Shown here one piece after another: positions 1-64,000 of a DNA stretch of 64,000 bases. This DNA comes from an uncultured Allobosea sp. Its GTDB lineage: Bacteria > Pseudomonadota > Alphaproteobacteria > Rhizobiales > Beijerinckiaceae. Made by a program: the position numbers and the translations under genes. The notes under the pieces are model-generated. The model was not told the origin of the DNA. It saw only the letters and a list, made by a program, of their open reading frames with translations, and ran no database searches. Positions within the stretch are counted from its first letter, which is position 1; each line of letters opens with the position of its first letter. The DNA lies in NCBI RefSeq assembly GCF_945956895.1, contig NZ_CAMFJF010000005.1, positions 1-64,000 on the forward strand, written 5' to 3'.

Positions 1-827
1 ATTTCGGCGTCGAGGTGAAGGGCGCGCGGCGCTGGCTGACGCTCGGGCCGCTCGGGTCCGTCCAGCCGTCCGAATTCCTCAAGCCCGCCTTCGTGGTGAT
101 GGCGGCCTGGGCCTTCGCCGAGGGCACGCGCCGGCCTGACCTACCGGGTACGATCCTGGCGCTACTCCTGCTGCCCTTCACCATCGTGCCGCTCGTCCTC
201 CAGCCCGATTTCGGGCAGACCATGCTGGTCAGCCTCGTCTGGGCCGGGCTTTTCTTCGTCGCCGGCCTGCACTGGTTCTGGGTGATCGGGTTAGGGGGCA
301 TCGGCGCCGTCGGCATCGTCGTCGCCTATGAGTTCGTGCCGCACGTCCGCGCCCGTATCGAGCGCTTCATGGACAAGGGCTCGGGCGATTCCTTCCAGGT
401 CGACACGGCGCTGGAGAGCTTCGCGCAGGGCGGGTGGCTCGGCAAAGGCCCAGGCGAGGGCACGGTGAAGCGCATCCTGCCCGACGCCCATACCGATTTC
501 ATCTTCGCGGTCACGGCGGAGGAATTCGGCATCGTGGTCTGCATGCTACTAGTCGCGCTTTTCGCGGTGATCGTGATTAGAGCCTTGTTCGTGGCGCAGA
601 AGGCGGAGGACCCGTTCATCCGCCTCGCCGTCACCGGCCTTGCCCTGCTCTTCGGCATCCAGGCGGCGATCAACATGATGGTCAACCTGCACATGATGCC
701 GGCCAAGGGCATGACGCTGCCCTTCATCTCCTATGGCGGCTCCTCGCTGCTTTCGCTCGCGGTCGGCACCGGCTTCCTGCTGGCGCTGACGCGGCGGCGC
801 CCGCGCGCCGTCGATTTCGGGCGCTGA
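1..827 (+). CDS. ftsW: Septal peptidoglycan glycosyltransferase FtsW (5' end outside the window)
   Basis: This SEDS-family membrane protein polymerises lipid II at the division septum together with its class B PBP partner. The frame is open from the first bases of the window, so the N-terminal part lies upstream. About 274 residues are visible, with the family block RRWLTLGPLGSVQPSEF near the start, several hydrophobic membrane segments, and the C-terminal signature FISYGGSSLL. The gene ends four bases before murG begins, in the usual dcw order ftsW-murG-murC. RodA is the main alternative, but the dcw context makes FtsW clearly better. Confidence 0.95.
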   Translation, partial: FGVEVKGARRWLTLGPLGSVQPSEFLKPAFVVMAAWAFAEGTRRPDLPGTILALLLLPFTIVPLVLQPDFGQTMLVSLVWAGLFFVAGLHWFWVIGLGGIGAVGIVVAYEFVPHVRARIERFMDKGSGDSFQVDTALESFAQGGWLGKGPGEGTVKRILPDAHTDFIFAVTAEEFGIVVCMLLVALFAVIVIRALFVAQKAEDPFIRLAVTGLALLFGIQAAINMMVNLHMMPAKGMTLPFISYGGSSLLSLAVGTGFLLALTRRRPRAVDFGR

Positions 828-831
828 TCCG

Positions 832-1935
832 ATGGCCACGAACAAGCTGATCATGCTGGCGGCCGGGGGAACCGGCGGCCATCTCTTCCCGGCGGAAGCG
901 CTGAGCCACGCGCTGCACGCCAAGGGCATGCGCGTCGTGCTGATGACCGATACGCGCGCCGCCGAGTTCGCCGGCAGTTTCCCGGCCGAGGCGGTGCATG
1001 CCGTGCCGGCCGCGACGCCGTCCGGCCGCTCGCCATTGCAGAAGGCGGCAGCGCTCTTCCACATCGCCAAAGGCACGTTCGCGGCGCGGCGGATCATCCG
1101 GCAGGTGAAGCCGGACGTGGTCGTCGGCTTCGGTGGCTATCCGACGGTGCCGCCTGTGCTCGGCGCCTCGCTCGCAGGCGTGCGAACGCTGATCCACGAG
1201 CAGAACGCGGTGATCGGCCGCGCCAACCGTTTCCTCGCCGGCCGGGCCGACGTGATCGCGACCGGCTTCGCAGAGGTCAGCGGACTCACCGAGGCGCAGC
1301 AGGCCAAGTGCCGGCATGTCGGCAACCCCGTGCGCCCGGCCGTGATCGAGGCGGCCGGCCGCGACTATGACTGGCCGGGCGCGGGCAAGATCAGGCTCCT
1401 CGTCTTCGGCGGCAGCCAGGGTGCGCGCATCATGGCCGATATCGTGCCGCCGGCGGTCCAGCTCCTCACCGATGCCGAGCGGGCGCGCCTGACCATCGTC
1501 CAGCAGGCGCGCGCCGAGGATGACGAGCGCGTGCGCGGCATCTACGAGACGCTCGGCGTCCAGGCGACGATCGCGCCCTTCTTCAAGGACCTGCCGGCGC
1601 AGATGGCGGCGGCGCAGCTCGTCATCGCCCGTTCCGGCGCCTCGACCGTGGCGGAGCTCACCGTGATCGGCCGGCCGGCGCTGCTGGTGCCGCTGCCGGG
1701 CTCGCTCGACCAGGATCAGGCGGCGAACGCGGCCTTCCTCGAAGGGGTGGGCGGCGCGACCTGCATCCTCCAGCCGGACTTCACGCCGCGCCATCTTGCT
1801 GCCGAATTGTCCAAGCTGATCGCGCAGCCAGCGCACTTGACGACGATGGCGGCAAACGCGAAGAGCGCCGGCATCCCCGACGCCGCCGAACGCCTTGCCG
1901 ATCTCGTGATCGCCACGGCCCGTACTACGAACTGA
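832..1935 (+). CDS. murG: UDP-N-acetylglucosamine--lipid I GlcNAc transferase MurG
   Basis: This enzyme transfers GlcNAc from UDP-GlcNAc to lipid I, giving lipid II, on the inner face of the membrane. The 367-residue length is normal for the family. The N-terminal donor/acceptor loop GGTGGH lies at residues 12-17, HEQNAVIGRAN at about 123, and the C-terminal GT-B nucleotide-binding block SGASTVAEL at about 270. The ATG follows the ftsW stop by four bases, and murC starts 15 bases downstream, so the three genes are probably one transcript. Confidence 0.97.
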   Translation: MATNKLIMLAAGGTGGHLFPAEALSHALHAKGMRVVLMTDTRAAEFAGSFPAEAVHAVPAATPSGRSPLQKAAALFHIAKGTFAARRIIRQVKPDVVVGFGGYPTVPPVLGASLAGVRTLIHEQNAVIGRANRFLAGRADVIATGFAEVSGLTEAQQAKCRHVGNPVRPAVIEAAGRDYDWPGAGKIRLLVFGGSQGARIMADIVPPAVQLLTDAERARLTIVQQARAEDDERVRGIYETLGVQATIAPFFKDLPAQMAAAQLVIARSGASTVAELTVIGRPALLVPLPGSLDQDQAANAAFLEGVGGATCILQPDFTPRHLAAELSKLIAQPAHLTTMAANAKSAGIPDAAERLADLVIATARTTN

Positions 1936-1950
1936 CAGGATTCCAGGACC

Positions 1951-3357
1951 ATGAAGCTGCCGCCGAAGCTCGGCTCCATCCATTTCGTCGGCATTGGCGG
2001 CATCGGCATGTCCGGCATCGCCGAGGTCCTGCACAATCTCGGCTACAAGGTGCAGGGCTCGGACGCCTCTGACGGCGCCAATGTGAAGCGCCTCGCCGAC
2101 AAGGGCATCACCACCTTCGTCGGCCACAAGGCCGAGAATCTCGGCGAGGCCGAGGTCGTCGTGGTCTCGACCGCGATCAAGCGCGACAATCCGGAGCTGC
2201 TCGCTGCTCGCGAGAAGCGCCTGCCGGTCGTGCGCCGCGCCGAGATGCTGGCTGAGCTGATGCGCCTGAAGAGCTGCGTCGCCATCGCCGGCACCCATGG
2301 CAAGACGACCACGACCTCGCTGGTCGCGACCCTGCTCGAGAAGGGCGGGCTCGACCCGACCGTGATCAATGGCGGCATCATCAACGCCTACGGCACCAAT
2401 GCCCGCATGGGCGAAAGCGACTGGATGGTGGTCGAGGCCGACGAGTCCGACGGCACCTTCCTGAAATTGCCAGCCGACGTCGCGATCGTCACCAATATCG
2501 ACCCCGAGCATCTCGACCATTTCGGCACCTTCGACGCGATCAAGGCGGCCTTCCGCTCCTTCGTCGAGAACCTGCCGTTCTACGGCTTCGCGGTGATGTG
2601 CATCGACCATCCGACCGTGCAGGGGCTGGTCGGCCAGATCACCGACCGCCGCGTCGTCACCTATGGCGAGAACCCGCAGGCCGATTTCCGCCTGATCGAC
2701 ATCGATCTCTCGGGCGGGCAGGCCAAGTTCACGCTGCTGATCCGCGACCGCAAGACCGGCCGCGACGAGGTGATCCGCGATCTCGTGATGCCGATGCCGG
2801 GCCATCACAACGCGCTGAACGCCACGGCGGCGATCGCGGTCGCCTATGATCTCGGTATCCCGGTCGAGCGCATCCGCGAGGCGCTGGCCGGCTTCGGCGG
2901 GGTCAAGCGCCGCTTCACCAAGACCGGCGAGTGGAACGGCGCGCTGATCTTCGACGATTACGGCCATCACCCGGTCGAGATTGCCGCCGTGCTCAAGGCG
3001 GCCCGCGCCTCGACCAGGAACAAGGTGATCGCGATCGTCCAGCCGCATCGCTACACCCGCCTGTCGAGCCTGTTCGACGATTTCGCCGCATGCTTCAACG
3101 ATGCCGACACGGTGATCGTGGCCGATACTTATGCCGCCGGCGAGGCGCCGATCGCCGGTGCCGACCGCGATTCGCTGGTCGCCGGCATCAAGGCGCGCGG
3201 CCATCGCCATGCGCTCCCGTTGGAGAGCCCCGACAAGCTCGCCGGGATGGTGGCGGAGCTGGCGGGACCGGGCGATTATGTCGTCTGCCTCGGCGCCGGC
3301 AACATCACGCAATGGGCCTATGCGCTGCCGAGTGAGCTCGCCGCGCTGAAGGGATAG
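1951..3357 (+). CDS. murC: UDP-N-acetylmuramate--L-alanine ligase MurC
   Basis: This cytoplasmic ATP-dependent ligase adds L-alanine to UDP-MurNAc, the first peptide-stem step. The 468-residue product has the N-terminal glycine-rich block [14 protein letters not shown] (about residues 14-27), the ATP-binding [11 protein letters not shown] (about 113) and DDYGHHP in the C-terminal domain, which is the order expected of Mur ligases. In most relatives murB follows directly. Here a repeat-bounded DUF559 gene separates them. Confidence 0.97.
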
Positions 3358-3364
3358 GTTTGTT

Positions 3365-3420
3365 TCCTTCTCCCCTCGGGGGAGAAGGTGGCCCGGCGAA
3401 GCCGGGTCGGATGAGGGAAG
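3365..3420 (+). repeat. Left 56-bp inverted repeat of the DUF559 unit
   Basis: This stretch is the exact reverse complement of 3878-3933; I compared all 56 bases and found no mismatch. It begins with the short palindrome CCTTCTCCCCTCGGGGGAG and contains a second one, CCCGGCGAAGCCGGG. It is also the left half of a longer imperfect palindrome, 3366-3491. Related sequence recurs at 32375-32423 and 32532-32590. Confidence 0.95.
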
Positions 3421-3491
3421 ATCGGGTGAGACGCAGCCAAGGCTGCCCTCATCCGTCTGCTTCGCAGCCACCTTCCCCCCGAGGGAGAAGG
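3366..3491. repeat. Palindromic intergenic repeat, CCTTCTCC/GGATGAGGG family
   Basis: This imperfect palindrome of about 126 bp lies directly after murC. The outer arms are CCTTCTCCCCTCGGGGGAG and its near complement ending GAGGGAGAAGG. The inner arms carry GGATGAGGG and CCCTCATCC. As RNA it could fold into one long branched hairpin and may act as a weak terminator or stabiliser after murC. A half copy ends the DUF559 gene. Confidence 0.85.
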
Positions 3492-3502
3492 TTCGCCTCT
3501 GG

Positions 3503-3937
3503 ATGAAAGGCATGGCCCTGCATCGCAAGAACTCATCCCGCACCCGCGATTTTGCCCGCGGCCAGCGCGAGGAGCCTACACGGGCTGAAGCTCTGCTCTG
3601 GCAAGCCGTTCGCAATCGCCGCTTCGCAGGGTTGAAATTCAAGCGCCAGATGGCGATTGGGCCCTTCATCGCTGATTTCTGCTGCTTCGAGCACAAGCTC
3701 ATCGTCGAACTCGACGGCGAGCCGCATCAGACTCTCGAAGCGCGTACCAGAGACGCTACCCGCACAGCTTTCCTGAAAGGGGAAGGCTATCGGGTCTTGC
3801 GCTTTCCCAATGAGCGCGTGCTAGGAAATCTCGAATTCGTCCTGCGCGAGATCGCAAGTGTTCTCGGTCTCGCCGGGCTTCCCTCATCCGACCCGGCTTC
3901 GCCGGGCCACCTTCTCCCCCGAGGGGAGAAGGAGTAA
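3503..3937 (+). CDS. DUF559 domain protein, Vsr-like endonuclease fold
   Basis: The product has 144 residues, or 141 from the second ATG at 3512. Residues about 20-120 match the DUF559 pattern: [18 protein letters not shown], then [25 protein letters not shown], and [11 protein letters not shown]. The acidic ELDGE and the D of IADFCC are candidate nuclease residues in this restriction-endonuclease-like superfamily. The role is unknown. The last roughly 19 residues ([19 protein letters not shown]) are encoded by the right 56-bp inverted repeat and are probably not a functional domain. The gene splits the usual murC-murB pair and has no homologous partner nearby, so it looks inserted. Confidence 0.85.
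3878..3933 (-). repeat. Right 56-bp inverted repeat of the DUF559 unit
   Basis: This is the exact inverted copy of 3365-3420. It encodes the C-terminal tail of the DUF559 protein, whose TAA stop lies at 3935-3937, just past the arm. It ends 14 bases before the murB start codon, so its GGGGAGAAGGA end also forms part of the murB leader. Confidence 0.95.
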
Positions 3938-3947
3938 GCGCCGAGCC

Positions 3948-4874
3948 ATGCCCTTCGCAGACCTCTCCTCCGACATCCGCGCCTCGGCTCCCGACCTGCG
4001 GGGCCGGCTTCTCGCCAATCAGGAGCTTTCGGGCCTGACCTGGTTCCGCGTCGGCGGCCCAGCGCAGATCCTGTTCACGCCGGCCGATGACGAGGACCTC
4101 GCCTATCTGCTCTCGAAGCTGCCGGAAGATGTCCCGGTCACGGTGATCGGCCTCGGCTCCAACCTGATCGTGCGCGATGGCGGCATTCCCGGCGTCGTGA
4201 TCCGGCTCGGCGGCAAGGCTTTCGGCGAGATCGCGCTGGAGAGCGGCGACCGCCTGCGTGCCGGCACGGCCGTGCCGGACGTGAAGGTCGCCCGCGCGGC
4301 GGCGGATGCCTCGCTCGACGGGCTTGCCTTCTATCGCGGCATTCCCGGCTCGATCGGCGGGGCGCTGCGCATGAATGCCGGCGCCCATGGCGGCGAGACC
4401 ACCGACGTGCTGGTTTCCGCGCGCGGCGTCACCCGCAAGGGCGAGATCGTGACGCTCTCCCATGCCGACATGGGCTTCACCTATCGCAACAGCGCGGCCA
4501 CGACCCGCGACATCATCTTCACCTCCGCCTTGTTCCAGGGACGGCCGGGCGATCAGGCGGTGATCCAGGCCGAGATGGACCGGGTGACGCAGGCGCGCGA
4601 GGCAGCCCAGCCGATCAAGGAGCGCACCGGCGGCTCGACCTTCAAGAACCCCGAAGGCGGCAAGGCCTGGAAGCTGATCGATGCCGCCGGCTGCCGTGGC
4701 CTGCGCGTCGGCGGGGCGCAGGTCTCCGAGATGCATTGCAACTTCCTGATCAACACAGGCGGCGCGACGGCCGCCGATGTCGAGGGGCTCGGCGAGGAGG
4801 TTCGCCGCCGGGTCAAGGAGACTTCCGGCTTCGAGCTCCAGTGGGAGATCAAGCGGCTCGGGGTTGCGGCGTAG
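3948..4874 (+). CDS. murB: UDP-N-acetylenolpyruvoylglucosamine reductase MurB
   Basis: This FAD-dependent enzyme reduces UDP-GlcNAc-enolpyruvate to UDP-MurNAc using NADPH. The reading frame is open from 3858, but the first 30 codons would be read from the palindromic repeat. The ATG at 3948 gives a 308-residue protein of normal length starting [11 protein letters not shown]. The FAD-binding blocks [12 protein letters not shown] and [18 protein letters not shown], the catalytic-serine block GGSTFKNP and the C-terminal LQWEIKRLG glutamate are present. Its 3' end overlaps the convergent EamA gene by 26 bases. Confidence 0.96.
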
Positions 4875-5736
4875 CCGGTACGGCCGAGGCGCGGCGGCGC
4901 GACAGGATCATCCCGACGATCGTCGAGCCGAGCACGATCGCGATGCCCAGGAATTGCAGAGGGCTCAGCCATTCGCCCAGCAGCAGGGCGCCCAGGATCG
5001 TCGCCACGGTCGGGCTGAGCAGCCCGAGGAAGGCGACGCCGGCGCCGAGCGTCGTGATGCCCCTGATCCAGAGCCAGTAGGTCAGGGCCGTGCCGATCAG
5101 CACGAGATAGGTCAGTCCGATGCCGTTCGGAGCGCTCGGTATCGGCGGCGCGCCTTCGACGATCAGGGCGACCGGCAGCAGGATCAGGCCGCCGAGCGTG
5201 AGCTGCCAGGCCGCGATGGCGAGCGGCGAACCCATCTTGCCCCAACGCTCGATCAAGACGGTGCCGGTCGCCATCGAGGCGGCACTCAGGAGGCCGGCGA
5301 TGATGCCGAGGGCATCGGGCTTGGCATGCGGATCGAGCACCAGCAGGGCGACGCCGACGAGCCCGGTGAGCGCTGCCACGATCTGCCCGCGGCCCGGACG
5401 CCGGCCGAGCAGGGGCCAGGCGAGCAGGCCGACGATCAGGGGCTGGGTCGAGCCGACGGTAGCGGCGAGGCCACCGGGCAGGCGCGCGGCGCTGACGAAG
5501 AGCAGAGCGAAGAAGATGCCGATATTGGCGAGGCCGAGCGCCGCCAGCGGCAGGAGCTTGTCGCGCGGCGGCAGGCCGGGGCCGAGCGCCATCAGCAGCA
5601 ATCCGGCGGGCAGGGCCCTGAGCGCGCCGACGAGCAGCGGATGATCCACCGGCAGCGTCTGGGTGAAGATGATGTAGGTCGTGCCCCAGATGCAGGGCAC
5701 GAGGATCGTGGTCAGCAAGGTCCTGTTCAGCGGCAT
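4849..5736 (-). CDS. EamA/DMT-family membrane transporter
   Basis: The 295-residue, strongly hydrophobic protein has two tandem EamA repeats of about five membrane helices each. The first opens with the [13 protein letters not shown] block typical of DMT exporters, and the second ends near residue 280. Exporters of this family move amino acids or small metabolites out of the cell; the substrate cannot be read from the sequence. The gene is divergent from a MarR regulator across a 118-bp region that contains an inverted repeat, so repression by that regulator is likely. Its tail overlaps the end of murB. Confidence 0.9.
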
Positions 5737-5792
5737 TTCGGCCTCCGATCGCGCGTCGCGCTTGGCTCGTGGCAGCGCGGTTGTTAGTTTGA

Positions 5793-5819
5793 TTTGATAT
5801 CAGATAATTCGACATCAAA
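5793..5819. promoter_or_regulatory. Candidate MarR operator between the EamA and MarR genes
   Basis: TTTGATATC at 5793-5801 and GACATCAAA at 5811-5819 form an inverted repeat with one mismatch and a 9-bp centre. A further half-site, GTCAAA, follows at 5829-5834. The stretch is AT-rich compared with its surroundings and sits in the shared promoter region of the divergent pair. Read on the minus strand, a TTGACG box within it could serve as the -35 element of the exporter gene. Confidence 0.6.
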
Positions 5820-5854
5820 CTATCTTACGTCAAATTACTTGGCAAGGAGCCGAA

Positions 5855-6352
5855 ATGAGTCAGGAGCGAGCCGGCGTTCAGGGCGGGCCGATGGATTCGA
5901 TCCTGGCGCAGTGGCGGCGGGAACGGCCGGACCTTGATACCAGCGTCATGGGAGTCTGCGGCGATCTCTGGCGGGCGGCGGACAGGGTGCGCGATGGGGT
6001 CTCCGCCAATCTCGCCGGCGACGAACTCGATCTCGCCGGTTTCGACGTGCTGCTGACGCTCCGGCGACAGGGCCGGGGCAGGGCACTCTCTCCGTCCGAG
6101 TTGGCCCAGGACATGATGATTTCGACCTCGGCGATGACCAATCGGCTCGACCGGTTGCAGAAGCGCGGGCTGATCGAGCGGCAGGCCGACCCGGCGGATC
6201 GCCGGGCCTTGCGGATCGTACTGACCGAGGCTGGCTTCGCGCTGGCGGACCGAATCGTCGTCAGCCATGTCGCGACCGAGGAGCGGCTGGTGAGCGCGCT
6301 TTCGGCGGAGGAGCGGGCGGAGCTACAGCGCCTGCTCGCCAAGATCGGCTAG
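5855..6352 (+). CDS. MarR-family transcriptional regulator
   Basis: This winged-helix repressor or activator has 165 residues. The MarR core runs from about residue 60 to 140 with LSPSELAQDMMISTSAMTNR (recognition helix region) followed by the wing RQADPADRRALRIVLTEAG. It lies divergent to the EamA exporter, and the space between them carries an inverted repeat, so control of the exporter and of itself is the likely job. The effector is unknown. A GGAG-like ribosome site sits upstream of the ATG (aaggagccgaa). Confidence 0.92.
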   Translation: MSQERAGVQGGPMDSILAQWRRERPDLDTSVMGVCGDLWRAADRVRDGVSANLAGDELDLAGFDVLLTLRRQGRGRALSPSELAQDMMISTSAMTNRLDRLQKRGLIERQADPADRRALRIVLTEAGFALADRIVVSHVATEERLVSALSAEERAELQRLLAKIG

Positions 6353-6380
6353 CGGCTGCTGATTCTCTGGAGAAACACCG

Positions 6381-6480
6381 CGGTCATCCCGGGCTTGACC
6401 CGGGATCCAGGCCGGAGCGCTGCTCATCGAGGTTCAGGCATGGATCCCGGCTCGTCGCTGTGCTCCGGCCGGGATGACGC
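6381..6480. repeat. GTCATCCCGG palindromic repeat, copy 1
   Basis: This imperfect palindrome of about 100 bp is bounded by GGTCATCCCGGGCTTGACCC and an end reading GGCCGGGATGACGC. Related copies lie at 19363, 19707 (variant), 25128, 40918, 48634 and 63171. It fills part of the gap between the MarR gene and ddl and can fold into a long hairpin, so it may end marR transcription. Confidence 0.8.
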
Positions 6481-6583
6481 GCGTTTGCTTGAAAACGCAA
6501 TGCGCTCGGACCCGCTGCGGATGGGTTCGCAGAGCTTCGCATCAAAACGCCGTCGCCTCTCCTTAACGCCGTGTTCGTCATGG

Positions 6584-6609
6584 TTAACTCCCCGTTAACC
6601 AAGTTTAAC
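6584..6609. promoter_or_regulatory. CtrA-binding box upstream of ddl
   Basis: TTAA at 6584-6587 and TTAAC at 6595-6599 are separated by exactly seven bases, matching the full CtrA consensus TTAA-N7-TTAAC. A third TTAAC at 6605-6609 gives a second, six-spaced half-site pair. The box lies 43-58 bases ahead of the ddl start codon. CtrA is the cell-cycle master regulator of alphaproteobacteria and controls division genes in Caulobacter, so this box probably times transcription of ddl-ftsQ-ftsA. Confidence 0.75.
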
Positions 6610-6641
6610 GAGGTTGGACGCATCGCAGGAGCGAAGCGTCG

Positions 6642-7556
6642 ATGACCAGACATGTTGCAGTGCTGATGGGCGGCTGGTCCGTCGAGCGTGAGGTCAGCCT
6701 CAACAGCGGCGCGGCCTGCGCGCGGGCGCTGGAAAGCGTCGGCTACCGCGTCACCCGCGTCGACGTGCAGCGCGACATCGCCGAGGTGCTGGCGAAGCTG
6801 AAGCCCGATGTCGCGTTCAACGCCCTGCATGGCCGCTTCGGCGAGGACGGCACGATCCAGGGCGTGCTGGAGATCCTGCGCATTCCCTACAGCCATTCCG
6901 GCGTGCTGGCCTCGGCGCTCGCCATTCGCAAGGACCGGGCGAAGACTGTGGTGAAGGCCGCCGGCGTGCCGGTCGCCCACGGTGTCAACGTCTCGCGATT
7001 CGCGGCCGCGAAGAAGCATGTGCTGCCGCCGCCTTACGTGCTCAAGCCGATCGACGAGGGTTCCTCCGTCGGCGTCGTGATCGTGAAGAAGGGCAGGGAG
7101 CATCCGCCGCAGGAAATCGCCCGGCCGGACTGGCCTTGCGGCGAGATGCTGCTGGCCGAAACCTTCATCGCAGGGCGCGAATTGACCTGCGCCGTGATGG
7201 GCGACCGCAGCCTCGGTGTGACCGAAATACAAGCCGCAACCGGTGAGTTTTACGACTACGACGCGAAGTACGCGAAAGGCGGCTCGATCCACATCTGTCC
7301 GGCTCAAATTTTACCGAAAATTTACCAGCAGATCGAAGAGTGTGCGTTAACGGCGCATCAAGCAATCGGATGCCGGGGCGTCAGCCGATCTGACTTCCGT
7401 TACCACGACGAGAGCGACACGCTCGTCTGGCTGGAGGTCAATACGCAGCCCGGGATGACCGAGACCAGCCTGGTGCCCGAGTTGGCTGCCCATGCGGGCC
7501 TGGATTTCGGTGAGCTCGTCAAATGGATGGTGGAGGACGCCTCCCTCGATCGGTGA
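6642..7556 (+). CDS. ddl: D-alanine--D-alanine ligase
   Basis: This ATP-grasp enzyme joins two D-alanines for the peptidoglycan stem. The 304-residue length fits the short DdlB type found in dcw clusters. The motifs are [17 protein letters not shown] at the N-terminus, [11 protein letters not shown] (ATP-grasp loop, about residue 135) and [12 protein letters not shown] (metal-binding, about 265). Codons around 7215-7370 are noticeably more AT-rich than the flanks. The gene runs into ftsQ with only a few bases between. Confidence 0.95.
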
Positions 7557-7561
7557 AAGCG

Positions 7562-8521
7562 ATGTCGGCGAAACCCGTTGCCATGCCCCGATATGCGCCC
7601 GCCCGGCCGCTCTCCCGGCTCCCGGTCGCGCACGCCCCCCAGTTGCTGGTGGGTGAGCAGCGACAGGGCCGCTGGATGCGCCGCTCGCGCCGCAGCGCGA
7701 TCGCGGTGCCGCTGGCGCAGCGCCTGCCGCAGAGCCTCGGCACCTGGCTGGCGCTGGGCTTCCTCACGCTCAGCCTTGGCAGCGGCTTCGTGCTCGGCGG
7801 CCACTGGCAGACCATGCAGGACAATTACGGCGAGCCGCGCCACATGTTCGCGCGGGCGCTCGGCTTTGGCATCGACCGCGTCACCATTTCCGGCCTCTCG
7901 GGACTGTCCGAGCAGGAGGTCCTGGTCGCGGCCGGCATCGATTCGAAGACCTCGCTGGTGTTCTTCGACGCCGACGAGGCCCGCAAGCAGCTCGAGGCGA
8001 CGCCGCTGATTCGCGAGGCGGCCGTCCGCAAGCTCTATCCGGGCGAGGTCTCGATCGCGCTGACCGAGCGCGAGCCCTACGCGCTCTGGCAGGTGAAGGG
8101 CGAACTCTTCGTGATCGCGGCCGATGGCACGGTGATCGACAAGATGGACGATGGCCGCTTCGCCTATCTGCCGCTGGTCGTCGGCAAGGACGCCAACAAC
8201 CGCGCCGCCGAATATCTGGCGATCCGCACCAAGGCCGGCGCCTTCGCCCAGCATATCCGCGCAGCGACCCTGGTCTCCGGGCGTCGCTGGAACCTGAAAC
8301 TCGACAACGGCATGGATGTGCGCTTGCCCGAGACCAAGCCGGAAGCCGCGGTGCAGCGCCTCGTGTCGCTGGAGAGCGATTATCGCATCCTCGAGAAGGA
8401 TGTGCTGGCCATCGACCTGCGCCAGCACGATCGCGTTGTGATGCGGCTCTCGGAGGAGGCGGCCGCAGCCCGCGCCGACCAGCTCAAGAGCAAGGCCAAG
8501 AAGAAGGGAGGCGAGGCGTGA
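7562..8521 (+). CDS. ftsQ: Cell division protein FtsQ
   Basis: FtsQ is a bitopic inner-membrane protein that links cytoplasmic and periplasmic parts of the divisome. From the ATG at 7562 it has 319 residues: a basic cytoplasmic tail, one membrane helix (about residues 60-82, TWLALGFLTLSLGSGFVLGG), a POTRA domain (ITISGLSGLSEQEVL onward) and the FtsQ beta domain. An upstream in-frame ATG at 7523 would overlap ddl by 34 bases and is less likely. The stop overlaps the ftsA start as GTGA. Confidence 0.92.
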   Translation: MSAKPVAMPRYAPARPLSRLPVAHAPQLLVGEQRQGRWMRRSRRSAIAVPLAQRLPQSLGTWLALGFLTLSLGSGFVLGGHWQTMQDNYGEPRHMFARALGFGIDRVTISGLSGLSEQEVLVAAGIDSKTSLVFFDADEARKQLEATPLIREAAVRKLYPGEVSIALTEREPYALWQVKGELFVIAADGTVIDKMDDGRFAYLPLVVGKDANNRAAEYLAIRTKAGAFAQHIRAATLVSGRRWNLKLDNGMDVRLPETKPEAAVQRLVSLESDYRILEKDVLAIDLRQHDRVVMRLSEEAAAARADQLKSKAKKKGGEA

Positions 8522-9849
8522 ACCACGTTACCTCCCAGGGTTTGACCCCACGCATGCGTCCGCTGTCGTCGCGCAAGAGCGCGACCTTGTCGATTCTCGA
8601 CATCGGCACCAGCAAGGTCGTCTGCCTGATCGCCGAGTTGAGCCCGGCCGAGAGCAACGAGCGGCTGCGTGGGCGCACCCATGTCGCCCGCATCATCGGC
8701 ATCGGCCACCAGCGCTCGCTCGGCCTGAAGGGCGGCGCGATCGTCGATCTCGAAAGCGCCGAGCGCGCCATCCGCGCGGCGGTCGACGCGGCCGAGCGCA
8801 TGGCCAAGGTCGAGGTCCAGTCGGTCATCGTCAACCTGACCGGCGGGCGCATCGGCTCGCAGCATTACGCCGCCAGCGTCGACCTGCGCTCCGGCTCCGT
8901 CGGCGATGCCGATGTGAAGCGCGTGCTCGCGACCGCCGCGACCCATGCGTTGCGCCCGGGCAAGGCGGTGCTCCATGCCCTGCCGACCGGCTATGCGCTG
9001 GACGGCGTGCCGGGCGTGCTCGATCCGCGCGGGCTGATCGGCGGCAAGCTTTCGGTCGACATGCATGTCGTCGCCAGCGAGGCGGCGGCGGCGCGCAACG
9101 TCATGCTCGCGGTCGAGCGCTGCCATCTCGAAGTCGAGGCGGTGGTGGCGACCCCCTATGCCTCCGGTCTCTCGGTCCTCGTCGACGACGAATCGGAGAT
9201 GGGCGTCGTCCTCGTCGATCTCGGCGGCGGCTCGACCTCGCTCGGCGTGTTCTCGGGCGGGCATCTCGTCCATGCCGACGCCATCGCGGTCGGCGGCAAC
9301 CACATCACCATGGACGTGGCGCGCGGCCTCTCGACCCGCGTCTCGGCGGCCGAGCGGCTGAAGACGCTGCACGGCTCCTGCATCTCCAGCGCTTCCGACG
9401 AGCGCGACATGATCGCGGTGCCGCAGGTCGACGACGACGAGCGCGACATGCCGAACCATCTCGCCAAGTCGCACCTGGTGCGGATCATCAAGCCGCGCGT
9501 CGAGGAGATCCTCGAACTGGTGCGCGACCGGCTGAACAATGCCGGCTTCTCGGCCCAGGCCGGGCGGCGCGTCGTCCTCACCGGCGGCGCCTGCCAGCTC
9601 ACCGGCCTGCCGGAAGTGGCGCGGCGCATCCTCGGCGGCCAGGTCCGTACCGGCCGGCCGCTTGGGATCAAGGGCCTGCCGGAAGCGGGCAAGGGCCCGG
9701 CCTTCGCGGCGGCGGTCGGCCTGCTGGTCTATCCGCAGGTCGCCCATGTCGAGCATTTCGAGCCGCGCGCCGCCGGCGCGCGCTACTTCGCAACCGGGAC
9801 GGACGGCTACTTCTCGCGTGTCGGGCGGTGGCTGAAGGACAGTTTCTGA
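8518..9849 (+). CDS. ftsA: Cell division protein FtsA
   Basis: This actin-like ATPase tethers FtsZ to the membrane. The 443 residues include the phosphate-1 block LDIGTSKVVCLIAEL, the phosphate-2 block VVLVDLGGGSTSLGVF (about residue 225) and the adenosine block VVLTGGACQLTGLPE (about 350). The C-terminus GRWLKDSF forms the usual amphipathic membrane-targeting helix. The GTG start at 8518 overlaps the ftsQ stop by four bases and has GGAGG five bases upstream. An ATG at 8551 would remove 11 residues and is a fallback. Confidence 0.95.
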   Translation: MNHVTSQGLTPRMRPLSSRKSATLSILDIGTSKVVCLIAELSPAESNERLRGRTHVARIIGIGHQRSLGLKGGAIVDLESAERAIRAAVDAAERMAKVEVQSVIVNLTGGRIGSQHYAASVDLRSGSVGDADVKRVLATAATHALRPGKAVLHALPTGYALDGVPGVLDPRGLIGGKLSVDMHVVASEAAAARNVMLAVERCHLEVEAVVATPYASGLSVLVDDESEMGVVLVDLGGGSTSLGVFSGGHLVHADAIAVGGNHITMDVARGLSTRVSAAERLKTLHGSCISSASDERDMIAVPQVDDDERDMPNHLAKSHLVRIIKPRVEEILELVRDRLNNAGFSAQAGRRVVLTGGACQLTGLPEVARRILGGQVRTGRPLGIKGLPEAGKGPAFAAAVGLLVYPQVAHVEHFEPRAAGARYFATGTDGYFSRVGRWLKDSF

Positions 9850-9975
9850 TCATGGCGCGAGCCAGGATCGAGAATTGAGTGAGTAGGGTTCGTCCTGAGG
9901 GCGAGCCACGGCGTCAAACGTAGCAATCGGGACGGCTCCCGCCAGGCGCCGGACAAGGGATCAAAAGAGGCAACC

Positions 9976-11682
9976 ATGGCGATGAATCTGCAAGCCCCGG
10001 ACATCCGGGAACTGAAGCCCCGGATCACGGTGTTCGGCGTCGGTGGCGCCGGTGGCAATGCGGTCAACAACATGATCGAGGCCGGCCTCGACGGCGTCGA
10101 TTTCGTCGTCGCCAATACCGACGCGCAGGCTCTGGCCCTCTCGCGCGCCTCCCGCATCGTGCAGATGGGCCTGCAGGTCACCGAGGGCCTCGGCGCCGGC
10201 TCGCAGCCGGAAGTCGGGCGCGCGGCGGCCGAAGAGGTCATCGACGAGATCCGTGATCATCTGGCGGGCGCCCACATGGTGTTCATCACCGCCGGCATGG
10301 GCGGCGGCACCGGCACCGGCGCTGCTCCCGCGATCGCCCGCGTCGCCCGCGACATGGGCATCCTGACCGTCGGCGTCGTCACCAAGCCGTTCCAGTTCGA
10401 GGGCCAGCGCCGCATGCGCATGGCGGAGGCCGGCATCGGCGAGCTGAACGAGGCGGTCGACACCCTGATCGTCATCCCGAACCAGAACCTGTTCCGCGTC
10501 GCCAACGAGACCACCGGCTTCGCCGATGCCTTCGGCATGGCCGACCAGGTGCTCTACTCGGGCGTCGCCTGCATCACCGACCTGATGGTCCGTCCCGGCC
10601 TGATCAACCTCGACTTCGCCGACGTGCGCGCCGTGATGCGCGGCATGGGCAAGGCGATGATGGGCACCGGCGAGGCGCAGGGCGAGAAGCGCGCGCTGAC
10701 CGCGGCCCAGGCCGCGATCAACAACCCGCTGCTCGACGACGTCTCGATGAAGGGCGCGCGCGGCCTGCTGATCTCGATCACCGGCGGGCGCGACATGAAG
10801 CTCTATGAGGTCGACGAGGCCGCCACCCGCATCCGCGAGGAGGTCGACTCCGAGGCCAACATCATCGTCGGCGCGACCTTCGACGAATCGCTGGAAGGCA
10901 CCGTGCGCGTCTCCGTCGTCGCGACCGGCATCGACAAGCCGATCTCCTCGCAGATGGAGAGCGACGATACCGAGGCCCGCATCGCCCAGGTCGCCGAGCG
11001 CCTGAAGGCCGAGGCCCGCCTGCGCAGCAACGCCGCCGTCGCCGCTGCCCGCCCGGTCGCGCCGCCGGCGCCGGTGATCGAGACGGCCCGCGTCGCCCCC
11101 GCGCCGATGCCGGAACCGGCTCCGGTCGCCCAGGTCGCGCAGGATATCCGCATCGAGCCGGTACAGCCGCGCCCGGTGATGGTCGCCCCTCCGGCGCCTG
11201 AGCCCGTCCATCATGCCGAGCCGACCCTGCATTTCGACGAGAGCTTCATCCCGCCGATGCCGGAACGCGCCGTCGTTCGTCCGACCCGCATGCCGCGTGT
11301 CGAGGACCTGCCGGCTCCGGGCCAGGTCCAGCTCAACGCCCATCGTGGCGCCCAGCCCGCGCCGCAGCCGCCGAGCGCCGTCGAGCAGAAGCGCATGTCG
11401 CTGATGCAGCGCCTCGCTTCGGTCGGCTTCGGCGGCCGCAAGGACGAGGAGGCCGAGATGGCTCCGGCCCCGGCCCCCGTCCGCCAGATGCCGCAGGCCC
11501 CGATGCCGCAGGCGGCTGCGCCGAGCGCTGCCCATGCCGAATACATGCGCCGCCCGGCGCCGCAGCCGGCCTCGCGCCCGGCGCAGGGCCAGCTCGACCC
11601 GCATGGCCGCGCTCAGCCTGCTCGCTCCAGCGAGGAAGACCATCTCGAGATTCCCGCCTTCCTCCGCCGCCAGGCGAACTGA
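9976..11682 (+). CDS. ftsZ: Cell division GTPase FtsZ
   Basis: FtsZ is the tubulin-like GTPase that forms the Z ring. The GTPase domain (about residues 10-320) contains the tubulin signature [10 protein letters not shown] and the T7 block. It is followed by a Pro/Ala-rich disordered linker of about 230 residues, then the conserved C-terminal peptide [10 protein letters not shown] that binds FtsA. At 568 residues it is much longer than E. coli FtsZ (383), as is usual in Hyphomicrobiales. AGAGG precedes the ATG. A 126-bp spacer separates it from ftsA, so it may also have its own promoter. Confidence 0.97.
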
Positions 11683-11716
11683 CGGGACCCAAGCCTCTCA
11701 CGGCTCTGTAACAAGA

Positions 11717-11746
11717 CCCGCCGCGGTGCCTCCGCGGCGGGTTTTT
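11717..11746 (+). terminator. Rho-independent terminator after ftsZ
   Basis: A perfect 10-bp stem, CCCGCCGCGG at 11717-11726 and CCGCGGCGGG at 11732-11741, encloses a five-base loop and is followed by five T residues. It sits 35 bases after the ftsZ stop and closes the division cluster transcript. Confidence 0.93.
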
Positions 11747-11984
11747 CGTCGTTAGAAAATCTTTATCTTTCAGCGCTTTATATGATCCGATCCACCTGGG
11801 CGGCGCTGTAACACAGCGAAAGAAAGCGTGATTTTGAGAGGCGGCTTCAAAAGCTTATCTTGCGGCGCATCAGAACGACAGCGTCGCCGGGTCTGCTCCG
11901 GCGCCGGCCTTGGATAGACATCGTGGTCCTGCCCCCGCTACGGCGGAAGAGAGGCTAGCCCGATGATCAGGATTGGATGACGGA
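11747..11984. other. Leader and promoter region of lpxC, no gene seen
   Basis: The stretch between the ftsZ terminator and lpxC holds an AT-rich segment at about 11755-11785 (CTTTATATGATCC could contain a -10 box), followed by about 190 bases of ordinary composition. I see no convincing ORF or structured RNA here. It most likely contains the lpxC promoter and untranslated leader. Confidence 0.5.
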
Positions 11985-12932
11985 ATGAGCTTCGATCGGC
12001 AGACGACCTTGCGGGCAGCGGTGACCCTGACCGGAATCGGCGTCCATTCCGGAGCTCCCGCCAGCATCTGCCTCAAGCCTTCCAGCGCCAATTCCGGCGT
12101 CGTCTTCCTGCGGACGGGCATCGAGGGCATGCCGCCCCAGCTCATCCACGCCAAGCACACCAAGGTCAGCGCCACCGAGCTCTGCACCGTCATCGGCGAC
12201 CGCGGACCGGCCTCGGTCTCGACGGTCGAGCACCTGATGTCGGCATGCGCCGGTCTGGGCCTGGACAACGTGCTGGTCGAGATCGACGGGCCGGAAATGC
12301 CGATCATGGATGGCAGCGCCCGTGAGTTCGTCGCCGCCATCGAGGCGACCGGCCTGACCATGCTCGCCGCGCCGCGCCGCTATCTCAAGATTCTCCAGCC
12401 GGTCCGCATCGAGCAGGGCCGCGCCTTTGCCGAGCTGGCTCCGGCCGAGCATGGCTTCCGCCTCGATGTCGAGATCGATTTCGACAGCGTGGTGATCGGC
12501 CGCCAGCGCAAGATCTTCGATCTCGACGCCCAGGCCTACGCCAGCGAGATCTCGAAGGCCCGCACCTTCGGCTTCATGCGCGATGTCGAGCAGCTCTGGA
12601 AGGCGGGTTTCGCCCAGGGCGCCTCGCTCGAGAACACCGTCGCAGTGGGTGACGACAAGGTCATCAATCCCGAGGGGCTGCGCTATGGCGACGAGTTCGT
12701 GCGCCACAAGGTGCTCGACGCGATCGGCGACCTCGCGCTCGCCGGCTATCCGATCATCGGCGAGTTCCGTTCCTATTGCGGCGGCCACCGTATGAATGTC
12801 CGCATTCTCGAGGCGCTGTTCGCCGATCGCGCGAATTTCGCGGTCATCGAGTCCCAGCCGGTCTTCGCGGCGCCGCGCGCCGTGCAGATGGCTGCCGCTG
12901 CCCCGGCCGCCTTCGCGCCTGATCTGCACTAA
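11985..12932 (+). CDS. lpxC: UDP-3-O-acyl-N-acetylglucosamine deacetylase LpxC
   Basis: This zinc amidase performs the committed step of lipid A synthesis. From the ATG at 11985 (MSFDRQTTLRAAVTLTGIGV) it has 315 residues. An in-frame ATG at 11973 would add four. Zinc and catalytic residues are visible in the blocks STVEHLMSA (His, about residue 79), RTFGFMRDVE and the late FVRHKVLDAIGDL, followed by the C-terminal His region near YCGGHRMN. The gene has its own upstream region after the ftsZ terminator. Confidence 0.96.
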   Translation: MSFDRQTTLRAAVTLTGIGVHSGAPASICLKPSSANSGVVFLRTGIEGMPPQLIHAKHTKVSATELCTVIGDRGPASVSTVEHLMSACAGLGLDNVLVEIDGPEMPIMDGSAREFVAAIEATGLTMLAAPRRYLKILQPVRIEQGRAFAELAPAEHGFRLDVEIDFDSVVIGRQRKIFDLDAQAYASEISKARTFGFMRDVEQLWKAGFAQGASLENTVAVGDDKVINPEGLRYGDEFVRHKVLDAIGDLALAGYPIIGEFRSYCGGHRMNVRILEALFADRANFAVIESQPVFAAPRAVQMAAAAPAAFAPDLH

Positions 12933-12951
12933 GAGCCCGGTTGGAGGTTAA

Positions 12952-13072
12952 AGCCCTCATCCTGAGGAGCCGCGAAGCGGCGTCTCGAAGGATGCTCCAG
13001 ATGGTTCCGGAGCCTCGGTGAACATCCTTCGAGACGCCATTTCTAACGAAATGGCTCCTCAGGATGAGGGCT
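12952..13072. repeat. AGCCCTCATCCT cruciform repeat, copy 1
   Basis: The outer arms AGCCCTCATCCTGAGGAGCC and its complement at the right end pair over about 20 bases. Each half contains its own small hairpin: GCCGCGAAGCGGC on the left and GCCATTTCTAACGAAATGGC on the right. The whole can fold as a branched structure. A second copy lies at 30244-30357 with the right-hand hairpin replaced by GGCCCTTCGGGCC. It probably ends lpxC transcription. Confidence 0.9.
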
Positions 13073-13235
13073 CACGGTATTCTTAAGCAGTCTCCAAGCG
13101 CGGCGAGACGCGGCTTCGCCTTCCAATCGCCGGTTTTTTGTCCCAGATGCCGCAGCGATGCGGAATCACGTCATAACCGATTTTCGGCAGTGGCGCGGGG
13201 GAAGCGTCTGGGGTAAGGCATGCTTCCCGGAGGCT

Positions 13236-13335
13236 GGATCGTCATGCGTCCTACCAGACGCAAAGTGGCGATCCGGCTCTTGGTTTCAGCATCGGATTGC
13301 CTCGAAAAGTGGCTTCCACTTTTCGGTCCGATGCT
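13236..13335. repeat. Double-hairpin repeat with CCACTTTTCGGTCCGATGC, copy 1
   Basis: Two adjacent palindromes are visible: GATCGTCATGCGTC pairing with GACGC...CGATC, then GCATCGGATT...AAAAGTGG pairing with CCACTTTTCGGTCCGATGC. A second copy lies at 17130-17229, also just upstream of a gene in the same direction. The family is common in Hyphomicrobiales genomes (general knowledge). Here it lies 30 bases ahead of bamD. Confidence 0.85.
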
Positions 13336-13364
13336 TGAGGGACGATCGAAAGAGGACGGACGAC

Positions 13365-14288
13365 GTGAGCGTGACGCGGCAAGGCCTTCCGGCAATCCAT
13401 CGCGGTCTTTCGCCGCGCAGGGGCATCGCCCTTGCGTTGGGCGCCGCCATGCTGCTTGGCGGCTGCGATACCCTGTCGTCGCTCAATCCCTTCGACAAGC
13501 CCGAGGTCTACAAGCCGGACCTGACGCCGCCGACGCCGGCCGACAAGCTCTACAACGAAGGTCTTGCCCGCCTGCAGAACGGCGATAGCGAGGGCGCCTC
13601 GAAGAGGTTCGAGGATATCGACAAGACCGCGCCGTTCTCGCCCTATGCCCGCAAGGGCCTGCTGATGACGGCCTATACCAATTTCCAGGCCTCGAAATGG
13701 GAAGAGGCGATCACCGCCTCGAAGCGCTTCATCGCGCAGAACCCGGCTAGCCCCGACGCCGCCTACGCGCAGTACATTCTGGCGATGTCCTATTATAACC
13801 AGATCCCGGACGCGACCCGCGACCAGGAGCGGACAGGCCAGGCGATCCAGGCCATGGAGCATCTCATCGTCACCTATCCGAAGTCGGAATATGTGGTCGA
13901 TACCCGCGAGAAGCTCCTGGTGGCCAAGGATCAGCTCGCCAGCAAGGAAATGAATGTCGGGCGCTACTATCTGGAGAAGCGCAACTACACCGGCGCCGTG
14001 AACCGCTTCCGCGAAGTCATCATCAAGTACCAGACCACCCGCCATGTCGAGGAGGCGCTGATGCGCCTGACCGAGGTCTATATGGCGATGGGCATCACCA
14101 ACGAGGCGCAGACGGCGGCCGCCGTGCTCGGGCACAACTTCCCCGACAGCCCGTGGTACAAGGACGCCTATGCGCTGCTGCAGAGCGGTGGCCTGGAGCC
14201 ACGCGAGGATCGTGGCTCCTATATCAGCCGCGCCTTCCAGGGGTTCTCGCGCACGGTCGGCGGCATCATCGGGATCGGCAGTCTCTGA
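13365..14288 (+). CDS. bamD: Outer membrane assembly lipoprotein BamD
   Basis: BamD is an essential lipoprotein of the BAM complex that inserts beta-barrel proteins. The frame is open from 13158, but the upstream part is the palindromic repeat. The GTG at 13365 has AGAGGA eight bases before it and gives a 307-residue protein with an N-terminal signal and lipobox LLGGC. TPR-like helices follow from LYNEGLARLQNGD to the C-terminus. The gene is tandem with recN, a common pairing in alphaproteobacteria (lpxC-bamD-recN). Confidence 0.93.
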   Translation: MSVTRQGLPAIHRGLSPRRGIALALGAAMLLGGCDTLSSLNPFDKPEVYKPDLTPPTPADKLYNEGLARLQNGDSEGASKRFEDIDKTAPFSPYARKGLLMTAYTNFQASKWEEAITASKRFIAQNPASPDAAYAQYILAMSYYNQIPDATRDQERTGQAIQAMEHLIVTYPKSEYVVDTREKLLVAKDQLASKEMNVGRYYLEKRNYTGAVNRFREVIIKYQTTRHVEEALMRLTEVYMAMGITNEAQTAAAVLGHNFPDSPWYKDAYALLQSGGLEPREDRGSYISRAFQGFSRTVGGIIGIGSL

Positions 14289-14359
14289 CGCGGAAGGACG
14301 CCCCTCGCATGATGGGCCACGGGCGATCCTGCCAATTTCGACGACGGGGCTGAGCGCCG

Positions 14360-16042
14360 ATGCTGGCGCAGCTCTCGATTCGCGACATCGTCCTGATCGA
14401 CAGGCTCGATCTCGGCTTCCATGAGGGGCTGAGCGTGCTCACCGGCGAGACCGGCGCGGGCAAGTCGATCCTGCTCGACGGTTTCGCGCTGGCGCTCGGC
14501 GGGCGCGGCGACGGCTCGCTCGTGCGCCATGGCGAGGCTCAAGGCCAGGTCAGCGCCGTGTTCGACCTGCCGATGACCCATCCCGCCCGCAAGCTCGCGC
14601 AGGCGCAGGAAATCGACACCGATGGCGATCTCATCCTGCGCCGCGTGCAATATGCCGATGGCCGTACCCGCGCCTTCATCAACGACCAGCCGGTCTCGGT
14701 GCAGATCCTGCGCATGGTCGGCGCCGCGATCGTCGAGATCCACGGCCAGCATGACGACCGCGCCCTGACCGATCCGGCGCAGCACCGCACGATCCTCGAC
14801 GGTTTCGGCGGGCTGGAAGCGCAGGCCGAAGCTGTCGCCGGCGCGAGCGAGACGTTGAAGCGGGCGCGGCAGGCCCTGCAATCGCAGCGACTGCGCGTGG
14901 AAGCCGCGCGCAAGGAGGCGGATTTCCTGCGCCATGCCGTGGAGGAGCTCGGCAAGCTCGCGCCGCGGGTGGGTGAGGAGGACGCGCTTGCCGCAACCCG
15001 CCAGGGCATGATGCAGGCGGAGAAGGTCGCGCGCGATCTGAGCGAAGCCTATGAGGCCGTCGGCGGCCAATCCTCCGCCGTGCCGACGCTCGCCGCCGTA
15101 CTGCGCCGGCTGGAGCGCCGGGCAAGTCAGGCCCCGGAGCTGGTCGATCCCTCGATCGCGGCGCTCAACACTGCAATCGTCGCGCTGGAAGAGGCAGGCG
15201 AGGCGCTGGCCGCCGCAATGCGCGCGGCCGAATATGATCCGCGGGAGCAGGAGCGCATCGAGGAGCGTCTGTTCGCGCTCAGGGCCGCCGGGCGCAAATA
15301 CGATGTGCCGGTCGATGGCTTGTCAGTCCTGGCGGCGACGATGGCGAGCGATCTTGCCGCGTTGGACGAGAGCGAATCCTCGCTCTCCCGACTCGAAAAG
15401 GAATTGAACGAGGCCGAGGCTGCCTTCGTTGGATTGGCGCAGGCCCTGTCGCAGGCTCGCCAGGCGGCTGCGGCGCGGCTCGATGCGGCCGTGAAGGCCG
15501 AGTTGCCGCCGCTCAAGCTTGAGCGGGCGCGCTTCATCACACGGATCGATAGCGACGAGAACGCACGCGGGCCGGAAGGCTTCGACAAGGTCGAATTCTG
15601 GGTCGAGACCAACCCCGGTACCCGGCCGGGGCCGATGATGAAGGTCGCGTCCGGCGGCGAGCTCTCGCGCTTCATGCTGGCGCTCAAGGTCGTTCTGGCC
15701 GAGCGCGGCTCGGCACCGACCCTGGTCTTCGACGAGATCGATACCGGCGTCGGCGGCGCGGTGGCCGATGCGATCGGCGAACGGCTGGCGCGGCTCGCGG
15801 GCCAGGTTCAGGTGATTTCGGTCACTCATGCGCCGCAGGTCGCGGCCAAGGCCGGGCAGCATTTCCTGATCGCCAAATCGGCGGGGGAGGGCGAGGCCTC
15901 GCGCACCGTGACGCGGGTCACGGCGCTCGAGGATCAGGCGCGGCGCGAGGAGATCGCGCGGATGCTGGCCGGTGCCTCGATCACCGAGGAGGCGCGCGCT
16001 GCGGCCGGGCGTCTGCTGCAGGCGGCGGGCCTGCGCGGCTGA
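14360..16042 (+). CDS. recN: DNA repair protein RecN
   Basis: RecN is an SMC-like ATPase used in double-strand break repair. It has 560 residues, with Walker A GETGAGKSILLDG near residue 29, a long coiled-coil middle (about 150-400) and the C-terminal ABC signature VASGGELSRFMLAL followed by Walker B TLVFDEIDTGVGG. The ATG follows bamD by 71 bases. I looked for the alphaproteobacterial LexA box GTTC-N7-GTTC in that gap and did not see one. Confidence 0.96.
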   Translation: MLAQLSIRDIVLIDRLDLGFHEGLSVLTGETGAGKSILLDGFALALGGRGDGSLVRHGEAQGQVSAVFDLPMTHPARKLAQAQEIDTDGDLILRRVQYADGRTRAFINDQPVSVQILRMVGAAIVEIHGQHDDRALTDPAQHRTILDGFGGLEAQAEAVAGASETLKRARQALQSQRLRVEAARKEADFLRHAVEELGKLAPRVGEEDALAATRQGMMQAEKVARDLSEAYEAVGGQSSAVPTLAAVLRRLERRASQAPELVDPSIAALNTAIVALEEAGEALAAAMRAAEYDPREQERIEERLFALRAAGRKYDVPVDGLSVLAATMASDLAALDESESSLSRLEKELNEAEAAFVGLAQALSQARQAAAARLDAAVKAELPPLKLERARFITRIDSDENARGPEGFDKVEFWVETNPGTRPGPMMKVASGGELSRFMLALKVVLAERGSAPTLVFDEIDTGVGGAVADAIGERLARLAGQVQVISVTHAPQVAAKAGQHFLIAKSAGEGEASRTVTRVTALEDQARREEIARMLAGASITEEARAAAGRLLQAAGLRG

Positions 16043-16047
16043 AGGCC

Positions 16048-16869
16048 TCAGGACGGCTGCAATTCGTAGCCTGCGCCTTTCTTGAGTACGCGCCTGAAAC
16101 CCTCGACATGGCCGCCCGAGACGAGCCAGTTCTCATGCGCGGCGCGTTCCAGGATGCCGCGGCGGGAAGCCAGCGCGGTCGCGGCGTCGAAATCGTAGAC
16201 GAAGCCGATATCGGGGTCGGAAGCCTGGAGATCGGAGAGATGCAGCGCATCGCCCCAGAGCAGCAGGCTCTCGTCCTTGCCCTCGATCAGGTAGCCGCTA
16301 TGGCCGAAGGTATGGCCGGGCAGAGAGATCAACGAGATGCCGGGCCGCGCCTCGCCAGCCGGGACGGCGCGGACGCGGCCGGCATAGTGTTTCTTCAGCG
16401 TTGCGGTGATGGCGAAGGCGCCCTGTTTCTTCTCCGGCACCCGTGCGCGGTTGGCTTCGTCGCCATAGAACCCGAAATCGGCCTCGGGCACGATGATCTC
16501 GGCATTCGGGAAAAAGGGCTTGTCGCCGTCGAACAGGCCGAGCGCGTGGTCGCCATGGAGATGCGTGATCAGGACATGGGTGACATCCTTCGGCGCGATG
16601 CCCGCGGCTGCCATGGCGGCGGGCGCATGGCCCATCGCCGTGCCCCAGGACGGGCCGGTGCCGGCATCGATCAACGTGATCCCGTCCGGCCCCTTCAGGG
16701 CGAAGCAGTTCACGGTGATGCTGATCTTCGGCTTACCCCAGCGCGCGACCGCCTCGTCGCGAGCGGCCTCGCCATCGGCGTGGATGAGGACATCGAGAGG
16801 CGCCTCGAAGACGCCGTCATGCAGGACCTGGATCTCGTAGGCGCCGATGCGGCGGGAATGCTGGACCAT
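16048..16869 (-). CDS. Metallo-beta-lactamase-fold hydrolase
   Basis: The fold's metal-binding signature HLHGDHALG is present at about residue 103, followed by later conserved His and Asp positions (GHTFGHSGYL and LLWGDALHL). From the ATG at 16869 (MVQHSRRIGAYEI), which has GGAG eight bases upstream, the protein has 273 residues. The in-frame ATG at 16890 would start at the edge of a repeat. The substrate is unknown. Close families include quorum-quenching lactonase-like and glyoxalase-like hydrolases. It converges on recN with five bases between. Confidence 0.88.
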   Translation of the reverse strand: MVQHSRRIGAYEIQVLHDGVFEAPLDVLIHADGEAARDEAVARWGKPKISITVNCFALKGPDGITLIDAGTGPSWGTAMGHAPAAMAAAGIAPKDVTHVLITHLHGDHALGLFDGDKPFFPNAEIIVPEADFGFYGDEANRARVPEKKQGAFAITATLKKHYAGRVRAVPAGEARPGISLISLPGHTFGHSGYLIEGKDESLLLWGDALHLSDLQASDPDIGFVYDFDAATALASRRGILERAAHENWLVSGGHVEGFRRVLKKGAGYELQPS

Positions 16870-16893
16870 GGCCGTTCTCCGCTTCGGCATCAG

Positions 16894-16995
16894 CCGTCAT
16901 TGCGAGGAGCAAAGCGACGAAGCAATCCAGGGAGGACAGGGTGAGACGTTGAGCCCGGTCCTCCCTGGATTGCTTCGCTGCGCTCGCAATGACGG
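16894..16995. repeat. CGTCATTGCGAG palindromic repeat, copy 1
   Basis: A palindrome of about 102 bp with arms CCGTCATTGCGAGGAGC...AGCAATCCAGG and CCTGGATTGCTTCGCTGCG...TCGCAATGACGG around a variable centre. Other copies lie at 32434, 34494, 58325 and 62627. It lies just upstream of the MBL gene start. Confidence 0.92.
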
Positions 16996-17129
16996 TTAGC
17001 GGCGTCGCCGGGCTGGTGGCAAGGCGCGTCCGGCCCGGCTCAGCCCTGCGCGGGGCGCGGGAATGCCGCATTTCCTTTTGTATCGCTTTGCTTTATGAGC
17101 TGCCGTCATCCGATGGTGCAGCTGCCCGT

Positions 17130-17229
17130 TAGATCGCCATGCGTCCTCCCGGACGCCGGGGGAGCGATCTGATTATTTGTTTTGGCATCGGATTTTCCGA
17201 AAAGTGAATTCCACTTTTCGGTCCGATTA
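17130..17229. repeat. Double-hairpin repeat with CCACTTTTCGGTCCGAT, copy 2
   Basis: Same layout as 13236-13335: AGATCGCCATGCGTCC pairing with GGACGC...GCGATCT, then GCATCGGATTTTCCGAAAAG pairing with CCACTTTTCGGTCCGAT. It ends 78 bases before the helicase ATG. Confidence 0.85.
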
Positions 17230-17307
17230 TCTAGTGCCGCCTGAACCCATCGCCCACGCTTCGCGCCGTTCCTTCATCTTACGCCGCAACCTTTAGGCCC
17301 ATATCGC

Positions 17308-19341
17308 ATGTCCTTTTCTCTCACGAGCCCGCCGCTCGCGCGCGCGCTCGCCGATCGCAATTATTCCGACCCGACGCCGGTGCAGAGCGCCGTCCTCGAA
17401 GACGCCGCTCGCGGGCGCGACCTCTTGGTCTCCTCGCAGACCGGCTCCGGCAAGACCATCGCCTACGGACTGGCCATCGGCGAGACCTTGCTGGGCACCG
17501 CCGAGAAGCTCGGCCCCGCGGCTGAGCCGCTGGCGCTGATCATCGCGCCGACGCGCGAACTCGCCTTGCAGGTGCAGCGCGAACTCGCCTGGCTCTATGC
17601 CCAGACTGGCGCGCGGGTGATCTCCTGCGTCGGCGGCATGGACCCGCGCCGCGAGGCGATGCTGCTCGACGAGGGCGCGCATATCGTCGTCGGCACGCCC
17701 GGCCGGCTGCGCGATCATATCGAGCGCCGCCGCCTGGACGTCTCCGCGCTCAAGGCGGTCGTCCTCGACGAGGCCGACGAGATGCTCGATCTCGGCTTCC
17801 GTGACGATCTCGAATTCATCCTGAAGACGGCCCCCGAGAGCCGCCGCAGCCTGCTGTTCTCCGCGACCTTCCCGAAGGCGATCGTCCAGCTCGCGCAGAG
17901 CTACCAGCGCGACGCTCTGCGCATCGAGGTGGAAGCGACCCGGCGCGGCCATGCCGATATCGCCTACAAGGCCGTGCGGGTCTTCCCGAAGGAGGCCGAG
18001 CTCGCGGTCGTCAACCTGCTGCGCTTCCATGATGCGCCGGTGGCGCTGGTCTTCTGCAACACCCGCAACGCCGTGCGCCATCTCGAGGCGATCCTGCTGG
18101 AGCGCGGCTTCACCTCCGTCGCGCTCTCGGGCGAACTCGGCCAGAACGAACGCAACGCCGCACTCCAGGCGCTACGCGATGGCCGGGCGCGGGTCTGCGT
18201 CGCGACCGACGTTGCCGCACGCGGCATCGATCTGCCGGGGCTCGACCTCGTCATCCACGCGGAACTGCCGAACGATTCCGAGGTGATGCAGCATCGCTCG
18301 GGCCGCACCGGCCGCGCCGGCAACAAGGGCACGAGCGTGCTGTTGGTGCCGCAGTCGCGCCGGCGCAAGGCCGAGCGCCTGCTGATGGAAGCCAAGGTCG
18401 AGGCCGAGTGGATCGGCCCGCCGACGGAGGAGGAGATCCGGGTCCTCGACCAGGAGCGCCTGCTCTCCGATCCGCTGCTCAACGGCGATGGGGCCGAGGA
18501 CGATGCCGGCATGATCGATGCCCTCATGGCCGGGCGCGAGGCGCGCGATATCGCCGCCGCATTGGTGCGACTCTATCGCGCCCGTTTGCCGGCGGCGGAA
18601 GAGGTCGGCGATCCCGGTTTCGGCCGCGACGAGCGCCGCCCGGTCCGGACGAACGAAGACTATGCCGCCAAGCGCCGTCCGTTCGGCGCGGGACGTGACG
18701 AGGGCGAGGATGGCGAGCGTCCGCGCAAGCCCGCCGGGCCGCGTGGCGACACCGTCTGGTTCCGTCTCGATATCGGCCGCAAGCAGGGCGCCGATCCGCG
18801 CCAGCTTCTGCCGATGCTGTGCCGCCGCGGGCGGATCACGCGCGACGAGGTTGGAGCGATCCGCATCTTCGACCGCGAGACCAAGGTCGAGATCGATGCC
18901 GATGTCGCCGAGCGCTTCTACGAGTCGGTCCGTATCCCGGATCGCGACAAGATCGTGATCGAGCCGACGACCGAGGCCGAGCGCCGCCCTGCGAAGTCCT
19001 TCTCCGATAAGGCCGAGCGTCCGGCTGCGCCGCGCCGGAGCTGGGGCGACGACCAGGCTGCCGAGGGCAGGCCGCAGCGGCCGCGCTTCCAGCCGAGGGA
19101 CGGCGAGCCGCGGAGCGACGAGCGCAAGCCGTATCGCGCCGACAGCAGGTCGCCGCGCGACGACGCGCGCCCGCCACGCCGCGACGATGGCAAGCCCGGC
19201 GGTGGCGGGTTCAAGAAGCCGTATGAGGGGAAGGGTAAGCCCTTCACCGGCAAGCCTTTCGCAGGCAAGCCCGAAGGTGGGCGCCCGGCCGGCGGCAAGC
19301 CCTTCGGCAAGGGCAAGCCGCGCGGCGGCCCGCGCGGCTGA
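17308..19341 (+). CDS. DEAD-box RNA helicase with DbpA-type RNA-binding domain
   Basis: The 677-residue protein contains the Q-motif region PTPVQSAVLED, motif I SQTGSGKT (about residue 44), PTRELAL, DEAD in VVLDEADEMLDLGF (about 150), SAT and HRSGRTGRAG. A DbpA-like RNA-binding domain (about 475-545, WFRLDIGRKQGADPRQLLPM) follows. The last 120 residues are Arg/Lys/Gly/Pro-rich and disordered. The role is probably ribosome assembly or RNA remodelling, by analogy with DbpA and CsdA. A double-hairpin repeat sits in its leader. Confidence 0.93.
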   Translation: MSFSLTSPPLARALADRNYSDPTPVQSAVLEDAARGRDLLVSSQTGSGKTIAYGLAIGETLLGTAEKLGPAAEPLALIIAPTRELALQVQRELAWLYAQTGARVISCVGGMDPRREAMLLDEGAHIVVGTPGRLRDHIERRRLDVSALKAVVLDEADEMLDLGFRDDLEFILKTAPESRRSLLFSATFPKAIVQLAQSYQRDALRIEVEATRRGHADIAYKAVRVFPKEAELAVVNLLRFHDAPVALVFCNTRNAVRHLEAILLERGFTSVALSGELGQNERNAALQALRDGRARVCVATDVAARGIDLPGLDLVIHAELPNDSEVMQHRSGRTGRAGNKGTSVLLVPQSRRRKAERLLMEAKVEAEWIGPPTEEEIRVLDQERLLSDPLLNGDGAEDDAGMIDALMAGREARDIAAALVRLYRARLPAAEEVGDPGFGRDERRPVRTNEDYAAKRRPFGAGRDEGEDGERPRKPAGPRGDTVWFRLDIGRKQGADPRQLLPMLCRRGRITRDEVGAIRIFDRETKVEIDADVAERFYESVRIPDRDKIVIEPTTEAERRPAKSFSDKAERPAAPRRSWGDDQAAEGRPQRPRFQPRDGEPRSDERKPYRADSRSPRDDARPPRRDDGKPGGGGFKKPYEGKGKPFTGKPFAGKPEGGRPAGGKPFGKGKPRGGPRG

Positions 19342-19362
19342 GCTTCAGCCTTTACATAAACG

Positions 19363-19463
19363 CGCCGTCATCCCGGACGAGCTGCAAAGCAGCGCAGATC
19401 CGGGATCTATCGTAGGGCTCTGCGCTCTGGGATGGATCCCGGGCTTGGCCCGGGATGACGGCG
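19363..19463. repeat. GTCATCCCGG palindromic repeat, copy 2
   Basis: The arms CGCCGTCATCCCGG and CCCGGGATGACGGCG bound a 101-bp imperfect palindrome with internal GATCCGGGATC and GATCCCGGGC. It lies between the helicase gene and the convergent microprotein gene, where it can serve as a two-way terminator. Confidence 0.85.
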
Positions 19464-19528
19464 CTATTTCTTTGAAGATCGGTGCGCCTCAAGTCGTTGC
19501 CCGTGGGGACGCTTTCCCATTCCAATCC

Positions 19529-19603
19529 TTAGCGTAGGCCGAGGAAGGACAGAATGGCGAGGACGACGACGACGAGGCCGACGAGATAGATGATGTTGTT
19601 CAT
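19529..19603 (-). CDS. 24-residue single-helix membrane microprotein
   Basis: The minus strand encodes MNNIIYLVGLVVVVLAILSF followed by LGLR and a TAA stop. AGGGGG lies six bases before the ATG, a strong ribosome site. The peptide is one hydrophobic helix with a short polar N-terminus and a terminal Arg. Peptides with this pattern are found in many Hyphomicrobiales (recollection; a search is needed). It is too short for most gene finders. The function is unknown; such peptides often regulate membrane complexes. It lies alone between two GTCAT-type repeats. Confidence 0.75.
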   Translation of the reverse strand: MNNIIYLVGLVVVVLAILSFLGLR

Positions 19604-19706
19604 GAAAAGCCCCCTGACGGAATGGAGCCTCGCGGCTCGATCTGGCAGGGGGGGAACCCGGTTTACGGCTTAAAGGTTCCCGCTGGGGCTTTGGAGATGA
19701 GGCCGG

Positions 19707-19799
19707 CGTCATGCTCGGGCTTGACCCGAGCATCTCGGAAAGCAGCGCCTTTCGGCATGATATTCTCGGGTCGAGGCTGCACCCCACCCGAGAATGACG
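19707..19799. repeat. GTCATGCTCGGG palindromic repeat (variant of the GTCATCCCGG family)
   Basis: The arms GCGTCATGCTCGGGCTTGAC and CCCGAGAATGACG bound a 93-bp palindrome with an internal GATATTCTCGGGTCGAGG. It lies directly downstream of the DUF2189 gene and upstream of the microprotein, which reads in the same direction. Confidence 0.75.
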
Positions 19800-19808
19800 G
19801 TTGTGCTC

Positions 19809-20600
19809 TCAGCCGACGACCTTGCGGTAGAGATGCCAGGTGGCATGGCCGAGCACCGGCATGACCACGACCAGGCCGACCAGTACCGGCAGGCAGCCGA
19901 GCACCAGCAATCCGGTCACCATCAGGCCCCAATACATCATCACGCGCGGATTCGCCTCGACGGCGGCGATCGAGGTGCGGATCGCTGTCGGCGCATCGAC
20001 ATGCCGGTCGATGATCAGCGGGAAAGACACCACCGAGATCGAGAAGGCGAGGATCGCCAGCAACAGCCCGACCGCGTTGCCGATCACCATCATGATCCAG
20101 CCATCGGCGGTGGTGAACAACGCCCGCAGGAAATCGGTGGTCGAGACATCGGCCGGCAGGCCGAGGATGCCGCGATAGAGGAACCACGCGATGAAGAGCC
20201 AGGCGAGGAAAAGCCCGGTCAGCATGCCGCCGAGCAGGATGATCTGCTTGATCGAGGGCGAGCGGAGCACCTCGAAAGCGTGGACCCAGGACGAATCCAA
20301 GCCTTTCTCGCGCCGGCGGCTGACCTCGTAAAGCCCGATCGCGGCGAAGGGGCCGATCAGCGCGAAACCGCTGAGCAGCGGGAAGAGCAGGGGGAAGATG
20401 TTGTAGCTCACGGTGAGCTGTGCCAGCAGGATGCCGGCGATGGGATAGATCACGGCGATGAACACAAGATGGCTCGGCTGCGCCAGAAAGTCTTCCCAGC
20501 CGCGTCGCAGCGCCTCGGTCAGGTCGTGCGTGGTGATGGTCCTGACGCGCGGCTGCGAGATCGAAACAATGTCATGGACGGTGCCGTCGAGATTGGCCAT
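19809..20600 (-). CDS. DUF2189 family integral membrane protein
   Basis: The 263-residue protein starts with a soluble segment (MANLDGTVHDIVSISQPRVR), then TEALRRGWEDF and about six membrane helices. The pattern of an N-terminal RxGWxDF motif followed by paired helices and GLYEVSRRREKG matches DUF2189. No biochemical function is established for the family. It is divergent from ligA across 241 bp. Confidence 0.85.
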   Translation of the reverse strand: MANLDGTVHDIVSISQPRVRTITTHDLTEALRRGWEDFLAQPSHLVFIAVIYPIAGILLAQLTVSYNIFPLLFPLLSGFALIGPFAAIGLYEVSRRREKGLDSSWVHAFEVLRSPSIKQIILLGGMLTGLFLAWLFIAWFLYRGILGLPADVSTTDFLRALFTTADGWIMMVIGNAVGLLLAILAFSISVVSFPLIIDRHVDAPTAIRTSIAAVEANPRVMMYWGLMVTGLLVLGCLPVLVGLVVVMPVLGHATWHLYRKVVG

Positions 20601-20832
20601 GGCGTAACTCCCGGTTCCGGCCCGGTTCGCCAGCAGCTGTCGACATGAACCTTGGCGTCAACAGCCTGCGGCGTCGAGCTTCCAATTCTCAGCCCCGAAA
20701 CTATACGCGCGAACGCCGGATTTGTCGCAGGCTTTCGCGCGGATGTGAGCGGCCTGCGAGGCATGGCCCTCGTCCTGAGCCGCAGCCGAAGCGTCGGTTC
20801 CTGCCCTTCCTCGTCATGACCATCTCGCCTAA

Positions 20833-23022
<2,190 letters not shown>

Positions 23023-23065
23023 GCGCTTGTTCCGGGCCGTGATTTTCGGCCCGGAACCCATCTTT

Positions 23066-24571
23066 CTATGCGGCGGCCACCCGGCCGCGCCCCCTGAGCC
23101 AGTCGCGCGTCCAGGAGAAAACCGGCCAGAGCAGCGCCGCGAAGGTCATCGCCGCCAGCACGGATGAGACCGGCCGGTCGAAGAAGGGCAGCACGGAGCC
23201 GTCCGACTTGATCAGCGAGGTCACGAAGTTCTGTTCCACCATCGTGCCCATGACGATGCCGAGCACCATCGCCGCGACCGGATAGCCGTTCTTCTCCATC
23301 ACGAAGCCGAACAGACCGAAGAAGGCGACGCACCAGACCGCGAACAGGTTGTTGCCCGCCGTCGCGAAGGCGCCGACCGCGCAGAAGATCATGATCACCG
23401 GCATCACCGCCGAACGCGGCGCGCCGACGACCTTGCTCGCCAGCCGGATCATGATGATGCCGAAGGGGATCATGATGATGTTGCCGAGGATGAAGATGAT
23501 ATAGAGCGCGTACATGCTCTCGGCCTGGCTGGTGAACAGCGTCGGCCCGGGGTTTAGCCCCTTCATGTAGAGCACGCCGATGGCGATGGCGGTGATCGTG
23601 TCGCCGGGGATGCCGAAGAGCAGCGCCGGCACCCAGCCCGAGGCGAGCGAGGCGTTGTTGGAGGCGCCGGCCTCGATCAGACCTTCCGGATGGCCGGTGC
23701 CGAATTTCTCGGGCGTCTTCGAGAAGCGCTTGGCCATGGCGTAGCTGACCCAGGCCGCCATGTCGGCGCCGGCGCCCGGCAGCACGCCGATGATGATGCC
23801 GACGATGTTCCCGCGCGTCTGCTGCTTCGGATATTCCTTGGTGAGCTTCCACTGCCCCTTAAGGATCGAACCGAGCTTGCGGTTCTCGATCTTCGGCGGA
23901 TCCTTCTCGGTCAGCGAGCGCATCACCTCGGCCAGCGCGAAGACGCCGACCAGTGCCGGGATCACCTCGATGCCGCCCAGGAGATCGGTCGAGCCGAAGG
24001 TGAAGCGCGGCACGCCGCCGGGGTTGTCGATGCCGATGCAGGTGATCAGCAGGCCGAGCAGCATCGCCGCGATCGCCTTGATCGGCGAGGAGCGCGCCAC
24101 CAGCGTCGAGCACATCAGGCCGAGCATGGCGAGCCAGAAATTCTCGTAGGTCGAGAAGGACAGGGCCATCTCGGCCAGAAGCGGCGCGATCAGCATCAGC
24201 GAGAGCGTGCCGGCGATGCCGCCCAGCGCCGAGAACCACAGGCAGATGCCGAGCGCCGTCTCCGCCTGGCCCTTGCGCGTCATCGCATAGGCTTCGTCAG
24301 TATAGGCGGCGGAGGCCGGCGTGCCGGGGATGCGCAGCAGGCAGCCCGGAATGTCGCCGGAGAAGATCGCCATGGCGGAGGCCGTGATGATCGTCGCGAT
24401 CGCCGCGATCGGCGAGAGATAGAAGGTGACCGGCACCAGAAGCGCCGTCGCCATCGTGGCGGAGAGGCCGGGCAGCGCGCCGACCGTCAGCCCGTAGAAG
24501 GCGGAGGCGACGACCGCGATCATCACATCGAATTGAAAGACGAGCCCGAAGGCCTTGATGACGGTATCCAT
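23066..24571 (-). CDS. tctA: Tripartite tricarboxylate transporter large permease TctA
   Basis: TctA is the large membrane subunit (501 residues, about 11-12 helices) of a solute-binding-protein-dependent secondary transporter for di- or tricarboxylates. The family blocks GLSATMATALLVPVTFYL, GDIPGCLLRIPGTPASAAY and GIPGDTITAIAIGVLYMKGL are visible. It is the last gene of tctC-tctB-tctA, reading on the minus strand, and lies 13 bases after tctB. The substrate is not determinable from sequence. Confidence 0.95.
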   Translation of the reverse strand: MDTVIKAFGLVFQFDVMIAVVASAFYGLTVGALPGLSATMATALLVPVTFYLSPIAAIATIITASAMAIFSGDIPGCLLRIPGTPASAAYTDEAYAMTRKGQAETALGICLWFSALGGIAGTLSLMLIAPLLAEMALSFSTYENFWLAMLGLMCSTLVARSSPIKAIAAMLLGLLITCIGIDNPGGVPRFTFGSTDLLGGIEVIPALVGVFALAEVMRSLTEKDPPKIENRKLGSILKGQWKLTKEYPKQQTRGNIVGIIIGVLPGAGADMAAWVSYAMAKRFSKTPEKFGTGHPEGLIEAGASNNASLASGWVPALLFGIPGDTITAIAIGVLYMKGLNPGPTLFTSQAESMYALYIIFILGNIIMIPFGIIMIRLASKVVGAPRSAVMPVIMIFCAVGAFATAGNNLFAVWCVAFFGLFGFVMEKNGYPVAAMVLGIVMGTMVEQNFVTSLIKSDGSVLPFFDRPVSSVLAAMTFAALLWPVFSWTRDWLRGRGRVAAA

Positions 24572-24584
24572 CGTCAGGCCTCGC

Positions 24585-25076
24585 TCACCAGGGGAAGGGC
24601 AGGATGCCGCCGGGCAGCGGCACGCGCAGCAGCTTCAGGAAGATCAGGTTGATCATGAAGGGCGCGATGATCGCGAGCGGTACCGCAAGCTTCGGCTTCG
24701 CTCCGAAGGCGAGACTGCAAAGCAGCACCATGATCGCGGTCGTCGGCAGAAAGCCGAGCGGCTCCGAGGCCAGCGCGTAGAAGGCAAGCAAAGCTGGCGG
24801 CAGCAGGGCCAGCCAGTTGCGCCAGGCCGGCACCGGCACGAGCTCCTCCGGCGTCGCGTGACTGACCACGTCAGCCTCGGCGACCTCCTCGAAATGCCGG
24901 CCGATTCCGAAGACGATCAGGCTGCCGCAGATCACGAGCCCGGCACCGACAACCATCGGAAAGGCGGAGGGGCCGACCTGCTGACCCGGTACGGGCGGCA
25001 ATTTCGAGCCGTAGAAGAAGGCGACGGCTCCAAGCGCGGCGATGGCGGAGCCGGAAATACGATCTGACAACAACAT
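24585..25076 (-). CDS. tctB: Tripartite tricarboxylate transporter small permease TctB
   Basis: The small membrane subunit has 163 residues and four predicted helices. From the ATG at 25076 it reads MLLSDRISGSAIAALGAVAF, then PGQQVGPSAFPMVVGAGLV, a typical TctB opening (the family has a conserved G-x-AFP block). An upstream in-frame ATG at 25124 would add 16 poorly conserved residues. A palindromic hairpin (25128-25163) separates it from tctC. Confidence 0.9.
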   Translation of the reverse strand: MLLSDRISGSAIAALGAVAFFYGSKLPPVPGQQVGPSAFPMVVGAGLVICGSLIVFGIGRHFEEVAEADVVSHATPEELVPVPAWRNWLALLPPALLAFYALASEPLGFLPTTAIMVLLCSLAFGAKPKLAVPLAIIAPFMINLIFLKLLRVPLPGGILPFPW

Positions 25077-25127
25077 GCTGGAGCGTCTCGCAACTCGCGC
25101 TTTCAGGCATTTGCACGGAACCACGCG

Positions 25128-25163
25128 GTCATCCCGGGTCTCCCTTCGGTCGCCCGGGACGAC
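25128..25163. repeat. GTCATCCCGG hairpin inside the tct operon, copy 4 of its family
   Basis: GTCATCCCGGG at 25128-25138 pairs with CCCGGGACGAC at 25153-25163 around a 14-base loop. It is the short form of the same repeat family and lies between tctC and tctB. Like REP hairpins after other binding-protein genes, it could stabilise the tctC end of the mRNA. Confidence 0.8.
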
Positions 25164-25176
25164 TTGCGCGTGTAGC

Positions 25177-26172
25177 TTAGCCCTTGGCGAGCCCCGCCGC
25201 CTTCATGGCGGAGGCCATGGAGGCATCGCTTGCGGCCATGAAGGAGGCGAAGCCCGGCCCATCCGCGAACTTCATGCCGAAGCCGCGGGCGTTCATGAAG
25301 TCCTGGTAGTCCTTCGAGTCGAAGGCCTTCTTCAGTGCCGCCGTCAGCTTCGCTGCGATCTCGGGCGGCAGGTTCTTCGGTGCACCGATGCCGCGCCAGG
25401 CGCCGATCGAGTAGTTGATGCCCAGCGTCTCGTTGAGCGTCGGCACGTCCTTGAATTGCGGGTTGCGCGCGCTCGCCATGATCGCCAGCGATTTGGCCTT
25501 GCCCGCATCGATCATCGCGCGCGCTTCCGGCACCGAGCAGGTGACGATATCGATGCCGCCGGCCGCCAGATCCTGCATGCCGGGCGCGGCGCCGTTCGAT
25601 GGCACCCAGGCGACATGATCCGGCTTCAGGCCCATGGCGACGAGCCAGCCGATCAGGGCGAGGTGCCAGATGCCGCCCTGGCCGGTCCCGGAGGCCTTGA
25701 GCTTGCCGGGAGGGGCGGCCTTGATCGCGTCGGCCAGCGCCTTGATGTCCTTGTAGGGACCCGACGCCGAGACCTGCACGCCCGGCGGATCCTCGTTCAT
25801 CAGCGCGAGCGAGGTATAGCTCGTCGATTTCAGGTCGGTCAGGCCCTGATGGTGCATCATGGCGATCTCGACCGTCAGCATGCCGATATTGTAGCCGTCT
25901 GCCGCCGCCGTCGCGATAGCCGAATGGCCGACGACGCCGGAGCCGCCGGTGCGGTTCACGACATTGACCGGCTGGCCGAGGTCCTTCTCCAGAAGCTGGG
26001 CGACGATGCGCGCGGTCGCGTCCGTGCCGCCGCCGGCACCCCAGGGGCAGACCAGCGTGATCGGCCGTGACGGATAATTCGCCTGCGCGATGGCAGGTGC
26101 CGCGATCAAGCTCGCCGCGCCGGTCGCAGCCGCGCCCTTGAGCACAGTTCGCCTGTCGATGAAATCGGTCAT
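25177..26172 (-). CDS. tctC: Tripartite tricarboxylate transporter solute-binding protein TctC (Bug family)
   Basis: This periplasmic binding protein has 331 residues and belongs to the large Bug family. The N-terminus (DRRTVLKGAAATGAASLIAA, ending APAIAQA) has a twin-arginine motif followed by a hydrophobic stretch and an AxA cleavage site, so Tat export is likely. The mature part has the Bug opening YPSRPITLVCPWGAGGGTD. It heads tctCBA. GGAGGA lies eight bases upstream, and a perfect palindrome overlaps the leader at 26188-26201. Confidence 0.94.
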   Translation of the reverse strand: MTDFIDRRTVLKGAAATGAASLIAAPAIAQANYPSRPITLVCPWGAGGGTDATARIVAQLLEKDLGQPVNVVNRTGGSGVVGHSAIATAAADGYNIGMLTVEIAMMHHQGLTDLKSTSYTSLALMNEDPPGVQVSASGPYKDIKALADAIKAAPPGKLKASGTGQGGIWHLALIGWLVAMGLKPDHVAWVPSNGAAPGMQDLAAGGIDIVTCSVPEARAMIDAGKAKSLAIMASARNPQFKDVPTLNETLGINYSIGAWRGIGAPKNLPPEIAAKLTAALKKAFDSKDYQDFMNARGFGMKFADGPGFASFMAASDASMASAMKAAGLAKG

Positions 26173-26187
26173 TCCCCAGTTCCTCCG

Positions 26188-26201
26188 CTAAATCGATTTA
26201 G
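26188..26201. promoter_or_regulatory. Perfect 14-bp palindrome, candidate LacI-type operator of tctCBA
   Basis: CTAAATCGATTTAG is a perfect palindrome with a central CG, the shape of LacI-family operators. It lies 16 bases upstream of the tctC start codon, next to its ribosome site. No LacI-family gene is in the window, so the regulator would be elsewhere. Confidence 0.6.
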
Positions 26202-26300
26202 TGTCCGGGCGCTCCTCGCCCGCGACGGGGCTCCCTTGATGTGACAGGCGTTATCTGAGCCGATCGCGCGGCCAGTGACAACCTCTCATTTTGGTCGATG

Positions 26301-27749
26301 CTACAGTCCGCAGACGATGGGCTGGACCGCGCCGGAAACCCGTTCGACCACCGCGCCGGTGCTGAGTTCCTGGCTTGCCACAGCCGGCGGCAATGACACG
26401 CCGGCCTTGCCGAGCACAGCCTGAATCGCGGCCGCATCCGCGAAGGCATAGCTGCGCTGCGGTGCAACGCCGGCGATCAGGATCTTGTCGGAGGGGTTGT
26501 CGGTGACGATGCCGACGAGCCGGCCTTGTCGGTCGAAGGCTGGCGCACCTGCCTGTCCCGGCTGGAGCGGCGCGCTGAGCGCTGGCTTGCCACCGGCCTG
26601 CGCGCCCTGTCCGGGCAGTGCCAAGGCGGACCGCTTGCCGGCATCGTTCCCATAGGCGACCAGCACCAGCGCTTCGGAAGTGCCCGCCGCCTCGCTACGC
26701 AGGCCCGGCGGCTTCGCGGCACCGTTGCCTTCCAGGTCGAGCAGCACGAGCGCGCTGGCGTCGTCCTTGAGGCGCAGTTTGGCGTTGCGGGTGCCGACGC
26801 GCAAGGTTCGGCAGCCATCCACCGCGGCAGACGCGCTCAGCGCCACCCGCTCGTTGAGGGCGAGTGCCACGCCGTAGCGCTCATTGCTGCGGGCGGCAGG
26901 TGCCAACAGCGACGGCAATCCCGCGGAGGTGCCGGCAGCGGTGCCGGCGATGGCCGAAGGCTGGGCCGGAACCGGCCCGGTCGGGAAGGGCTCGAAGCTC
27001 GCGGCGATCGCAATGACCAGCTTGTCGACGGTCGGCGCCAGCGCCTTGTCATAGCCGATCGAGAAGCCGCGCAGGCCCTGTGGCCCGGCCGAAAGCCGGC
27101 GATAGAACCGCCCGGTCGGCGTTTCGCCGGTGACGACGAAGAAATCCGGTCGCAGCAGCTTGTAGGTGATCTTGCGCGGGCTGTTCGGGTTCACGGTGAT
27201 CGCCTTCTCGAAGATCGCCGCCAGATCATCGCCGCCCGGCGGCGTGGTCGAGGTGTCGAGCGTCACTTTCTCGTCGGCGCTCTGCCAGCGGCTGCCGCCG
27301 GAGGGCGTCACGTCGCGCTTCGGCAGGAGCTTCTGGGGAATGCCGATCTGCACGCCGGTCTTGTCGTCGGCCAGCAGCTTGAACCCGGCCGCGTCGCGCG
27401 CCGACTGCGCCGCCTTGGCGAGCGCCGCCCGCTCGGCCGGCGGGAGCAGGCCGTCGGCCGGACCGCGCGCGCCCTTGAAGGCATTGATGGCGCGGAAGGT
27501 CAGCGGCCCATAGGAGCCAGAGACTGCGCCGTTGAACTGCCCGGCCCAGATCAGGTCGTTCTGGATCGCCTTGCGCTCGGCCTCGGGCAGGGCCTCGAAA
27601 CCGGCTTGTGCTGCCGCCATCTGCTGCGAAGGGCCGGCTGTGGGGGCGGGCGCCTGTGCAAGGGCAAGTGCCGGTGCCAGCACTGCGAACGCAAGGGCGA
27701 CGCTGCAAACCAGTGCGTTTCGTAAAGGGAGGAGGGGGGCGCGGGGCAT
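26301..27749 (-). CDS. Secreted trypsin-fold pseudoprotease with N-terminal peptidoglycan-binding-like region
   Basis: From the ATG at 27749 the protein has 482 residues. A Sec signal (residues 1-33, ending ALALAQA) is followed by a region resembling peptidoglycan-binding repeats (AIQNDLIWAGQFNGAVSGSYGPLTFRAI, split here as AIQNDLIWAG then QFNGAVSGSY). A middle domain of unknown type and a C-terminal trypsin-like domain (about 275-450) come next. Where active relatives have a His in TNAHVV, this one reads SASAAVDGC, and where they have GNSGGP it reads GQAGAPAFDRQGRLVGIV. The His and Ser of the triad are therefore missing. The frame stays open upstream across the AraC gene, which is an artefact. 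Confidence 0.75.
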   Translation of the reverse strand: MPRAPLLPLRNALVCSVALAFAVLAPALALAQAPAPTAGPSQQMAAAQAGFEALPEAERKAIQNDLIWAGQFNGAVSGSYGPLTFRAINAFKGARGPADGLLPPAERAALAKAAQSARDAAGFKLLADDKTGVQIGIPQKLLPKRDVTPSGGSRWQSADEKVTLDTSTTPPGGDDLAAIFEKAITVNPNSPRKITYKLLRPDFFVVTGETPTGRFYRRLSAGPQGLRGFSIGYDKALAPTVDKLVIAIAASFEPFPTGPVPAQPSAIAGTAAGTSAGLPSLLAPAARSNERYGVALALNERVALSASAAVDGCRTLRVGTRNAKLRLKDDASALVLLDLEGNGAAKPPGLRSEAAGTSEALVLVAYGNDAGKRSALALPGQGAQAGGKPALSAPLQPGQAGAPAFDRQGRLVGIVTDNPSDKILIAGVAPQRSYAFADAAAIQAVLGKAGVSLPPAVASQELSTGAVVERVSGAVQPIVCGL

Positions 27750-27919
27750 CAATCTCGTCCTCGAGGGCGGGCGAAGCAACCGCATTGAGCGATAGAACGC
27801 GCCACACCGCAACCGCGTCGAAGCGCATTCCGAACTCGCAGGCCACCTTGCCATCGTTCCGGGCAGGATGCGAATGCTCGCACAAGAGCGGGCATGGCGG
27901 CTCCCGGATCGGCCGCCGG

Positions 27920-28894
27920 CTACTCCGCCGCTTCCGCCGCAGGCGTGAACATCGCGGCCGGCGGCGCTTCGCCTGCGGTCCGCACCTGGCTCGGCGCCAG
28001 GCCGGTGATGCGCTTGAAGGCGCGGCTGAAAGAGGCTTCCGATTCGTAGCCGAGGCGCTGCGCCACCACCGCGATCCGCAACTTGTCGCGGGCGAGCCAT
28101 TGCCGGGCCTGATGCATCCGGACCTGCGCGACATAGCGGGCGGGCGTCTCGCCAACGACCTCGGCGAAGCGCTCCGCGAAGCCGGAGCGCGAGGCGCCCA
28201 TCAGCTCGGCGAGGCTTTCCACCGTCCAGTCCGTCTCGGGATGGGCGTGGATCGCCGCCAGCACCTTGCCGATGGTCGGGCAGCGGGCCGCAGCGACCCA
28301 GCCCTTGGCTGCGCCGCAGCCGCGTTCGACCCAGGCGCGGATGATCGCGGCGGCCAGCACATCGGCGAGGCGGGCGAGGATGCCGCCGGCCCCGACCCGG
28401 TCCAGCATGACCTCGCGGCCCATCGCCTCCAGCAGATGCGGGACCCCCGGCTCGTCGGCGATGAAATCGCTCATCCGCATCAGGTCGGGCATCAGGCGCA
28501 GCAGCGGGTGATCGAGATCGACATTGAAGGTCATGCGGCCGGTGAAGAGCAGCATATGCGCGCCCGTGCCGCCGCCCTCGACATCGAAGATGTTGCCATA
28601 GGCCTCCAGCACTCGGCACTCGCAGGGCGGCGAGGCGACGACATCAGGCGAGCTTGCCAGGACATGGCCGCCGCCGCGCGGCAGCAGCACGGCGTCGCCA
28701 TCGGCAAGTTCCAGCCACTCGCCGGCCGGCGTCTTCAGCCAGCAACCGCCGCGCGAGATGAAATGGAAATAGGCCTGATGGGTTGGTGGGAAGGCGACGC
28801 CCCAGGGCGCGGCCAGTTGGCAGCGGCTGTAATCGACGCCGTCGAGCCTCAGGCCCCGCAGCATCTCGGTCAGGTGGTCGGCGGAAGCGGCCAT
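27920..28894 (-). CDS. AraC-family regulator with N-terminal cupin domain
   Basis: From the ATG at 28894 (MAASADHLTEML) the protein has 324 residues. The N-terminal half (about 10-180) looks like the cupin sensor of the AraC/cupin_6 type (FHFISRGGCWL, then LADGDAVLLPRGGGH). The C-terminal 100 residues contain two HTH motifs, ESLAELMGASRSGFAERF and VAQRLGYESEASFSRAFKRI. It is divergent from an MFS exporter, which is probably its target, with inverted repeats in the shared region. Confidence 0.9.
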   Translation of the reverse strand: MAASADHLTEMLRGLRLDGVDYSRCQLAAPWGVAFPPTHQAYFHFISRGGCWLKTPAGEWLELADGDAVLLPRGGGHVLASSPDVVASPPCECRVLEAYGNIFDVEGGGTGAHMLLFTGRMTFNVDLDHPLLRLMPDLMRMSDFIADEPGVPHLLEAMGREVMLDRVGAGGILARLADVLAAAIIRAWVERGCGAAKGWVAAARCPTIGKVLAAIHAHPETDWTVESLAELMGASRSGFAERFAEVVGETPARYVAQVRMHQARQWLARDKLRIAVVAQRLGYESEASFSRAFKRITGLAPSQVRTAGEAPPAAMFTPAAEAAE

Positions 28895-28935
28895 GGCAAT
28901 CTTGGACGAACGATCATGAGATGCGGATGATATAG

Positions 28936-28983
28936 CATGGAAACTCCATGAGGCCACGCCCATCTTCCGGCAACCTCATGGAG
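28936..28983. promoter_or_regulatory. Inverted repeats between the AraC and MFS genes
   Basis: CATGGA-AAC-TCCATG (28936-28950) is a perfect palindrome. CTCCATGAGG (28944-28953) is repeated as its exact reverse complement CCTCATGGAG (28974-28983), with 30 bp between centres. The right arm overlaps the MFS ribosome site. This suggests a two-site operator for the divergent pair. Confidence 0.55.
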
Positions 28984-28989
28984 AACCCC

Positions 28990-30234
28990 ATGTCAGATTC
29001 CCTGTCTGCCACTACCCTTGAATTCGACGACAGCGCCGAGGAGGCCCGCGACAAGCCGGCCTGGGCTGCCGTCACGTCCCTGACCTTCGGCGTCTTCGGC
29101 CTCGTCACGGCCGAATTCCTGCCAGCGAGCCTGTTGACCCCGATGGCGGCCGATGTCGGCGTCTCCGTCGGCGCCGCCGGGCAGGCCGTGACCGCGACCG
29201 CGGTCGTCGGTGCTGTTGCCGGTCTCGCCGCCGCTATCGTGACGCGCGGTATCGACCGACGCGTCGTGATCTGGTCGCTGACCGGCCTGCTGATCGTTTC
29301 CAGCGTCATCGCCGCTGTCGCCACCAACCTTGCGACCCTGCTTTTCGCTCGCGTCCTGCTCGGCATCGGACTCGGCGCCTTCTGGTCGATGGTGGCGGCG
29401 ACCGCGATGCGGCTCGTGCCGCCGAGCGCCTTGCCCCAGGCGATGTCGCTGATCTTCGCCGGCGTCTCCCTCGCCACGGTCAGCGCCGCGCCGATCGGGG
29501 CCTATCTCGGCAACGTGATGGGCTGGCGCTTCGTATTCTGGCTCTCGGCGCTGGTCGGCGTCGTGGCGCTCCTCATCCAGATCGCGGTGCTGCCGCGTCT
29601 GCCGGCGCGCGGTTCGCCCGATATCCGCACGCTGTTCCGGCTGCTCGGCCAGCCCAGCATCGCCCTCGTGCTTGCCGGCATCGTCGTGGTGATCTCCGGC
29701 CATTTCGCAGGCTTCACCTATGTGCGCCCGTTCCTGGAGCAGATCCCCAAGCTGTCGGTCGAGGCGATCTCGCTCGTCCTGCTGGCCTATGGCGTCGGCG
29801 GCTTCTTCGGCAATTTCGCGGGCGGGGCGATCACCGCGCGCAGCGCCAAGGCCTCGGTGATCTTCGGCGCCTTCCTGATCGCGCTGGTGGGCGTGAGCCT
29901 GCTCTTCGTCGGCGCGTCGCCGATCGCCTCGGCCATCGCGGTCGGGCTCTGGGGCTTCGCCTTCGGTGCATTGCCGGTCGGCTTCCAGACCTGGCTGGTG
30001 CGCGTCGCGCCGGAAGAGGAGGCCGAATCGGCTGGTGGGCTGATCGTCGCCGCCTTCCAGATCGCGATTGCGAGCGGCGCCGTCTTCGGCGGCCTGCTGG
30101 TCGATGGCTTCGGGACGCTCGGCGTGATCGCTTATGCCACGGTCGCGGCGCTGGTCGGCGGGGCGGGCGTGCTGCTGTTGGGTTCCAGGAGCCCGGAGCG
30201 GGTTGGCGCAGGCGCCGCTGCGCACGCCCTCTGA
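28990..30234 (+). CDS. MFS transporter (drug:H+ antiporter-like)
   Basis: The protein has 414 residues from the ATG at 28990, which is preceded by GGAGA five bases upstream. It has about 12 membrane helices and the family blocks GVFGLVTAEFLPASLLTPMA (helix 1), ARVLLGIGLGAFWSM (helix 4) and a central loop after LPARGSP. The pattern resembles the sugar or drug efflux group (YdhP/AraJ-like). The substrate is unknown. The divergent AraC gene is its likely regulator. Confidence 0.9.
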   Translation: MSDSLSATTLEFDDSAEEARDKPAWAAVTSLTFGVFGLVTAEFLPASLLTPMAADVGVSVGAAGQAVTATAVVGAVAGLAAAIVTRGIDRRVVIWSLTGLLIVSSVIAAVATNLATLLFARVLLGIGLGAFWSMVAATAMRLVPPSALPQAMSLIFAGVSLATVSAAPIGAYLGNVMGWRFVFWLSALVGVVALLIQIAVLPRLPARGSPDIRTLFRLLGQPSIALVLAGIVVVISGHFAGFTYVRPFLEQIPKLSVEAISLVLLAYGVGGFFGNFAGGAITARSAKASVIFGAFLIALVGVSLLFVGASPIASAIAVGLWGFAFGALPVGFQTWLVRVAPEEEAESAGGLIVAAFQIAIASGAVFGGLLVDGFGTLGVIAYATVAALVGGAGVLLLGSRSPERVGAGAAAHAL

Positions 30235-30243
30235 GGCAATGTG

Positions 30244-30357
30244 AGCCCTCATCCTGAGGAGCCGCGAAGCGGCGTCTCGAAGGATGCTTCAGGAGGTTCC
30301 GGAGATAGCTGGAGCGCCCTTCGAGACGGCCCTTCGGGCCTCCTCAGGACGAGGGCT
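30244..30357. repeat. AGCCCTCATCCT cruciform repeat, copy 2
   Basis: Same architecture as 12952-13072: outer arms AGCCCTCATCCTGAGGAGCC and GGCCTCCTCAGGACGAGGGC, left internal hairpin GCCGCGAAGCGGC, right internal hairpin GGCCCTTCGGGCC. It lies six bases after the MFS stop codon and could terminate its transcript. Confidence 0.9.
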
Positions 30358-30464
30358 GTTGACAATCAAGCCGGTCTTCCAGTGACCAAGCAGATCGGGC
30401 GCGTGATGCGCCCGATCACTTTTCTTCAAGACAGCATTGCGGCGAGAGGGTTTATGCTCGCGCC

Positions 30465-31328
30465 ATGGAAGCAGTCACGCAGAGCGAAACGCTATGCCTC
30501 GAACCGCTCGTCGCCGGCGAGCGGGCGAAGCTGTTTCCGGCCGAGCGCTTTGACGGGCTGGACTGCCTCGCCGCCACCTTCCGCCGCCATGCCTATGCGC
30601 CGCACCGGCACGAAAGCTATGTGATCGGCACGATCGTGGCGGGCTGCGAGACCTTTCGGGTGCGCGGCGGTCGACATTACGCGCGGCCGAACCAGATCAC
30701 CTTCGTCAATCCGCTGGAGACCCATGACGGCGAGCCTTATGGGCCGGGTTACAGCTACCGCATGACCTATCCCGAGATCGGGCTTATCCGGGAGGTTGCG
30801 GCGTCCCTCAGCGGACGGGACGTGCCCGGCACGCCGTTCTTTCTTGAGCCGCTGGTCGAGGATGCCGAAGGCGCCGCGCTCTTCGCCGAGGCTCATCGCG
30901 CCATCGAGGCCGGCGACGACCTGCTTGCGGGGGAGGAGATGCTGCTGCGCTTCTATGCACGCTGCCTGGCCCGCCATGCCGATCTCGCGGTTCGCAGCGT
31001 CGGAGCGGAGGGCGGCCCGGTCGCCAAGGCCCGCGAATTGTTCGAGGCGCGCTATGACGAGGACCTGTCCCTCGCCGATCTCGCACGCCTGACCGGCCTG
31101 CCGCGGCATCATCTGATCCGCGCCTTCCGGCAGGAGACCGGGCTGACGCCGCATGCCTACCTCATCGATGTCAGGGTCCGGCGGGCACGCGAACGGCTGC
31201 GGCGCGGCGATATGCCGGGCGATGTCGCCGCCGCGACCGGTTTCTGCGACCAGCCGCATCTGACACGCGCGTTCAAGGCCCGCTTCGGCGTGACGCCCGG
31301 CGCCTTCCGCGCGGCGCATGCCGGCTGA
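30465..31328 (+). CDS. AraC-family regulator of the azlCD-adjacent type
   Basis: The 287-residue protein has an N-terminal AraC-binding cupin (HRHESYVIGTIVAGCETFRV, then RGGRHYARPNQITFVNPLE) and a C-terminal HTH pair, LADLARLTGLPRHHLIRAFR and VAAATGFCDQPHLTRAFKAR, with the conserved FGVTPGAFR end. It stands 29 bases ahead of azlC in the same direction. AraC-azlC-azlD trios are a common arrangement, so it probably controls amino acid efflux by AzlCD. Confidence 0.92.
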   Translation: MEAVTQSETLCLEPLVAGERAKLFPAERFDGLDCLAATFRRHAYAPHRHESYVIGTIVAGCETFRVRGGRHYARPNQITFVNPLETHDGEPYGPGYSYRMTYPEIGLIREVAASLSGRDVPGTPFFLEPLVEDAEGAALFAEAHRAIEAGDDLLAGEEMLLRFYARCLARHADLAVRSVGAEGGPVAKARELFEARYDEDLSLADLARLTGLPRHHLIRAFRQETGLTPHAYLIDVRVRRARERLRRGDMPGDVAAATGFCDQPHLTRAFKARFGVTPGAFRAAHAG

Positions 31329-31357
31329 ACGACAAGCTTCAAGAGAACCAAAACTCC

Positions 31358-32071
31358 ATGTCCACGATGCGTGACGACATCAGGCGCGGCCTGAACGATA
31401 TCTGGCCGGCCGCCGTGGCCGCGGCGCCGATCGGCCTGCTCTTCGGCGCGGTCGCGGCCAGCAAGGGGCTCTCGCCCCTCGAGGTCTTCCTGATGAGCAT
31501 CATGGTCTTCGCCGGCGGCGCGCAGTTCGCTGCGATCGAGCTCTGGGCGAGCCCGGCGCCGGTCGCTGCGCTGGTCTTCTCGACGCTGCTCATCAATGCG
31601 CGCCATGTGCTGATGGGCGCCTCGCTCGCGCCCAAGCTTCAGGGTTTCAGCCGCTGGCAGAAATTCCTCGGCCTCTACTACATGGCCGACGAAAACTGGG
31701 CGCTGGCCGAGAAGCGCGCCCGCACGCATCGTCTGACGCCGGCCTACTGGTTCGCGATGGTTGTGCCCTTCGTCGCCGGCTGGCTGATCAACTCGACGCT
31801 CGGCGCTGTGATCGGCGCCGTGCTCGGCGATCCCAAACGGCTCGGCGCCGATTTCGCCTTCACGGCGCTGTTCATCGCGCTCGTCGCCGCCTTCTGGAAG
31901 GGACGGGTTACGTTCTGGACGGTGGCCGCCGCCGGCATCGCCTCGGCCGTGACCTATCGGCTGGCCGGGCCGCCCTGGCATGTCGCGGCGGGGGCGCTCT
32001 GCGGATTGCTGGCGGCGTGGCTTGCGGCCGGCGCCGAAGAGCGGCCGGTGACCGAGGAGGCCAAGGCGTGA
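31358..32071 (+). CDS. azlC: Branched-chain amino acid exporter large subunit AzlC
   Basis: AzlC, with AzlD, exports branched-chain amino acids and their analogues in the LIV-E family. The 237-residue protein has six or more membrane helices and the family blocks PIGLLFGAVAASKGLSPLEV, FAGGAQFAAIELW and INARHVLMGASLAP. Its stop overlaps the azlD start as GTGA, indicating translational coupling. Confidence 0.94.
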   Translation: MSTMRDDIRRGLNDIWPAAVAAAPIGLLFGAVAASKGLSPLEVFLMSIMVFAGGAQFAAIELWASPAPVAALVFSTLLINARHVLMGASLAPKLQGFSRWQKFLGLYYMADENWALAEKRARTHRLTPAYWFAMVVPFVAGWLINSTLGAVIGAVLGDPKRLGADFAFTALFIALVAAFWKGRVTFWTVAAAGIASAVTYRLAGPPWHVAAGALCGLLAAWLAAGAEERPVTEEAKA

Positions 32072-32367
32072 GCGTCGATCCGATCAATCTCCTCGCCTTC
32101 CTCGGCATGGCGATCGTGACTTATTTCACGCGTGTCGCCGGGCTGGCATTGGCCGGGCGGCTCAGCCTCTCGCCACGGGCGCAGGCCGCCTTCGACGCGA
32201 TCCCGCCCGCCGTGCTGATTGCGGTGATCGCGCCGAGCGCGCTCGCGACCGGCTGGGCCGAGACGGCGGCGGCAGCGATCACGGCGCTCGCCGCGACGCG
32301 GCTGCCGCTGCTGGGTGTGGTCGCGGTCGGGGTTGTTGCGGTGGTCGGGTTCAGGATGGTGATGTGA
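32068..32367 (+). CDS. azlD: Branched-chain amino acid exporter small subunit AzlD
   Basis: The 99-residue hydrophobic protein begins at the GTG at 32068 (MSVDPINLLAFLGMAIVTYF). It has three to four membrane helices and the family's FTRVAGLAL block near helix 1. The open frame extends upstream to 32017 inside azlC, but the GTGA overlap and the typical N-terminus favour 32068. Confidence 0.92.
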   Translation: MSVDPINLLAFLGMAIVTYFTRVAGLALAGRLSLSPRAQAAFDAIPPAVLIAVIAPSALATGWAETAAAAITALAATRLPLLGVVAVGVVAVVGFRMVM

Positions 32368-32374
32368 GCAGGGT

Positions 32375-32590
32375 CCTTCTCCCCTTGCGGGAGAAGGTGC
32401 CGGCAGGCGGATGAGGGGTCGCGCTGCCCTTTTCGTCATTGCGAGGAGCGGAGCGACGAAGCAATCCAGGGGCCGCTGAACTCTACGTCCCCCTGGATTG
32501 CTTCGCTGCGCTCGCAATGACGGCAGAGGTCGCGCGACCCCTCATCCGTCTCGGCCTCGCCGAGCCACCTTCTCCCGCAAGGGGAGAAGG
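32375..32590. repeat. Nested palindrome: CCTTCTCC/GGATGAGGG arms around a CGTCATTGCGAG repeat
   Basis: The outer arms run 32375-32423 (CCTTCTCCCCTTGCGGGAG to GGATGAGGGGTCGCG) and 32532-32590 (CGCGACCCCTCATCCG to CTTCTCCCGCAAGGGGAG). They belong to the family seen around the DUF559 gene. Inside sits a complete CGTCATTGCGAG repeat at 32434-32523. One repeat family has evidently landed in, or recombined with, the other. The structure lies between the convergent azlD and aminopeptidase genes. Confidence 0.9.
32434..32523. repeat. CGTCATTGCGAG palindromic repeat, copy 2 (nested)
   Basis: The arms CGTCATTGCGAGGAGCGGAG and CTGCGCTCGCAATGACGG surround the core AGCAATCCAGGGG...CCCCTGGATTGCTT. The copy lies inside the loop of the larger palindrome 32375-32590. 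Confidence 0.92.
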
Positions 32591-32618
32591 GAAGCCTCGC
32601 CGGAGAACGACGGGGCAA

Positions 32619-34454
32619 TCACAACGCCCGGCAGGCCGCTTCCAGCCAGGCCTTCGCCTCGCCCTCGACCTGCGGCGAGAGCTTTTCCCAAACCTTGGCG
32701 TGGTAAGCGTCGATCCAGGCGATCTCGCCGGCATCGAGCATGCTTTTCTCGATCAGAGCGCGCTCATAGGGGCACCAGGTGATCGTCTCGAAGCCGTAGA
32801 TCGTCCGCTCGGCGCCGGGGATCTGGCGTTCCTCGACGACGATCAGGTTCTCGATGCGGATGCCGTATTCGCCCTGCTTGTAGTAGCCGGGCTCGTTGGA
32901 GAGGATCATGCCCGGTTCCAGCGGCGTGGTGCCGAGCTTGGAGAGCCGCTGCGGCCCCTCATGCACCGAGAGATAGCTGCCGACGCCGTGGCCGGTACCG
33001 TGGTCGAAATCGAAGCCGCCTTGCCAGAGCGGTAGCCGGGCGAAGGCGTCGAGCTGCGCGCCCGAGGTGCCTTTGACGAAGACCAGCCGCGAGATCGCGA
33101 GATGGCCTTTGAGCACGCGGGTATAGCGATCGCGCATCTCGGCTGTCGATGTGCCGATCACCATGGTGCGGGTGATGTCGGTGGTGCCGTCCTCGTACTG
33201 GCCGCCTGAATCGACCAGGAAGATGCCGGGCTCCAGCTTGCGGTTGCTCGCCTCGCTGACGCGGTAATGCGGCAGCGCCGCATTGGGGCCGGCGCCGGCG
33301 ATGGTGGTGAAGGAGACGTCCTTGAGCAGGCCGGTCTTCAAACGCTCGGCTTCGAGTGCCGCAACCGCATCGATCTCGGTCAGGCCACCCTTCGGCGCCT
33401 CGCGCGCCAGCCAGGAGAGGTAGCGCACCATGACGGCTCCGTCGCGCAGATGCGCGTTGCGGGCGCCGTCAAGCTCGGCCGCGTTCTTGCGCGCCTTCAT
33501 CAGCGCGATCGGGTCCGTGCCGGCATCGGGCGTGCCGCCGGCCTCGCGGATCAGGGTCGCGAGCGCCGAGGCTGCGGTCGTAGCGTCGAGCCGGACCTTG
33601 GCCTTGGCAGCGCCAAGCTTCGCGATCTGCCGGTCGAGTTCCGCGGGAGGCGCGATCTCGCCAACAGCGCCGATCGCATCGCCGGCCTCGTTGGTGATCT
33701 TTTCCGGCGCGAGAAAGACGGTCGGCCGGCCCTCGCGCGGAACGATGGAATAGCCGAGCGGCAGCGGCGTGTGCTCGACATCGCCGCCGCGGATGTTGAA
33801 GACCCAGGCCAGCGCATGGGGATCGGAAATGACGAGCGCGTCGACCTTGGCCTCGGCAAGCGCCTTCTGGATGCGGGCGAGCTTCGAGACGCTGCCCTCG
33901 CCGGCGAAGGCGGCGGGATGCGCCTTGACCGGCGCCGTCGGTGGTGCCGGGCGGTCGCTCCAGAGCGCATCGATCGGGTTGGCCTTGACGGCAATGAGGC
34001 TGCCGCCAGCCGCGGCCGCAGCCTTTTCGAGGCGGGCGAGGCCATCGACCGTATGCAGCCAGGGATCGTAGCCGAGCTTGCCCCCAGTCGGCAGGTTCTG
34101 CTCGACCCAGCGTTCCAGCGGGGTCTCCTCCATGCGGATGGGCGTGACAACCTTCGTGTCGGTCTGCTCGGCCGACTGGATGGTGTAGCGGCCGTCGACG
34201 ATCAGCGCGGCCTTGTCGGCCAGCACCACGGCATTGCCGGCCGAACCGGTGAAACCGGTCAGCCAGGCGAGGCGGGCCATATGGGCGGGGACATATTCGC
34301 CTTGATGCTCGTCGGCGCGCGGGACGACGAAGCCGTCGAGCCCTTGTGCGGCGAGCGCCTTGCGCAAGGCGGCGACGCGGCCGGCAACCAGCTTAGGGTC
34401 GCTCGGTTCGGAAAAGGACTGAAAACGGCAGGTCGGCAGGGTCGAATCGGTCAT
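32619..34454 (-). CDS. Aminopeptidase P-family (Xaa-Pro) metallopeptidase
   Basis: The 611-residue protein has the three-domain layout of the eukaryote-like, large aminopeptidase P: two creatinase-type N-terminal domains (about 1-310) and the pita-bread catalytic domain. Metal ligands are visible in FLVDSGGQYEDGTTDITR (two Asp), HGTGHGVGSYLSVHEGPQ (His), SNEPGYYK (Glu) and IENLIVVEE (Glu). It removes N-terminal residues next to proline in the cytosol. Its upstream side carries a palindromic repeat (34494-34583). Confidence 0.93.
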   Translation of the reverse strand: MTDSTLPTCRFQSFSEPSDPKLVAGRVAALRKALAAQGLDGFVVPRADEHQGEYVPAHMARLAWLTGFTGSAGNAVVLADKAALIVDGRYTIQSAEQTDTKVVTPIRMEETPLERWVEQNLPTGGKLGYDPWLHTVDGLARLEKAAAAAGGSLIAVKANPIDALWSDRPAPPTAPVKAHPAAFAGEGSVSKLARIQKALAEAKVDALVISDPHALAWVFNIRGGDVEHTPLPLGYSIVPREGRPTVFLAPEKITNEAGDAIGAVGEIAPPAELDRQIAKLGAAKAKVRLDATTAASALATLIREAGGTPDAGTDPIALMKARKNAAELDGARNAHLRDGAVMVRYLSWLAREAPKGGLTEIDAVAALEAERLKTGLLKDVSFTTIAGAGPNAALPHYRVSEASNRKLEPGIFLVDSGGQYEDGTTDITRTMVIGTSTAEMRDRYTRVLKGHLAISRLVFVKGTSGAQLDAFARLPLWQGGFDFDHGTGHGVGSYLSVHEGPQRLSKLGTTPLEPGMILSNEPGYYKQGEYGIRIENLIVVEERQIPGAERTIYGFETITWCPYERALIEKSMLDAGEIAWIDAYHAKVWEKLSPQVEGEAKAWLEAACRAL

Positions 34455-34493
34455 GGCGGGGTCCGGCTTGGTATCGCTCTCGATCCGGCTTAG

Positions 34494-34583
34494 CCGTCAT
34501 TGCGAGCGCAGCGAAGCAATCCAGAAGACGTAGAGCTCAGCGGCTCCTGGATTGCTTCGTCGCTTCGCTCCTCGCAATGACGG
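34494..34583. repeat. CGTCATTGCGAG palindromic repeat, copy 3
   Basis: The arms CCGTCATTGCGAGCGCAGCG and TCGCTCCTCGCAATGACGG are arranged opposite to copies 1, 2, 4 and 5: the GCGCAGCG arm comes first here. The copy lies directly upstream of the aminopeptidase start. Confidence 0.92.
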
Positions 34584-34766
34584 GTGGGTATTCGGTCGGA
34601 TCGAAAACGAGTCTGGTGCGTGCCATCGTCGCCTCGCACCGGCGAAAGCGCCAGCGCAAATCCGTCGGTTTGGAGATGCCCGTTCGGTGGGACCGGACTG
34701 CCTGCCGGGATCGCATTATGCCGTCTGGTTATGCAATTTACGCAAACATTAACGGATATGGACGGA

Positions 34767-34850
34767 TCGCATGCGTTTTGCGCATATCTCGCATATGCGA
34801 ACATGTCTTCTCGCATATGCGAAACAGTTCCACCTTAGTCGCATAAGAGA
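34767..34850. promoter_or_regulatory. Array of TCGCATATGCGA palindromes upstream of the 80-residue protein gene
   Basis: TCGCATATGCGA occurs perfectly at 34789-34800 and 34811-34822, exactly 22 bp apart. A degenerate copy, TCGCATGCGT, starts 22 bp earlier at 34767, and a half-site TCGCATA starts at 34839. A CGCATAT half-site also lies at 34781. The 22-bp spacing is about two helical turns, so bound dimers would sit on one face. The regulator is unknown. Confidence 0.75.
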
Positions 34851-34896
34851 ACGAGGAAGCGACCGGGACTGTCCTTCGTTTTTCGGAGATGGACCC

Positions 34897-35139
34897 ATGA
34901 CCTATGTGTTGAATAATGCCGACGTGCTGCCCGTGCCGGTCGAGGCCGGTGCCAAGACCCGCGCCGACAAGCCGGGCCTGATGCAGCGCTTCTATGCCGC
35001 GCTCGTCACGAGCCGCGCGCGTTCGGCCGCTCGCGAACTGCGCGCCCGCAACCTCCTCGTCAACGAGGCCGAGATCGTGCTGGGCGGGTACCCGTCCGCG
35101 ACGCTGTCGAGCGACGTCGCCCTGCCTTTCAGCCGCTGA
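34897..35139 (+). CDS. Small protein of unknown function, 80 residues
   Basis: From the ATG at 34897 (MTYVLNNADVLPVPVEAGAK) the protein has 80 residues. It has a helical, Arg-rich middle (RFYAALVTSRARSAARELRA) and ends EIVLGGYPSATLSSDVALPFSR. The middle recalls the short Arg-rich helices of DUF1127 proteins, but the match is weak and I do not assign it. The reading frame is open from 34771, through the operator-like array, and those codons are probably not translated. It is followed by a 42-residue gene in the same direction, and both share one terminator. Confidence 0.7.
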   Translation: MTYVLNNADVLPVPVEAGAKTRADKPGLMQRFYAALVTSRARSAARELRARNLLVNEAEIVLGGYPSATLSSDVALPFSR

Positions 35140-35195
35140 ATTCACGCCGCTGCGGCCTTGAGCCACGCGGCCGACAGCCTTCAAGGATCGCCACC

Positions 35196-35324
35196 ATGAT
35201 CGCCATCATCAAGCACGTCTACGAACGGATCGCGGATGCCGCGAAGTTCACCGCCGCCGTCTGGCACGATGCCCGCAGCCTGCAGGCGGATGCCGAGAAG
35301 AAGTACGGCTATATCGGCTTCTGA
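35196..35324 (+). CDS. Small protein of unknown function, 42 residues
   Basis: The ATG at 35196 follows AAGGA by eight bases. The product reads MIAIIKHVYERIADAAKFTA, continues through WHDARSLQADAEKK and ends YGYIGF. It is predicted to be mostly one amphipathic helix, with no membrane segment or signal. It begins 56 bases after the 80-residue gene and is followed by a strong terminator, so the two probably form one small operon. I do not recognise the family. Confidence 0.65.
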   Translation: MIAIIKHVYERIADAAKFTAAVWHDARSLQADAEKKYGYIGF

Positions 35325-35368
35325 GCCGAACGCGTAACGGCCTCGCGCTTCAGCTGAAGCGCCGGAGG

Positions 35369-36316
35369 TCAGGCAAGGCGGCGCGGCCTCGGGGCTGCGC
35401 CGCCTTTTTTCATGACCAGCGTCGCCCAGCCTTCGCGCAGCGAATGGCTGGCAAGATAGACGCCCTGGTGCCGGTAGGCCGAGACGACGCCAGCAACGTC
35501 CATCGCCAGCAGGCCGGACAGGATCAGCGTGCCGTCGGAGGACAGCACGCGCGCGATCGAGGGGGCGAGCCGCTTCAGCGGGCCGGCCAGGATATTCGCG
35601 AAGACGAAATCGAAATGGCCGGGGCGCCAGGCCTTGGCATGGCGCAGGCCGGGCGCGACATAGAGATCGAGCGCGTTCGGCGCATGGTTGAGCCGGGCGT
35701 TATGGGCGGAGACCTCTACGGCGACCGCGTCGATATCGCCGGCGACCACCTTGCGCTTGATCTGCTTGGCGAGCGCCAGCCCCAGAATGCCGGTGCCCGT
35801 GCCGATATCGATGCCGCGGCGCGGGCGGCGCTTCTTCAATTCGGCATCGAGCGCGAGCAGGCAGCCGGCGGTGGTGCCGTGATGGCCGGTGCCGAAGGCG
35901 AGCGCCGCCTCGATCTCGATGGCGACATCGTTGGTGCGGACGACGTGCCGGTCATGTGCGCCATGGACGAGGACGCGGCCGGCGCGGACGGGTTTGAGGC
36001 CATCCAGGCTGTTCGCGACCCAGTCCTTGGTGTTCACCGTGGTGAAAGGCGTGTTGTCCACGAGCTCGCCGACGATGGGGCGCAGCAGGTCGCGCACCGC
36101 TTCCTCGTCGGGCGGGTTGGCGAAATAGATCTCGACCTTCCACGGGATGTTCATCGAGAGCGTGGTGATGCCGTCCTCGACCTCGAAGGCGGAGATCGCC
36201 GTCTCGGTCGGGTCGAAGATCTCGCCGAGCAATTCGGTGAGAGCCCGGGCCTGTTCGCCCGAGGTGGAGAGTTCGAGGACGGTCGCGACCGTCGCTGGCA
36301 GGAGGCCTTCGCGCAT
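35369..36316 (-). CDS. prmA: Ribosomal protein L11 methyltransferase PrmA
   Basis: PrmA trimethylates ribosomal protein L11 using S-adenosylmethionine. The 315-residue product has a divergent N-terminal substrate domain and a Rossmann methyltransferase domain with AFGTGHHGTTAGCLLAL, GIDIGTGTGILGLALAKQ (motif I) and FVFANILAGPL (the NPPY-like post-I position). The C-terminal codons (KKGGAAPRPRRLA) are also the stem of the terminator of the convergent small-gene operon. No clear ribosome site precedes the ATG. Confidence 0.93.
   Translation of the reverse strand: MREGLLPATVATVLELSTSGEQARALTELLGEIFDPTETAISAFEVEDGITTLSMNIPWKVEIYFANPPDEEAVRDLLRPIVGELVDNTPFTTVNTKDWVANSLDGLKPVRAGRVLVHGAHDRHVVRTNDVAIEIEAALAFGTGHHGTTAGCLLALDAELKKRRPRRGIDIGTGTGILGLALAKQIKRKVVAGDIDAVAVEVSAHNARLNHAPNALDLYVAPGLRHAKAWRPGHFDFVFANILAGPLKRLAPSIARVLSSDGTLILSGLLAMDVAGVVSAYRHQGVYLASHSLREGWATLVMKKGGAAPRPRRLA
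35375..35410 (+). terminator. Rho-independent terminator of the small-protein operon, inside the prmA 3' end
   Basis: AAGGCGGCGC (35375-35384) pairs perfectly with GCGCCGCCTT (35397-35406) around a 12-base loop and is followed by a T run to 35410. It faces the plus-strand small genes, yet all of it lies in the coding region of the convergent prmA. Confidence 0.88.
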
Positions 36317-36414
36317 GCGGTGGCCTTAGCAGGCGGACCCGCCGCTGTCATCGGAAATGGCCGGAGCCGGCGCTGCTAAACCCTGCGTTCAGCATTCCCT
36401 GCTACCCGCAGGCC

Positions 36415-37188
36415 ATGACGGCCTCGACGCGCTCGATCATCCTGAAGGCAAGCCTCGCGACAGCGCTGTCGATCGCGGCCTCGCTTGGCCTGGCGCTGAC
36501 AGTCGTGCCTATGCTCGGTGGGGTCGTGGACGGCAATGCCTGGCTGATGTCCATTCTCTGCCCGCTGTTGATCGCCTGGCCGGCCAGCGCCTGGCAGTTC
36601 CGGCAGGCGCAGCGCCTGAAGGATGCGCATGGCGAGATCGCGCGGCTGCATGGCGAATTGTCGATGGCGCATGCAGCCTTGCTGGAAAGGGCGCGCCGCG
36701 ACGGCCTGACCGCGCTGCTGAACCGTGAAAGTTTCCTCGCCGATCTGAAGCAGGCGACGGTCGCTGGCGGCGAAGGAACGCTGCTCTTCATCGATGCGGA
36801 TCACTTCAAGCAGGTCAATGATCGCTTCGGCCATCCGGTCGGCGACGATGCCCTGCGGAGACTGGCGCGGGCGATCGCGGGTGCCGTGGGCGAGGGCGGC
36901 CTGTCCGGCCGGCTGGGCGGCGAGGAATTCGCTGTCTATCTCCCGCGAACAGTGCTGACGGAGGCTCAGGCCGTCGCAAAGCAGATTCTCGATGCGGTTC
37001 GGCGTCTCCGGATCGAGGCACCTGGCGGCGAGCGGGCCAGCTTGACGGTGAGCATCGGTGCCGCCGGCTGGAACGGCCGCACGACGCTCGAGCAACTGAT
37101 CGCCGAGGCCGACGCACAGCTCTATCGCGCGAAGGCGCAAGGCCGGAATCGCGCGGTCTGCGCGATGAACATGGCCGCTGTGGCCTGA
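36415..37188 (+). CDS. GGDEF-domain diguanylate cyclase, membrane-anchored
   Basis: The 257-residue protein starts with two hydrophobic helices (about residues 8-32 and 40-60), a short coiled linker (AQRLKDAHGEIARLHGEL), then a GGDEF domain (about 92-245). It has RDGLTALLNRESF, IDADHFKQVNDRFGHPVGD and the active GGEEF motif in GRLGGEEFAVYL. No RxxD inhibitory site is present five residues before GGEEF (the segment is EGGLSGRL), so it may lack product feedback. It probably makes cyclic di-GMP. Confidence 0.92.
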   Translation: MTASTRSIILKASLATALSIAASLGLALTVVPMLGGVVDGNAWLMSILCPLLIAWPASAWQFRQAQRLKDAHGEIARLHGELSMAHAALLERARRDGLTALLNRESFLADLKQATVAGGEGTLLFIDADHFKQVNDRFGHPVGDDALRRLARAIAGAVGEGGLSGRLGGEEFAVYLPRTVLTEAQAVAKQILDAVRRLRIEAPGGERASLTVSIGAAGWNGRTTLEQLIAEADAQLYRAKAQGRNRAVCAMNMAAVA

Positions 37189-37244
37189 GCGGGCACGCCG
37201 AGCACACGGCCCTGCGAAATGCGCGGTGAGAGAAGCGAGCCCGC

Positions 37245-37667
37245 CTACAGATTCTTGGTCAGGTAGACGCGGGTCGCGCCCGGCGGCTTCGGGGCGATCT
37301 CGCCAAAAACCTGCCAGCCGAGCTTCTTATAGAACTCGGGCGCCTGGAAGCTGATGGTGAAGAGCACGGCCTTGCTGCAGCCGCGCCGGCGCCCTTCCTC
37401 CTCGGCCATGGCGAGGATTTGGCTGCCGATGCCGGTGCCGCGCAGGCTTTTCGGCAGGTAGACGGTGTCGATGAAGAGCAGACCGAGCGAGGTCCGCCCC
37501 GCAAGCCCGCCGATCGGCTTCCCCGTCTCGGGATCGCTGATGCGGATTTGCAATTCCTGACGATCGTGCCGGCCAATGGCGGCGTCGTTGTAGTCCTTCA
37601 GGCCTTCGCCGAGCAGCTTGCGAAAGGTGTCGTCTTCGGCGTCGGTGAGGGTGATCTCGGGAGGCAT
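37245..37667 (-). CDS. GNAT-family N-acetyltransferase
   Basis: From the ATG at 37667 (MPPEITLTDAEDD) the protein has 140 residues. The acetyl-CoA loop is in LPKSLRGTGIGSQILAMAEE, followed by the beta5 and C-terminal blocks AVLFTISFQAPEFYKKLGW. The substrate is unknown. A GTG at 37688 overlaps the hicB stop as GTGA and would add seven residues, so coupling to hicAB is possible. The gene is last in a hicA-hicB-GNAT line. Confidence 0.88.
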   Translation of the reverse strand: MPPEITLTDAEDDTFRKLLGEGLKDYNDAAIGRHDRQELQIRISDPETGKPIGGLAGRTSLGLLFIDTVYLPKSLRGTGIGSQILAMAEEEGRRRGCSKAVLFTISFQAPEFYKKLGWQVFGEIAPKPPGATRVYLTKNL

Positions 37668-37684
37668 GGTCGTTTTAAGGCAGT

Positions 37685-37981
37685 TCACTCGGCGGCGATA
37701 CGGGTCGGTGTCTGATTGAACGGAATGGCCATCAGGATGGCGTCCCTGGACGATTCGACAAAGTCCGGATCGGTTCGCAACTCGTCGATCGAGCGCGGCT
37801 CGGGGAAATCGGAAGCTGTGTCTTCGATCCAGTGCTCCGCCGCAAATGCGAGGACTTCCTGCGCCTGAGCGAACGCCTCTTCCAGCGTATCGCCAGCCGT
37901 GAACACGCCCTTCACATCCGGAAAGAACACGCCGTAGCAGGATGTCTCGTCCTTATGGACGACTGCAATGTAGTGTCGCAT
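37685..37981 (-). CDS. hicB: HicB-type antitoxin, apparently without a DNA-binding domain
   Basis: The protein has 98 residues. The N-terminal HicB fold is clear: MRHYIAVVHKDETSCYGVFF, then PDVKGVFTAGDTLEEAFAQA. It would bind and neutralise HicA. Many HicB proteins of this form continue past the AIPF-like block into a ribbon-helix-helix or HTH domain; here the frame stops at FNQTPTRIAAE, with no such domain in any frame downstream. It follows hicA by 12 bases. A short subfamily is possible, so truncation is an inference. Confidence 0.9.
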   Translation of the reverse strand: MRHYIAVVHKDETSCYGVFFPDVKGVFTAGDTLEEAFAQAQEVLAFAAEHWIEDTASDFPEPRSIDELRTDPDFVESSRDAILMAIPFNQTPTRIAAE

Positions 37982-37993
37982 GGCGACGTCCGT

Positions 37994-38188
37994 TCAATCT
38001 CGATCCCAGCCGGCATCCTTATATATCGCATGGACGGTTCCGATTGGAATGTCCCGCTTCGGATGGGGCACGATCACCATGCGTTTCGTCGCTTCGTGCA
38101 CGAACTTCTGATGCGAGCCGCGCGTGCTCTTCAACACGAAGCCGTCGCGCTTCAAGCGGCGAATGATGTCGGCGCTGTTGGTGAGCAT
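37994..38188 (-). CDS. hicA: HicA-type toxin (mRNA interferase)
   Basis: From the ATG at 38188 (MLTNSADIIRRLKRDGFVLK) the toxin has 64 residues, the usual HicA size. It has the double-stranded-RNA-binding-like fold with the catalytic histidine in STRGSHQKFVH and the conserved VPHPKRDIPIGT block. HicA cleaves mRNA. An upstream ATG at 38227 would add 13 residues that are not family-like. Its promoter must lie in 38190-38300, next to a 62-bp tandem repeat. Confidence 0.92.
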   Translation of the reverse strand: MLTNSADIIRRLKRDGFVLKSTRGSHQKFVHEATKRMVIVPHPKRDIPIGTVHAIYKDAGWDRD

Positions 38189-38287
38189 GGTCTCGTTCGC
38201 CTGTTTTGCGCAGCGAAAACATGCCAAATCTTGCTTATGAATTCTATATGATAGTTTTCATCAGAAATGATGCAGGTTGTCAGATGT

Positions 38288-38436
38288 GAGTGTGAAATGT
38301 CTCATATCTGAGCTGTCAATCGTCATATTCGATGTGAACTTTCACGTGGGGCGTGATGCAAGCTCATATCTGAGTTGCGGGTGATCATATCTGGTGTGAA
38401 ACTTCACACCGATCGCAATTCAAGTTCATATCTAAG
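38288..38436. repeat. 62-bp tandem repeat array upstream of hicAB
   Basis: CTCATATCTGAG starts at 38301 and again at 38363, and TTCATATCTAAG at 38425, an exact 62-bp period with about 2.4 units. TCATAT occurs at 38302, 38323, 38364, 38385 and 38426, spaced 21, 41, 21 and 41 bp. Each unit also has a palindrome: GTGAA-CT-TTCAC at 38334-38345 and GGTGTGAA-AC-TTCACACC at 38393-38410, again 62 bp apart. The spacings are close to whole helical turns. The block lies between the 3' end of the UvrD-like gene and hicA. Confidence 0.9.
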
Positions 38437-38445
38437 TTGGCAGGG

Positions 38446-40827
38446 TTAGCCGGCCTTCTGCACGAAGCTATCCAACACCATCTTCCGCCCGGCCTTGTCG
38501 AAATCGACCGTCAGCTTGTTGCCGTCGACGCTCGCCACCGATCCCGGGCCGAACTTGACGTGGAAGACGCGGGCGCCTTCGCCATAGGCGGACTCACCCG
38601 ATGATTTCGCCGTCAGCTCGCCCTCGATCAGCAGCGGGCCGCGCTGGCGTGACGAGCCGCCGAAATTGCCCTGGCCGAAGCCGCGGCCGCTCTCGGAGAA
38701 GCCGCTGCCGCCGCCGCTGTTCTTCGCCCGGTTCTCCTGCGCGCGCTGCCAGCCCGGCGTGTTGTAGGTCGAGCCGAAGCTCTCCATTCGGTCGAAACGC
38801 GAGGCGCCGTAGCCGCCCTGCGAATAGCTGGTCGGGGCCTGCTCGACCTCGACATGCTCCTCCGGCAATTCGTCGATGAAGCGGGAGGGCAAGCTGGTTT
38901 GCCAGAGGCCGTGGATGCGCCGGTTCGAGGCGAAATAGAGCTTCAGCTTCTTGCGGGCGCGGGTGAGGCCGACATGGGCGAGGCGGCGCTCCTCTTCCAG
39001 ACCGGCGCGACCGCTCTCGTCGAGCGCGCGCTGGTTCGGAAACAGGCCTTCCTCCCAGCCGGGCAGGAAGACCGTGTCGAATTCCAGCCCCTTGGCGGCG
39101 TGCAGCGTCATGATCGAGACGCGCGCCTCGGCCTCGCCATCGGCGACGTCCATCACCAGCGAGACGTGCTCGAGGAAGGCCGGCAGGTCGGGGAACTCGT
39201 CGAGCGAGCGGACGAGTTCCTTGAGGTTTTCGAGGCGCCCGGCGGCATCGGCCGAGCGGTCCTTCTTCCACATCTCGGTGTAGCCGGATTCCTCCAGCAC
39301 CAGCTCGGCGAGCTCACCCTGCGGCATATGCTCGGCGCGGGCGGACCAGCGGCCGAAGGCCTCGACCAATTCGCGCAGCGCCGTGCGGGCCTTGGGCTTC
39401 AATTCGTCGCTCTCGACCGCGGCGCGGGCCGACTGCATCAGCGAGAAGCCGGTGGCGCGGGCGTGATTGTGCAGGAGTTGGACGGTCGCGTCGCCGAGGC
39501 CGCGCTTGGGGACGTTGACGATGCGCTCGAAGGCGAGATCATCGGTCTGCGAGACCACGCAGCGCAGATAGGCGAGCGCATCGCGGATTTCGGCGCGCTC
39601 GTAGAAGCGCGGGCCGCCGATGACGCGATAGGGCACGCCGGCCTGGACGAAGCGCTCCTCGATCTCGCGCATCTGGGCGGAGATGCGGACGAGGACCGCG
39701 ACCTCGGCGAGGTTGTATTTCTTGGCCTGCATCGCCTCGATCTCGTCGGAGATCAGGCGCGCTTCCTCCTGGCTGTCCCAGGCGCCGGTGATGGTGACCT
39801 TCTCGCCGAGCGCATCCTCGGTGCGGAGCGTCTTGCCGAGGCGGCCCTCGTTGCGGGCGATCAGCTTGGAGGCGGTCGCGAGGATATGGCCGGTCGAGCG
39901 GTAGTTGCGCTCCAGCCGGATCACGGTCGCGCCGGGAAAATCGTGCTCGAAGCGCAGGATGTTGTCGACCTCGGCGCCGCGCCAGCCATAGATCGACTGG
40001 TCGTCGTCGCCGACGCAGCAGATGTTGCGGCGTCCTTGGGCGAGGAGGCGCAGCCAGAGATACTGCGCCGTGTTGGTGTCCTGATACTCGTCGACGAGGA
40101 TGTAGCGGAAGCGGTCGTGATAGGTCTGGAGCACGTCCGGATAGTCGCGGAACAGCGTCAGGCAATGCAGCAGCAGGTCGCCGAAATCGACGGCGTTCAG
40201 CGCTTTCAGGCGCTCCTGATAGGCGGCGTAGAGCTTGCCGCCCTTGCCGTTGGCGAAGACGGCGGCCTCGCCATGGGGCACGTCCTTGGGCGCCAGCCCG
40301 CGATTCTTCCAGCTATCGATGAAGCCCGCCAGCATGCGGCCGGGCCAGCGCTTCTCGTCGATGCCCTCGGCCTGGATCACCTGCTTCATCAGGCGGATCT
40401 GGTCGTCGGTGTCGAGGATGGTGAAGTCGCTGCGCAGGTCGAGCAATTCGGCATGGCGGCGCAGCAGCTTGGCCGAGATCGAATGGAATGTGCCGAGCCA
40501 GGGCATGCCCTCGGCGACCGGGCCGACGAGATGGGCGACGCGCTCCTTCATCTCACGCGCCGCCTTGTTGGTGAAGGTCACGGCGAGGATCTGGGATGGG
40601 TAGGCGCGGCTGGTCGAGATCAGATGGCCGATGCGGGTGGTCAGCACGCGGGTCTTGCCGGTGCCGGCGCCGGCGAGCACCAGAACCGGGCCGTCCGTCG
40701 CCTCGACCGCCTGGCGCTGTTCCGGGTTCAATCCCGCGAGATAGCCGGCCGCCGGCTGCGCGGCTGCGCGCGCGGCGAGGCCGCCGGGGCGGGGCGAGGG
40801 AGCGGAAAAGGGGTCTGCGTCGGACAA
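38446..40827 (-). CDS. UvrD/PcrA/Rep-family ATP-dependent DNA helicase
   Basis: This superfamily 1 3'-5' helicase is used in repair and replication restart. It has Walker A AGAGTGKTRVLTTRIG, motif Ia VTFTNKAAREMKER, VDEYQDTN, GDDDQSIYGWRGAE, LERNYRST and the C-terminal TLHAAKGLEFDTVFLPG. The start is uncertain. The frame runs on through a palindromic repeat to 41070, but family similarity begins near GYLAGLNPEQRQAVEA. The TTG at 40827 (read MSDADPFSAPSPRPGG) gives 793 residues. The C-terminus has a Tudor-like FGPGSVASVDGNKLTVDFD segment seen in PcrA. Confidence 0.93.
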   Translation of the reverse strand: MSDADPFSAPSPRPGGLAARAAAQPAAGYLAGLNPEQRQAVEATDGPVLVLAGAGTGKTRVLTTRIGHLISTSRAYPSQILAVTFTNKAAREMKERVAHLVGPVAEGMPWLGTFHSISAKLLRRHAELLDLRSDFTILDTDDQIRLMKQVIQAEGIDEKRWPGRMLAGFIDSWKNRGLAPKDVPHGEAAVFANGKGGKLYAAYQERLKALNAVDFGDLLLHCLTLFRDYPDVLQTYHDRFRYILVDEYQDTNTAQYLWLRLLAQGRRNICCVGDDDQSIYGWRGAEVDNILRFEHDFPGATVIRLERNYRSTGHILATASKLIARNEGRLGKTLRTEDALGEKVTITGAWDSQEEARLISDEIEAMQAKKYNLAEVAVLVRISAQMREIEERFVQAGVPYRVIGGPRFYERAEIRDALAYLRCVVSQTDDLAFERIVNVPKRGLGDATVQLLHNHARATGFSLMQSARAAVESDELKPKARTALRELVEAFGRWSARAEHMPQGELAELVLEESGYTEMWKKDRSADAAGRLENLKELVRSLDEFPDLPAFLEHVSLVMDVADGEAEARVSIMTLHAAKGLEFDTVFLPGWEEGLFPNQRALDESGRAGLEEERRLAHVGLTRARKKLKLYFASNRRIHGLWQTSLPSRFIDELPEEHVEVEQAPTSYSQGGYGASRFDRMESFGSTYNTPGWQRAQENRAKNSGGGSGFSESGRGFGQGNFGGSSRQRGPLLIEGELTAKSSGESAYGEGARVFHVKFGPGSVASVDGNKLTVDFDKAGRKMVLDSFVQKAG

Positions 40828-40917
40828 GGGGGCGCGCTGCTCGTGCGTGATTCGTTCTGGTGGCAATATAGGGTGACAGGAGCCGAATTGCGCCCCCTTC
40901 TCGGAAAGCTTGATGGT

Positions 40918-41028
40918 GTCATCCCGGGCGTAGCGAAGCGTAGACCCGGGATCCATGCCTGAGCCTTTCCGGTTGGGTTCCCGAATGGATCCCGGATCGG
41001 CGCCGCTTCGCGGCTTGTCCGGGATGAC
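40918..41028. repeat. GTCATCCCGG palindromic repeat, copy 5
   Basis: The arms GTCATCCCGGGCGTAGCG and GGCTTGTCCGGGATGAC bound a 111-bp imperfect palindrome with internal GGGATCCATGCC and GAATGGATCCCGG. It lies between the divergent UvrD-like and AidB-like genes. Confidence 0.85.
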
Positions 41029-41054
41029 GTCGGAGAAGGATCGGAGGATTGGCA

Positions 41055-42704
41055 ATGGCGGATCATGCAACCCGGCCCGACTGGGAAGTCACCAACCAGG
41101 TTCCGGTGCTGGCTGATTACGATGCCTTCGCCGCCGATCCGGTACTTCCTGGCATCATCTTGGCCTTCGGGGCCGATTGGGCGTGCGAGCGGTTGCACGA
41201 GGCCGGGCGCACGGTCGGTTCGGCGCAGGTGCAGGAACTGGCCTATCTCGCCAACCGCTACACACCGGAGCTGAAGGCCTTTGATCGTTTCGGCAACCGC
41301 ATCGACGAGATCGCCTTTCATCCAGCCTGGCACGAATTGATGAGGCTCGCCATCGGGCAGGAGACGCATGCGCTCGCCTGGAACCGGCCGGAGCCCGGCG
41401 CGCAGGTGGCCCGCGCCGCCTTGCAATATCTCTGGTACGGAGCAGAGAGCGGTATCTGCTGCCCGATCAGCATGACCTATGCCGCCGTGCCCGTGCTGAA
41501 GCAGGATGCTGCGCTCTGGGAGCGTTGGGGCGGTCTCGTCACCTCGAACCGCTACGATCCACGGCAGGGGCCGGCGCATCTCAAGACAGGCGCCACCGTC
41601 GGCACGGCGATGACGGAGACGCAAGGTGGCTCGGATCTGCGCCAGACCCAGACCTATGCCGAGGACAACCGCGACGGCACCTTCTCGCTGCATGGCCGGA
41701 AGTGGTTCTTCTCGGTGCCGCATTCCGACGTCTTCCTGACGCTGGCGCGGACGGGCGAGGGCATTTCCTGCTTCGTCGTGCCCGGCTGGCTGCCGGATGG
41801 ATCGCGCAACGGCGTCGCGATCCAGCGCTTGAAGGACAAGGTCGGCAATCGCTCGAATGCCTCGTCCGAGGTCGAGTTCACGGGCGCGATCGGCCATCTC
41901 ATCGGCGAGCCGGGCCGGGGCATCCGCACCGGCTTGTCGATGAACCATAATTCGCGGCTCGATATCGCGGCGGCCTCCTCCGGGCTGATGCGGATGGCGG
42001 TGTCGCTCGCCGCGCATCACGCGCAGCATCGTCGCGCCTTCCAGAAGTCGTTGATCGACCAGCCGATCATGCAGAACGTATTGGCCGATCTCGCCATCGA
42101 GGCGGAGGCTGCCGCCTGGCTTGCTTTCCGGCTGTTCGCGGCGCTCGATCGGCAGGAGGCGTCCGAAAGCGAGCGGCTGTTGGCGCGGGTGGGTGCGCCG
42201 ATCGCGAAATACTGGATCACGCGGCGCGCACCGGCCGTCGTGACCGAGGCGCTGGAATGCCATGGCGGCAACGGCTTCATCGAGGAGAATCCGATGGCGC
42301 GGCTTTATCATGAGGCGCCGCTCAACGCGATCTGGGAAGGCTCGGGCAATGTCATCTGCCTGGACGTGCTGCGCTCGCTGGCGCGCGAGGAGGGGGCGGT
42401 CGACGTGTTGCGGGCGGAGCTGATGGCCGCTGCGGGCGTGGACCGGCGCTACGATGCGGCACTGAAGCGACTGGAGGGCGAATTGCCGGAGATGATGCGT
42501 AACGAGGGGCAGGCAAGGCGGCTGACCGAGCAACTGGCGCTGATGCTGCAGGGTTCGCTGCTGCTGCGCTTCGCGCCGGCTGCCGTGGTGGATGCTTTCA
42601 TCGCGACGCGGCTGGGGGGGAGCTGGTCGGGGCAGTTCGGCGATCTGCCGCCGGCGGTGGATGCCGCGGCGCTGGCGCGACGGGCGGTGCCGGCTGTGAG
42701 TTAG
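41055..42704 (+). CDS. AidB-like acyl-CoA dehydrogenase
   Basis: The 549-residue flavoprotein begins at the ATG at 41055, with GGAGGA six bases upstream. It shares the long N-terminal AidB domain (NQVPVLADYDAF, then FHPAWHELM), the ACAD core blocks MTETQGGSDLRQTQT, GRKWFFSVPHSD and ALECHGGNGFIEENP with WEGSGNVICLDVLR, and the C-terminal AidB extension. E. coli AidB is an alkylation-stress protein that binds DNA; isovaleryl-CoA dehydrogenase activity is weak. Whether this copy acts on DNA or on an acyl-CoA cannot be told. No ada gene is near. Confidence 0.92.
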   Translation: MADHATRPDWEVTNQVPVLADYDAFAADPVLPGIILAFGADWACERLHEAGRTVGSAQVQELAYLANRYTPELKAFDRFGNRIDEIAFHPAWHELMRLAIGQETHALAWNRPEPGAQVARAALQYLWYGAESGICCPISMTYAAVPVLKQDAALWERWGGLVTSNRYDPRQGPAHLKTGATVGTAMTETQGGSDLRQTQTYAEDNRDGTFSLHGRKWFFSVPHSDVFLTLARTGEGISCFVVPGWLPDGSRNGVAIQRLKDKVGNRSNASSEVEFTGAIGHLIGEPGRGIRTGLSMNHNSRLDIAAASSGLMRMAVSLAAHHAQHRRAFQKSLIDQPIMQNVLADLAIEAEAAAWLAFRLFAALDRQEASESERLLARVGAPIAKYWITRRAPAVVTEALECHGGNGFIEENPMARLYHEAPLNAIWEGSGNVICLDVLRSLAREEGAVDVLRAELMAAAGVDRRYDAALKRLEGELPEMMRNEGQARRLTEQLALMLQGSLLLRFAPAAVVDAFIATRLGGSWSGQFGDLPPAVDAAALARRAVPAVS

Positions 42705-42719
42705 GCGTTGTTAGCGCGG

Positions 42720-42873
42720 GGAACCCTCTCCCGGAGGGAGAGGGCAGGGTGAGGGGTAGGCCGCTCACCGCGTTTGCTGTGAGATGGTCGCAGCGCGCGG
42801 TGAGGTTGTCGCTTCGCTGGTCCAGGGGCCGACACCTCACCCCTGCCCCTCTCCTTACAGGAGAGGGGTTTCC
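42720..42873. repeat. CCCTCTCC palindromic repeat between aidB-like and msrB
   Basis: The arms GGAACCCTCTCCCGGAGGGA and CAGGAGAGGGGTTTCC, with inner CAGGGTGAGGGG and CACCTCACCCCTG, form a 154-bp imperfect palindrome. The sequence between includes GCTCACCGCG and CGCGCGGTGAGG as a third nested pair. It lies between convergent genes, where it may terminate both. Confidence 0.8.
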
Positions 42874-42902
42874 CGCGCCCTCTTGGGTAGGCAGGAATGG
42901 GA

Positions 42903-43343
42903 TCAAGCCGCTTTCGGCTCGAAAGTCATCGCCTCGCCGTTGATGCAGTAGCGCAGGCCGGTGGGCGGCGGGCCGTCCGGGAAGACGTGGCCGAGATGGC
43001 CACCGCAATTGGCGCAGTGGACCTCGACGCGGTGCATGCCGTAGCTGCGGTCCTCGGTGGTGCCGACCGAGCCCTCCAGCGGCTGGTCGAAGCTCGGCCA
43101 GCCGGTGCCGCTTTCGAACTTCTTGCCCGACTTGAACAGCTTCTGATCGCAGCCGGCGCAGGAGAAGGTGCCGGCGCGCTTCTCGTAGTTCAGCGCGCAG
43201 GAGCCGGCCCGTTCGGTGCCGTGCCCGCGCAGGATGCGGTACTGCTCCGGCGTCAGGCGCGCGCGCCATTCGGTGTCCGTGAGCTGGAAGGGGAAGGTTT
43301 CGTCCTGCTTCTTGGGCTCGCCGAACATGCTCATCAGACCCAT
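42903..43343 (-). CDS. msrB: Peptide methionine-R-sulfoxide reductase MsrB
   Basis: MsrB reduces the R epimer of methionine sulfoxide in proteins. From the ATG at 43343 (MGLMSMFGEPKKQDE), with GGAG seven bases upstream, the protein has 146 residues. Zinc-binding pairs CAGC and CANC and the catalytic cysteine in RYCINGEAMTF are present, along with GTGWPSF and GHLGHVFPDGP. The frame extends upstream to 43424, but the ribosome site favours 43343. It is divergent from btaA. Confidence 0.95.
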   Translation of the reverse strand: MGLMSMFGEPKKQDETFPFQLTDTEWRARLTPEQYRILRGHGTERAGSCALNYEKRAGTFSCAGCDQKLFKSGKKFESGTGWPSFDQPLEGSVGTTEDRSYGMHRVEVHCANCGGHLGHVFPDGPPPTGLRYCINGEAMTFEPKAA

Positions 43344-43467
43344 TGCGATCTCCTTCCGGACGGGGCGCCTCATCGGCTTTCGTGCCGCCAATATGGCGTC
43401 TCCTGCGCTGGATTTCAGCCCCATTGACCAAGGGCCGTTTCACGATGCCGTGGCAAACGCGGCTGCA

Positions 43468-43485
43468 TCGTCACCGGACCGTCAC
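43468..43485 (+). promoter_or_regulatory. Candidate Pho box upstream of btaA
   Basis: TCGTCAC at 43468-43474 and CCGTCAC at 43479-43485 are direct repeats with an 11-bp period. This matches the layout and core (xxGTCAx) of the PhoB box CTGTCAT-N4-CTGTCAT. It lies 45 bases ahead of the btaA start. BtaA/BtaB are phosphate-starvation-induced in Sinorhizobium, so the position makes sense, but the two half-sites deviate from consensus. Confidence 0.55.
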
Positions 43486-43530
43486 GCGACTCCTCTAGCA
43501 GCCCGGCCACCCGCACAGGGAGGAAAACCG

Positions 43531-44784
43531 GTGACGCAAACGGCACGCGCGGCCCGCCGCATGACGAGCTCCGGCCTGGGACAGGCCGTCCGGCGCAGCA
43601 AGACATTGTCGAAAGCCGGTATGCTGGAATGGCTGTTTGCCCGTGCCTTCTCGGGGCTGGTCTATCCGCAGATCTGGGAAGATCCGGTCGTCGACATGGC
43701 GGCGCTTCAACTCAAGGTCGACGACCACGTCGTCGCGATCGCGTCCGGCTCCTGCAATATCCTCTCCTATCTGACGGCGGCGCCGATTCGGGTCAGCGCG
43801 GTCGATCTCAATGCCACGCATATCGCGCTCGGCCGGCTCAAGCTCGCGGCGCTGGCGCGGATGGAGAAGCAAGAGGATTTCCTGCGCTTCTTCGGCCGGG
43901 CGAACGAACGGGCCAATGTCGCGCTCTACGATCGCGAGATCGCTCCGCATCTCGATGCCGTCTCGCGCGGTTACTGGGAGGGGCGGGGGCTGAACGGGCG
44001 GCGCCGGATCAATCTCTTCGCCAAGGGGTTCCATCGCTACGGCCTGCTCGGCCGCTTCATCGGTACCGGCCATGTGCTGGCGCGGCTGCTTGGCGGCAAC
44101 CCCACGGCGATGCTCGCGGCGCGCGATAGGGCCGAGCAGCGGGCGCTCTACGACAAGCACCTCGCGCCGGTCTTCGAGCGCAAGCTGGTGCGCTGGCTCG
44201 TGCGCCAGCCCGCCTCGCTCTACGGGCTCGGCATCCCGCCGGCGCAGTACAAGGCGCTCGCCGCCGATGGCGAGGACGGCATTCTTGGCGCGCTGAAGCT
44301 CCGGCTCGAGCGGCTGGCCTGTGATTTCGACCTCAGGGACAATTACTTCGCCCAGCAGGCTTTCGGCCGACGCTATGGCGAGGGGCCGGATGCGGCCTTC
44401 CCGCCCTATCTCCAGCCGCAGCATTTCGCGGCGGTGAAGGACCGCGCTCCGAAGGTTTCCTATCGTCAGAGCGCGGTCACGGCGTTCCTGGAGGATCAGC
44501 CGGCCGAGAGTTGCGACGCTTATGTGCTGCTCGACGCGCAGGACTGGATGAACGACGCCGATCTCACGGCCTTGTGGTCGCAGATTACGCGGACGGCCCG
44601 GTCGGGCGCCCGGGTGATCTTCCGCACGGCGGCCGACGAGCGCCTGCTGCCGGGCCGGGTGCCGGCTGCGCTCCTCGATCAATGGCATTACGAGGAGGAG
44701 AAAAGCCGCGAACTCTGCCGGCAGGATCGCTCGGCGATCTATGGCGGCTTCCACCTCTATGTGCTGAAGGGGCAGGCGCGGTGA
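43531..44784 (+). CDS. btaA: S-adenosylmethionine:diacylglycerol 3-amino-3-carboxypropyltransferase BtaA (DUF3419)
   Basis: BtaA moves the aminocarboxypropyl group of SAM onto diacylglycerol, the first step of betaine lipid (DGTS) synthesis. The GTG at 43531 follows GGGAGG by seven bases and gives 417 residues. Family blocks include RAFSGLVYPQIWEDP, ASGSCNILSYL, VDLNATHIALGRLKL and YVLLDAQDWM. The stop overlaps the btaB start as GTGA. Betaine lipids replace phospholipids when phosphate is scarce. Confidence 0.94.
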   Translation: MTQTARAARRMTSSGLGQAVRRSKTLSKAGMLEWLFARAFSGLVYPQIWEDPVVDMAALQLKVDDHVVAIASGSCNILSYLTAAPIRVSAVDLNATHIALGRLKLAALARMEKQEDFLRFFGRANERANVALYDREIAPHLDAVSRGYWEGRGLNGRRRINLFAKGFHRYGLLGRFIGTGHVLARLLGGNPTAMLAARDRAEQRALYDKHLAPVFERKLVRWLVRQPASLYGLGIPPAQYKALAADGEDGILGALKLRLERLACDFDLRDNYFAQQAFGRRYGEGPDAAFPPYLQPQHFAAVKDRAPKVSYRQSAVTAFLEDQPAESCDAYVLLDAQDWMNDADLTALWSQITRTARSGARVIFRTAADERLLPGRVPAALLDQWHYEEEKSRELCRQDRSAIYGGFHLYVLKGQAR

Positions 44785-45458
44785 GTGCCGCCGAGGTGCC
44801 GGCCGGATCGGCCGCCGGGTTGATGGACCGGATCTACCGGCACCAGCGCCATATCTACGACGCGAGCCGGAAGTTCTACCTGCTCGGCCGTGACCAGCTC
44901 ATCGACGGATTGCAGCCGCCGAAGGGCGGGAGCGTGCTGGAGATCGGCTGCGGCACCGGGCGCAACCTGATCCGGATCGCCCAGCGCTATCCGGACTGCG
45001 CCTGCTACGGGCTCGACGTCTCCAGTGCGATGCTGGCGACGGCGCAGGGCTCGGTCGTGAAGGCGGGGCTTGAGCAGCGGATCGGGCTCGCGCAGGCTGA
45101 TGCCACCGGCTTCGACCCCCAAGAGCTGTTCGGCCGCGCCGGTTTCGACCGGATCGTGATCTCCTATGCCTTATCGATGATCCCACCCTGGCAGGACGTC
45201 GTCGCCGAGGCGCTGCGCCGGCTTAACTCCGGCGGCTCGCTGCATATCGTCGATTTCGGCGATCAGGCCGGCTTGCCGGCGCCGTTCAAGGCCATGCTGC
45301 TGCGCTGGCTCGCGCTGTTCCATGTCACGCCGCGTGAGGATTTGCCTGAGATCGTGCATGCCACGGCCGAAGCGGCCGGGGCCGATTGCCGGATCGGCGC
45401 GCCTTATCGCGGCTATGCGGTCCATGCGGTGGCGACGCGGCGCCCGGACCCGGCGTAG
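44781..45458 (+). CDS. btaB: Diacylglyceryl-homoserine N-methyltransferase BtaB
   Basis: BtaB trimethylates the amino group of the BtaA product to give DGTS. The 225-residue protein starts at a GTG overlapping the btaA stop by four bases. Motif I is VLEIGCGTGRNLIRIAQ, followed by YGLDVSSAMLATA and the late SGGSLHIVDFGDQ. The sequence RIYRHQRHIYDASRKFYLLG at the N-terminus is typical of BtaB. Confidence 0.93.
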   Translation: MSAAEVPAGSAAGLMDRIYRHQRHIYDASRKFYLLGRDQLIDGLQPPKGGSVLEIGCGTGRNLIRIAQRYPDCACYGLDVSSAMLATAQGSVVKAGLEQRIGLAQADATGFDPQELFGRAGFDRIVISYALSMIPPWQDVVAEALRRLNSGGSLHIVDFGDQAGLPAPFKAMLLRWLALFHVTPREDLPEIVHATAEAAGADCRIGAPYRGYAVHAVATRRPDPA

Positions 45459-45479
45459 CGGCCTGCCGACGGAGCGCCT

Positions 45480-46289
45480 ATGCTGGCGGCGATGGATGCC
45501 GCCGACGCCCCGCCCGATCAGAGCCGCTTCGAAACCCTGCGGAGCCGCTTGCGCCAGCTCTATCACGGCCGCTCGCCGTCAGCGCTACGCTTCCAGGCGG
45601 TGACGACGGTCATCGACCTCCTGATCATCGCCTTCTTCATCCTGACGCCCTTGCTCAGGGAGAACGCGGCCTTCCTCTGGATCGATTATTCCGTCGCGGT
45701 GATCATGGTCGCCGAGATCAGCGCGCGCCTGCTCGCCTCGACCAACATCTTCCGGCTGCTGCGCCAGCCGACCATGCTGCTCGACCTCTTTATCCTGCTG
45801 ACGCTGCTCATGCCGCAATGGCTGGAGAATTTCGGCTTCCTGCGCATCCTCAGGCTGTGGTCGCTGTCGCGCAAGGGCATCGTCTGGGCGCCGTTTCGCG
45901 AAACCCGCTTGCGCGAATGGGAGAGCGTCGTTCTCGCGCTGAGCAATATCGCGACCTTCCTCTTCGTGGTGACCGGTTTCGTCTACACCTTCTTCTTCCG
46001 GCACGAGGGCGGCTTGGAGAGCTACGTCCAGGCGCTCTATTTCACCGTCGCGACGGTGACGACGACCGGCTTCGGCGACGTGACCTTGCCGGGCGTCGCC
46101 GGCAAGCTGACCTCGATCGTGGTGATGATCGTCGGGATCACGCTGTTCGTGCGGCTGGCGCAGGCGCTGTTCCGCCCGAACAAGGTGCTGTTCCCATGCC
46201 CCGAATGCGCCTTGCAGCGCCATGAGCCGGATGCGGTCTACTGCAAGGCCTGCGGGCACAAGCTCAAGATTCCCGACGATGATCCCTGA
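45480..46289 (+). CDS. Ion channel with K+-type filter and C-terminal zinc ribbon
   Basis: The 269-residue protein has about six membrane helices, the layout of a voltage-gated-like channel. The pore helix and filter are at about residues 185-204 (YFTVATVTTTGFGDV), with TTTGFGD close to the potassium signature TVGYGD. The segment LRILRLWSLSRKG (121-133) could be a reduced S4 sensor with few charges. C-terminally, residues 240-258 hold four cysteines (CPEC and CKAC), a zinc-ribbon pattern. It lies just downstream of btaAB, but no link is established. Confidence 0.88.
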   Translation: MLAAMDAADAPPDQSRFETLRSRLRQLYHGRSPSALRFQAVTTVIDLLIIAFFILTPLLRENAAFLWIDYSVAVIMVAEISARLLASTNIFRLLRQPTMLLDLFILLTLLMPQWLENFGFLRILRLWSLSRKGIVWAPFRETRLREWESVVLALSNIATFLFVVTGFVYTFFFRHEGGLESYVQALYFTVATVTTTGFGDVTLPGVAGKLTSIVVMIVGITLFVRLAQALFRPNKVLFPCPECALQRHEPDAVYCKACGHKLKIPDDDP

Positions 46290-46301
46290 GGCAACCGGCC
46301 T

Positions 46302-46874
46302 TCAGTGCCGGGTTTCGGTCGCCGTCTCGGTCTCGCGCTCGTCGGGGGCTTCGTCGACCCGGATCGCCGATTTCCTGGGCATGCCGATGATGCGGCCGAT
46401 CGTGGCGGGCACCGGCATCATGCTGTGGGCTGCCTTCATCAGGGCGATGTTGGCGAGGATGTCGGCCGGGAAGGGCGTGACCTTGCGATGGACCATGTCG
46501 ACATGCAGCGACAGGTTCTCGCTGGTCGCTGCGAGCCAGCCCTCGTTGGCGTGCCGCATCTCCAGATAATAGTGCAGGCGCTTGTCGTCGAAGGCGATGA
46601 GCTGCGCGGTGACGCGGACGAGATCGCCCTCGGTCAATTCGCGCTTGTAGAGGATGTGGCACTCCGCCGTGAACGTGGAGGCATGGCGGGTCTCGACATA
46701 GTCGCGGGTGAGACCCACCAGCGAGAAGACCTCGTCAACGGCGCGGTCGAACAGTACATGGTAATAGGCCATGTTGAGATGGCCGTTATAGTCGATCCAT
46801 TGCGGCTCCACCCGCATCGCCGATGAGACGAAGGGCGCGAAGAACAGCGCCGGGGCGCGCGTATCGTGTTTCAT
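46302..46874 (-). CDS. Hotdog-fold acyl-CoA thioesterase
   Basis: From the ATG at 46874 (MKHDTRAPALFFAPF), with GGGAGG seven bases upstream, the protein has 190 residues. The 4HBT-type motif is in RVEPQWIDYNGHLNMAYY, where the Asp and His are the usual catalytic positions, followed by the hotdog helix. It resembles the thioesterase fused to L-carnitine dehydrogenase in some bacteria, but no carnitine gene is near, so the substrate is unassigned. It is divergent from the lactate-type dehydrogenase. Confidence 0.88.
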   Translation of the reverse strand: MKHDTRAPALFFAPFVSSAMRVEPQWIDYNGHLNMAYYHVLFDRAVDEVFSLVGLTRDYVETRHASTFTAECHILYKRELTEGDLVRVTAQLIAFDDKRLHYYLEMRHANEGWLAATSENLSLHVDMVHRKVTPFPADILANIALMKAAHSMMPVPATIGRIIGMPRKSAIRVDEAPDERETETATETRH

Positions 46875-47067
46875 GTTCGCCTCCCTGACAGGCGCCTCGT
46901 TCAAGGGCCGGCGGCATTATTGCCGCTGCCCATTTCGTCGTCGCATGATCTAGTATGCATCGCTCGCAAGCGGCGTCAGCATCTTGGTCCGGCCAGTATG
47001 GCAGGACCATGTCGAAGCGTAACCAATTGCGAAACCGATCAGTTCCAAGTCTAAGCGCCAGAACCGG

Positions 47068-48516
47068 ATGTTGACAATGAGCCTGCCTGCCGCCGCCTCT
47101 CATGACAGCCCTGTCCCGGCCGCTGTGCTGCCGCCCTCGCCGGAAGCGATCGCTGCGGTGACGCAGGCGCTGGCCGCAAGCTTCGGCAACCGGCTGGTGA
47201 CCAGTCTCGCCGTGCGCCAGCAGCACGGCCATACGCTGACCTGGATCCCGAACCAGCCGCCGGATGCGGTGGTGTTTCCGCAGAGCACCGAAGAGGTCTC
47301 CGGGATCGTCAAGCTTTGCGCGGCGCATGGCGTGCCCGTCATCGCCTTCGGCACCGGCACCTCGCTGGAAGGGCATGTCAATGCGGCCTTCGGCGGCGTC
47401 TGCATCGACATGTCGCAGATGAAGCGGATCATCGCGGTTCATGCCGAGGATCTCGACGTCGTCGTCGAGGCCGGCGTCACCCGCAAGGAGCTCAACGAGC
47501 ATCTGCGCGACCAGGGCCTGATGTTTCCGATCGATCCCGGCGCCGACGCCTCGATCGGCGGCATGGCGGCGACACGCGCTTCCGGCACCAATGCCGTCCG
47601 CTACGGCACGATGAAGGACAACGTGCTGGCGTTGACCGCGGTGATGGCCGACGGCTCGATCGTCAGGACCTCGACGCGGGCTCGCAAGACCTCGGCCGGC
47701 TACGATCTGACCCGCCTTCTGGTCGGCTCGGAAGGCACGCTCGGCATCATCACCGAGGTGACGCTGAAGCTGCACGGCATCCCGGAGGCGATCGCCGCCG
47801 GCGTCTGCCCATTCCCCTCGGTGAAGGCGGCCTGTGACGCGACGATCCTGACGATCCAGACCGGCCTGCCGGTCGCGCGCATCGAATTGCTCGACGATGT
47901 GATGATCCGCGGCGTCAACCTGCATGCCAAGCTCGGCCTGGCCGAGACGACGATGCTCTTCGTCGAGTTCCACGGCACGGAAGCCGGGGTGAAGGAGCAG
48001 TCCGAGCGCTTCGGCGAGATCGCGGCGGAGTTCGGCGGCGGCCCGTTCGATTGGGCGACCAAGGCGGAGGACCGCTCGAAGCTCTGGCAGGCGCGCCATG
48101 ACGCCTATTGGGCGGCGAAGGCGCTGCGGCCCGGCTTCGAATCGGTCGCGACCGATGTCTGCGTGCCGATCTCGCGGCTAGCCGAATGCGTCGAGGAGAC
48201 CAAGCGCGATATCGAGGCCTCCGGCCTGATCGCGCCGATCGCCGGCCATGTCGGCGACGGCAATTTCCATACGCAGCCGCTGGTCGATCTCGCCGACAAG
48301 GCCGAGGTCGAGCGGGCGCAGGCCTTCATCGACCGGCTGGTGAAGCGAGCGCTCGCCATGGGCGGCACCTGCACCGGCGAGCACGGCGTCGGCCAGAAGA
48401 AGATGAAGTATCTCGAGCAGGAGCACGGGGCCGAGGCGCTCGCAGTGATGCGCGTGCTGAAGCGCTCTCTCGATCCGCGCAACATCCTCAATCCCGGGAA
48501 AATCGTCGCCCTGTGA
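47068..48516 (+). CDS. FAD-linked D-2-hydroxyacid dehydrogenase (D-lactate/glycolate oxidase type)
   Basis: The 482-residue protein has an FAD_binding_4 domain with VIAFGTGTSLEGHVNAAFGG, IDPGADASIGGMAATRASGT and VGSEGTLGIITEV, then the C-terminal FAD-oxidase domain with HVGDGNFHTQPLVD and CTGEHGVGQKKM (metal ligands). This is the D-lactate dehydrogenase (cytochrome)/GlcD group. The substrate is most likely D-lactate or another 2-hydroxyacid. An ATG at 47077 would remove three residues. Confidence 0.92.
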   Translation: MLTMSLPAAASHDSPVPAAVLPPSPEAIAAVTQALAASFGNRLVTSLAVRQQHGHTLTWIPNQPPDAVVFPQSTEEVSGIVKLCAAHGVPVIAFGTGTSLEGHVNAAFGGVCIDMSQMKRIIAVHAEDLDVVVEAGVTRKELNEHLRDQGLMFPIDPGADASIGGMAATRASGTNAVRYGTMKDNVLALTAVMADGSIVRTSTRARKTSAGYDLTRLLVGSEGTLGIITEVTLKLHGIPEAIAAGVCPFPSVKAACDATILTIQTGLPVARIELLDDVMIRGVNLHAKLGLAETTMLFVEFHGTEAGVKEQSERFGEIAAEFGGGPFDWATKAEDRSKLWQARHDAYWAAKALRPGFESVATDVCVPISRLAECVEETKRDIEASGLIAPIAGHVGDGNFHTQPLVDLADKAEVERAQAFIDRLVKRALAMGGTCTGEHGVGQKKMKYLEQEHGAEALAVMRVLKRSLDPRNILNPGKIVAL

Positions 48517-48633
48517 CGCCGTTGCGGCTTGCGCTGCCTGTCGGGTTCGCGGAAATGTCGTGATCTCGCCGCTACTTGCGGGCAGGATGGCATAATGGCT
48601 CTGGCGCTGGCCGCCCTCGCGATGAAACTGACC

Positions 48634-48730
48634 CGTCATCCCGGACAAGCCGCCTTTGGCGGCGCCGATCCGGAAGCCATCAAGGGGCGCCGCGCTCTAC
48701 GATGGATTCCGGGGCAAGCCCGGAATGACG
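48634..48730. repeat. GTCATCCCGG palindromic repeat, copy 6
   Basis: The arms CCGTCATCCCGGACAAGCC and CAAGCCCGGAATGACG bound a 97-bp palindrome with internal GGCGGC-like hairpins. It lies between the dehydrogenase and the AsmA gene. The AsmA frame stays open through it, which inflates the apparent N-terminus. Confidence 0.85.
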
Positions 48731-48769
48731 GCATGGTTCGGTCGCAAGGTCGGGACGGGCCGGGAGGAA

Positions 48770-51700
48770 ATGCCGTTCCATCATGGCGACAGGGGCAGGC
48801 AGCGGAATTTGCGTGAGAGTCTGACAGTTCTGGCCGGCCTGCTGGTGCTGACGCTGCTGGCGGCCCTGATCGGCCCCGGCTTCGTCGACTGGCGCAGCTA
48901 CCGGCCGCAGATCGAGGCACGGCTGAGCGAGGCGCTGGGCGTCGAGACGCAGATCGGCGGCGGAATCGGCCTGCGGTTGCTGCCGTCGCCGCGCATCGCG
49001 CTGGACGACGTGCGGATCGGGCCAGGCGACGGATCGGCGAGCTCCGTCAAGGCGGAGCACGCGACCGTGGAGCTGGCGCTGGCGGCGCTGGCGCGCGGCG
49101 AATTCCGCTTCTCGGAAGCACGCCTCGATGGTGCGGCGGTTTCCCTCTCGCTGGACGAGGCCGGCTTGATCCGCCTGCCCGAGCGCAGCGGCAACGGCAT
49201 TCCGGCCGAAGCGCGGCTCGACCGGCTGACGATCAGCCGCTCCGCCGTGATCTGGCGCGAGGCAGGCAAGCCGGCCGTCACGCTGTCGCCGATCGCCGCT
49301 GAGATGTCGGCGGTCAGCCTCGCCGGTCCCTGGCGCTTCGAGGGTGAGGTCGCCGGTGCTTCGCTGCGCGTCACCACCGGCGAGGTGGAGGCCGATGGCA
49401 GGCTGCGGACGAAGGCCTATCTCACCGGCGAGGATCTGCAACTCGGTTTCGACGGGGCTCTGGTTCTCCCGAAGGGAGCCGAGGGCGTCGGTGCCGAACT
49501 CGACGGCGCCTTCAATCTCTCGCCGGGTGGTGCGGTCGCACTGAACGGGCGGGTCAAGGGCGGCAGCCGCCAGCTCGACCTCTCCGGCCTCACGCTCGAT
49601 CTCGCGGGCGGCGCGGCGCGGCTGGAAGGCGAGGGGCAGTATCTGCCCGGCACCGGCAAGGGCTCGCTGGCATTGCGCGCGCGCCGGCTCGATGCCGATG
49701 CGCTGACGACGGCGCTGGCCGAGCGGCAGGGGTTCGAGCGCGCCTTGCAGGGCCTGCCCGGCGCCTTCGATGTCAGCCTCGACCTCGACCAATTGATCTG
49801 GCGTGGCGAGGATTTTTCGACGTTCGCCCTGCGCGGACACCTGCATGACGGAGGCCTGAGTGAGGCCTCGGCTTCCGTGCGTGTGGCCGGCGCGCTGCTG
49901 GGAGCGAGCGGGAACCTCGATGCCGAGGGCGCTTCGGGCCGGCTCAATCTCAAGGCTGACGATGCGCGCCGTGTCGGACTGGTGCTGTCGCGGGCCGGGC
50001 TCGACCCGGCACTGGCCGACTTCATCGCGCGGCTAGGACGGGTCGATGCCGATATCGTCGGCGCCTGGACGGGCACCGGCGGCCGGTTCCAGCGCCTGCT
50101 CGTGGCAGGTTCATCGGGTCTGCGCCTCGATGCCTCTGGCGAGATCGCGCCGAACCGCATCGCCGCGAAGGCGGCGGTGAACGGGCTCTCACTTGATACG
50201 CTTCCACCTGGGAACAGCCTCTCCGGCTTGCTCCGGCAGCGCGACGTGGCGCTGGAACTCGCGCTCACCAATCTGCGCTTCCGCAACGCGCCGCCGGGTT
50301 CGGCCAATCTCGACCTCCGACGCGAAGGCGATGTCTGGCGCCTGAGCCGGCTTTCTGTGGATGGCTTCGGCGGCGTCGCGGTGACCGGTGCCGGCGCATT
50401 GCTGGCGGAGGGCGGCGAGATTTCCGGCCGGGTGCGGGCGCCGCGTTTCGAGACGCTGACGGCGCTGGCCGGGCCGTTGCTGCCGGAGACGGCCGTTCAA
50501 GCGCTCCAGCGCGTCGGCGAAGGGCTCGCACGGCTCGATACCGGCTTCCGTCTGACGCGCGCAGCTTCCGGCGAGACCAGCCTGTCGGCGGAAGGCACGG
50601 CCGCTGCGGGCAGGCTCAAGCTCGACGGCAGGCTCGACCGGGCCGGCAACTGGAGCCGGGCGGCGTTGGGCTTCGAACTCAACGACCGGCGCCAGGTTTT
50701 CGCGGCGCTGGGGCTGCCAGTACCGCAGCAGGGCGGGGCCGGGCGGCTCAATCTCGAACTGGGCGGTGGCAAGGCGACCGGCTCGCTCGCAGGGCCGGGG
50801 CTGTCCGTTGTCGTCGAGGATGGCGGGCAAGGGCCTCGGCTGACCCTTCAAGCGGATGGACCGGGGCAGATTCTTGCCGAGGGACCCGCGCGCTTGCTGC
50901 CGGACGGCGTGATCGATGCGTCCGCACGGCTTGGTATCGCAGAGGAAGCGATCCGGCTCGACGACATCACGGCCCATCTCGGCGGCGTGGCGGTGAACGG
51001 TTCGCTGCTCCTGCCACGCGAGGGGCGTTCGTCGGGACGTATCGCGGTTCCCGCCGCCGATCTGCGCCCGCTGATGAGCGCAGTGCTGGGGCAGGTGGCG
51101 GCAACGCCGAATGCGCTCTGGTCCACGGCGCGTTTCGGGCGTGTGGCGGGCTTCCCTGATTTCGACATCGCGGTGGAGGCCGGGACGCTCGTTGCCTTCG
51201 AAGGCGGGACGATCCGTAATGCGAGTTTCGCCCTGCGCTCGGACCAGGACGGGCTCAGGATCGACGATATCCGCGGCAGCTATGGCGGCGGGCAGGTCGC
51301 CGGGCGGCTCAGCCTGCGGCGCGACGGCGGGCTGGCCCAGCTCAACGGTCGGCTCAGCCTGATGGCGATCGATCTCGGCGAATTCACCAAGGGGGCCGTC
51401 GGCGGCAAGGCTTCCGGGCAGATCGAGTTCGGCGGCTCGGGTGAGACGCCGGCGCGATTGGTGGCGGGCCTGAGCGGCGCTGGCAGTCTAGCGCTTACCG
51501 GCACGCGCCTCTCACGCTTCGATCCCAATGCCTATGCGCGGATCATCGCCGGCACCGGCGAGGATGCCTCCGAAAGCGACGCATCGCGCCTGCAAGATCG
51601 CCTGAGCGAAGCGCTCGACAAGGATGCCTGGGCGCTTGGCGATGTCACGCTGCCCTTTACGCTGGCTGGCGGCTTGATCCGGCTGCAGCCCTTCGCCTTC

Positions 51701-52414
51701 GAGCGCAACGGCCTGCGTGCCGAGGCGAGCGGCATCCTCGACCTGCGCGCGCTCACCGCCGACCTCAGGCTCGGCCTGAAGCCGCTGGGCGCCCTGCCGA
51801 AGGGCTGGCCGGGTGACGCGCCGCAGATCGGCATCGCCTGGCGCGGGCCCTTGTCCAATCTCCGGCGCGAGAGCGATGTCAGCGCGCTGTCGAATACGGT
51901 GGCGGCGCGGGCCTTGGCGCGCGAGATCGAGCGGGTCGAGGCCTTCGAAGCCGATGCGCGCGAGCGGGCCATGTATTCAAGGCGCCTGCGTGCCGAGCGC
52001 GAGATGCGCGAGAACGAGCGCAAGCTAGGCGAATTCCTCAAGGCGCAGGAAGAGGCCCGTATCGCGGAAGAGAAGCGCCAGGAAGATTTGCGACGCATCG
52101 AGGAGCAGCGTCGCCTGGCCGAGGAAAAGCGCGCCGAGGAGTTGCGGCGTGTGGAGCAGGCGCGAGCGGAACTGGAAGCACGCCGACGGGCGGAAGCCGA
52201 GGAGCGCGCCCGTGCAGCAGCCGAGCGGGCGGCTGCACAATCGTCCGCGCCGCAGGCTCAACCTCAACCGCAACCGGGTCCGCTGGTCCTGCCGGGAGCG
52301 CCGCTCAGCAGCTCGCCGGAAGGGGCGGTGCAGCCGCCGACGGGTGGCGTCGCGCCGCTGCCGCCGATGCAGCTTCAGCCCGGCACGCCGCAGCGCAGCG
52401 CGCCATTGCGCTGA
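48770..52414 (+). CDS. AsmA-family protein, large, with C-terminal coiled coil
   Basis: From the ATG at 48770 the protein has 1214 residues. A membrane anchor (LTVLAGLLVLTLLAALIGPG) is followed by the AsmA opening FVDWRSYRPQIEARLSEALG and a long beta-rich, repeat-like periplasmic region. The AsmA C-terminal domain (about 950-1080) precedes a 90-residue Arg/Glu coiled coil and a Pro/Gln tail. AsmA proteins are bridge-like and are thought to move phospholipid to, or maintain, the outer membrane. GGGAGG sits very close to this ATG, so the start is not certain. Confidence 0.88.
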   Translation: MPFHHGDRGRQRNLRESLTVLAGLLVLTLLAALIGPGFVDWRSYRPQIEARLSEALGVETQIGGGIGLRLLPSPRIALDDVRIGPGDGSASSVKAEHATVELALAALARGEFRFSEARLDGAAVSLSLDEAGLIRLPERSGNGIPAEARLDRLTISRSAVIWREAGKPAVTLSPIAAEMSAVSLAGPWRFEGEVAGASLRVTTGEVEADGRLRTKAYLTGEDLQLGFDGALVLPKGAEGVGAELDGAFNLSPGGAVALNGRVKGGSRQLDLSGLTLDLAGGAARLEGEGQYLPGTGKGSLALRARRLDADALTTALAERQGFERALQGLPGAFDVSLDLDQLIWRGEDFSTFALRGHLHDGGLSEASASVRVAGALLGASGNLDAEGASGRLNLKADDARRVGLVLSRAGLDPALADFIARLGRVDADIVGAWTGTGGRFQRLLVAGSSGLRLDASGEIAPNRIAAKAAVNGLSLDTLPPGNSLSGLLRQRDVALELALTNLRFRNAPPGSANLDLRREGDVWRLSRLSVDGFGGVAVTGAGALLAEGGEISGRVRAPRFETLTALAGPLLPETAVQALQRVGEGLARLDTGFRLTRAASGETSLSAEGTAAAGRLKLDGRLDRAGNWSRAALGFELNDRRQVFAALGLPVPQQGGAGRLNLELGGGKATGSLAGPGLSVVVEDGGQGPRLTLQADGPGQILAEGPARLLPDGVIDASARLGIAEEAIRLDDITAHLGGVAVNGSLLLPREGRSSGRIAVPAADLRPLMSAVLGQVAATPNALWSTARFGRVAGFPDFDIAVEAGTLVAFEGGTIRNASFALRSDQDGLRIDDIRGSYGGGQVAGRLSLRRDGGLAQLNGRLSLMAIDLGEFTKGAVGGKASGQIEFGGSGETPARLVAGLSGAGSLALTGTRLSRFDPNAYARIIAGTGEDASESDASRLQDRLSEALDKDAWALGDVTLPFTLAGGLIRLQPFAFERNGLRAEASGILDLRALTADLRLGLKPLGALPKGWPGDAPQIGIAWRGPLSNLRRESDVSALSNTVAARALAREIERVEAFEADARERAMYSRRLRAEREMRENERKLGEFLKAQEEARIAEEKRQEDLRRIEEQRRLAEEKRAEELRRVEQARAELEARRRAEAEERARAAAERAAAQSSAPQAQPQPQPGPLVLPGAPLSSSPEGAVQPPTGGVAPLPPMQLQPGTPQRSAPLR

Positions 52415-52518
52415 GAACTTGATTCAAGTGCTTCGCGATTTGATTCCGGGCTTCGATTGAAGGCTTTGATATCGTGAGCTTATTTGTCTCACGATAGAGG
52501 CCTGGTTTCCCGGGGCTG

Positions 52519-52743
52519 TCAGATGTGGCCGGCCAACTTCCGGTAATGCGCCAGCGCATGGAGCCGCAGCGCGGAAGAAAGATTGAGCTCGCCCCGGCCG
52601 GCATCGACCTCGGCGACGAGGGCGGCGATCGGGCGGTCCTCGCTCGCCGCGATTTCCTTCAGCGCTTCCCAGAAGGGCGCTTCCAGCGAGATGCTGGTGC
52701 GGTGGCCGGCGATGCTGAGCGAGCGCTTGCGCTCCGGCTTCAT
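52519..52743 (-). CDS. Ribbon-helix-helix domain protein
   Basis: The 74-residue protein has a central RHH pattern, RTSISLEAPFWEALKEIA, followed by ALVAEVDAG, as in Arc-like proteins. It starts with MKPERKRSLSIAGH. The ATG overlaps the stop of the DUF4169 gene as ATGA, so the two are coupled. DNA binding is likely; the target is unknown. It is the last gene of sspB-fumC-DUF4169-RHH. Confidence 0.88.
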   Translation of the reverse strand: MKPERKRSLSIAGHRTSISLEAPFWEALKEIAASEDRPIAALVAEVDAGRGELNLSSALRLHALAHYRKLAGHI

Positions 52744-52934
52744 GCCGGCTCCGGCTCGTCGCGGTCGAGCTTGTGCCCGTCGACATGGCGGGCCGCCTTG
52801 TCGCGCTCGGCTTCGGTCAGCTTGCGCTCGGCCTTGGTCCGGCCGAAGGCAATGCGGTTCTGCGCGGCCGTCTTCTCGGCCTGCGCCCGCGCCTTCTGCT
52901 TGCGGACCTGACGGAGGTTGACGATCTCGGCCAC
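52740..52934 (-). CDS. DUF4169 family small basic protein
   Basis: The 64-residue, strongly charged protein has the family opening MAEIVNLRQVRKQKARAQAE and the block NRIAFGRTKAERKL, with a Lys/Arg/Glu-rich helical middle. No function is known. It lies 14 bases after fumC on the minus strand and overlaps the RHH gene, the arrangement seen in related genomes. Confidence 0.88.
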   Translation of the reverse strand: MAEIVNLRQVRKQKARAQAEKTAAQNRIAFGRTKAERKLTEAERDKAARHVDGHKLDRDEPEPA

Positions 52935-52948
52935 CGGCGAGCGCTCCG

Positions 52949-54343
52949 TCAGTGCGGACCGAGCATCAGCTCGGGCTTGACCGTGGCGTCGAAGACTTTT
53001 GGATCGACGCCGGCCTTGAGCGCTTCCTCGCGCAGCGTCGTGCCGTTGTGATGGGCGGCCTTGGCGATGCTGGCAGCCTTGTCGTAGCCGATTGCGGGGG
53101 CCAGTGCCGTCACCAGCATCAGCGAGCGCGACAGCAATTCCTTGAGCTGCGCTTCGTTGGCCTCGATGCCCTCGACGCAGTTGACGCGGAAGCTCTCGGC
53201 CGCGTCGGCCAGAAGCCGCACGGACTGGAGGAAAGCCGCGGCGATCACCGGCTTGAAGACGTTGAGCTCGAAATGCCCCTGGGAGGCGGCAAAGCCCACC
53301 GTCGCCTGGTTGCCATGGACCTGGGTCGCGACCATGGTCAGCGCCTCGGCCTGGGTCGGGTTGACCTTGCCCGGCATGATCGAGGAGCCTGGCTCGTTCT
53401 CCGGCAGGCTGATCTCGCCCAGCCCCGAGCGCGGACCGGAGCCCATCAGGCGGATGTCGTTGGCGATCTTGAACAGGTCGGAGGCCAGCGCGGCGAGCGC
53501 GCCATGGGCGGCTGCGAGCGCGCCGTGGCTTGCCAGCGCCTCGAACTTGTTGTCGGCGCTGCGGAAGGGCAGGCCGGTCAGGGTTGCGACTTCCCTGGCG
53601 AAGAGGGCGGCGAAATCGGGATGGGCGTTGAGCCCGGTGCCGACGGCGGTGCCACCCTGGGCCAGCGCATAGAGCCCGCCCAGCGCCGCCTCGATCCGGC
53701 CGATGCCGAGATGGAGCTGCATCGCATAGCCCGAGAATTCCTGGCCGAGCGTGACCGGGGTCGCGTCCTGGAGATGGGTGCGGCCGATCTTGACGAGATG
53801 CTTGAAGGCCTCGGCCTTGGCGTTCAGAGCCCTTTCGAGGCCGCGCAGGGCCGGCAGCAGGCGCCGGGTGATCTCCAGCACGGCCGCGATATGCATCGCG
53901 GTGGGGAAGGAATCGTTCGAGGACTGGCCGCGATTGACGTGGTCGTTGGGATGGACCGGGCTCTTGGCGCCGAGCCCCGCGCCGAGCAGCTCATTGGCGC
54001 GGTTCGCCAGGACCTCGTTGGCGTTCATGTTGGACTGGGTGCCGGAGCCGGTCTGCCAGATCACCAGCGGGAAATGCCCGTCGAACTTGCCGGCGAGCGC
54101 CTCGTCCGCCGCGCGCGCGACCGCGCCGGCAACGCGCTGGTCGAGCAGGCCGAGCTTCGCGTTGACATGGGCGGCGGCCTTCTTGACCAGCACCAGCGCA
54201 TGGACCAGCGGCAGCGGCATGCGCTCGCTCTCGCCGCCGATGCGGAAATTCTCGAGGGACCGCTGTGTCTGTGCGCCCCAGTATCGATCCGCTGGCACCG
54301 CGATCGGGCCGAAGGAATCGGTTTCGGTGCGCGTTTCGGTCAT
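52949..54343 (-). CDS. fumC: Class II fumarate hydratase FumC
   Basis: FumC hydrates fumarate to L-malate in the citric acid cycle without an iron-sulfur cluster. The 464-residue product has the superfamily signature [16 protein letters not shown], the N-terminal [20 protein letters not shown] and the substrate blocks [15 protein letters not shown] and [20 protein letters not shown]. It follows sspB by 11 bases, so the two are probably cotranscribed. Confidence 0.97.
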
Positions 54344-54354
54344 GGTGTCCGTCG

Positions 54355-54930
54355 TCAGGGCTTCTTGCGGAAGGAATCGAGGCTGACCACCTCGGCACCG
54401 CCCCGACTGTCATCGCCTTCCGCGGCGGGCTCGGCCTTCGCCGGCGCCGCGGCAGTCTCGGCTGCGGGCGCCTTGCCCTTGGCGGCCGGAATGGCAGTCG
54501 GCACGAGCTTGGCCGGTGCGGGCGGAGCCTCGGCGGGTTCGGCTTCCTGCGCGGAAGCGGCATCTTCGGCCTGGTCCTGCGCCTCGAATTTCAGGCCGAA
54601 CTGGACGGAGGGGTCGAAGAAGGTCGAGATCGCGTCGAAAGGCACAAGCAGCCGCTCCGGCACGCCGGAGAAGGACAGGCCGACCTCGAAGGAATGCTCG
54701 CCGACACTCAGGTCCCAGAACTGATGCTGCAGGACGATCGTCATCTCGTCGGGATGCTTCTCGCGCAGGCGCTGCGACAGACGCACGCCCGGCGCCCCGG
54801 TCCGGAACGTCACGTAGAAATGGTGCTCGCCCGGCAGCCCGTCGCGCGCGGCCTCCGTCAGGATCTTGCGGACCACGCCCTTCAGCGCGTCCTGCACCAT
54901 CAGATCGTAACGAAGAACATCCTTGGACAT
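54355..54930 (-). CDS. sspB: ClpXP adaptor SspB (alphaproteobacterial type)
   Basis: SspB binds the ssrA tag on stalled proteins and hands them to ClpXP. The 191-residue protein has the folded tag-binding domain (about 1-120, [18 protein letters not shown] and [14 protein letters not shown]), an Ala/Glu/Pro-rich flexible linker and a C-terminal end [11 protein letters not shown] that matches the conserved ClpX-docking tail of alphaproteobacterial SspB. It starts about 54 bases downstream of the permuted ssrA gene on the same strand and leads fumC-DUF4169-RHH. Confidence 0.94.
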
Positions 54931-54983
54931 CGAGACGTGATTTCCGCTTGTTGCGTTCCGGCGGGAACAGCCGGCAGGCCGTC

Positions 54984-55021
54984 AGAAAAAGAAGTGGAGG
55001 CTTCTGTTGCCAGGCGCCTCC
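54984..55021 (-). terminator. Terminator at the 3' end of the ssrA coding piece
   Basis: On the minus strand GGAGGC pairs with GCCTCC (54996-55021 on plus) and is followed by ACTTCTTTTTC. This is a plausible intrinsic terminator that also forms the distal hairpin of the ssrA precursor. The stem is short, so readthrough into sspB cannot be excluded. Confidence 0.65.
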
Positions 55022-55310
55022 GAGCCCCGCCTTACGCGGCTAAACGCAAGGGCTTTGGTTTGGGAACCAGCACCGCTTACGCGGCGACGGCAACCCGAGC
55101 ATTGTTGTCGTTGGCAACTATGCTTTGGCCCGATAACGGCGGAACCATGCCGAGCAAAAGGATAACCTTTACACCCTCGTCGATCCTATTTCGCCCCCGC
55201 CAAAACCCTGCATCATCAGGGCTTTGGTGGAGGCGCCGGGTACCGCCCCCGGGTCCGAAAGGCTTATTTCGAGATCCGTTTATCGCCATAGCCGTTCTTG
55301 CGAGCGGCAC
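54985..55310 (-). ncRNA. ssrA: Circularly permuted two-piece tmRNA
   Basis: The minus strand reads first the acceptor piece: TTTCGGAC, T-stem CCGGG, seven-base loop, CCCGG, CGCCTCC and encoded ACCA ending at 55225. A 26-base spacer with a CCCTG...CAGGG hairpin follows. Then comes the coding piece starting at 55198 with GGGGGCGAAATAGGATCGAC, whose first seven bases pair with CGCCTCC (one G-U). The tag at 55115-55077 reads ANDNNARVAVAA then TAA, clearly an alphaproteobacterial tmRNA tag. The coding piece ends near the hairpin at 54996-55021. The outer ends are approximate. A TATATT box lies at 55315-55320. The downstream neighbour on the same strand is sspB. Confidence 0.95.
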
Positions 55311-55385
55311 CTGGAATATAGGGAAGGCCGTGGCGTTGGGAAAGGGTTCTCGCGCTTTTTCAGGAAAGAGCGTGGGATAGTTGCC

Positions 55386-55649
55386 TCAGTCGAGAATGCG
55401 TCCATTTCTGATGTCGATGTCGAGGCTCATCTCGTCGTCCTCGGCGGTGCGGCCGGCAATCTCCCAGCGATCGCCGGCGCGGATGATCACCTCGACATGG
55501 ACGAGGCCGGCGCTCCAGGCGATGTCGCGGGCCTGCCGTTCCGAGATCGTCGCGCTGGCGAGCGTCTCCTCGCCATGGGCGGCGAGCGCGACCAGGGCGT
55601 TGAAGGCGAGCGCGGCCAGCAGGCGGCGCGAGGGGGGCAGGACCGGCAT
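55386..55649 (-). CDS. Exported PepSY-domain-like small protein
   Basis: From the ATG at 55649 the protein has 87 residues. A signal-like N-terminus (MPVLPPSRRLLAALAFNALV) is followed by a PepSY-type domain, SERQARDIAWSAGLVHVEVI then RWEIAGRTAEDDEMSLDIDI and the ending NGRILD. Such domains bind or inhibit peptidases at the envelope. The frame runs upstream to 55865, but the signal peptide supports 55649. It is divergent from thyA and stands upstream of ssrA on the same strand. Confidence 0.75.
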   Translation of the reverse strand: MPVLPPSRRLLAALAFNALVALAAHGEETLASATISERQARDIAWSAGLVHVEVIIRAGDRWEIAGRTAEDDEMSLDIDIRNGRILD

Positions 55650-55863
55650 ATCGGCTATTCCACGAATCAAGGGCGCGATGAGCGGCGCCGATTGAGGCGG
55701 GTTTGCGGACAGGAAGGGCTCACAAGCCGTCGCATTTGCGTGAGGCGGCAGGCTCCCGCCATCGACTGTCAGGGCCTGCGGCAAAGGCTGGGGATGCCTG
55801 CCTGCCGGGCGGGGCCAAGCGGGTTTCGAGCCGCTATAGTCGCGCGCCTTCCAGAGAGTCGCC

Positions 55864-56658
55864 ATGCGCCAGTATCACGACCTGCTCCAACGCGTCCTGA
55901 CCGAGGGCGTCCGCAAGGATGACCGCACCGGCACCGGCACGCTCGCCGTTTTCGGCCACCAGATGCGCTTCGACCTGTCGGAAGGCTTTCCCCTGGTCAC
56001 GACCAAGAAGCTGCACCTGAAATCGATCATCCATGAGCTGATCTGGTTCCTGCGCGGCGACACCAATGTGCGCTACCTCCGGGATAACGGCGTCACGATC
56101 TGGGACGAATGGGCCGATGCGAACGGCGATCTCGGGCCGGTCTACGGCCGGCAATGGCGCTCCTGGGCGGCGCCTGACGGGCAGGTGATCGACCAGATCG
56201 CCTGGCTGGTGAACGAGATTCGCCGCAACCCGGATTCGCGCCGGCTGATCGTCTCGGCCTGGAACCCGGCAGATATCCCGAAGATGGCGCTGGCGCCCTG
56301 CCACTGCCTGTTCCAGTTCTTCGTCGCCAACGGGAAGCTGTCCTGCCAGCTCTACCAGCGATCGGCGGACGTCTTCCTCGGCGTGCCCTTCAACATCGCG
56401 AGCTATGCGCTGCTGACCCATATGGTGGCGCAGGTGACCGGCCTCGGCGTCGGCGATTTCGTGCATTCCTTCGGCGATACTCACCTCTATGTGAACCATC
56501 TCGACCAGACGCGGCTGCAGCTTTCGCGCGAGCCGCGGGCGCTGCCGAAGCTCGCGCTCAATCCGGCGGTGACGCGGCTGGAGGATTTCCAGTTCGCGGA
56601 CGTCACGATCACCGATTACGACCCGCATCCCGGCATCAAGGCTCCGATCGCAGTATGA
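55864..56658 (+). CDS. thyA: Thymidylate synthase ThyA
   Basis: ThyA methylates dUMP to dTMP using methylenetetrahydrofolate. The protein has 264 residues, the E. coli length, with the nucleophile Cys146 in [18 protein letters not shown] near the N-terminus, the dUMP phosphate-binding [12 protein letters not shown] and [10 protein letters not shown]. Its stop overlaps the next ORF as ATGA. With folA three genes later, the operon couples dTMP synthesis to dihydrofolate recycling. Confidence 0.97.
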
Positions 56659-57308
56659 GTGGCCGCGACAGCGTGATCGCGGCCGGGCAGGTCCTGCTTG
56701 CCGTTGCGTGCGGCTATGTCGGGGTCGCCGTCGCTTCCTCGCTGTCATCGGTGTCGCGGGGGCGCGAGCCGAGCTTCGACGGCCGGGAAACGGCTTTCTT
56801 TCTTAGCCTCGGCCTCGCGACGCTGCTGCTGGCCTCGGTTTCGAGCGAGTCGATTCGCCGGGCGCTTGCGCTGTCATGGCCTTCCGAGCGACGGATTACC
56901 GTCCGGTTCGCTCTGGCGCTTATTGGCATCTTCGTGATCGAGGCCGCCGTCCTGTTCTCAGGCGTCCTGGGATCGCTCGACGACTTCAGGGCGATGTCGA
57001 ACTCGGAGCGCAGCCTGCTGGGCCTCGCCAACGCCGTCGTGTTGGCACCTGTGGTCGAGGAGGCGCTGTTCCGCGGTCTTTTGTTCACGCGCCTGCGCCG
57101 CCACTACGCCGCGTTGCCGACGCTTGCCATCGTGACCATCGCCTTCTGCCTCCTGCATCTCGAGAACGGGCTGCTTCATGTCGTATCCGTTTTGCCGGCG
57201 GGCGCCTTCCTGGGGCTCGCCCGTGAATTCTCCGGCGGAATCGGATTGCCGATCCTGCTCCATGCCTGCATGAACCTCGCCGTCGTCATCGTGGGACTTG
57301 CCTTATGA
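56655..57308 (+). CDS. CPBP-family intramembrane glutamic endopeptidase
   Basis: The 217-residue protein has about six membrane helices and the CPBP motif [14 protein letters not shown] (about residues 134-147, EExxxR), then FCLLHLENG and a late [11 protein letters not shown] block with the conserved His and Asn. The family includes Rce1-like CAAX proteases and bacteriocin-immunity proteins; the natural substrate here is unknown. The ATG overlaps the thyA stop, and its own stop overlaps the GNAT ATG, so it is embedded in a tightly packed operon. Confidence 0.9.
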
Positions 57309-57787
57309 CCCTCTCCATCCGCTCCGCCCGTCCCGGCGAGGCCGGGCTTGTGCTCGGCTTCATCCGCGAGCTCGCCGAATACGAGAAGCTGCTGCATGAG
57401 GTCGTCGCGACCGAGGCCGAGATCGAGGCGGCGCTGTTCGAGGAAAATCCGAAGGCGTTTTGCGATATCGCCGAATGGGATGGCGAGCCGGTCGGCTTCG
57501 CTGTGTGGTTCTACACCTATTCGACCTTCTCGGGCCGGCACGGCATCTGGCTGGAAGACCTCTTCGTGCGGCCGGACCAGCGCGGGCGCGGCATCGGCAA
57601 GGCGCTGATCGCGGGGCTGGCGCGGCGCTGTGTCGCGGAGAAGCTGCCGCGGCTCGCCTGGTGGGTGCTGAACTGGAACGAACCCTCGCGCGTCTTCTAT
57701 CGGGCGCTCGGTGCCAACGCGCAGGACGAATGGACCGTGAAGCGGCTGGAGGGCGAGGCGCTCGCCAAGCTCGGCGCGGAAGGTTGA
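57305..57787 (+). CDS. GNAT-family N-acetyltransferase
   Basis: The 160-residue protein has the GNAT blocks FIRELAEYEKLLHEVVATEA, EDLFVRPDQRGRGIGKALIA (acetyl-CoA loop) and NEPSRVFYRALGA. The N-terminal pattern resembles diamine (spermidine/SAT1-like) acetyltransferases, a guess at family level only. It overlaps the CPBP gene by four bases and is followed by folA three bases downstream. Confidence 0.9.
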   Translation: MTLSIRSARPGEAGLVLGFIRELAEYEKLLHEVVATEAEIEAALFEENPKAFCDIAEWDGEPVGFAVWFYTYSTFSGRHGIWLEDLFVRPDQRGRGIGKALIAGLARRCVAEKLPRLAWWVLNWNEPSRVFYRALGANAQDEWTVKRLEGEALAKLGAEG

Positions 57788-57790
57788 GCC

Positions 57791-58306
57791 ATGGAGAAGC
57801 GTCCGATCGTGTTGATCGCGGCCGTCGCCGAGAATGGCGTGATCGGCGACGACAATCGGCTGATCTGGCGGTTGAAGAGCGATCTCAAGCATTTCCGCGG
57901 TCTGACGCTCGGGCGGCCGGTGCTGATGGGGCGCAAGACCTTCCTGTCGATCGGAAAGCCCCTTCCGGGGCGCGAGATCGTCGTGCTGACGCGCGATACC
58001 GGCTTCGCGGCCGAAGGGGTGAGCGTCGCCCATTCGCTTGATGAGGGGCTGGAGCTCGGGCAGCGGCTCGCCGCAGCCAGCGGGGCGGATTCCGTCGTGG
58101 TCGCGGGGGGGGCGGAGATCTACCGCCAGGCACTGCCGCTGACGGACCGGCTGGAGCTGACCATCGTCCATGCCAAGCCATCAGGCGATGCGCTCTTTCC
58201 CGATTGGGAGCGCGATGCCTTCGAGGTCGGGGCTAGGGATCATCACCCCGCCGATGCCGAGAACGAGCATCCTTATACCTTCGTCACCTACAGCAGGCGC
58301 GGCTGA
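57791..58306 (+). CDS. folA: Dihydrofolate reductase
   Basis: The enzyme regenerates tetrahydrofolate from the dihydrofolate made by ThyA. It has 171 residues, with IVLIAAVAENGVIGDDNRLI (N-terminal strand and Met20-type loop), the catalytic acid Asp in LKSDLKHFRGLTLG, VLMGRKTFLSIGKPLPGR and the late VVAGGAEIYRQAL. It closes thyA-CPBP-GNAT-folA and is followed by a palindromic repeat. Confidence 0.96.
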   Translation: MEKRPIVLIAAVAENGVIGDDNRLIWRLKSDLKHFRGLTLGRPVLMGRKTFLSIGKPLPGREIVVLTRDTGFAAEGVSVAHSLDEGLELGQRLAAASGADSVVVAGGAEIYRQALPLTDRLELTIVHAKPSGDALFPDWERDAFEVGARDHHPADAENEHPYTFVTYSRRG

Positions 58307-58324
58307 TCGCCGCTTTTCGGGGGG

Positions 58325-58421
58325 CGTCATTGCGAGGAGCGGAGCGACGAAGCAATCCAGGGGACTGGGTCCAAGCCTTCGACCCGGTCCCCTGGATTGC
58401 TTCGCTATGCTCGCAATGACG
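58325..58421. repeat. CGTCATTGCGAG palindromic repeat, copy 4
   Basis: The arms CGTCATTGCGAGGAGCGGAG...AGCAATCCAGGGG and CCCCTGGATTGCTTCGCTAT...CTCGCAATGACG surround a centre with ACCCGGTC. It lies 18 bases after the folA stop and about 170 bases before hflK. Confidence 0.92.
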
Positions 58422-58591
58422 GAGTGGGCGCGGCTGATCGCCGCTTTCCATTCACGATGAATGGCTTGCGCCGTTGACGAATCCATGGCCCATGACCAAG
58501 TCAGCCCAGCGTCTTCAGCCGAAGGCGCTGACAAGCGGCCGTCTTTCGCCTATGGCTCGGCCTCGATAGAACGAAAGGGAACGGCTCGAGA

Positions 58592-59749
58592 ATGCCTTGG
58601 AGCAATCAGAGCGGCGGTGGCAGCGGCGGGGGAGGTCCCTGGGGTCAGCGCGGAGGCAATGGCGGCGGCCCCTGGGGCGGCGGTTCAGGCGGAGGCAATG
58701 GCAATCCGCCCGATCTCGAGGAAATCCTGCGGCGCAGCCAGGACCGGCTCAAGAACCTGATGCCGGGTGGCAATATCGGCGGGCGCGGGCTCGTCCTCGG
58801 CGCCCTGGCCTTGATTCTGATCTGGCTCGGCTCCGGCATCTATTTCGTGCGGCCCAACGAGGTCGGCCTCAACGTCGTCTTCGGCCGCTTCGCCGGCAAG
58901 ACCGGCGAGGGCATGAACTGGAACTGGCCCTATCCGGTCGGCAGCGTGATCAAGCCGCAGGTGACCAACGTCATCACCACCGAGGTCGGCTTCCGGACGA
59001 TCGAATCGGTCCGCACCTCGCGCCAGACCGACGTCATCGAAGAGAGCCTGATGCTCACCGGCGACGAGAACATCGTCGACATCGATTTCATCGTGCAGTG
59101 GCAGATCGACCCGGCCGCGCCCGAGGACTACGTCTTCAACATCCAGGATCCCGCCGGCACGGTGAAGGCCGTGGCCGAAAGCGCGATGCGCGAAATCATC
59201 GGCCGCCGCAATATCCAGCCGGTGCTGACGACCGATCGCGGCACGATCGAGACCGAGGTCCGCCATCTGATGCAGGAGACGCTCAACGGCTACAATGCCG
59301 GCGTGCGGATCAGCCTCGTCCAGCTGCAGAAGGTCGACCCGCCGCAGCAGGTCATCGACGCCTTCCGCGACGTCCAGGCAGCCCGCGCCGACCAGGAGCG
59401 GCTGCGCAACGAGGCGCAGACCTACGCCAACCGCGTCGTGCCCGAAGCACGCGGCCGCGCCGCGCAGCTGACCCAGGCGGCCGAAGCCTTCAAGGAGCAG
59501 ACCGTCGCCGAGGCGCGTGGTCAGGCCAGCCGCTTCAACGCGGTCTACGAGCAGTACAAGAAGGCTCCGGGCGTGACGCGCGAGCGTCTCTTCCTGGAGA
59601 CGATGGAACGCATAATGGGCGGTACGGACAAGATCATCCTCGACAACCCGGCGGGCGGGCAGGGCGTGGTGCCCTATCTGCCGCTCGACCAGCTCAATGC
59701 CGGCCGACAGGCCCCGGGCTCCCGCCAGCAGGGAGGGGCCATCCGATGA
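58592..59749 (+). CDS. hflK: Membrane protease modulator HflK
   Basis: HflK is an SPFH (band 7) protein that with HflC surrounds FtsH and tunes its proteolysis. The 385-residue protein has a Gly-rich N-terminus (about 1-30), one membrane helix (about 70-90, VLGALALILIWLGSGI), the band 7 domain (VRPNEVGLNVVFGRF onward) and a helical tail ending QLNAGRQAPGSRQQGGAIR. The stop overlaps the hflC ATG. The other frame is open for the whole gene but is not real. Confidence 0.95.
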   Translation: MPWSNQSGGGSGGGGPWGQRGGNGGGPWGGGSGGGNGNPPDLEEILRRSQDRLKNLMPGGNIGGRGLVLGALALILIWLGSGIYFVRPNEVGLNVVFGRFAGKTGEGMNWNWPYPVGSVIKPQVTNVITTEVGFRTIESVRTSRQTDVIEESLMLTGDENIVDIDFIVQWQIDPAAPEDYVFNIQDPAGTVKAVAESAMREIIGRRNIQPVLTTDRGTIETEVRHLMQETLNGYNAGVRISLVQLQKVDPPQQVIDAFRDVQAARADQERLRNEAQTYANRVVPEARGRAAQLTQAAEAFKEQTVAEARGQASRFNAVYEQYKKAPGVTRERLFLETMERIMGGTDKIILDNPAGGQGVVPYLPLDQLNAGRQAPGSRQQGGAIR

Positions 59750-60681
59750 ACGGCTCCTTCCTTCGCGGGGCGCTGCTGGTCGTCGTCGCCGCCGTCGCGG
59801 TCGTGCTCTACGCCTGCACCTTCGTGGTCTCGCAGACGCAGTCCGCGATCGTGCTCAAGTTCGGCGCCGTGCGCGCGGTCAAGACCGCACCCGGCCTCTA
59901 CCTGAAGTGGTTCGCGCCGATCGAGACGGTGACACTGCTCGACAACCGCATCCTCGATCTTGACCTGCCGGCCCAGGAAATCATCGCCTCGGACCAGAAG
60001 CGTCTCGTCGTCGATGCCTTCACGCGCTACCGGATCTCGGATCCGCTGCGCTTCTACCAGGCGGTCAACAATGTCCCGCGGGCGAACTCGCAGCTCGCCT
60101 CGATCGTGAACGGCAACGTTCGCTCGGTGCTGGCGGAGGCCACCTTCACGGCGATGGTGCGCACGGACCGCACGCGGCTGATGAACCGCATTCGCGACGA
60201 CGTGAACCGCGAGGCGGCCCGCTTCGGCATGACCGTGGTCGACGTCCGGCTGCGGCGCGTCGACCTGCCGGCGGCGAACTCGGCGGCAGTGTTCCAGCGC
60301 ATGCAGACCGAACGGCAGCGCGAGGCGGCGGAAGCGCGCGCCCTCGGCGGCCAGCAGGCGCAGGAAATCCGCGCCCGGGCCGACAGGGACTCGACCGTGA
60401 TCGTGGCCGAAGCGCAGCAGCACGCCGACGAGATCCGCGGCGCGGGCGAGGCGGAGCGCAACAAGGTCTTCGCCGAAGTCTTCGGCAAGGATCCGGAGTT
60501 CTTCTCCTTCTACCGGTCGATGCAGGCCTATGAGGCCAGCATCAAGCCGGGGGATACGCGAATGGTCCTGACGCCGGATTCGCCGTTCTTCCGTTTCTTC
60601 AACGGCCCTAACGCACAGCGTCAGGACGGCCAGGCTGCGGCTCCCGCGGCGCCTGCCACGCCTGCGCCGGCCCGGCCCTGA
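59746..60681 (+). CDS. hflC: Membrane protease modulator HflC
   Basis: HflC is the partner of HflK. The real start is the ATG at 59746, overlapping the hflK stop as ATGA. The frame is open upstream to 58597, but those codons shadow hflK. The 311-residue protein has a membrane helix (GALLVVVAAVAVVLYACTFV), the band 7 domain (QTQSAIVLKFGAVRAV, then AFTRYRISDPLRFYQAVNN) and the FSFYRSMQAYEAS block. A Pro/Ala tail follows. Confidence 0.95.
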   Translation: MNGSFLRGALLVVVAAVAVVLYACTFVVSQTQSAIVLKFGAVRAVKTAPGLYLKWFAPIETVTLLDNRILDLDLPAQEIIASDQKRLVVDAFTRYRISDPLRFYQAVNNVPRANSQLASIVNGNVRSVLAEATFTAMVRTDRTRLMNRIRDDVNREAARFGMTVVDVRLRRVDLPAANSAAVFQRMQTERQREAAEARALGGQQAQEIRARADRDSTVIVAEAQQHADEIRGAGEAERNKVFAEVFGKDPEFFSFYRSMQAYEASIKPGDTRMVLTPDSPFFRFFNGPNAQRQDGQAAAPAAPATPAPARP

Positions 60682-60699
60682 TCATGGCGAGCGACGCGG

Positions 60700-60888
60700 A
60701 TGCTTGATTTCGTCGCGGCGCTCGGCCTGGTCTTCGCTATCGAGGGCATTCTCTTCGCCGCGATCCCGCATCTGGCGAAGGATGCCCTCCGTAGCGCAGC
60801 GGAAACCCCGCCGGACCGAATGCGGCTCATCGGCCTCGGCTCGGCTGTCCTGGGCGTAGTCCTGGTCTGGGTCGCGCGCGGGGGCTGA
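60700..60888 (+). CDS. DUF2065 family small membrane protein
   Basis: The 62-residue protein has two membrane helices: DFVAALGLVFAIEGILFAA and LIGLGSAVLGVVLVWVA, with a charged stretch between. It matches the YjeT/DUF2065 family, which lies beside hflKC in many proteobacteria. The function is unknown. It starts 19 bases after hflC. Confidence 0.88.
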   Translation: MLDFVAALGLVFAIEGILFAAIPHLAKDALRSAAETPPDRMRLIGLGSAVLGVVLVWVARGG

Positions 60889-61051
60889 AGAATCGACGGG
60901 CAGGCACATGATCGTGTTCGATGACATGATCGTGCGTCGCCCTTCCGCCGTATTTTGGAGTTCAATCATCGGGCACGTCCGCTTGCCTTGCGGCACCGGG
61001 CGTGCATGCCTTTCATCGATCGGCCTGCATTTTTCCGACATGAGGACCCCT

Positions 61052-62569
61052 ATGGCATCGAACACCCTTTCCGCAGTCCGGCCTGTCCGCATCGCTCTGG
61101 CTGCCGGCGTCGCCGGTCTCGCGCTGTTGGCCTCGCCGGTGCTTGCGCCGGGGCATGCGCAGGCCAATACGCCGCTCCTCCAGGGGCAGACCTCGCTTGC
61201 CGATCTCGTCGAGAAGGTCATGCCGGCGGTGGTCAACATCTCGGCGGTCACCACCAACGACACGAAGGGCCGCAATCTGCCGCAACTGCCGCAGCTCGGC
61301 CCCGACACGCCTTTCGGCGACCTGTTCGAGGAATTCTTCAACCGTCGCAACCAGCAGGGCGAGCGCCAGGCGCCGCAGCAGCGCCGCTCGCAATCGGCCG
61401 GTTCCGGCTTCGTGGTCGATCCCTCTGGGATCGTGGTCACCAACAACCACGTCATCGGCGACGCCAACGAGATCACGGTGATCTTCAATGACGGCCTGCG
61501 GCTCAAGGCCGAGGTCATCGGCAAGGACAGCAAGGTCGACCTCGCCGTGCTGCGCGTGAAGCACGACAAGCCTCTGCCGGCGGTCAAGTTCGGCGATTCC
61601 GACAAGATGCGGATCGGCGACCCCGTGATGGCGATCGGCAACCCGTTCGGCCTCGGCGGCTCGGTCTCCTCGGGCATCGTCTCGGCCCGCAACCGCGACA
61701 TCAGCCAGGGGCCGTACGACACCTATATCCAGACCGACGCCGCCATCAACAAGGGCAATTCGGGCGGCCCGCTGTTCAACATGGCTGGTGAGGTCATCGG
61801 CATCAACACGGCGATCCTGTCGCCGACGGGTGGCTCGGTCGGCATCGGCTTCGCCGTGCCCTCGACGCTGGCGACCAACATCGTCGACCAGCTCAAGGAG
61901 TTCGGCGAGACCCGGCGCGGCTGGCTCGGCGTGCGCATCCAGACCGTCGACGACGCCACGGCCGAGGCGCTGGGCCTGGGGACAGCGCGCGGCGCGCTCG
62001 TCGCCGGCATCGACGAGAAGGGCCCGGCCAAGCCGGCCGGCCTCGAAACCGGCGACGTGATCGTCAAGTTCGACGGCAAGGACGTGAAGGATTCGCGCGA
62101 CCTGCCGCGCATCGTCGCGGCGACGCCGGTCGGCAAGGACGTGCCGATCCTCGTGATCCGCAAGGGCAAGGAAGAAACCAAGACGGTCAAGCTCGGCCGC
62201 CTCGAGGATGGCGAGAAGGTCCAGACGGCCTCGGCGAACAAGCCGACGGCCGAGCCGGCCAAGCCCGCCGTGACGACCGCGCTGGGCCTCGAGTTCTCGC
62301 CGCAGACGGACGAACTCAAGAAGCGTTACACGATCAAGGACGGCCTCAAGGGCGTGGTCATCACCAAGGTCGACGCCAATTCGAACGCCGCCGACAAGCG
62401 CATCCTCGTCGGCGAGCTGATCGTCGAGGTCGGCCAGGAGCCGGTCAACGCGCCGCAGGATGTGACCAAGCGGCTGGACGCGCTCAAGAAGGAAGGCAAG
62501 AAGTCGGCCCTCCTGCTCATCTCGAACGGCCAGGGCGAGGTCCGCTTCGTCGCGGTGTCGATGAACTGA
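61052..62569 (+). CDS. degP: Periplasmic Do/DegP-family serine protease
   Basis: This periplasmic protease and chaperone degrades misfolded envelope proteins. The ATG at 61052 follows GAGGA by five bases and gives 505 residues with a signal peptide ending PGHAQA. An ATG at 61040 is also in frame. The triad is visible as His in VVTNNHVIGD, Asp in SKVDLAVLRV and Ser in INKGNSGGPLFN. Two PDZ domains follow (about 275-360 and 395-495). It ends the hflK-hflC-DUF2065-degP cluster. Confidence 0.95.
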   Translation: MASNTLSAVRPVRIALAAGVAGLALLASPVLAPGHAQANTPLLQGQTSLADLVEKVMPAVVNISAVTTNDTKGRNLPQLPQLGPDTPFGDLFEEFFNRRNQQGERQAPQQRRSQSAGSGFVVDPSGIVVTNNHVIGDANEITVIFNDGLRLKAEVIGKDSKVDLAVLRVKHDKPLPAVKFGDSDKMRIGDPVMAIGNPFGLGGSVSSGIVSARNRDISQGPYDTYIQTDAAINKGNSGGPLFNMAGEVIGINTAILSPTGGSVGIGFAVPSTLATNIVDQLKEFGETRRGWLGVRIQTVDDATAEALGLGTARGALVAGIDEKGPAKPAGLETGDVIVKFDGKDVKDSRDLPRIVAATPVGKDVPILVIRKGKEETKTVKLGRLEDGEKVQTASANKPTAEPAKPAVTTALGLEFSPQTDELKKRYTIKDGLKGVVITKVDANSNAADKRILVGELIVEVGQEPVNAPQDVTKRLDALKKEGKKSALLLISNGQGEVRFVAVSMN

Positions 62570-62593
62570 GACTGGCGGTATCCAAAGAATATG

Positions 62594-62622
62594 AAGGGCG
62601 GTCCGGTCGGCCGCCCTTTTTC
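62594..62622 (+). terminator. Rho-independent terminator after degP
   Basis: AAGGGCGG (62594-62601) pairs with CCGCCCTT (62611-62618) and is followed by a T-rich run. It sits 25 bases after the degP stop. Confidence 0.88.
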
Positions 62623-62626
62623 TTTT

Positions 62627-62724
62627 CGTCATTGCGAGGAGCGAAGCGACGAAGCAATCCAGGGGGCCGGGTTGGACGTCTCACCCAGTCCCCCTGGATT
62701 GCTTCGCTACGCTCGCAATGACGG
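62627..62724. repeat. CGTCATTGCGAG palindromic repeat, copy 5
   Basis: The arms CGTCATTGCGAGGAGCGAAG...AGCAATCCAGGGGG and CCCCCTGGATTGCTTCGCTA...CTCGCAATGACGG surround a centre CCGGGTTGGACGTCTCACCC. It directly follows the degP terminator. Confidence 0.92.
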
Positions 62725-62801
62725 TTCTGCCGGATGAGAAACCGGACTAGATACGAGGCGAGGCGCCGCGTCCGAGCAGGCGGGCGCTGGGAGAGACCGA
62801 G

Positions 62802-63143
62802 ATGAAGATCAGCGAGATTCCCTTCGTTACCACCGACTGGACGACGATCCCCGTGGAGCGCCATGCCGGCGACAGCGGCGAGGCGACCTGGCGCGTCCAG
62901 TATTTCGGCCCGGAGGACAACCGCATCCGGGTGCGGATGGTCGAGTATTCGCCGGGCTATGTCGCCGACCACTGGTGCTCGAAGGGGCACATCATCCTGT
63001 GCCTCGAAGGCGAGATGGAAACCACGCTTGCGGACGGGCGCGTGCTGCCCCTCAAGGCCGGCATGAGCTATCAGGTCGCCGACAATGCCGAGGCGCATCG
63101 CTCCGCGACCAAGACCGGCGCGAAGCTCTTCATCGTCGATTGA
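62802..63143 (+). CDS. DHCW-motif cupin-fold protein
   Basis: The 113-residue protein is a single cupin barrel with the motif VADHWCSKGHIILCLEGEME, the DHCW-like signature (Asp-His-Trp-Cys here) followed by the cupin LxGEM block, and a second half with GMSYQVADNAEAHRS. Metal-binding histidines are plausible in HWC and HRS. The function is unknown. It is a single gene between repeat elements and converges on serB. Confidence 0.88.
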   Translation: MKISEIPFVTTDWTTIPVERHAGDSGEATWRVQYFGPEDNRIRVRMVEYSPGYVADHWCSKGHIILCLEGEMETTLADGRVLPLKAGMSYQVADNAEAHRSATKTGAKLFIVD

Positions 63144-63170
63144 AGCGCGGCCTATCAAACCTAAACGCGG

Positions 63171-63208
63171 GTCATCCCGGATATTCGCTTCGCTCCGTCC
63201 GGGATGAC
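63171..63208. repeat. GTCATCCCGG hairpin, copy 7
   Basis: GTCATCCCGGA at 63171-63181 pairs with TCCGGGATGAC at 63198-63208 around a 16-base loop. It lies between the convergent cupin and serB genes and could terminate both. Confidence 0.8.
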
Positions 63209-63227
63209 AGGTATTTCGAGCGCTGGA

Positions 63228-64000
63228 TCAGCCGCGGACGATCTCGCTGCCCGTGTAGCCCTGGGCATAGAGCAGGGCGGTGAGATCGGCATGGTCGAGC
63301 CGGGCATCGGCCGCCGCCGCCACCGTCGGCTTGGCACGGAAGGCTGCACCCAGACCCGCCTCGCCGAGCATGGCGAGATCGTTGGCGCCGTCGCCGACGG
63401 CCAAGGTCTGCGCGGGCGCGAGCTTGAAGCGGGCGCGCAATTCGATGAGCGCATCCAGCTTGGCCTGCTTGCCGAGGATCGGATCGGCGACCTCGCCGTT
63501 CAGGATGCCGTCGCTGGCGATCAGCGTGTTCGAGCGGTGCTCGTCGAAGCCGATGGTCTGGCCGATCGGCCCGGTGAAGACGGTGAAGCCGCCCGAGACG
63601 AGAGCCGTATAGCCGCTATTCGCCCGCATCGTCTGGACCAGTTCGCGACCACCCGGCGTCAGGGTGATGCGGTCACGGATGATCTCGCCGACGACGGAGA
63701 GGGGCACGCCCTTCAGCAGGGCGACGCGCTCGCGCAGCGCCGGTTCGAAATCGATCTCGCCGCGCATGGCGCGTTCGGTGATCGCGGCGACATGCTCCTT
63801 CAACCCGACGACGGCGGCGAGCTCGTCGATGCATTCCTGGCCGATCATCGTCGAATCCATGTCGGCGAGGAACAGCGCCTTGCGGCGGGTCGCTGCCGGC
63901 TGGACGATGACATCGATCGCGGCGCCGTCCAGAGCGGTCCGGATATCGGCTTCGAGCTTGCGCGCGTCGGCCGCTTCCGCGAAGAGGTCGGCTGCGATTT
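63228..64000 (-). CDS. serB: Phosphoserine phosphatase SerB (5' end outside the window)
   Basis: SerB dephosphorylates O-phosphoserine in serine synthesis. The HAD nucleophile motif DMDSTMIGQEC lies around 63820-63862, followed by VSGGFTVFTGPIG (motif II), LGKQAKLDAL (Lys) and VGDGANDLAML (motif III). The frame remains open on the minus strand to the last base of the window with FLAD preceding DMDST, so the N-terminal regulatory part is beyond the edge. The ATG at 63860 is an internal Met, not the start. Confidence 0.95.
   Translation of the reverse strand, partial: IAADLFAEAADARKLEADIRTALDGAAIDVIVQPAATRRKALFLADMDSTMIGQECIDELAAVVGLKEHVAAITERAMRGEIDFEPALRERVALLKGVPLSVVGEIIRDRITLTPGGRELVQTMRANSGYTALVSGGFTVFTGPIGQTIGFDEHRSNTLIASDGILNGEVADPILGKQAKLDALIELRARFKLAPAQTLAVGDGANDLAMLGEAGLGAAFRAKPTVAAAADARLDHADLTALLYAQGYTGSEIVRG

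Follow-up and report, generated by a model that had tools for sequence, protein, structure and literature searches.

In the REP/RAYT systems the nuclease gene lies between two inverted REPs (PMC2817692), and REPINs are dispersed inverted doublets whose RAYTs are single-copy genes with a tree largely congruent with that of the species (PMC3116915). REPtrons, in turn, are repeat-specific (PMC3733652); the three descriptions are those of the accessible parts of these papers. Another repeat, the triplex motif TM_ECO, is present in 3610 copies in 262 proteobacterial genomes and, according to the available portion of PMC4666352, no mobility functions were found near it in E. coli; ycjD, DUF559, Vsr and the word "nuclease" do not occur in the main text of that paper. 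VsrA of Caulobacter (CCNA_02930) has a DUF559 domain and is Vsr-like, as is the protein described here, and has been studied for its link to the ScmA methyltransferase; the accessible text does not mention dispersed repeats (PMC12907096). Among the matches listed by literature searches on DUF559, ycjD and triplex repeats, which left subscription journals and most preprints uncovered, none tied DUF559 to a dispersed repeat, and "vsr" was absent among the matches listed for REP/RAYT.

The window analyzed here, a stretch of 64,000 nucleotides from the Bosea genome of an uncultured Allobosea sp. (nearest named hit Bosea thiooxidans), contains a DUF559 nuclease gene (3503..3937, plus strand, 144 aa, with the domain encoded at 3539-3865) between murC (1951..3357, plus strand; assigned from its ORF and position, and named by reading only) and murB (3948..4874, plus strand; an ORF with its ATG at 3948). 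The left arm (3365..3425, plus strand) is composed of a pyrimidine-purine hairpin (3366-3388), a GC hairpin and then GGATGAGGG, and the right arm (3873..3933, minus strand) is its inverted copy and encodes the C-terminal tail of the DUF559 protein. An earlier note on this DNA had described perfect 56-bp inverted repeats around an ORF that splits murC from murB and takes about 19 residues from the repeat, and all of this was borne out: 3365-3420 is the exact reverse complement of 3878-3933 over 56 nt, the longer arms pair at 97%, the final 19 codons of the ORF (from 3878) fall inside the right arm, and the ORF stands between the two mur genes. Its account of the two arms was correct but overlooked a third, diverged palindrome (3469..3491, minus strand; 74% to the reference palindrome and 105 bp off the left-arm palindrome), which together with the left arm makes an inverted doublet (3365-3491) ahead of the gene. 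At 32374..32593 (no strand assigned; arms 32374-32404, plus, and 32539-32593, minus) there is an inverted doublet of this repeat family without a gene, in agreement with the proposal that 32375-32590 is a copy without the gene. Downstream of murB, before another cell-wall gene follows, there are also a drug/metabolite-type transporter ORF, on the minus strand, and a MarR-type regulator ORF (4849-6352), both named from their translations.

The protein matches PF04480 (DUF559) over residues 13-121 with 121.2 bits (cut-off 20.6; E 2.2e-35), and this gene is the only DUF559 match of the profile search in the window's genome. It agrees with the Vsr / PD-(D/E)XK fold; its putative catalytic residues E29, D58, E69, D71 and H75 are kept in 201-203 of 204 alignment rows, and other genes of its clade (clade A, described below) have the same tail type as its repeat-encoded C-terminus. 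The median dN/dS of the window-type gene is 0.127 (0.156 for murB and 0.114 for murC) and, judged by these ratios, the gene is under purifying selection. Y1_Tnp (PF01797) has no match in the window's genome at E 0.001, PADLOC found nothing, and Rfam gave only hairpin matches, all under the gathering score. The Vsr-like fold would suit an enzyme that works in very-short-patch repair alongside a C5-cytosine methyltransferase, the repeats then acting as terminators; however, unlike Vsr, this protein has no such partner in the window's genome, where PF00145 has no match in the assembly (161 contigs), nor in 6 of the 16 clade A genomes (PF00145 rows read against the clade A list), which makes this the most improbable of the explanations weighed here. 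Across Bosea, 36 of 67 genomes have a PF00145 match.

The arm is dispersed in the window's own genome: of 51 candidates 40 were scored, giving at least 39 BLAST matches, the two arms of the gene among them. The arm palindrome has 39 exact copies there, or 67 with two mismatches at most, and the reversed-pattern control has none. An inverted partner was found for 29 of the 30 copies examined (39 found), a count that includes the two arms of the gene and in which several copies are the two arms of one doublet; leaving the gene's arms aside, the partner is 94-230 bp away and often of a slightly different type. This arrangement fits the likeness to REP/RAYT pairs, with a Vsr-like nuclease in place of the Y1 transposase, that the earlier note had suggested. 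In another genome (G010:C1:816300-817907) the DUF559 gene occupies one inter-arm gap in an array in which inverted B repeats alternate at intervals of about 100-120 bp, as in a BIME. When polymorphic doublets were sought by a loose scan, 28 pairs of matching places came up, many of them with unaligned edges. From these, two cases of a doublet versus a solo palindrome were used (L105 versus L133, in two genomes, and L113 versus L107, two places within one genome), together with the absences at the L106/L117 site. Copies in the Bosea stretches were too few to be informative, with five of type D, none of them paired, and, by strict patterns, 7 of 17 A copies and 6 of 12 B copies alone.

Bracketing was scored by taking the 300 bp on each side of the DUF559 domain and finding their best inverted match, with a threshold of 18 or more, and control windows, overlapping and not independent, were taken from the same stretches. 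The Bosea set comprises 80 loci fetched of 89 DUF559 matches in 67 genomes; omitted were the window's own gene, used separately, and eight more, of which one was at the start of a contig and seven were weak or split, the latter including both pieces of a broken copy in G006. From 126 alphaproteobacterial genomes with a match, 90 were used (30 search loci and 60 best-listed), 88 of them with enough flank, and the phylum sample, in which 161 genomes had a match, supplied 33 from outside the class (high scores, listed places). A first set of 39 named loci was discounted for bias, one of its search patterns having been encoded by the repeat. As a check, the earlier note had proposed comparing the flanks of DUF559 genes with those of random genes, and the outcome against control places was positive in the three samples: the threshold was reached by 54 of 80 Bosea loci versus 1 of 2902 control windows, by 49 of 88 genomes in the even class sample, with one gene per genome (controls 0/876), and by 16 of 33 high-scoring loci of other Pseudomonadota (controls 0/238). 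Bracketing is therefore not due to chance for the DUF559 family, given the Bosea figures. The remaining loci fell below 18 (26/80, 39/88 and 17/33, respectively). No Y1_Tnp match is present in 31 of the 49 bracketed genomes of the class sample.

Two Bosea clades are not bracketed as clades (3/15 and 0/6 loci), and once they are set aside 51 of 59 loci are bracketed. The first, whose members share their flanks across 15 Bosea genomes (L098, L106, L108, L110, L114, L117-L119, L121-L123, L129, L132, L134 and L174), has a different C-terminal tail and may have a different job. Among four named loci, that on pSymB of Sinorhizobium meliloti Ak57 alone is bracketed, with a score of 102, and no bracketing was seen at the Methylobacterium aquaticum locus (score 10) or at two E. 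coli loci (9 and 9). DUF559 genes are small and often lost, and repeats moved by something else could end up beside them by coincidence or be drawn to small dispensable genes; the same pattern does occur around other small genes of the Bosea stretches, but in 4 of 406 as against 54 of the 80 DUF559 loci, and such passengers would not be expected to follow the nuclease clade, as the repeats do in the comparisons that follow. An origin of this kind is thus very unlikely.

In a domain tree of 81 Bosea proteins, clades A (16 rows), C (9) and B (16) each have their own repeat type; clade B is nested in a B/D clade of 34, and clades A, B, C and D bear different repeats, so DUF559 clades and repeat types co-segregate. 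Protein and arm similarity are correlated (Mantel r 0.71 for 54 Bosea loci and 0.25 for 65 others, with none of 2000 permutations as high), although orthologous sites may contribute part of this correlation. Palindromes A and B were also counted across all 67 Bosea genomes. The median number of A copies is 35.5 in the 16 clade A genomes versus 4 in the 51 others (p 5.8e-6), and that of B copies is 18 in the 16 clade B genomes versus 2 (p 1.6e-6); without tree control, A copies are weakly associated with clade B too (p 0.017). A PGLS model was run on a 56-genome tree built solely from murC and murB, that is, from gene A's own site, and the arms of the gene itself were left out of the counts. 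In this model A copies increase with gene A (+1.70 log2, p 3.8e-4) and not with gene B (p 0.21); for B copies the increase goes with gene B (+1.89, p 2.3e-4) and not with gene A (p 0.82). Independent pairs were too few to decide: for A (9 pairs) a mean of 3.8 went in the same direction, 0.0 in the opposite one and 5.2 showed no difference, and for B (8 pairs) the means were 2.7, 0.1 and 5.2. On the phylogenetic model, then, the copy number of the two repeat types follows the matching DUF559 clade and not the other.

The main rival to copying is a role in repeat tolerance or repair, in which the Vsr-like DUF559 protein resolves the hairpin or triplex and genomes with the matching nuclease tolerate more repeats, with no spreading. 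Tolerance alone leaves unexplained both the position of the gene between inverted arms of the tolerated family and the co-segregation of clade and repeat type, and we consider it rather unlikely.

The murC-murB site was surveyed in 56 of 67 Bosea genomes, the other 11 having partial, distant or unusable matches; murB itself has a strong match in 66 of the 67 and a trivial one in G047. By junction classes assigned by eye, the gene is intact in 15 of the 56 genomes and broken in 1. Of the remaining genomes, 17 are without any insert; the spacer holds a solo palindrome in 10, a gene-less doublet in 2, a single arm in 1 and another repeat in 10. Empty sites, for which the earlier note had advised looking in relatives, are therefore found alongside occupied ones, and the nearest relative by murB (G036, 96%) is without the gene at the site. 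The other repeat is a different palindromic one, of CCGTCATGCTCGGGCTTGACCCGAGCATGACGG type, found in the same spacer in ten Bosea genomes (L207-L210, L212-L215, L220 and L230), so the junction collects unrelated repeat families. Gene presence at the site requires at least 12 changes on the tree, and the spacers differ too much for a target site duplication to be defined.

Such a patchy distribution could also be produced by homing, if a free-standing DUF559 endonuclease cut the palindromes of empty sites and copied its own gene in, the repeats being its targets. The dS of the gene, however, correlates with that of murB (0.63) about as well as that of murB with that of murC (0.59; 105 non-independent pairs), and vertical inheritance with loss is favored because gene dS tracks murB dS. 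In addition, G049, with a solo palindrome, is placed inside a clade of gene carriers, as fits excision, and homing would leave the gene-less doublets unspread; this explanation is accordingly improbable. From these comparisons we read the murC-murB gene as an old insertion, vertically inherited, under selection while present and frequently lost; some exchange of alleles between species may also have occurred. As to the small mobile or repeat-propagating unit that the earlier note had envisaged, the pairing of gene and repeats stands, but the movement of a gene-bearing unit is not supported, since the gene looks vertically inherited with many losses.

A pyrimidine-purine hairpin is present in most bracketing arms (89/108 in Bosea, 89/98 in the class sample and 31/32 in the others), and in 31 of 89, 44 of 89 and 14 of 31 of these arms, respectively, a purine mirror tract comes next that scores above 95% of shuffles; neither of the window's two arms passes this shuffle test. 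The TM_ECO formula was searched as CCCTCNCCC N3-6 GGGNGAGGG N3 GGGNGAGGG, with one substitution at most, and was found within 300 bp of DUF559 at 13 of 80 Bosea, 23 of 88 class and 17 of 33 other loci, versus 2/1298, 3/363 and 0/112 in the controls. The window's arms miss the formula, having CCTTCTCCCC/GGGGAGAAGG with a second loop of about 20 nt.

In E. coli MG1655 the DUF559 gene is ycjD (1351407-1351760), between sapF and fabI, and TM_ECO number 9 (1351204-1351239; table of PMC4666352, in its accessible part) is on its 3' side, the upstream arm being absent. A query composed of the sapF end, ycjD and the adjoining repeat was run at E 10 over 59 evenly spaced chromosomes; the resulting counts of repeat places include the sapF locus and possibly looser matches. 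There were 16-33 places (median 23) in the 37 chromosomes with ycjD versus 3-22 (median 5.5) in the 22 without it, and all 13 chromosomes with eight places or fewer lack the gene. On the other hand, 9 of the 22 chromosomes without ycjD, O157 included, retain 13-22 places, with 16 in two O157:H7 strains. Carriers of the gene belong to phylogroups A, B1 and C or to ST69 and ST182, according to the accessible part of PMC12817139, and because ycjD follows phylogroups the contrast amounts to few independent events. A second E. coli ycjD lineage has 22-30 places in the 40 best rows; these counts come from a query with two repeats, capped at 40 pieces in 2568 records, and are not comparable to those from the 59 chromosomes. 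In three E. coli genomes without ycjD (L393, L394 and L396) an efflux operon adjoins sapF instead, a replacement that the available text of PMC12817139 also describes.

The DUF559-repeat pairing holds up, and we infer from it that the nuclease may spread the repeats. DUF559 is probably the dedicated partner of its bracketing repeat family, in a REPIN/RAYT-like association of a Vsr-like PD-(D/E)XK nuclease with hairpin- or triplex-forming repeats, as far as sequence comparison can tell. In such an association, the DUF559 nuclease would recognize the folded arm (a hairpin or an intrastrand triplex), either single-stranded or extruded, and would cut it; repair or copying could then spread the doublet in trans, with the gene remaining in place. 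Whether DUF559 proteins, YcjD included, constitute a second, non-HUH class of repeat-spreading enzymes and the source of TM_ECO-type repeats in Pseudomonadota seems to us an evenly balanced question. This pairing is found again across many proteobacteria, E. coli offering a related case, and this suggests that a widespread bacterial repeat class has its missing partner in the DUF559 family. If so, a large and little-studied nuclease family would gain a function, and a repeat class that has been linked to genome instability would gain an enzyme.

Compared with the known systems, the locus shares with REPIN/RAYT the placing of a gene between two inverted members of a dispersed family and the dispersal of these repeats as inverted doublets in the same genome, but the enzyme between the arms is a PD-(D/E)XK DUF559 protein and not a Y1 HUH transposase, and neither GTAG/CTAC nor CGTC/GACG tags, the heads of REPIN/RAYT repeats, occur on either strand of 3365-3420. 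With respect to Vsr and the homing endonuclease I-Bth0305I, it differs in being a 144 aa protein with one domain and a repeat-encoded tail, bracketed by dispersed repeats. Many DUF559-bracketing arms share with TM_ECO, as described in the accessible text of PMC4666352, a pyrimidine-purine hairpin followed by a purine tract and the arrangement in inverted pairs, whereas in the window's arms the second loop is longer and is itself a hairpin. The DUF559 protein is not a RAYT, and the label REPIN/RAYT-like refers to its apparent mode of working; as in the repeat-specific REPtrons, each DUF559 clade goes with a repeat type of its own.
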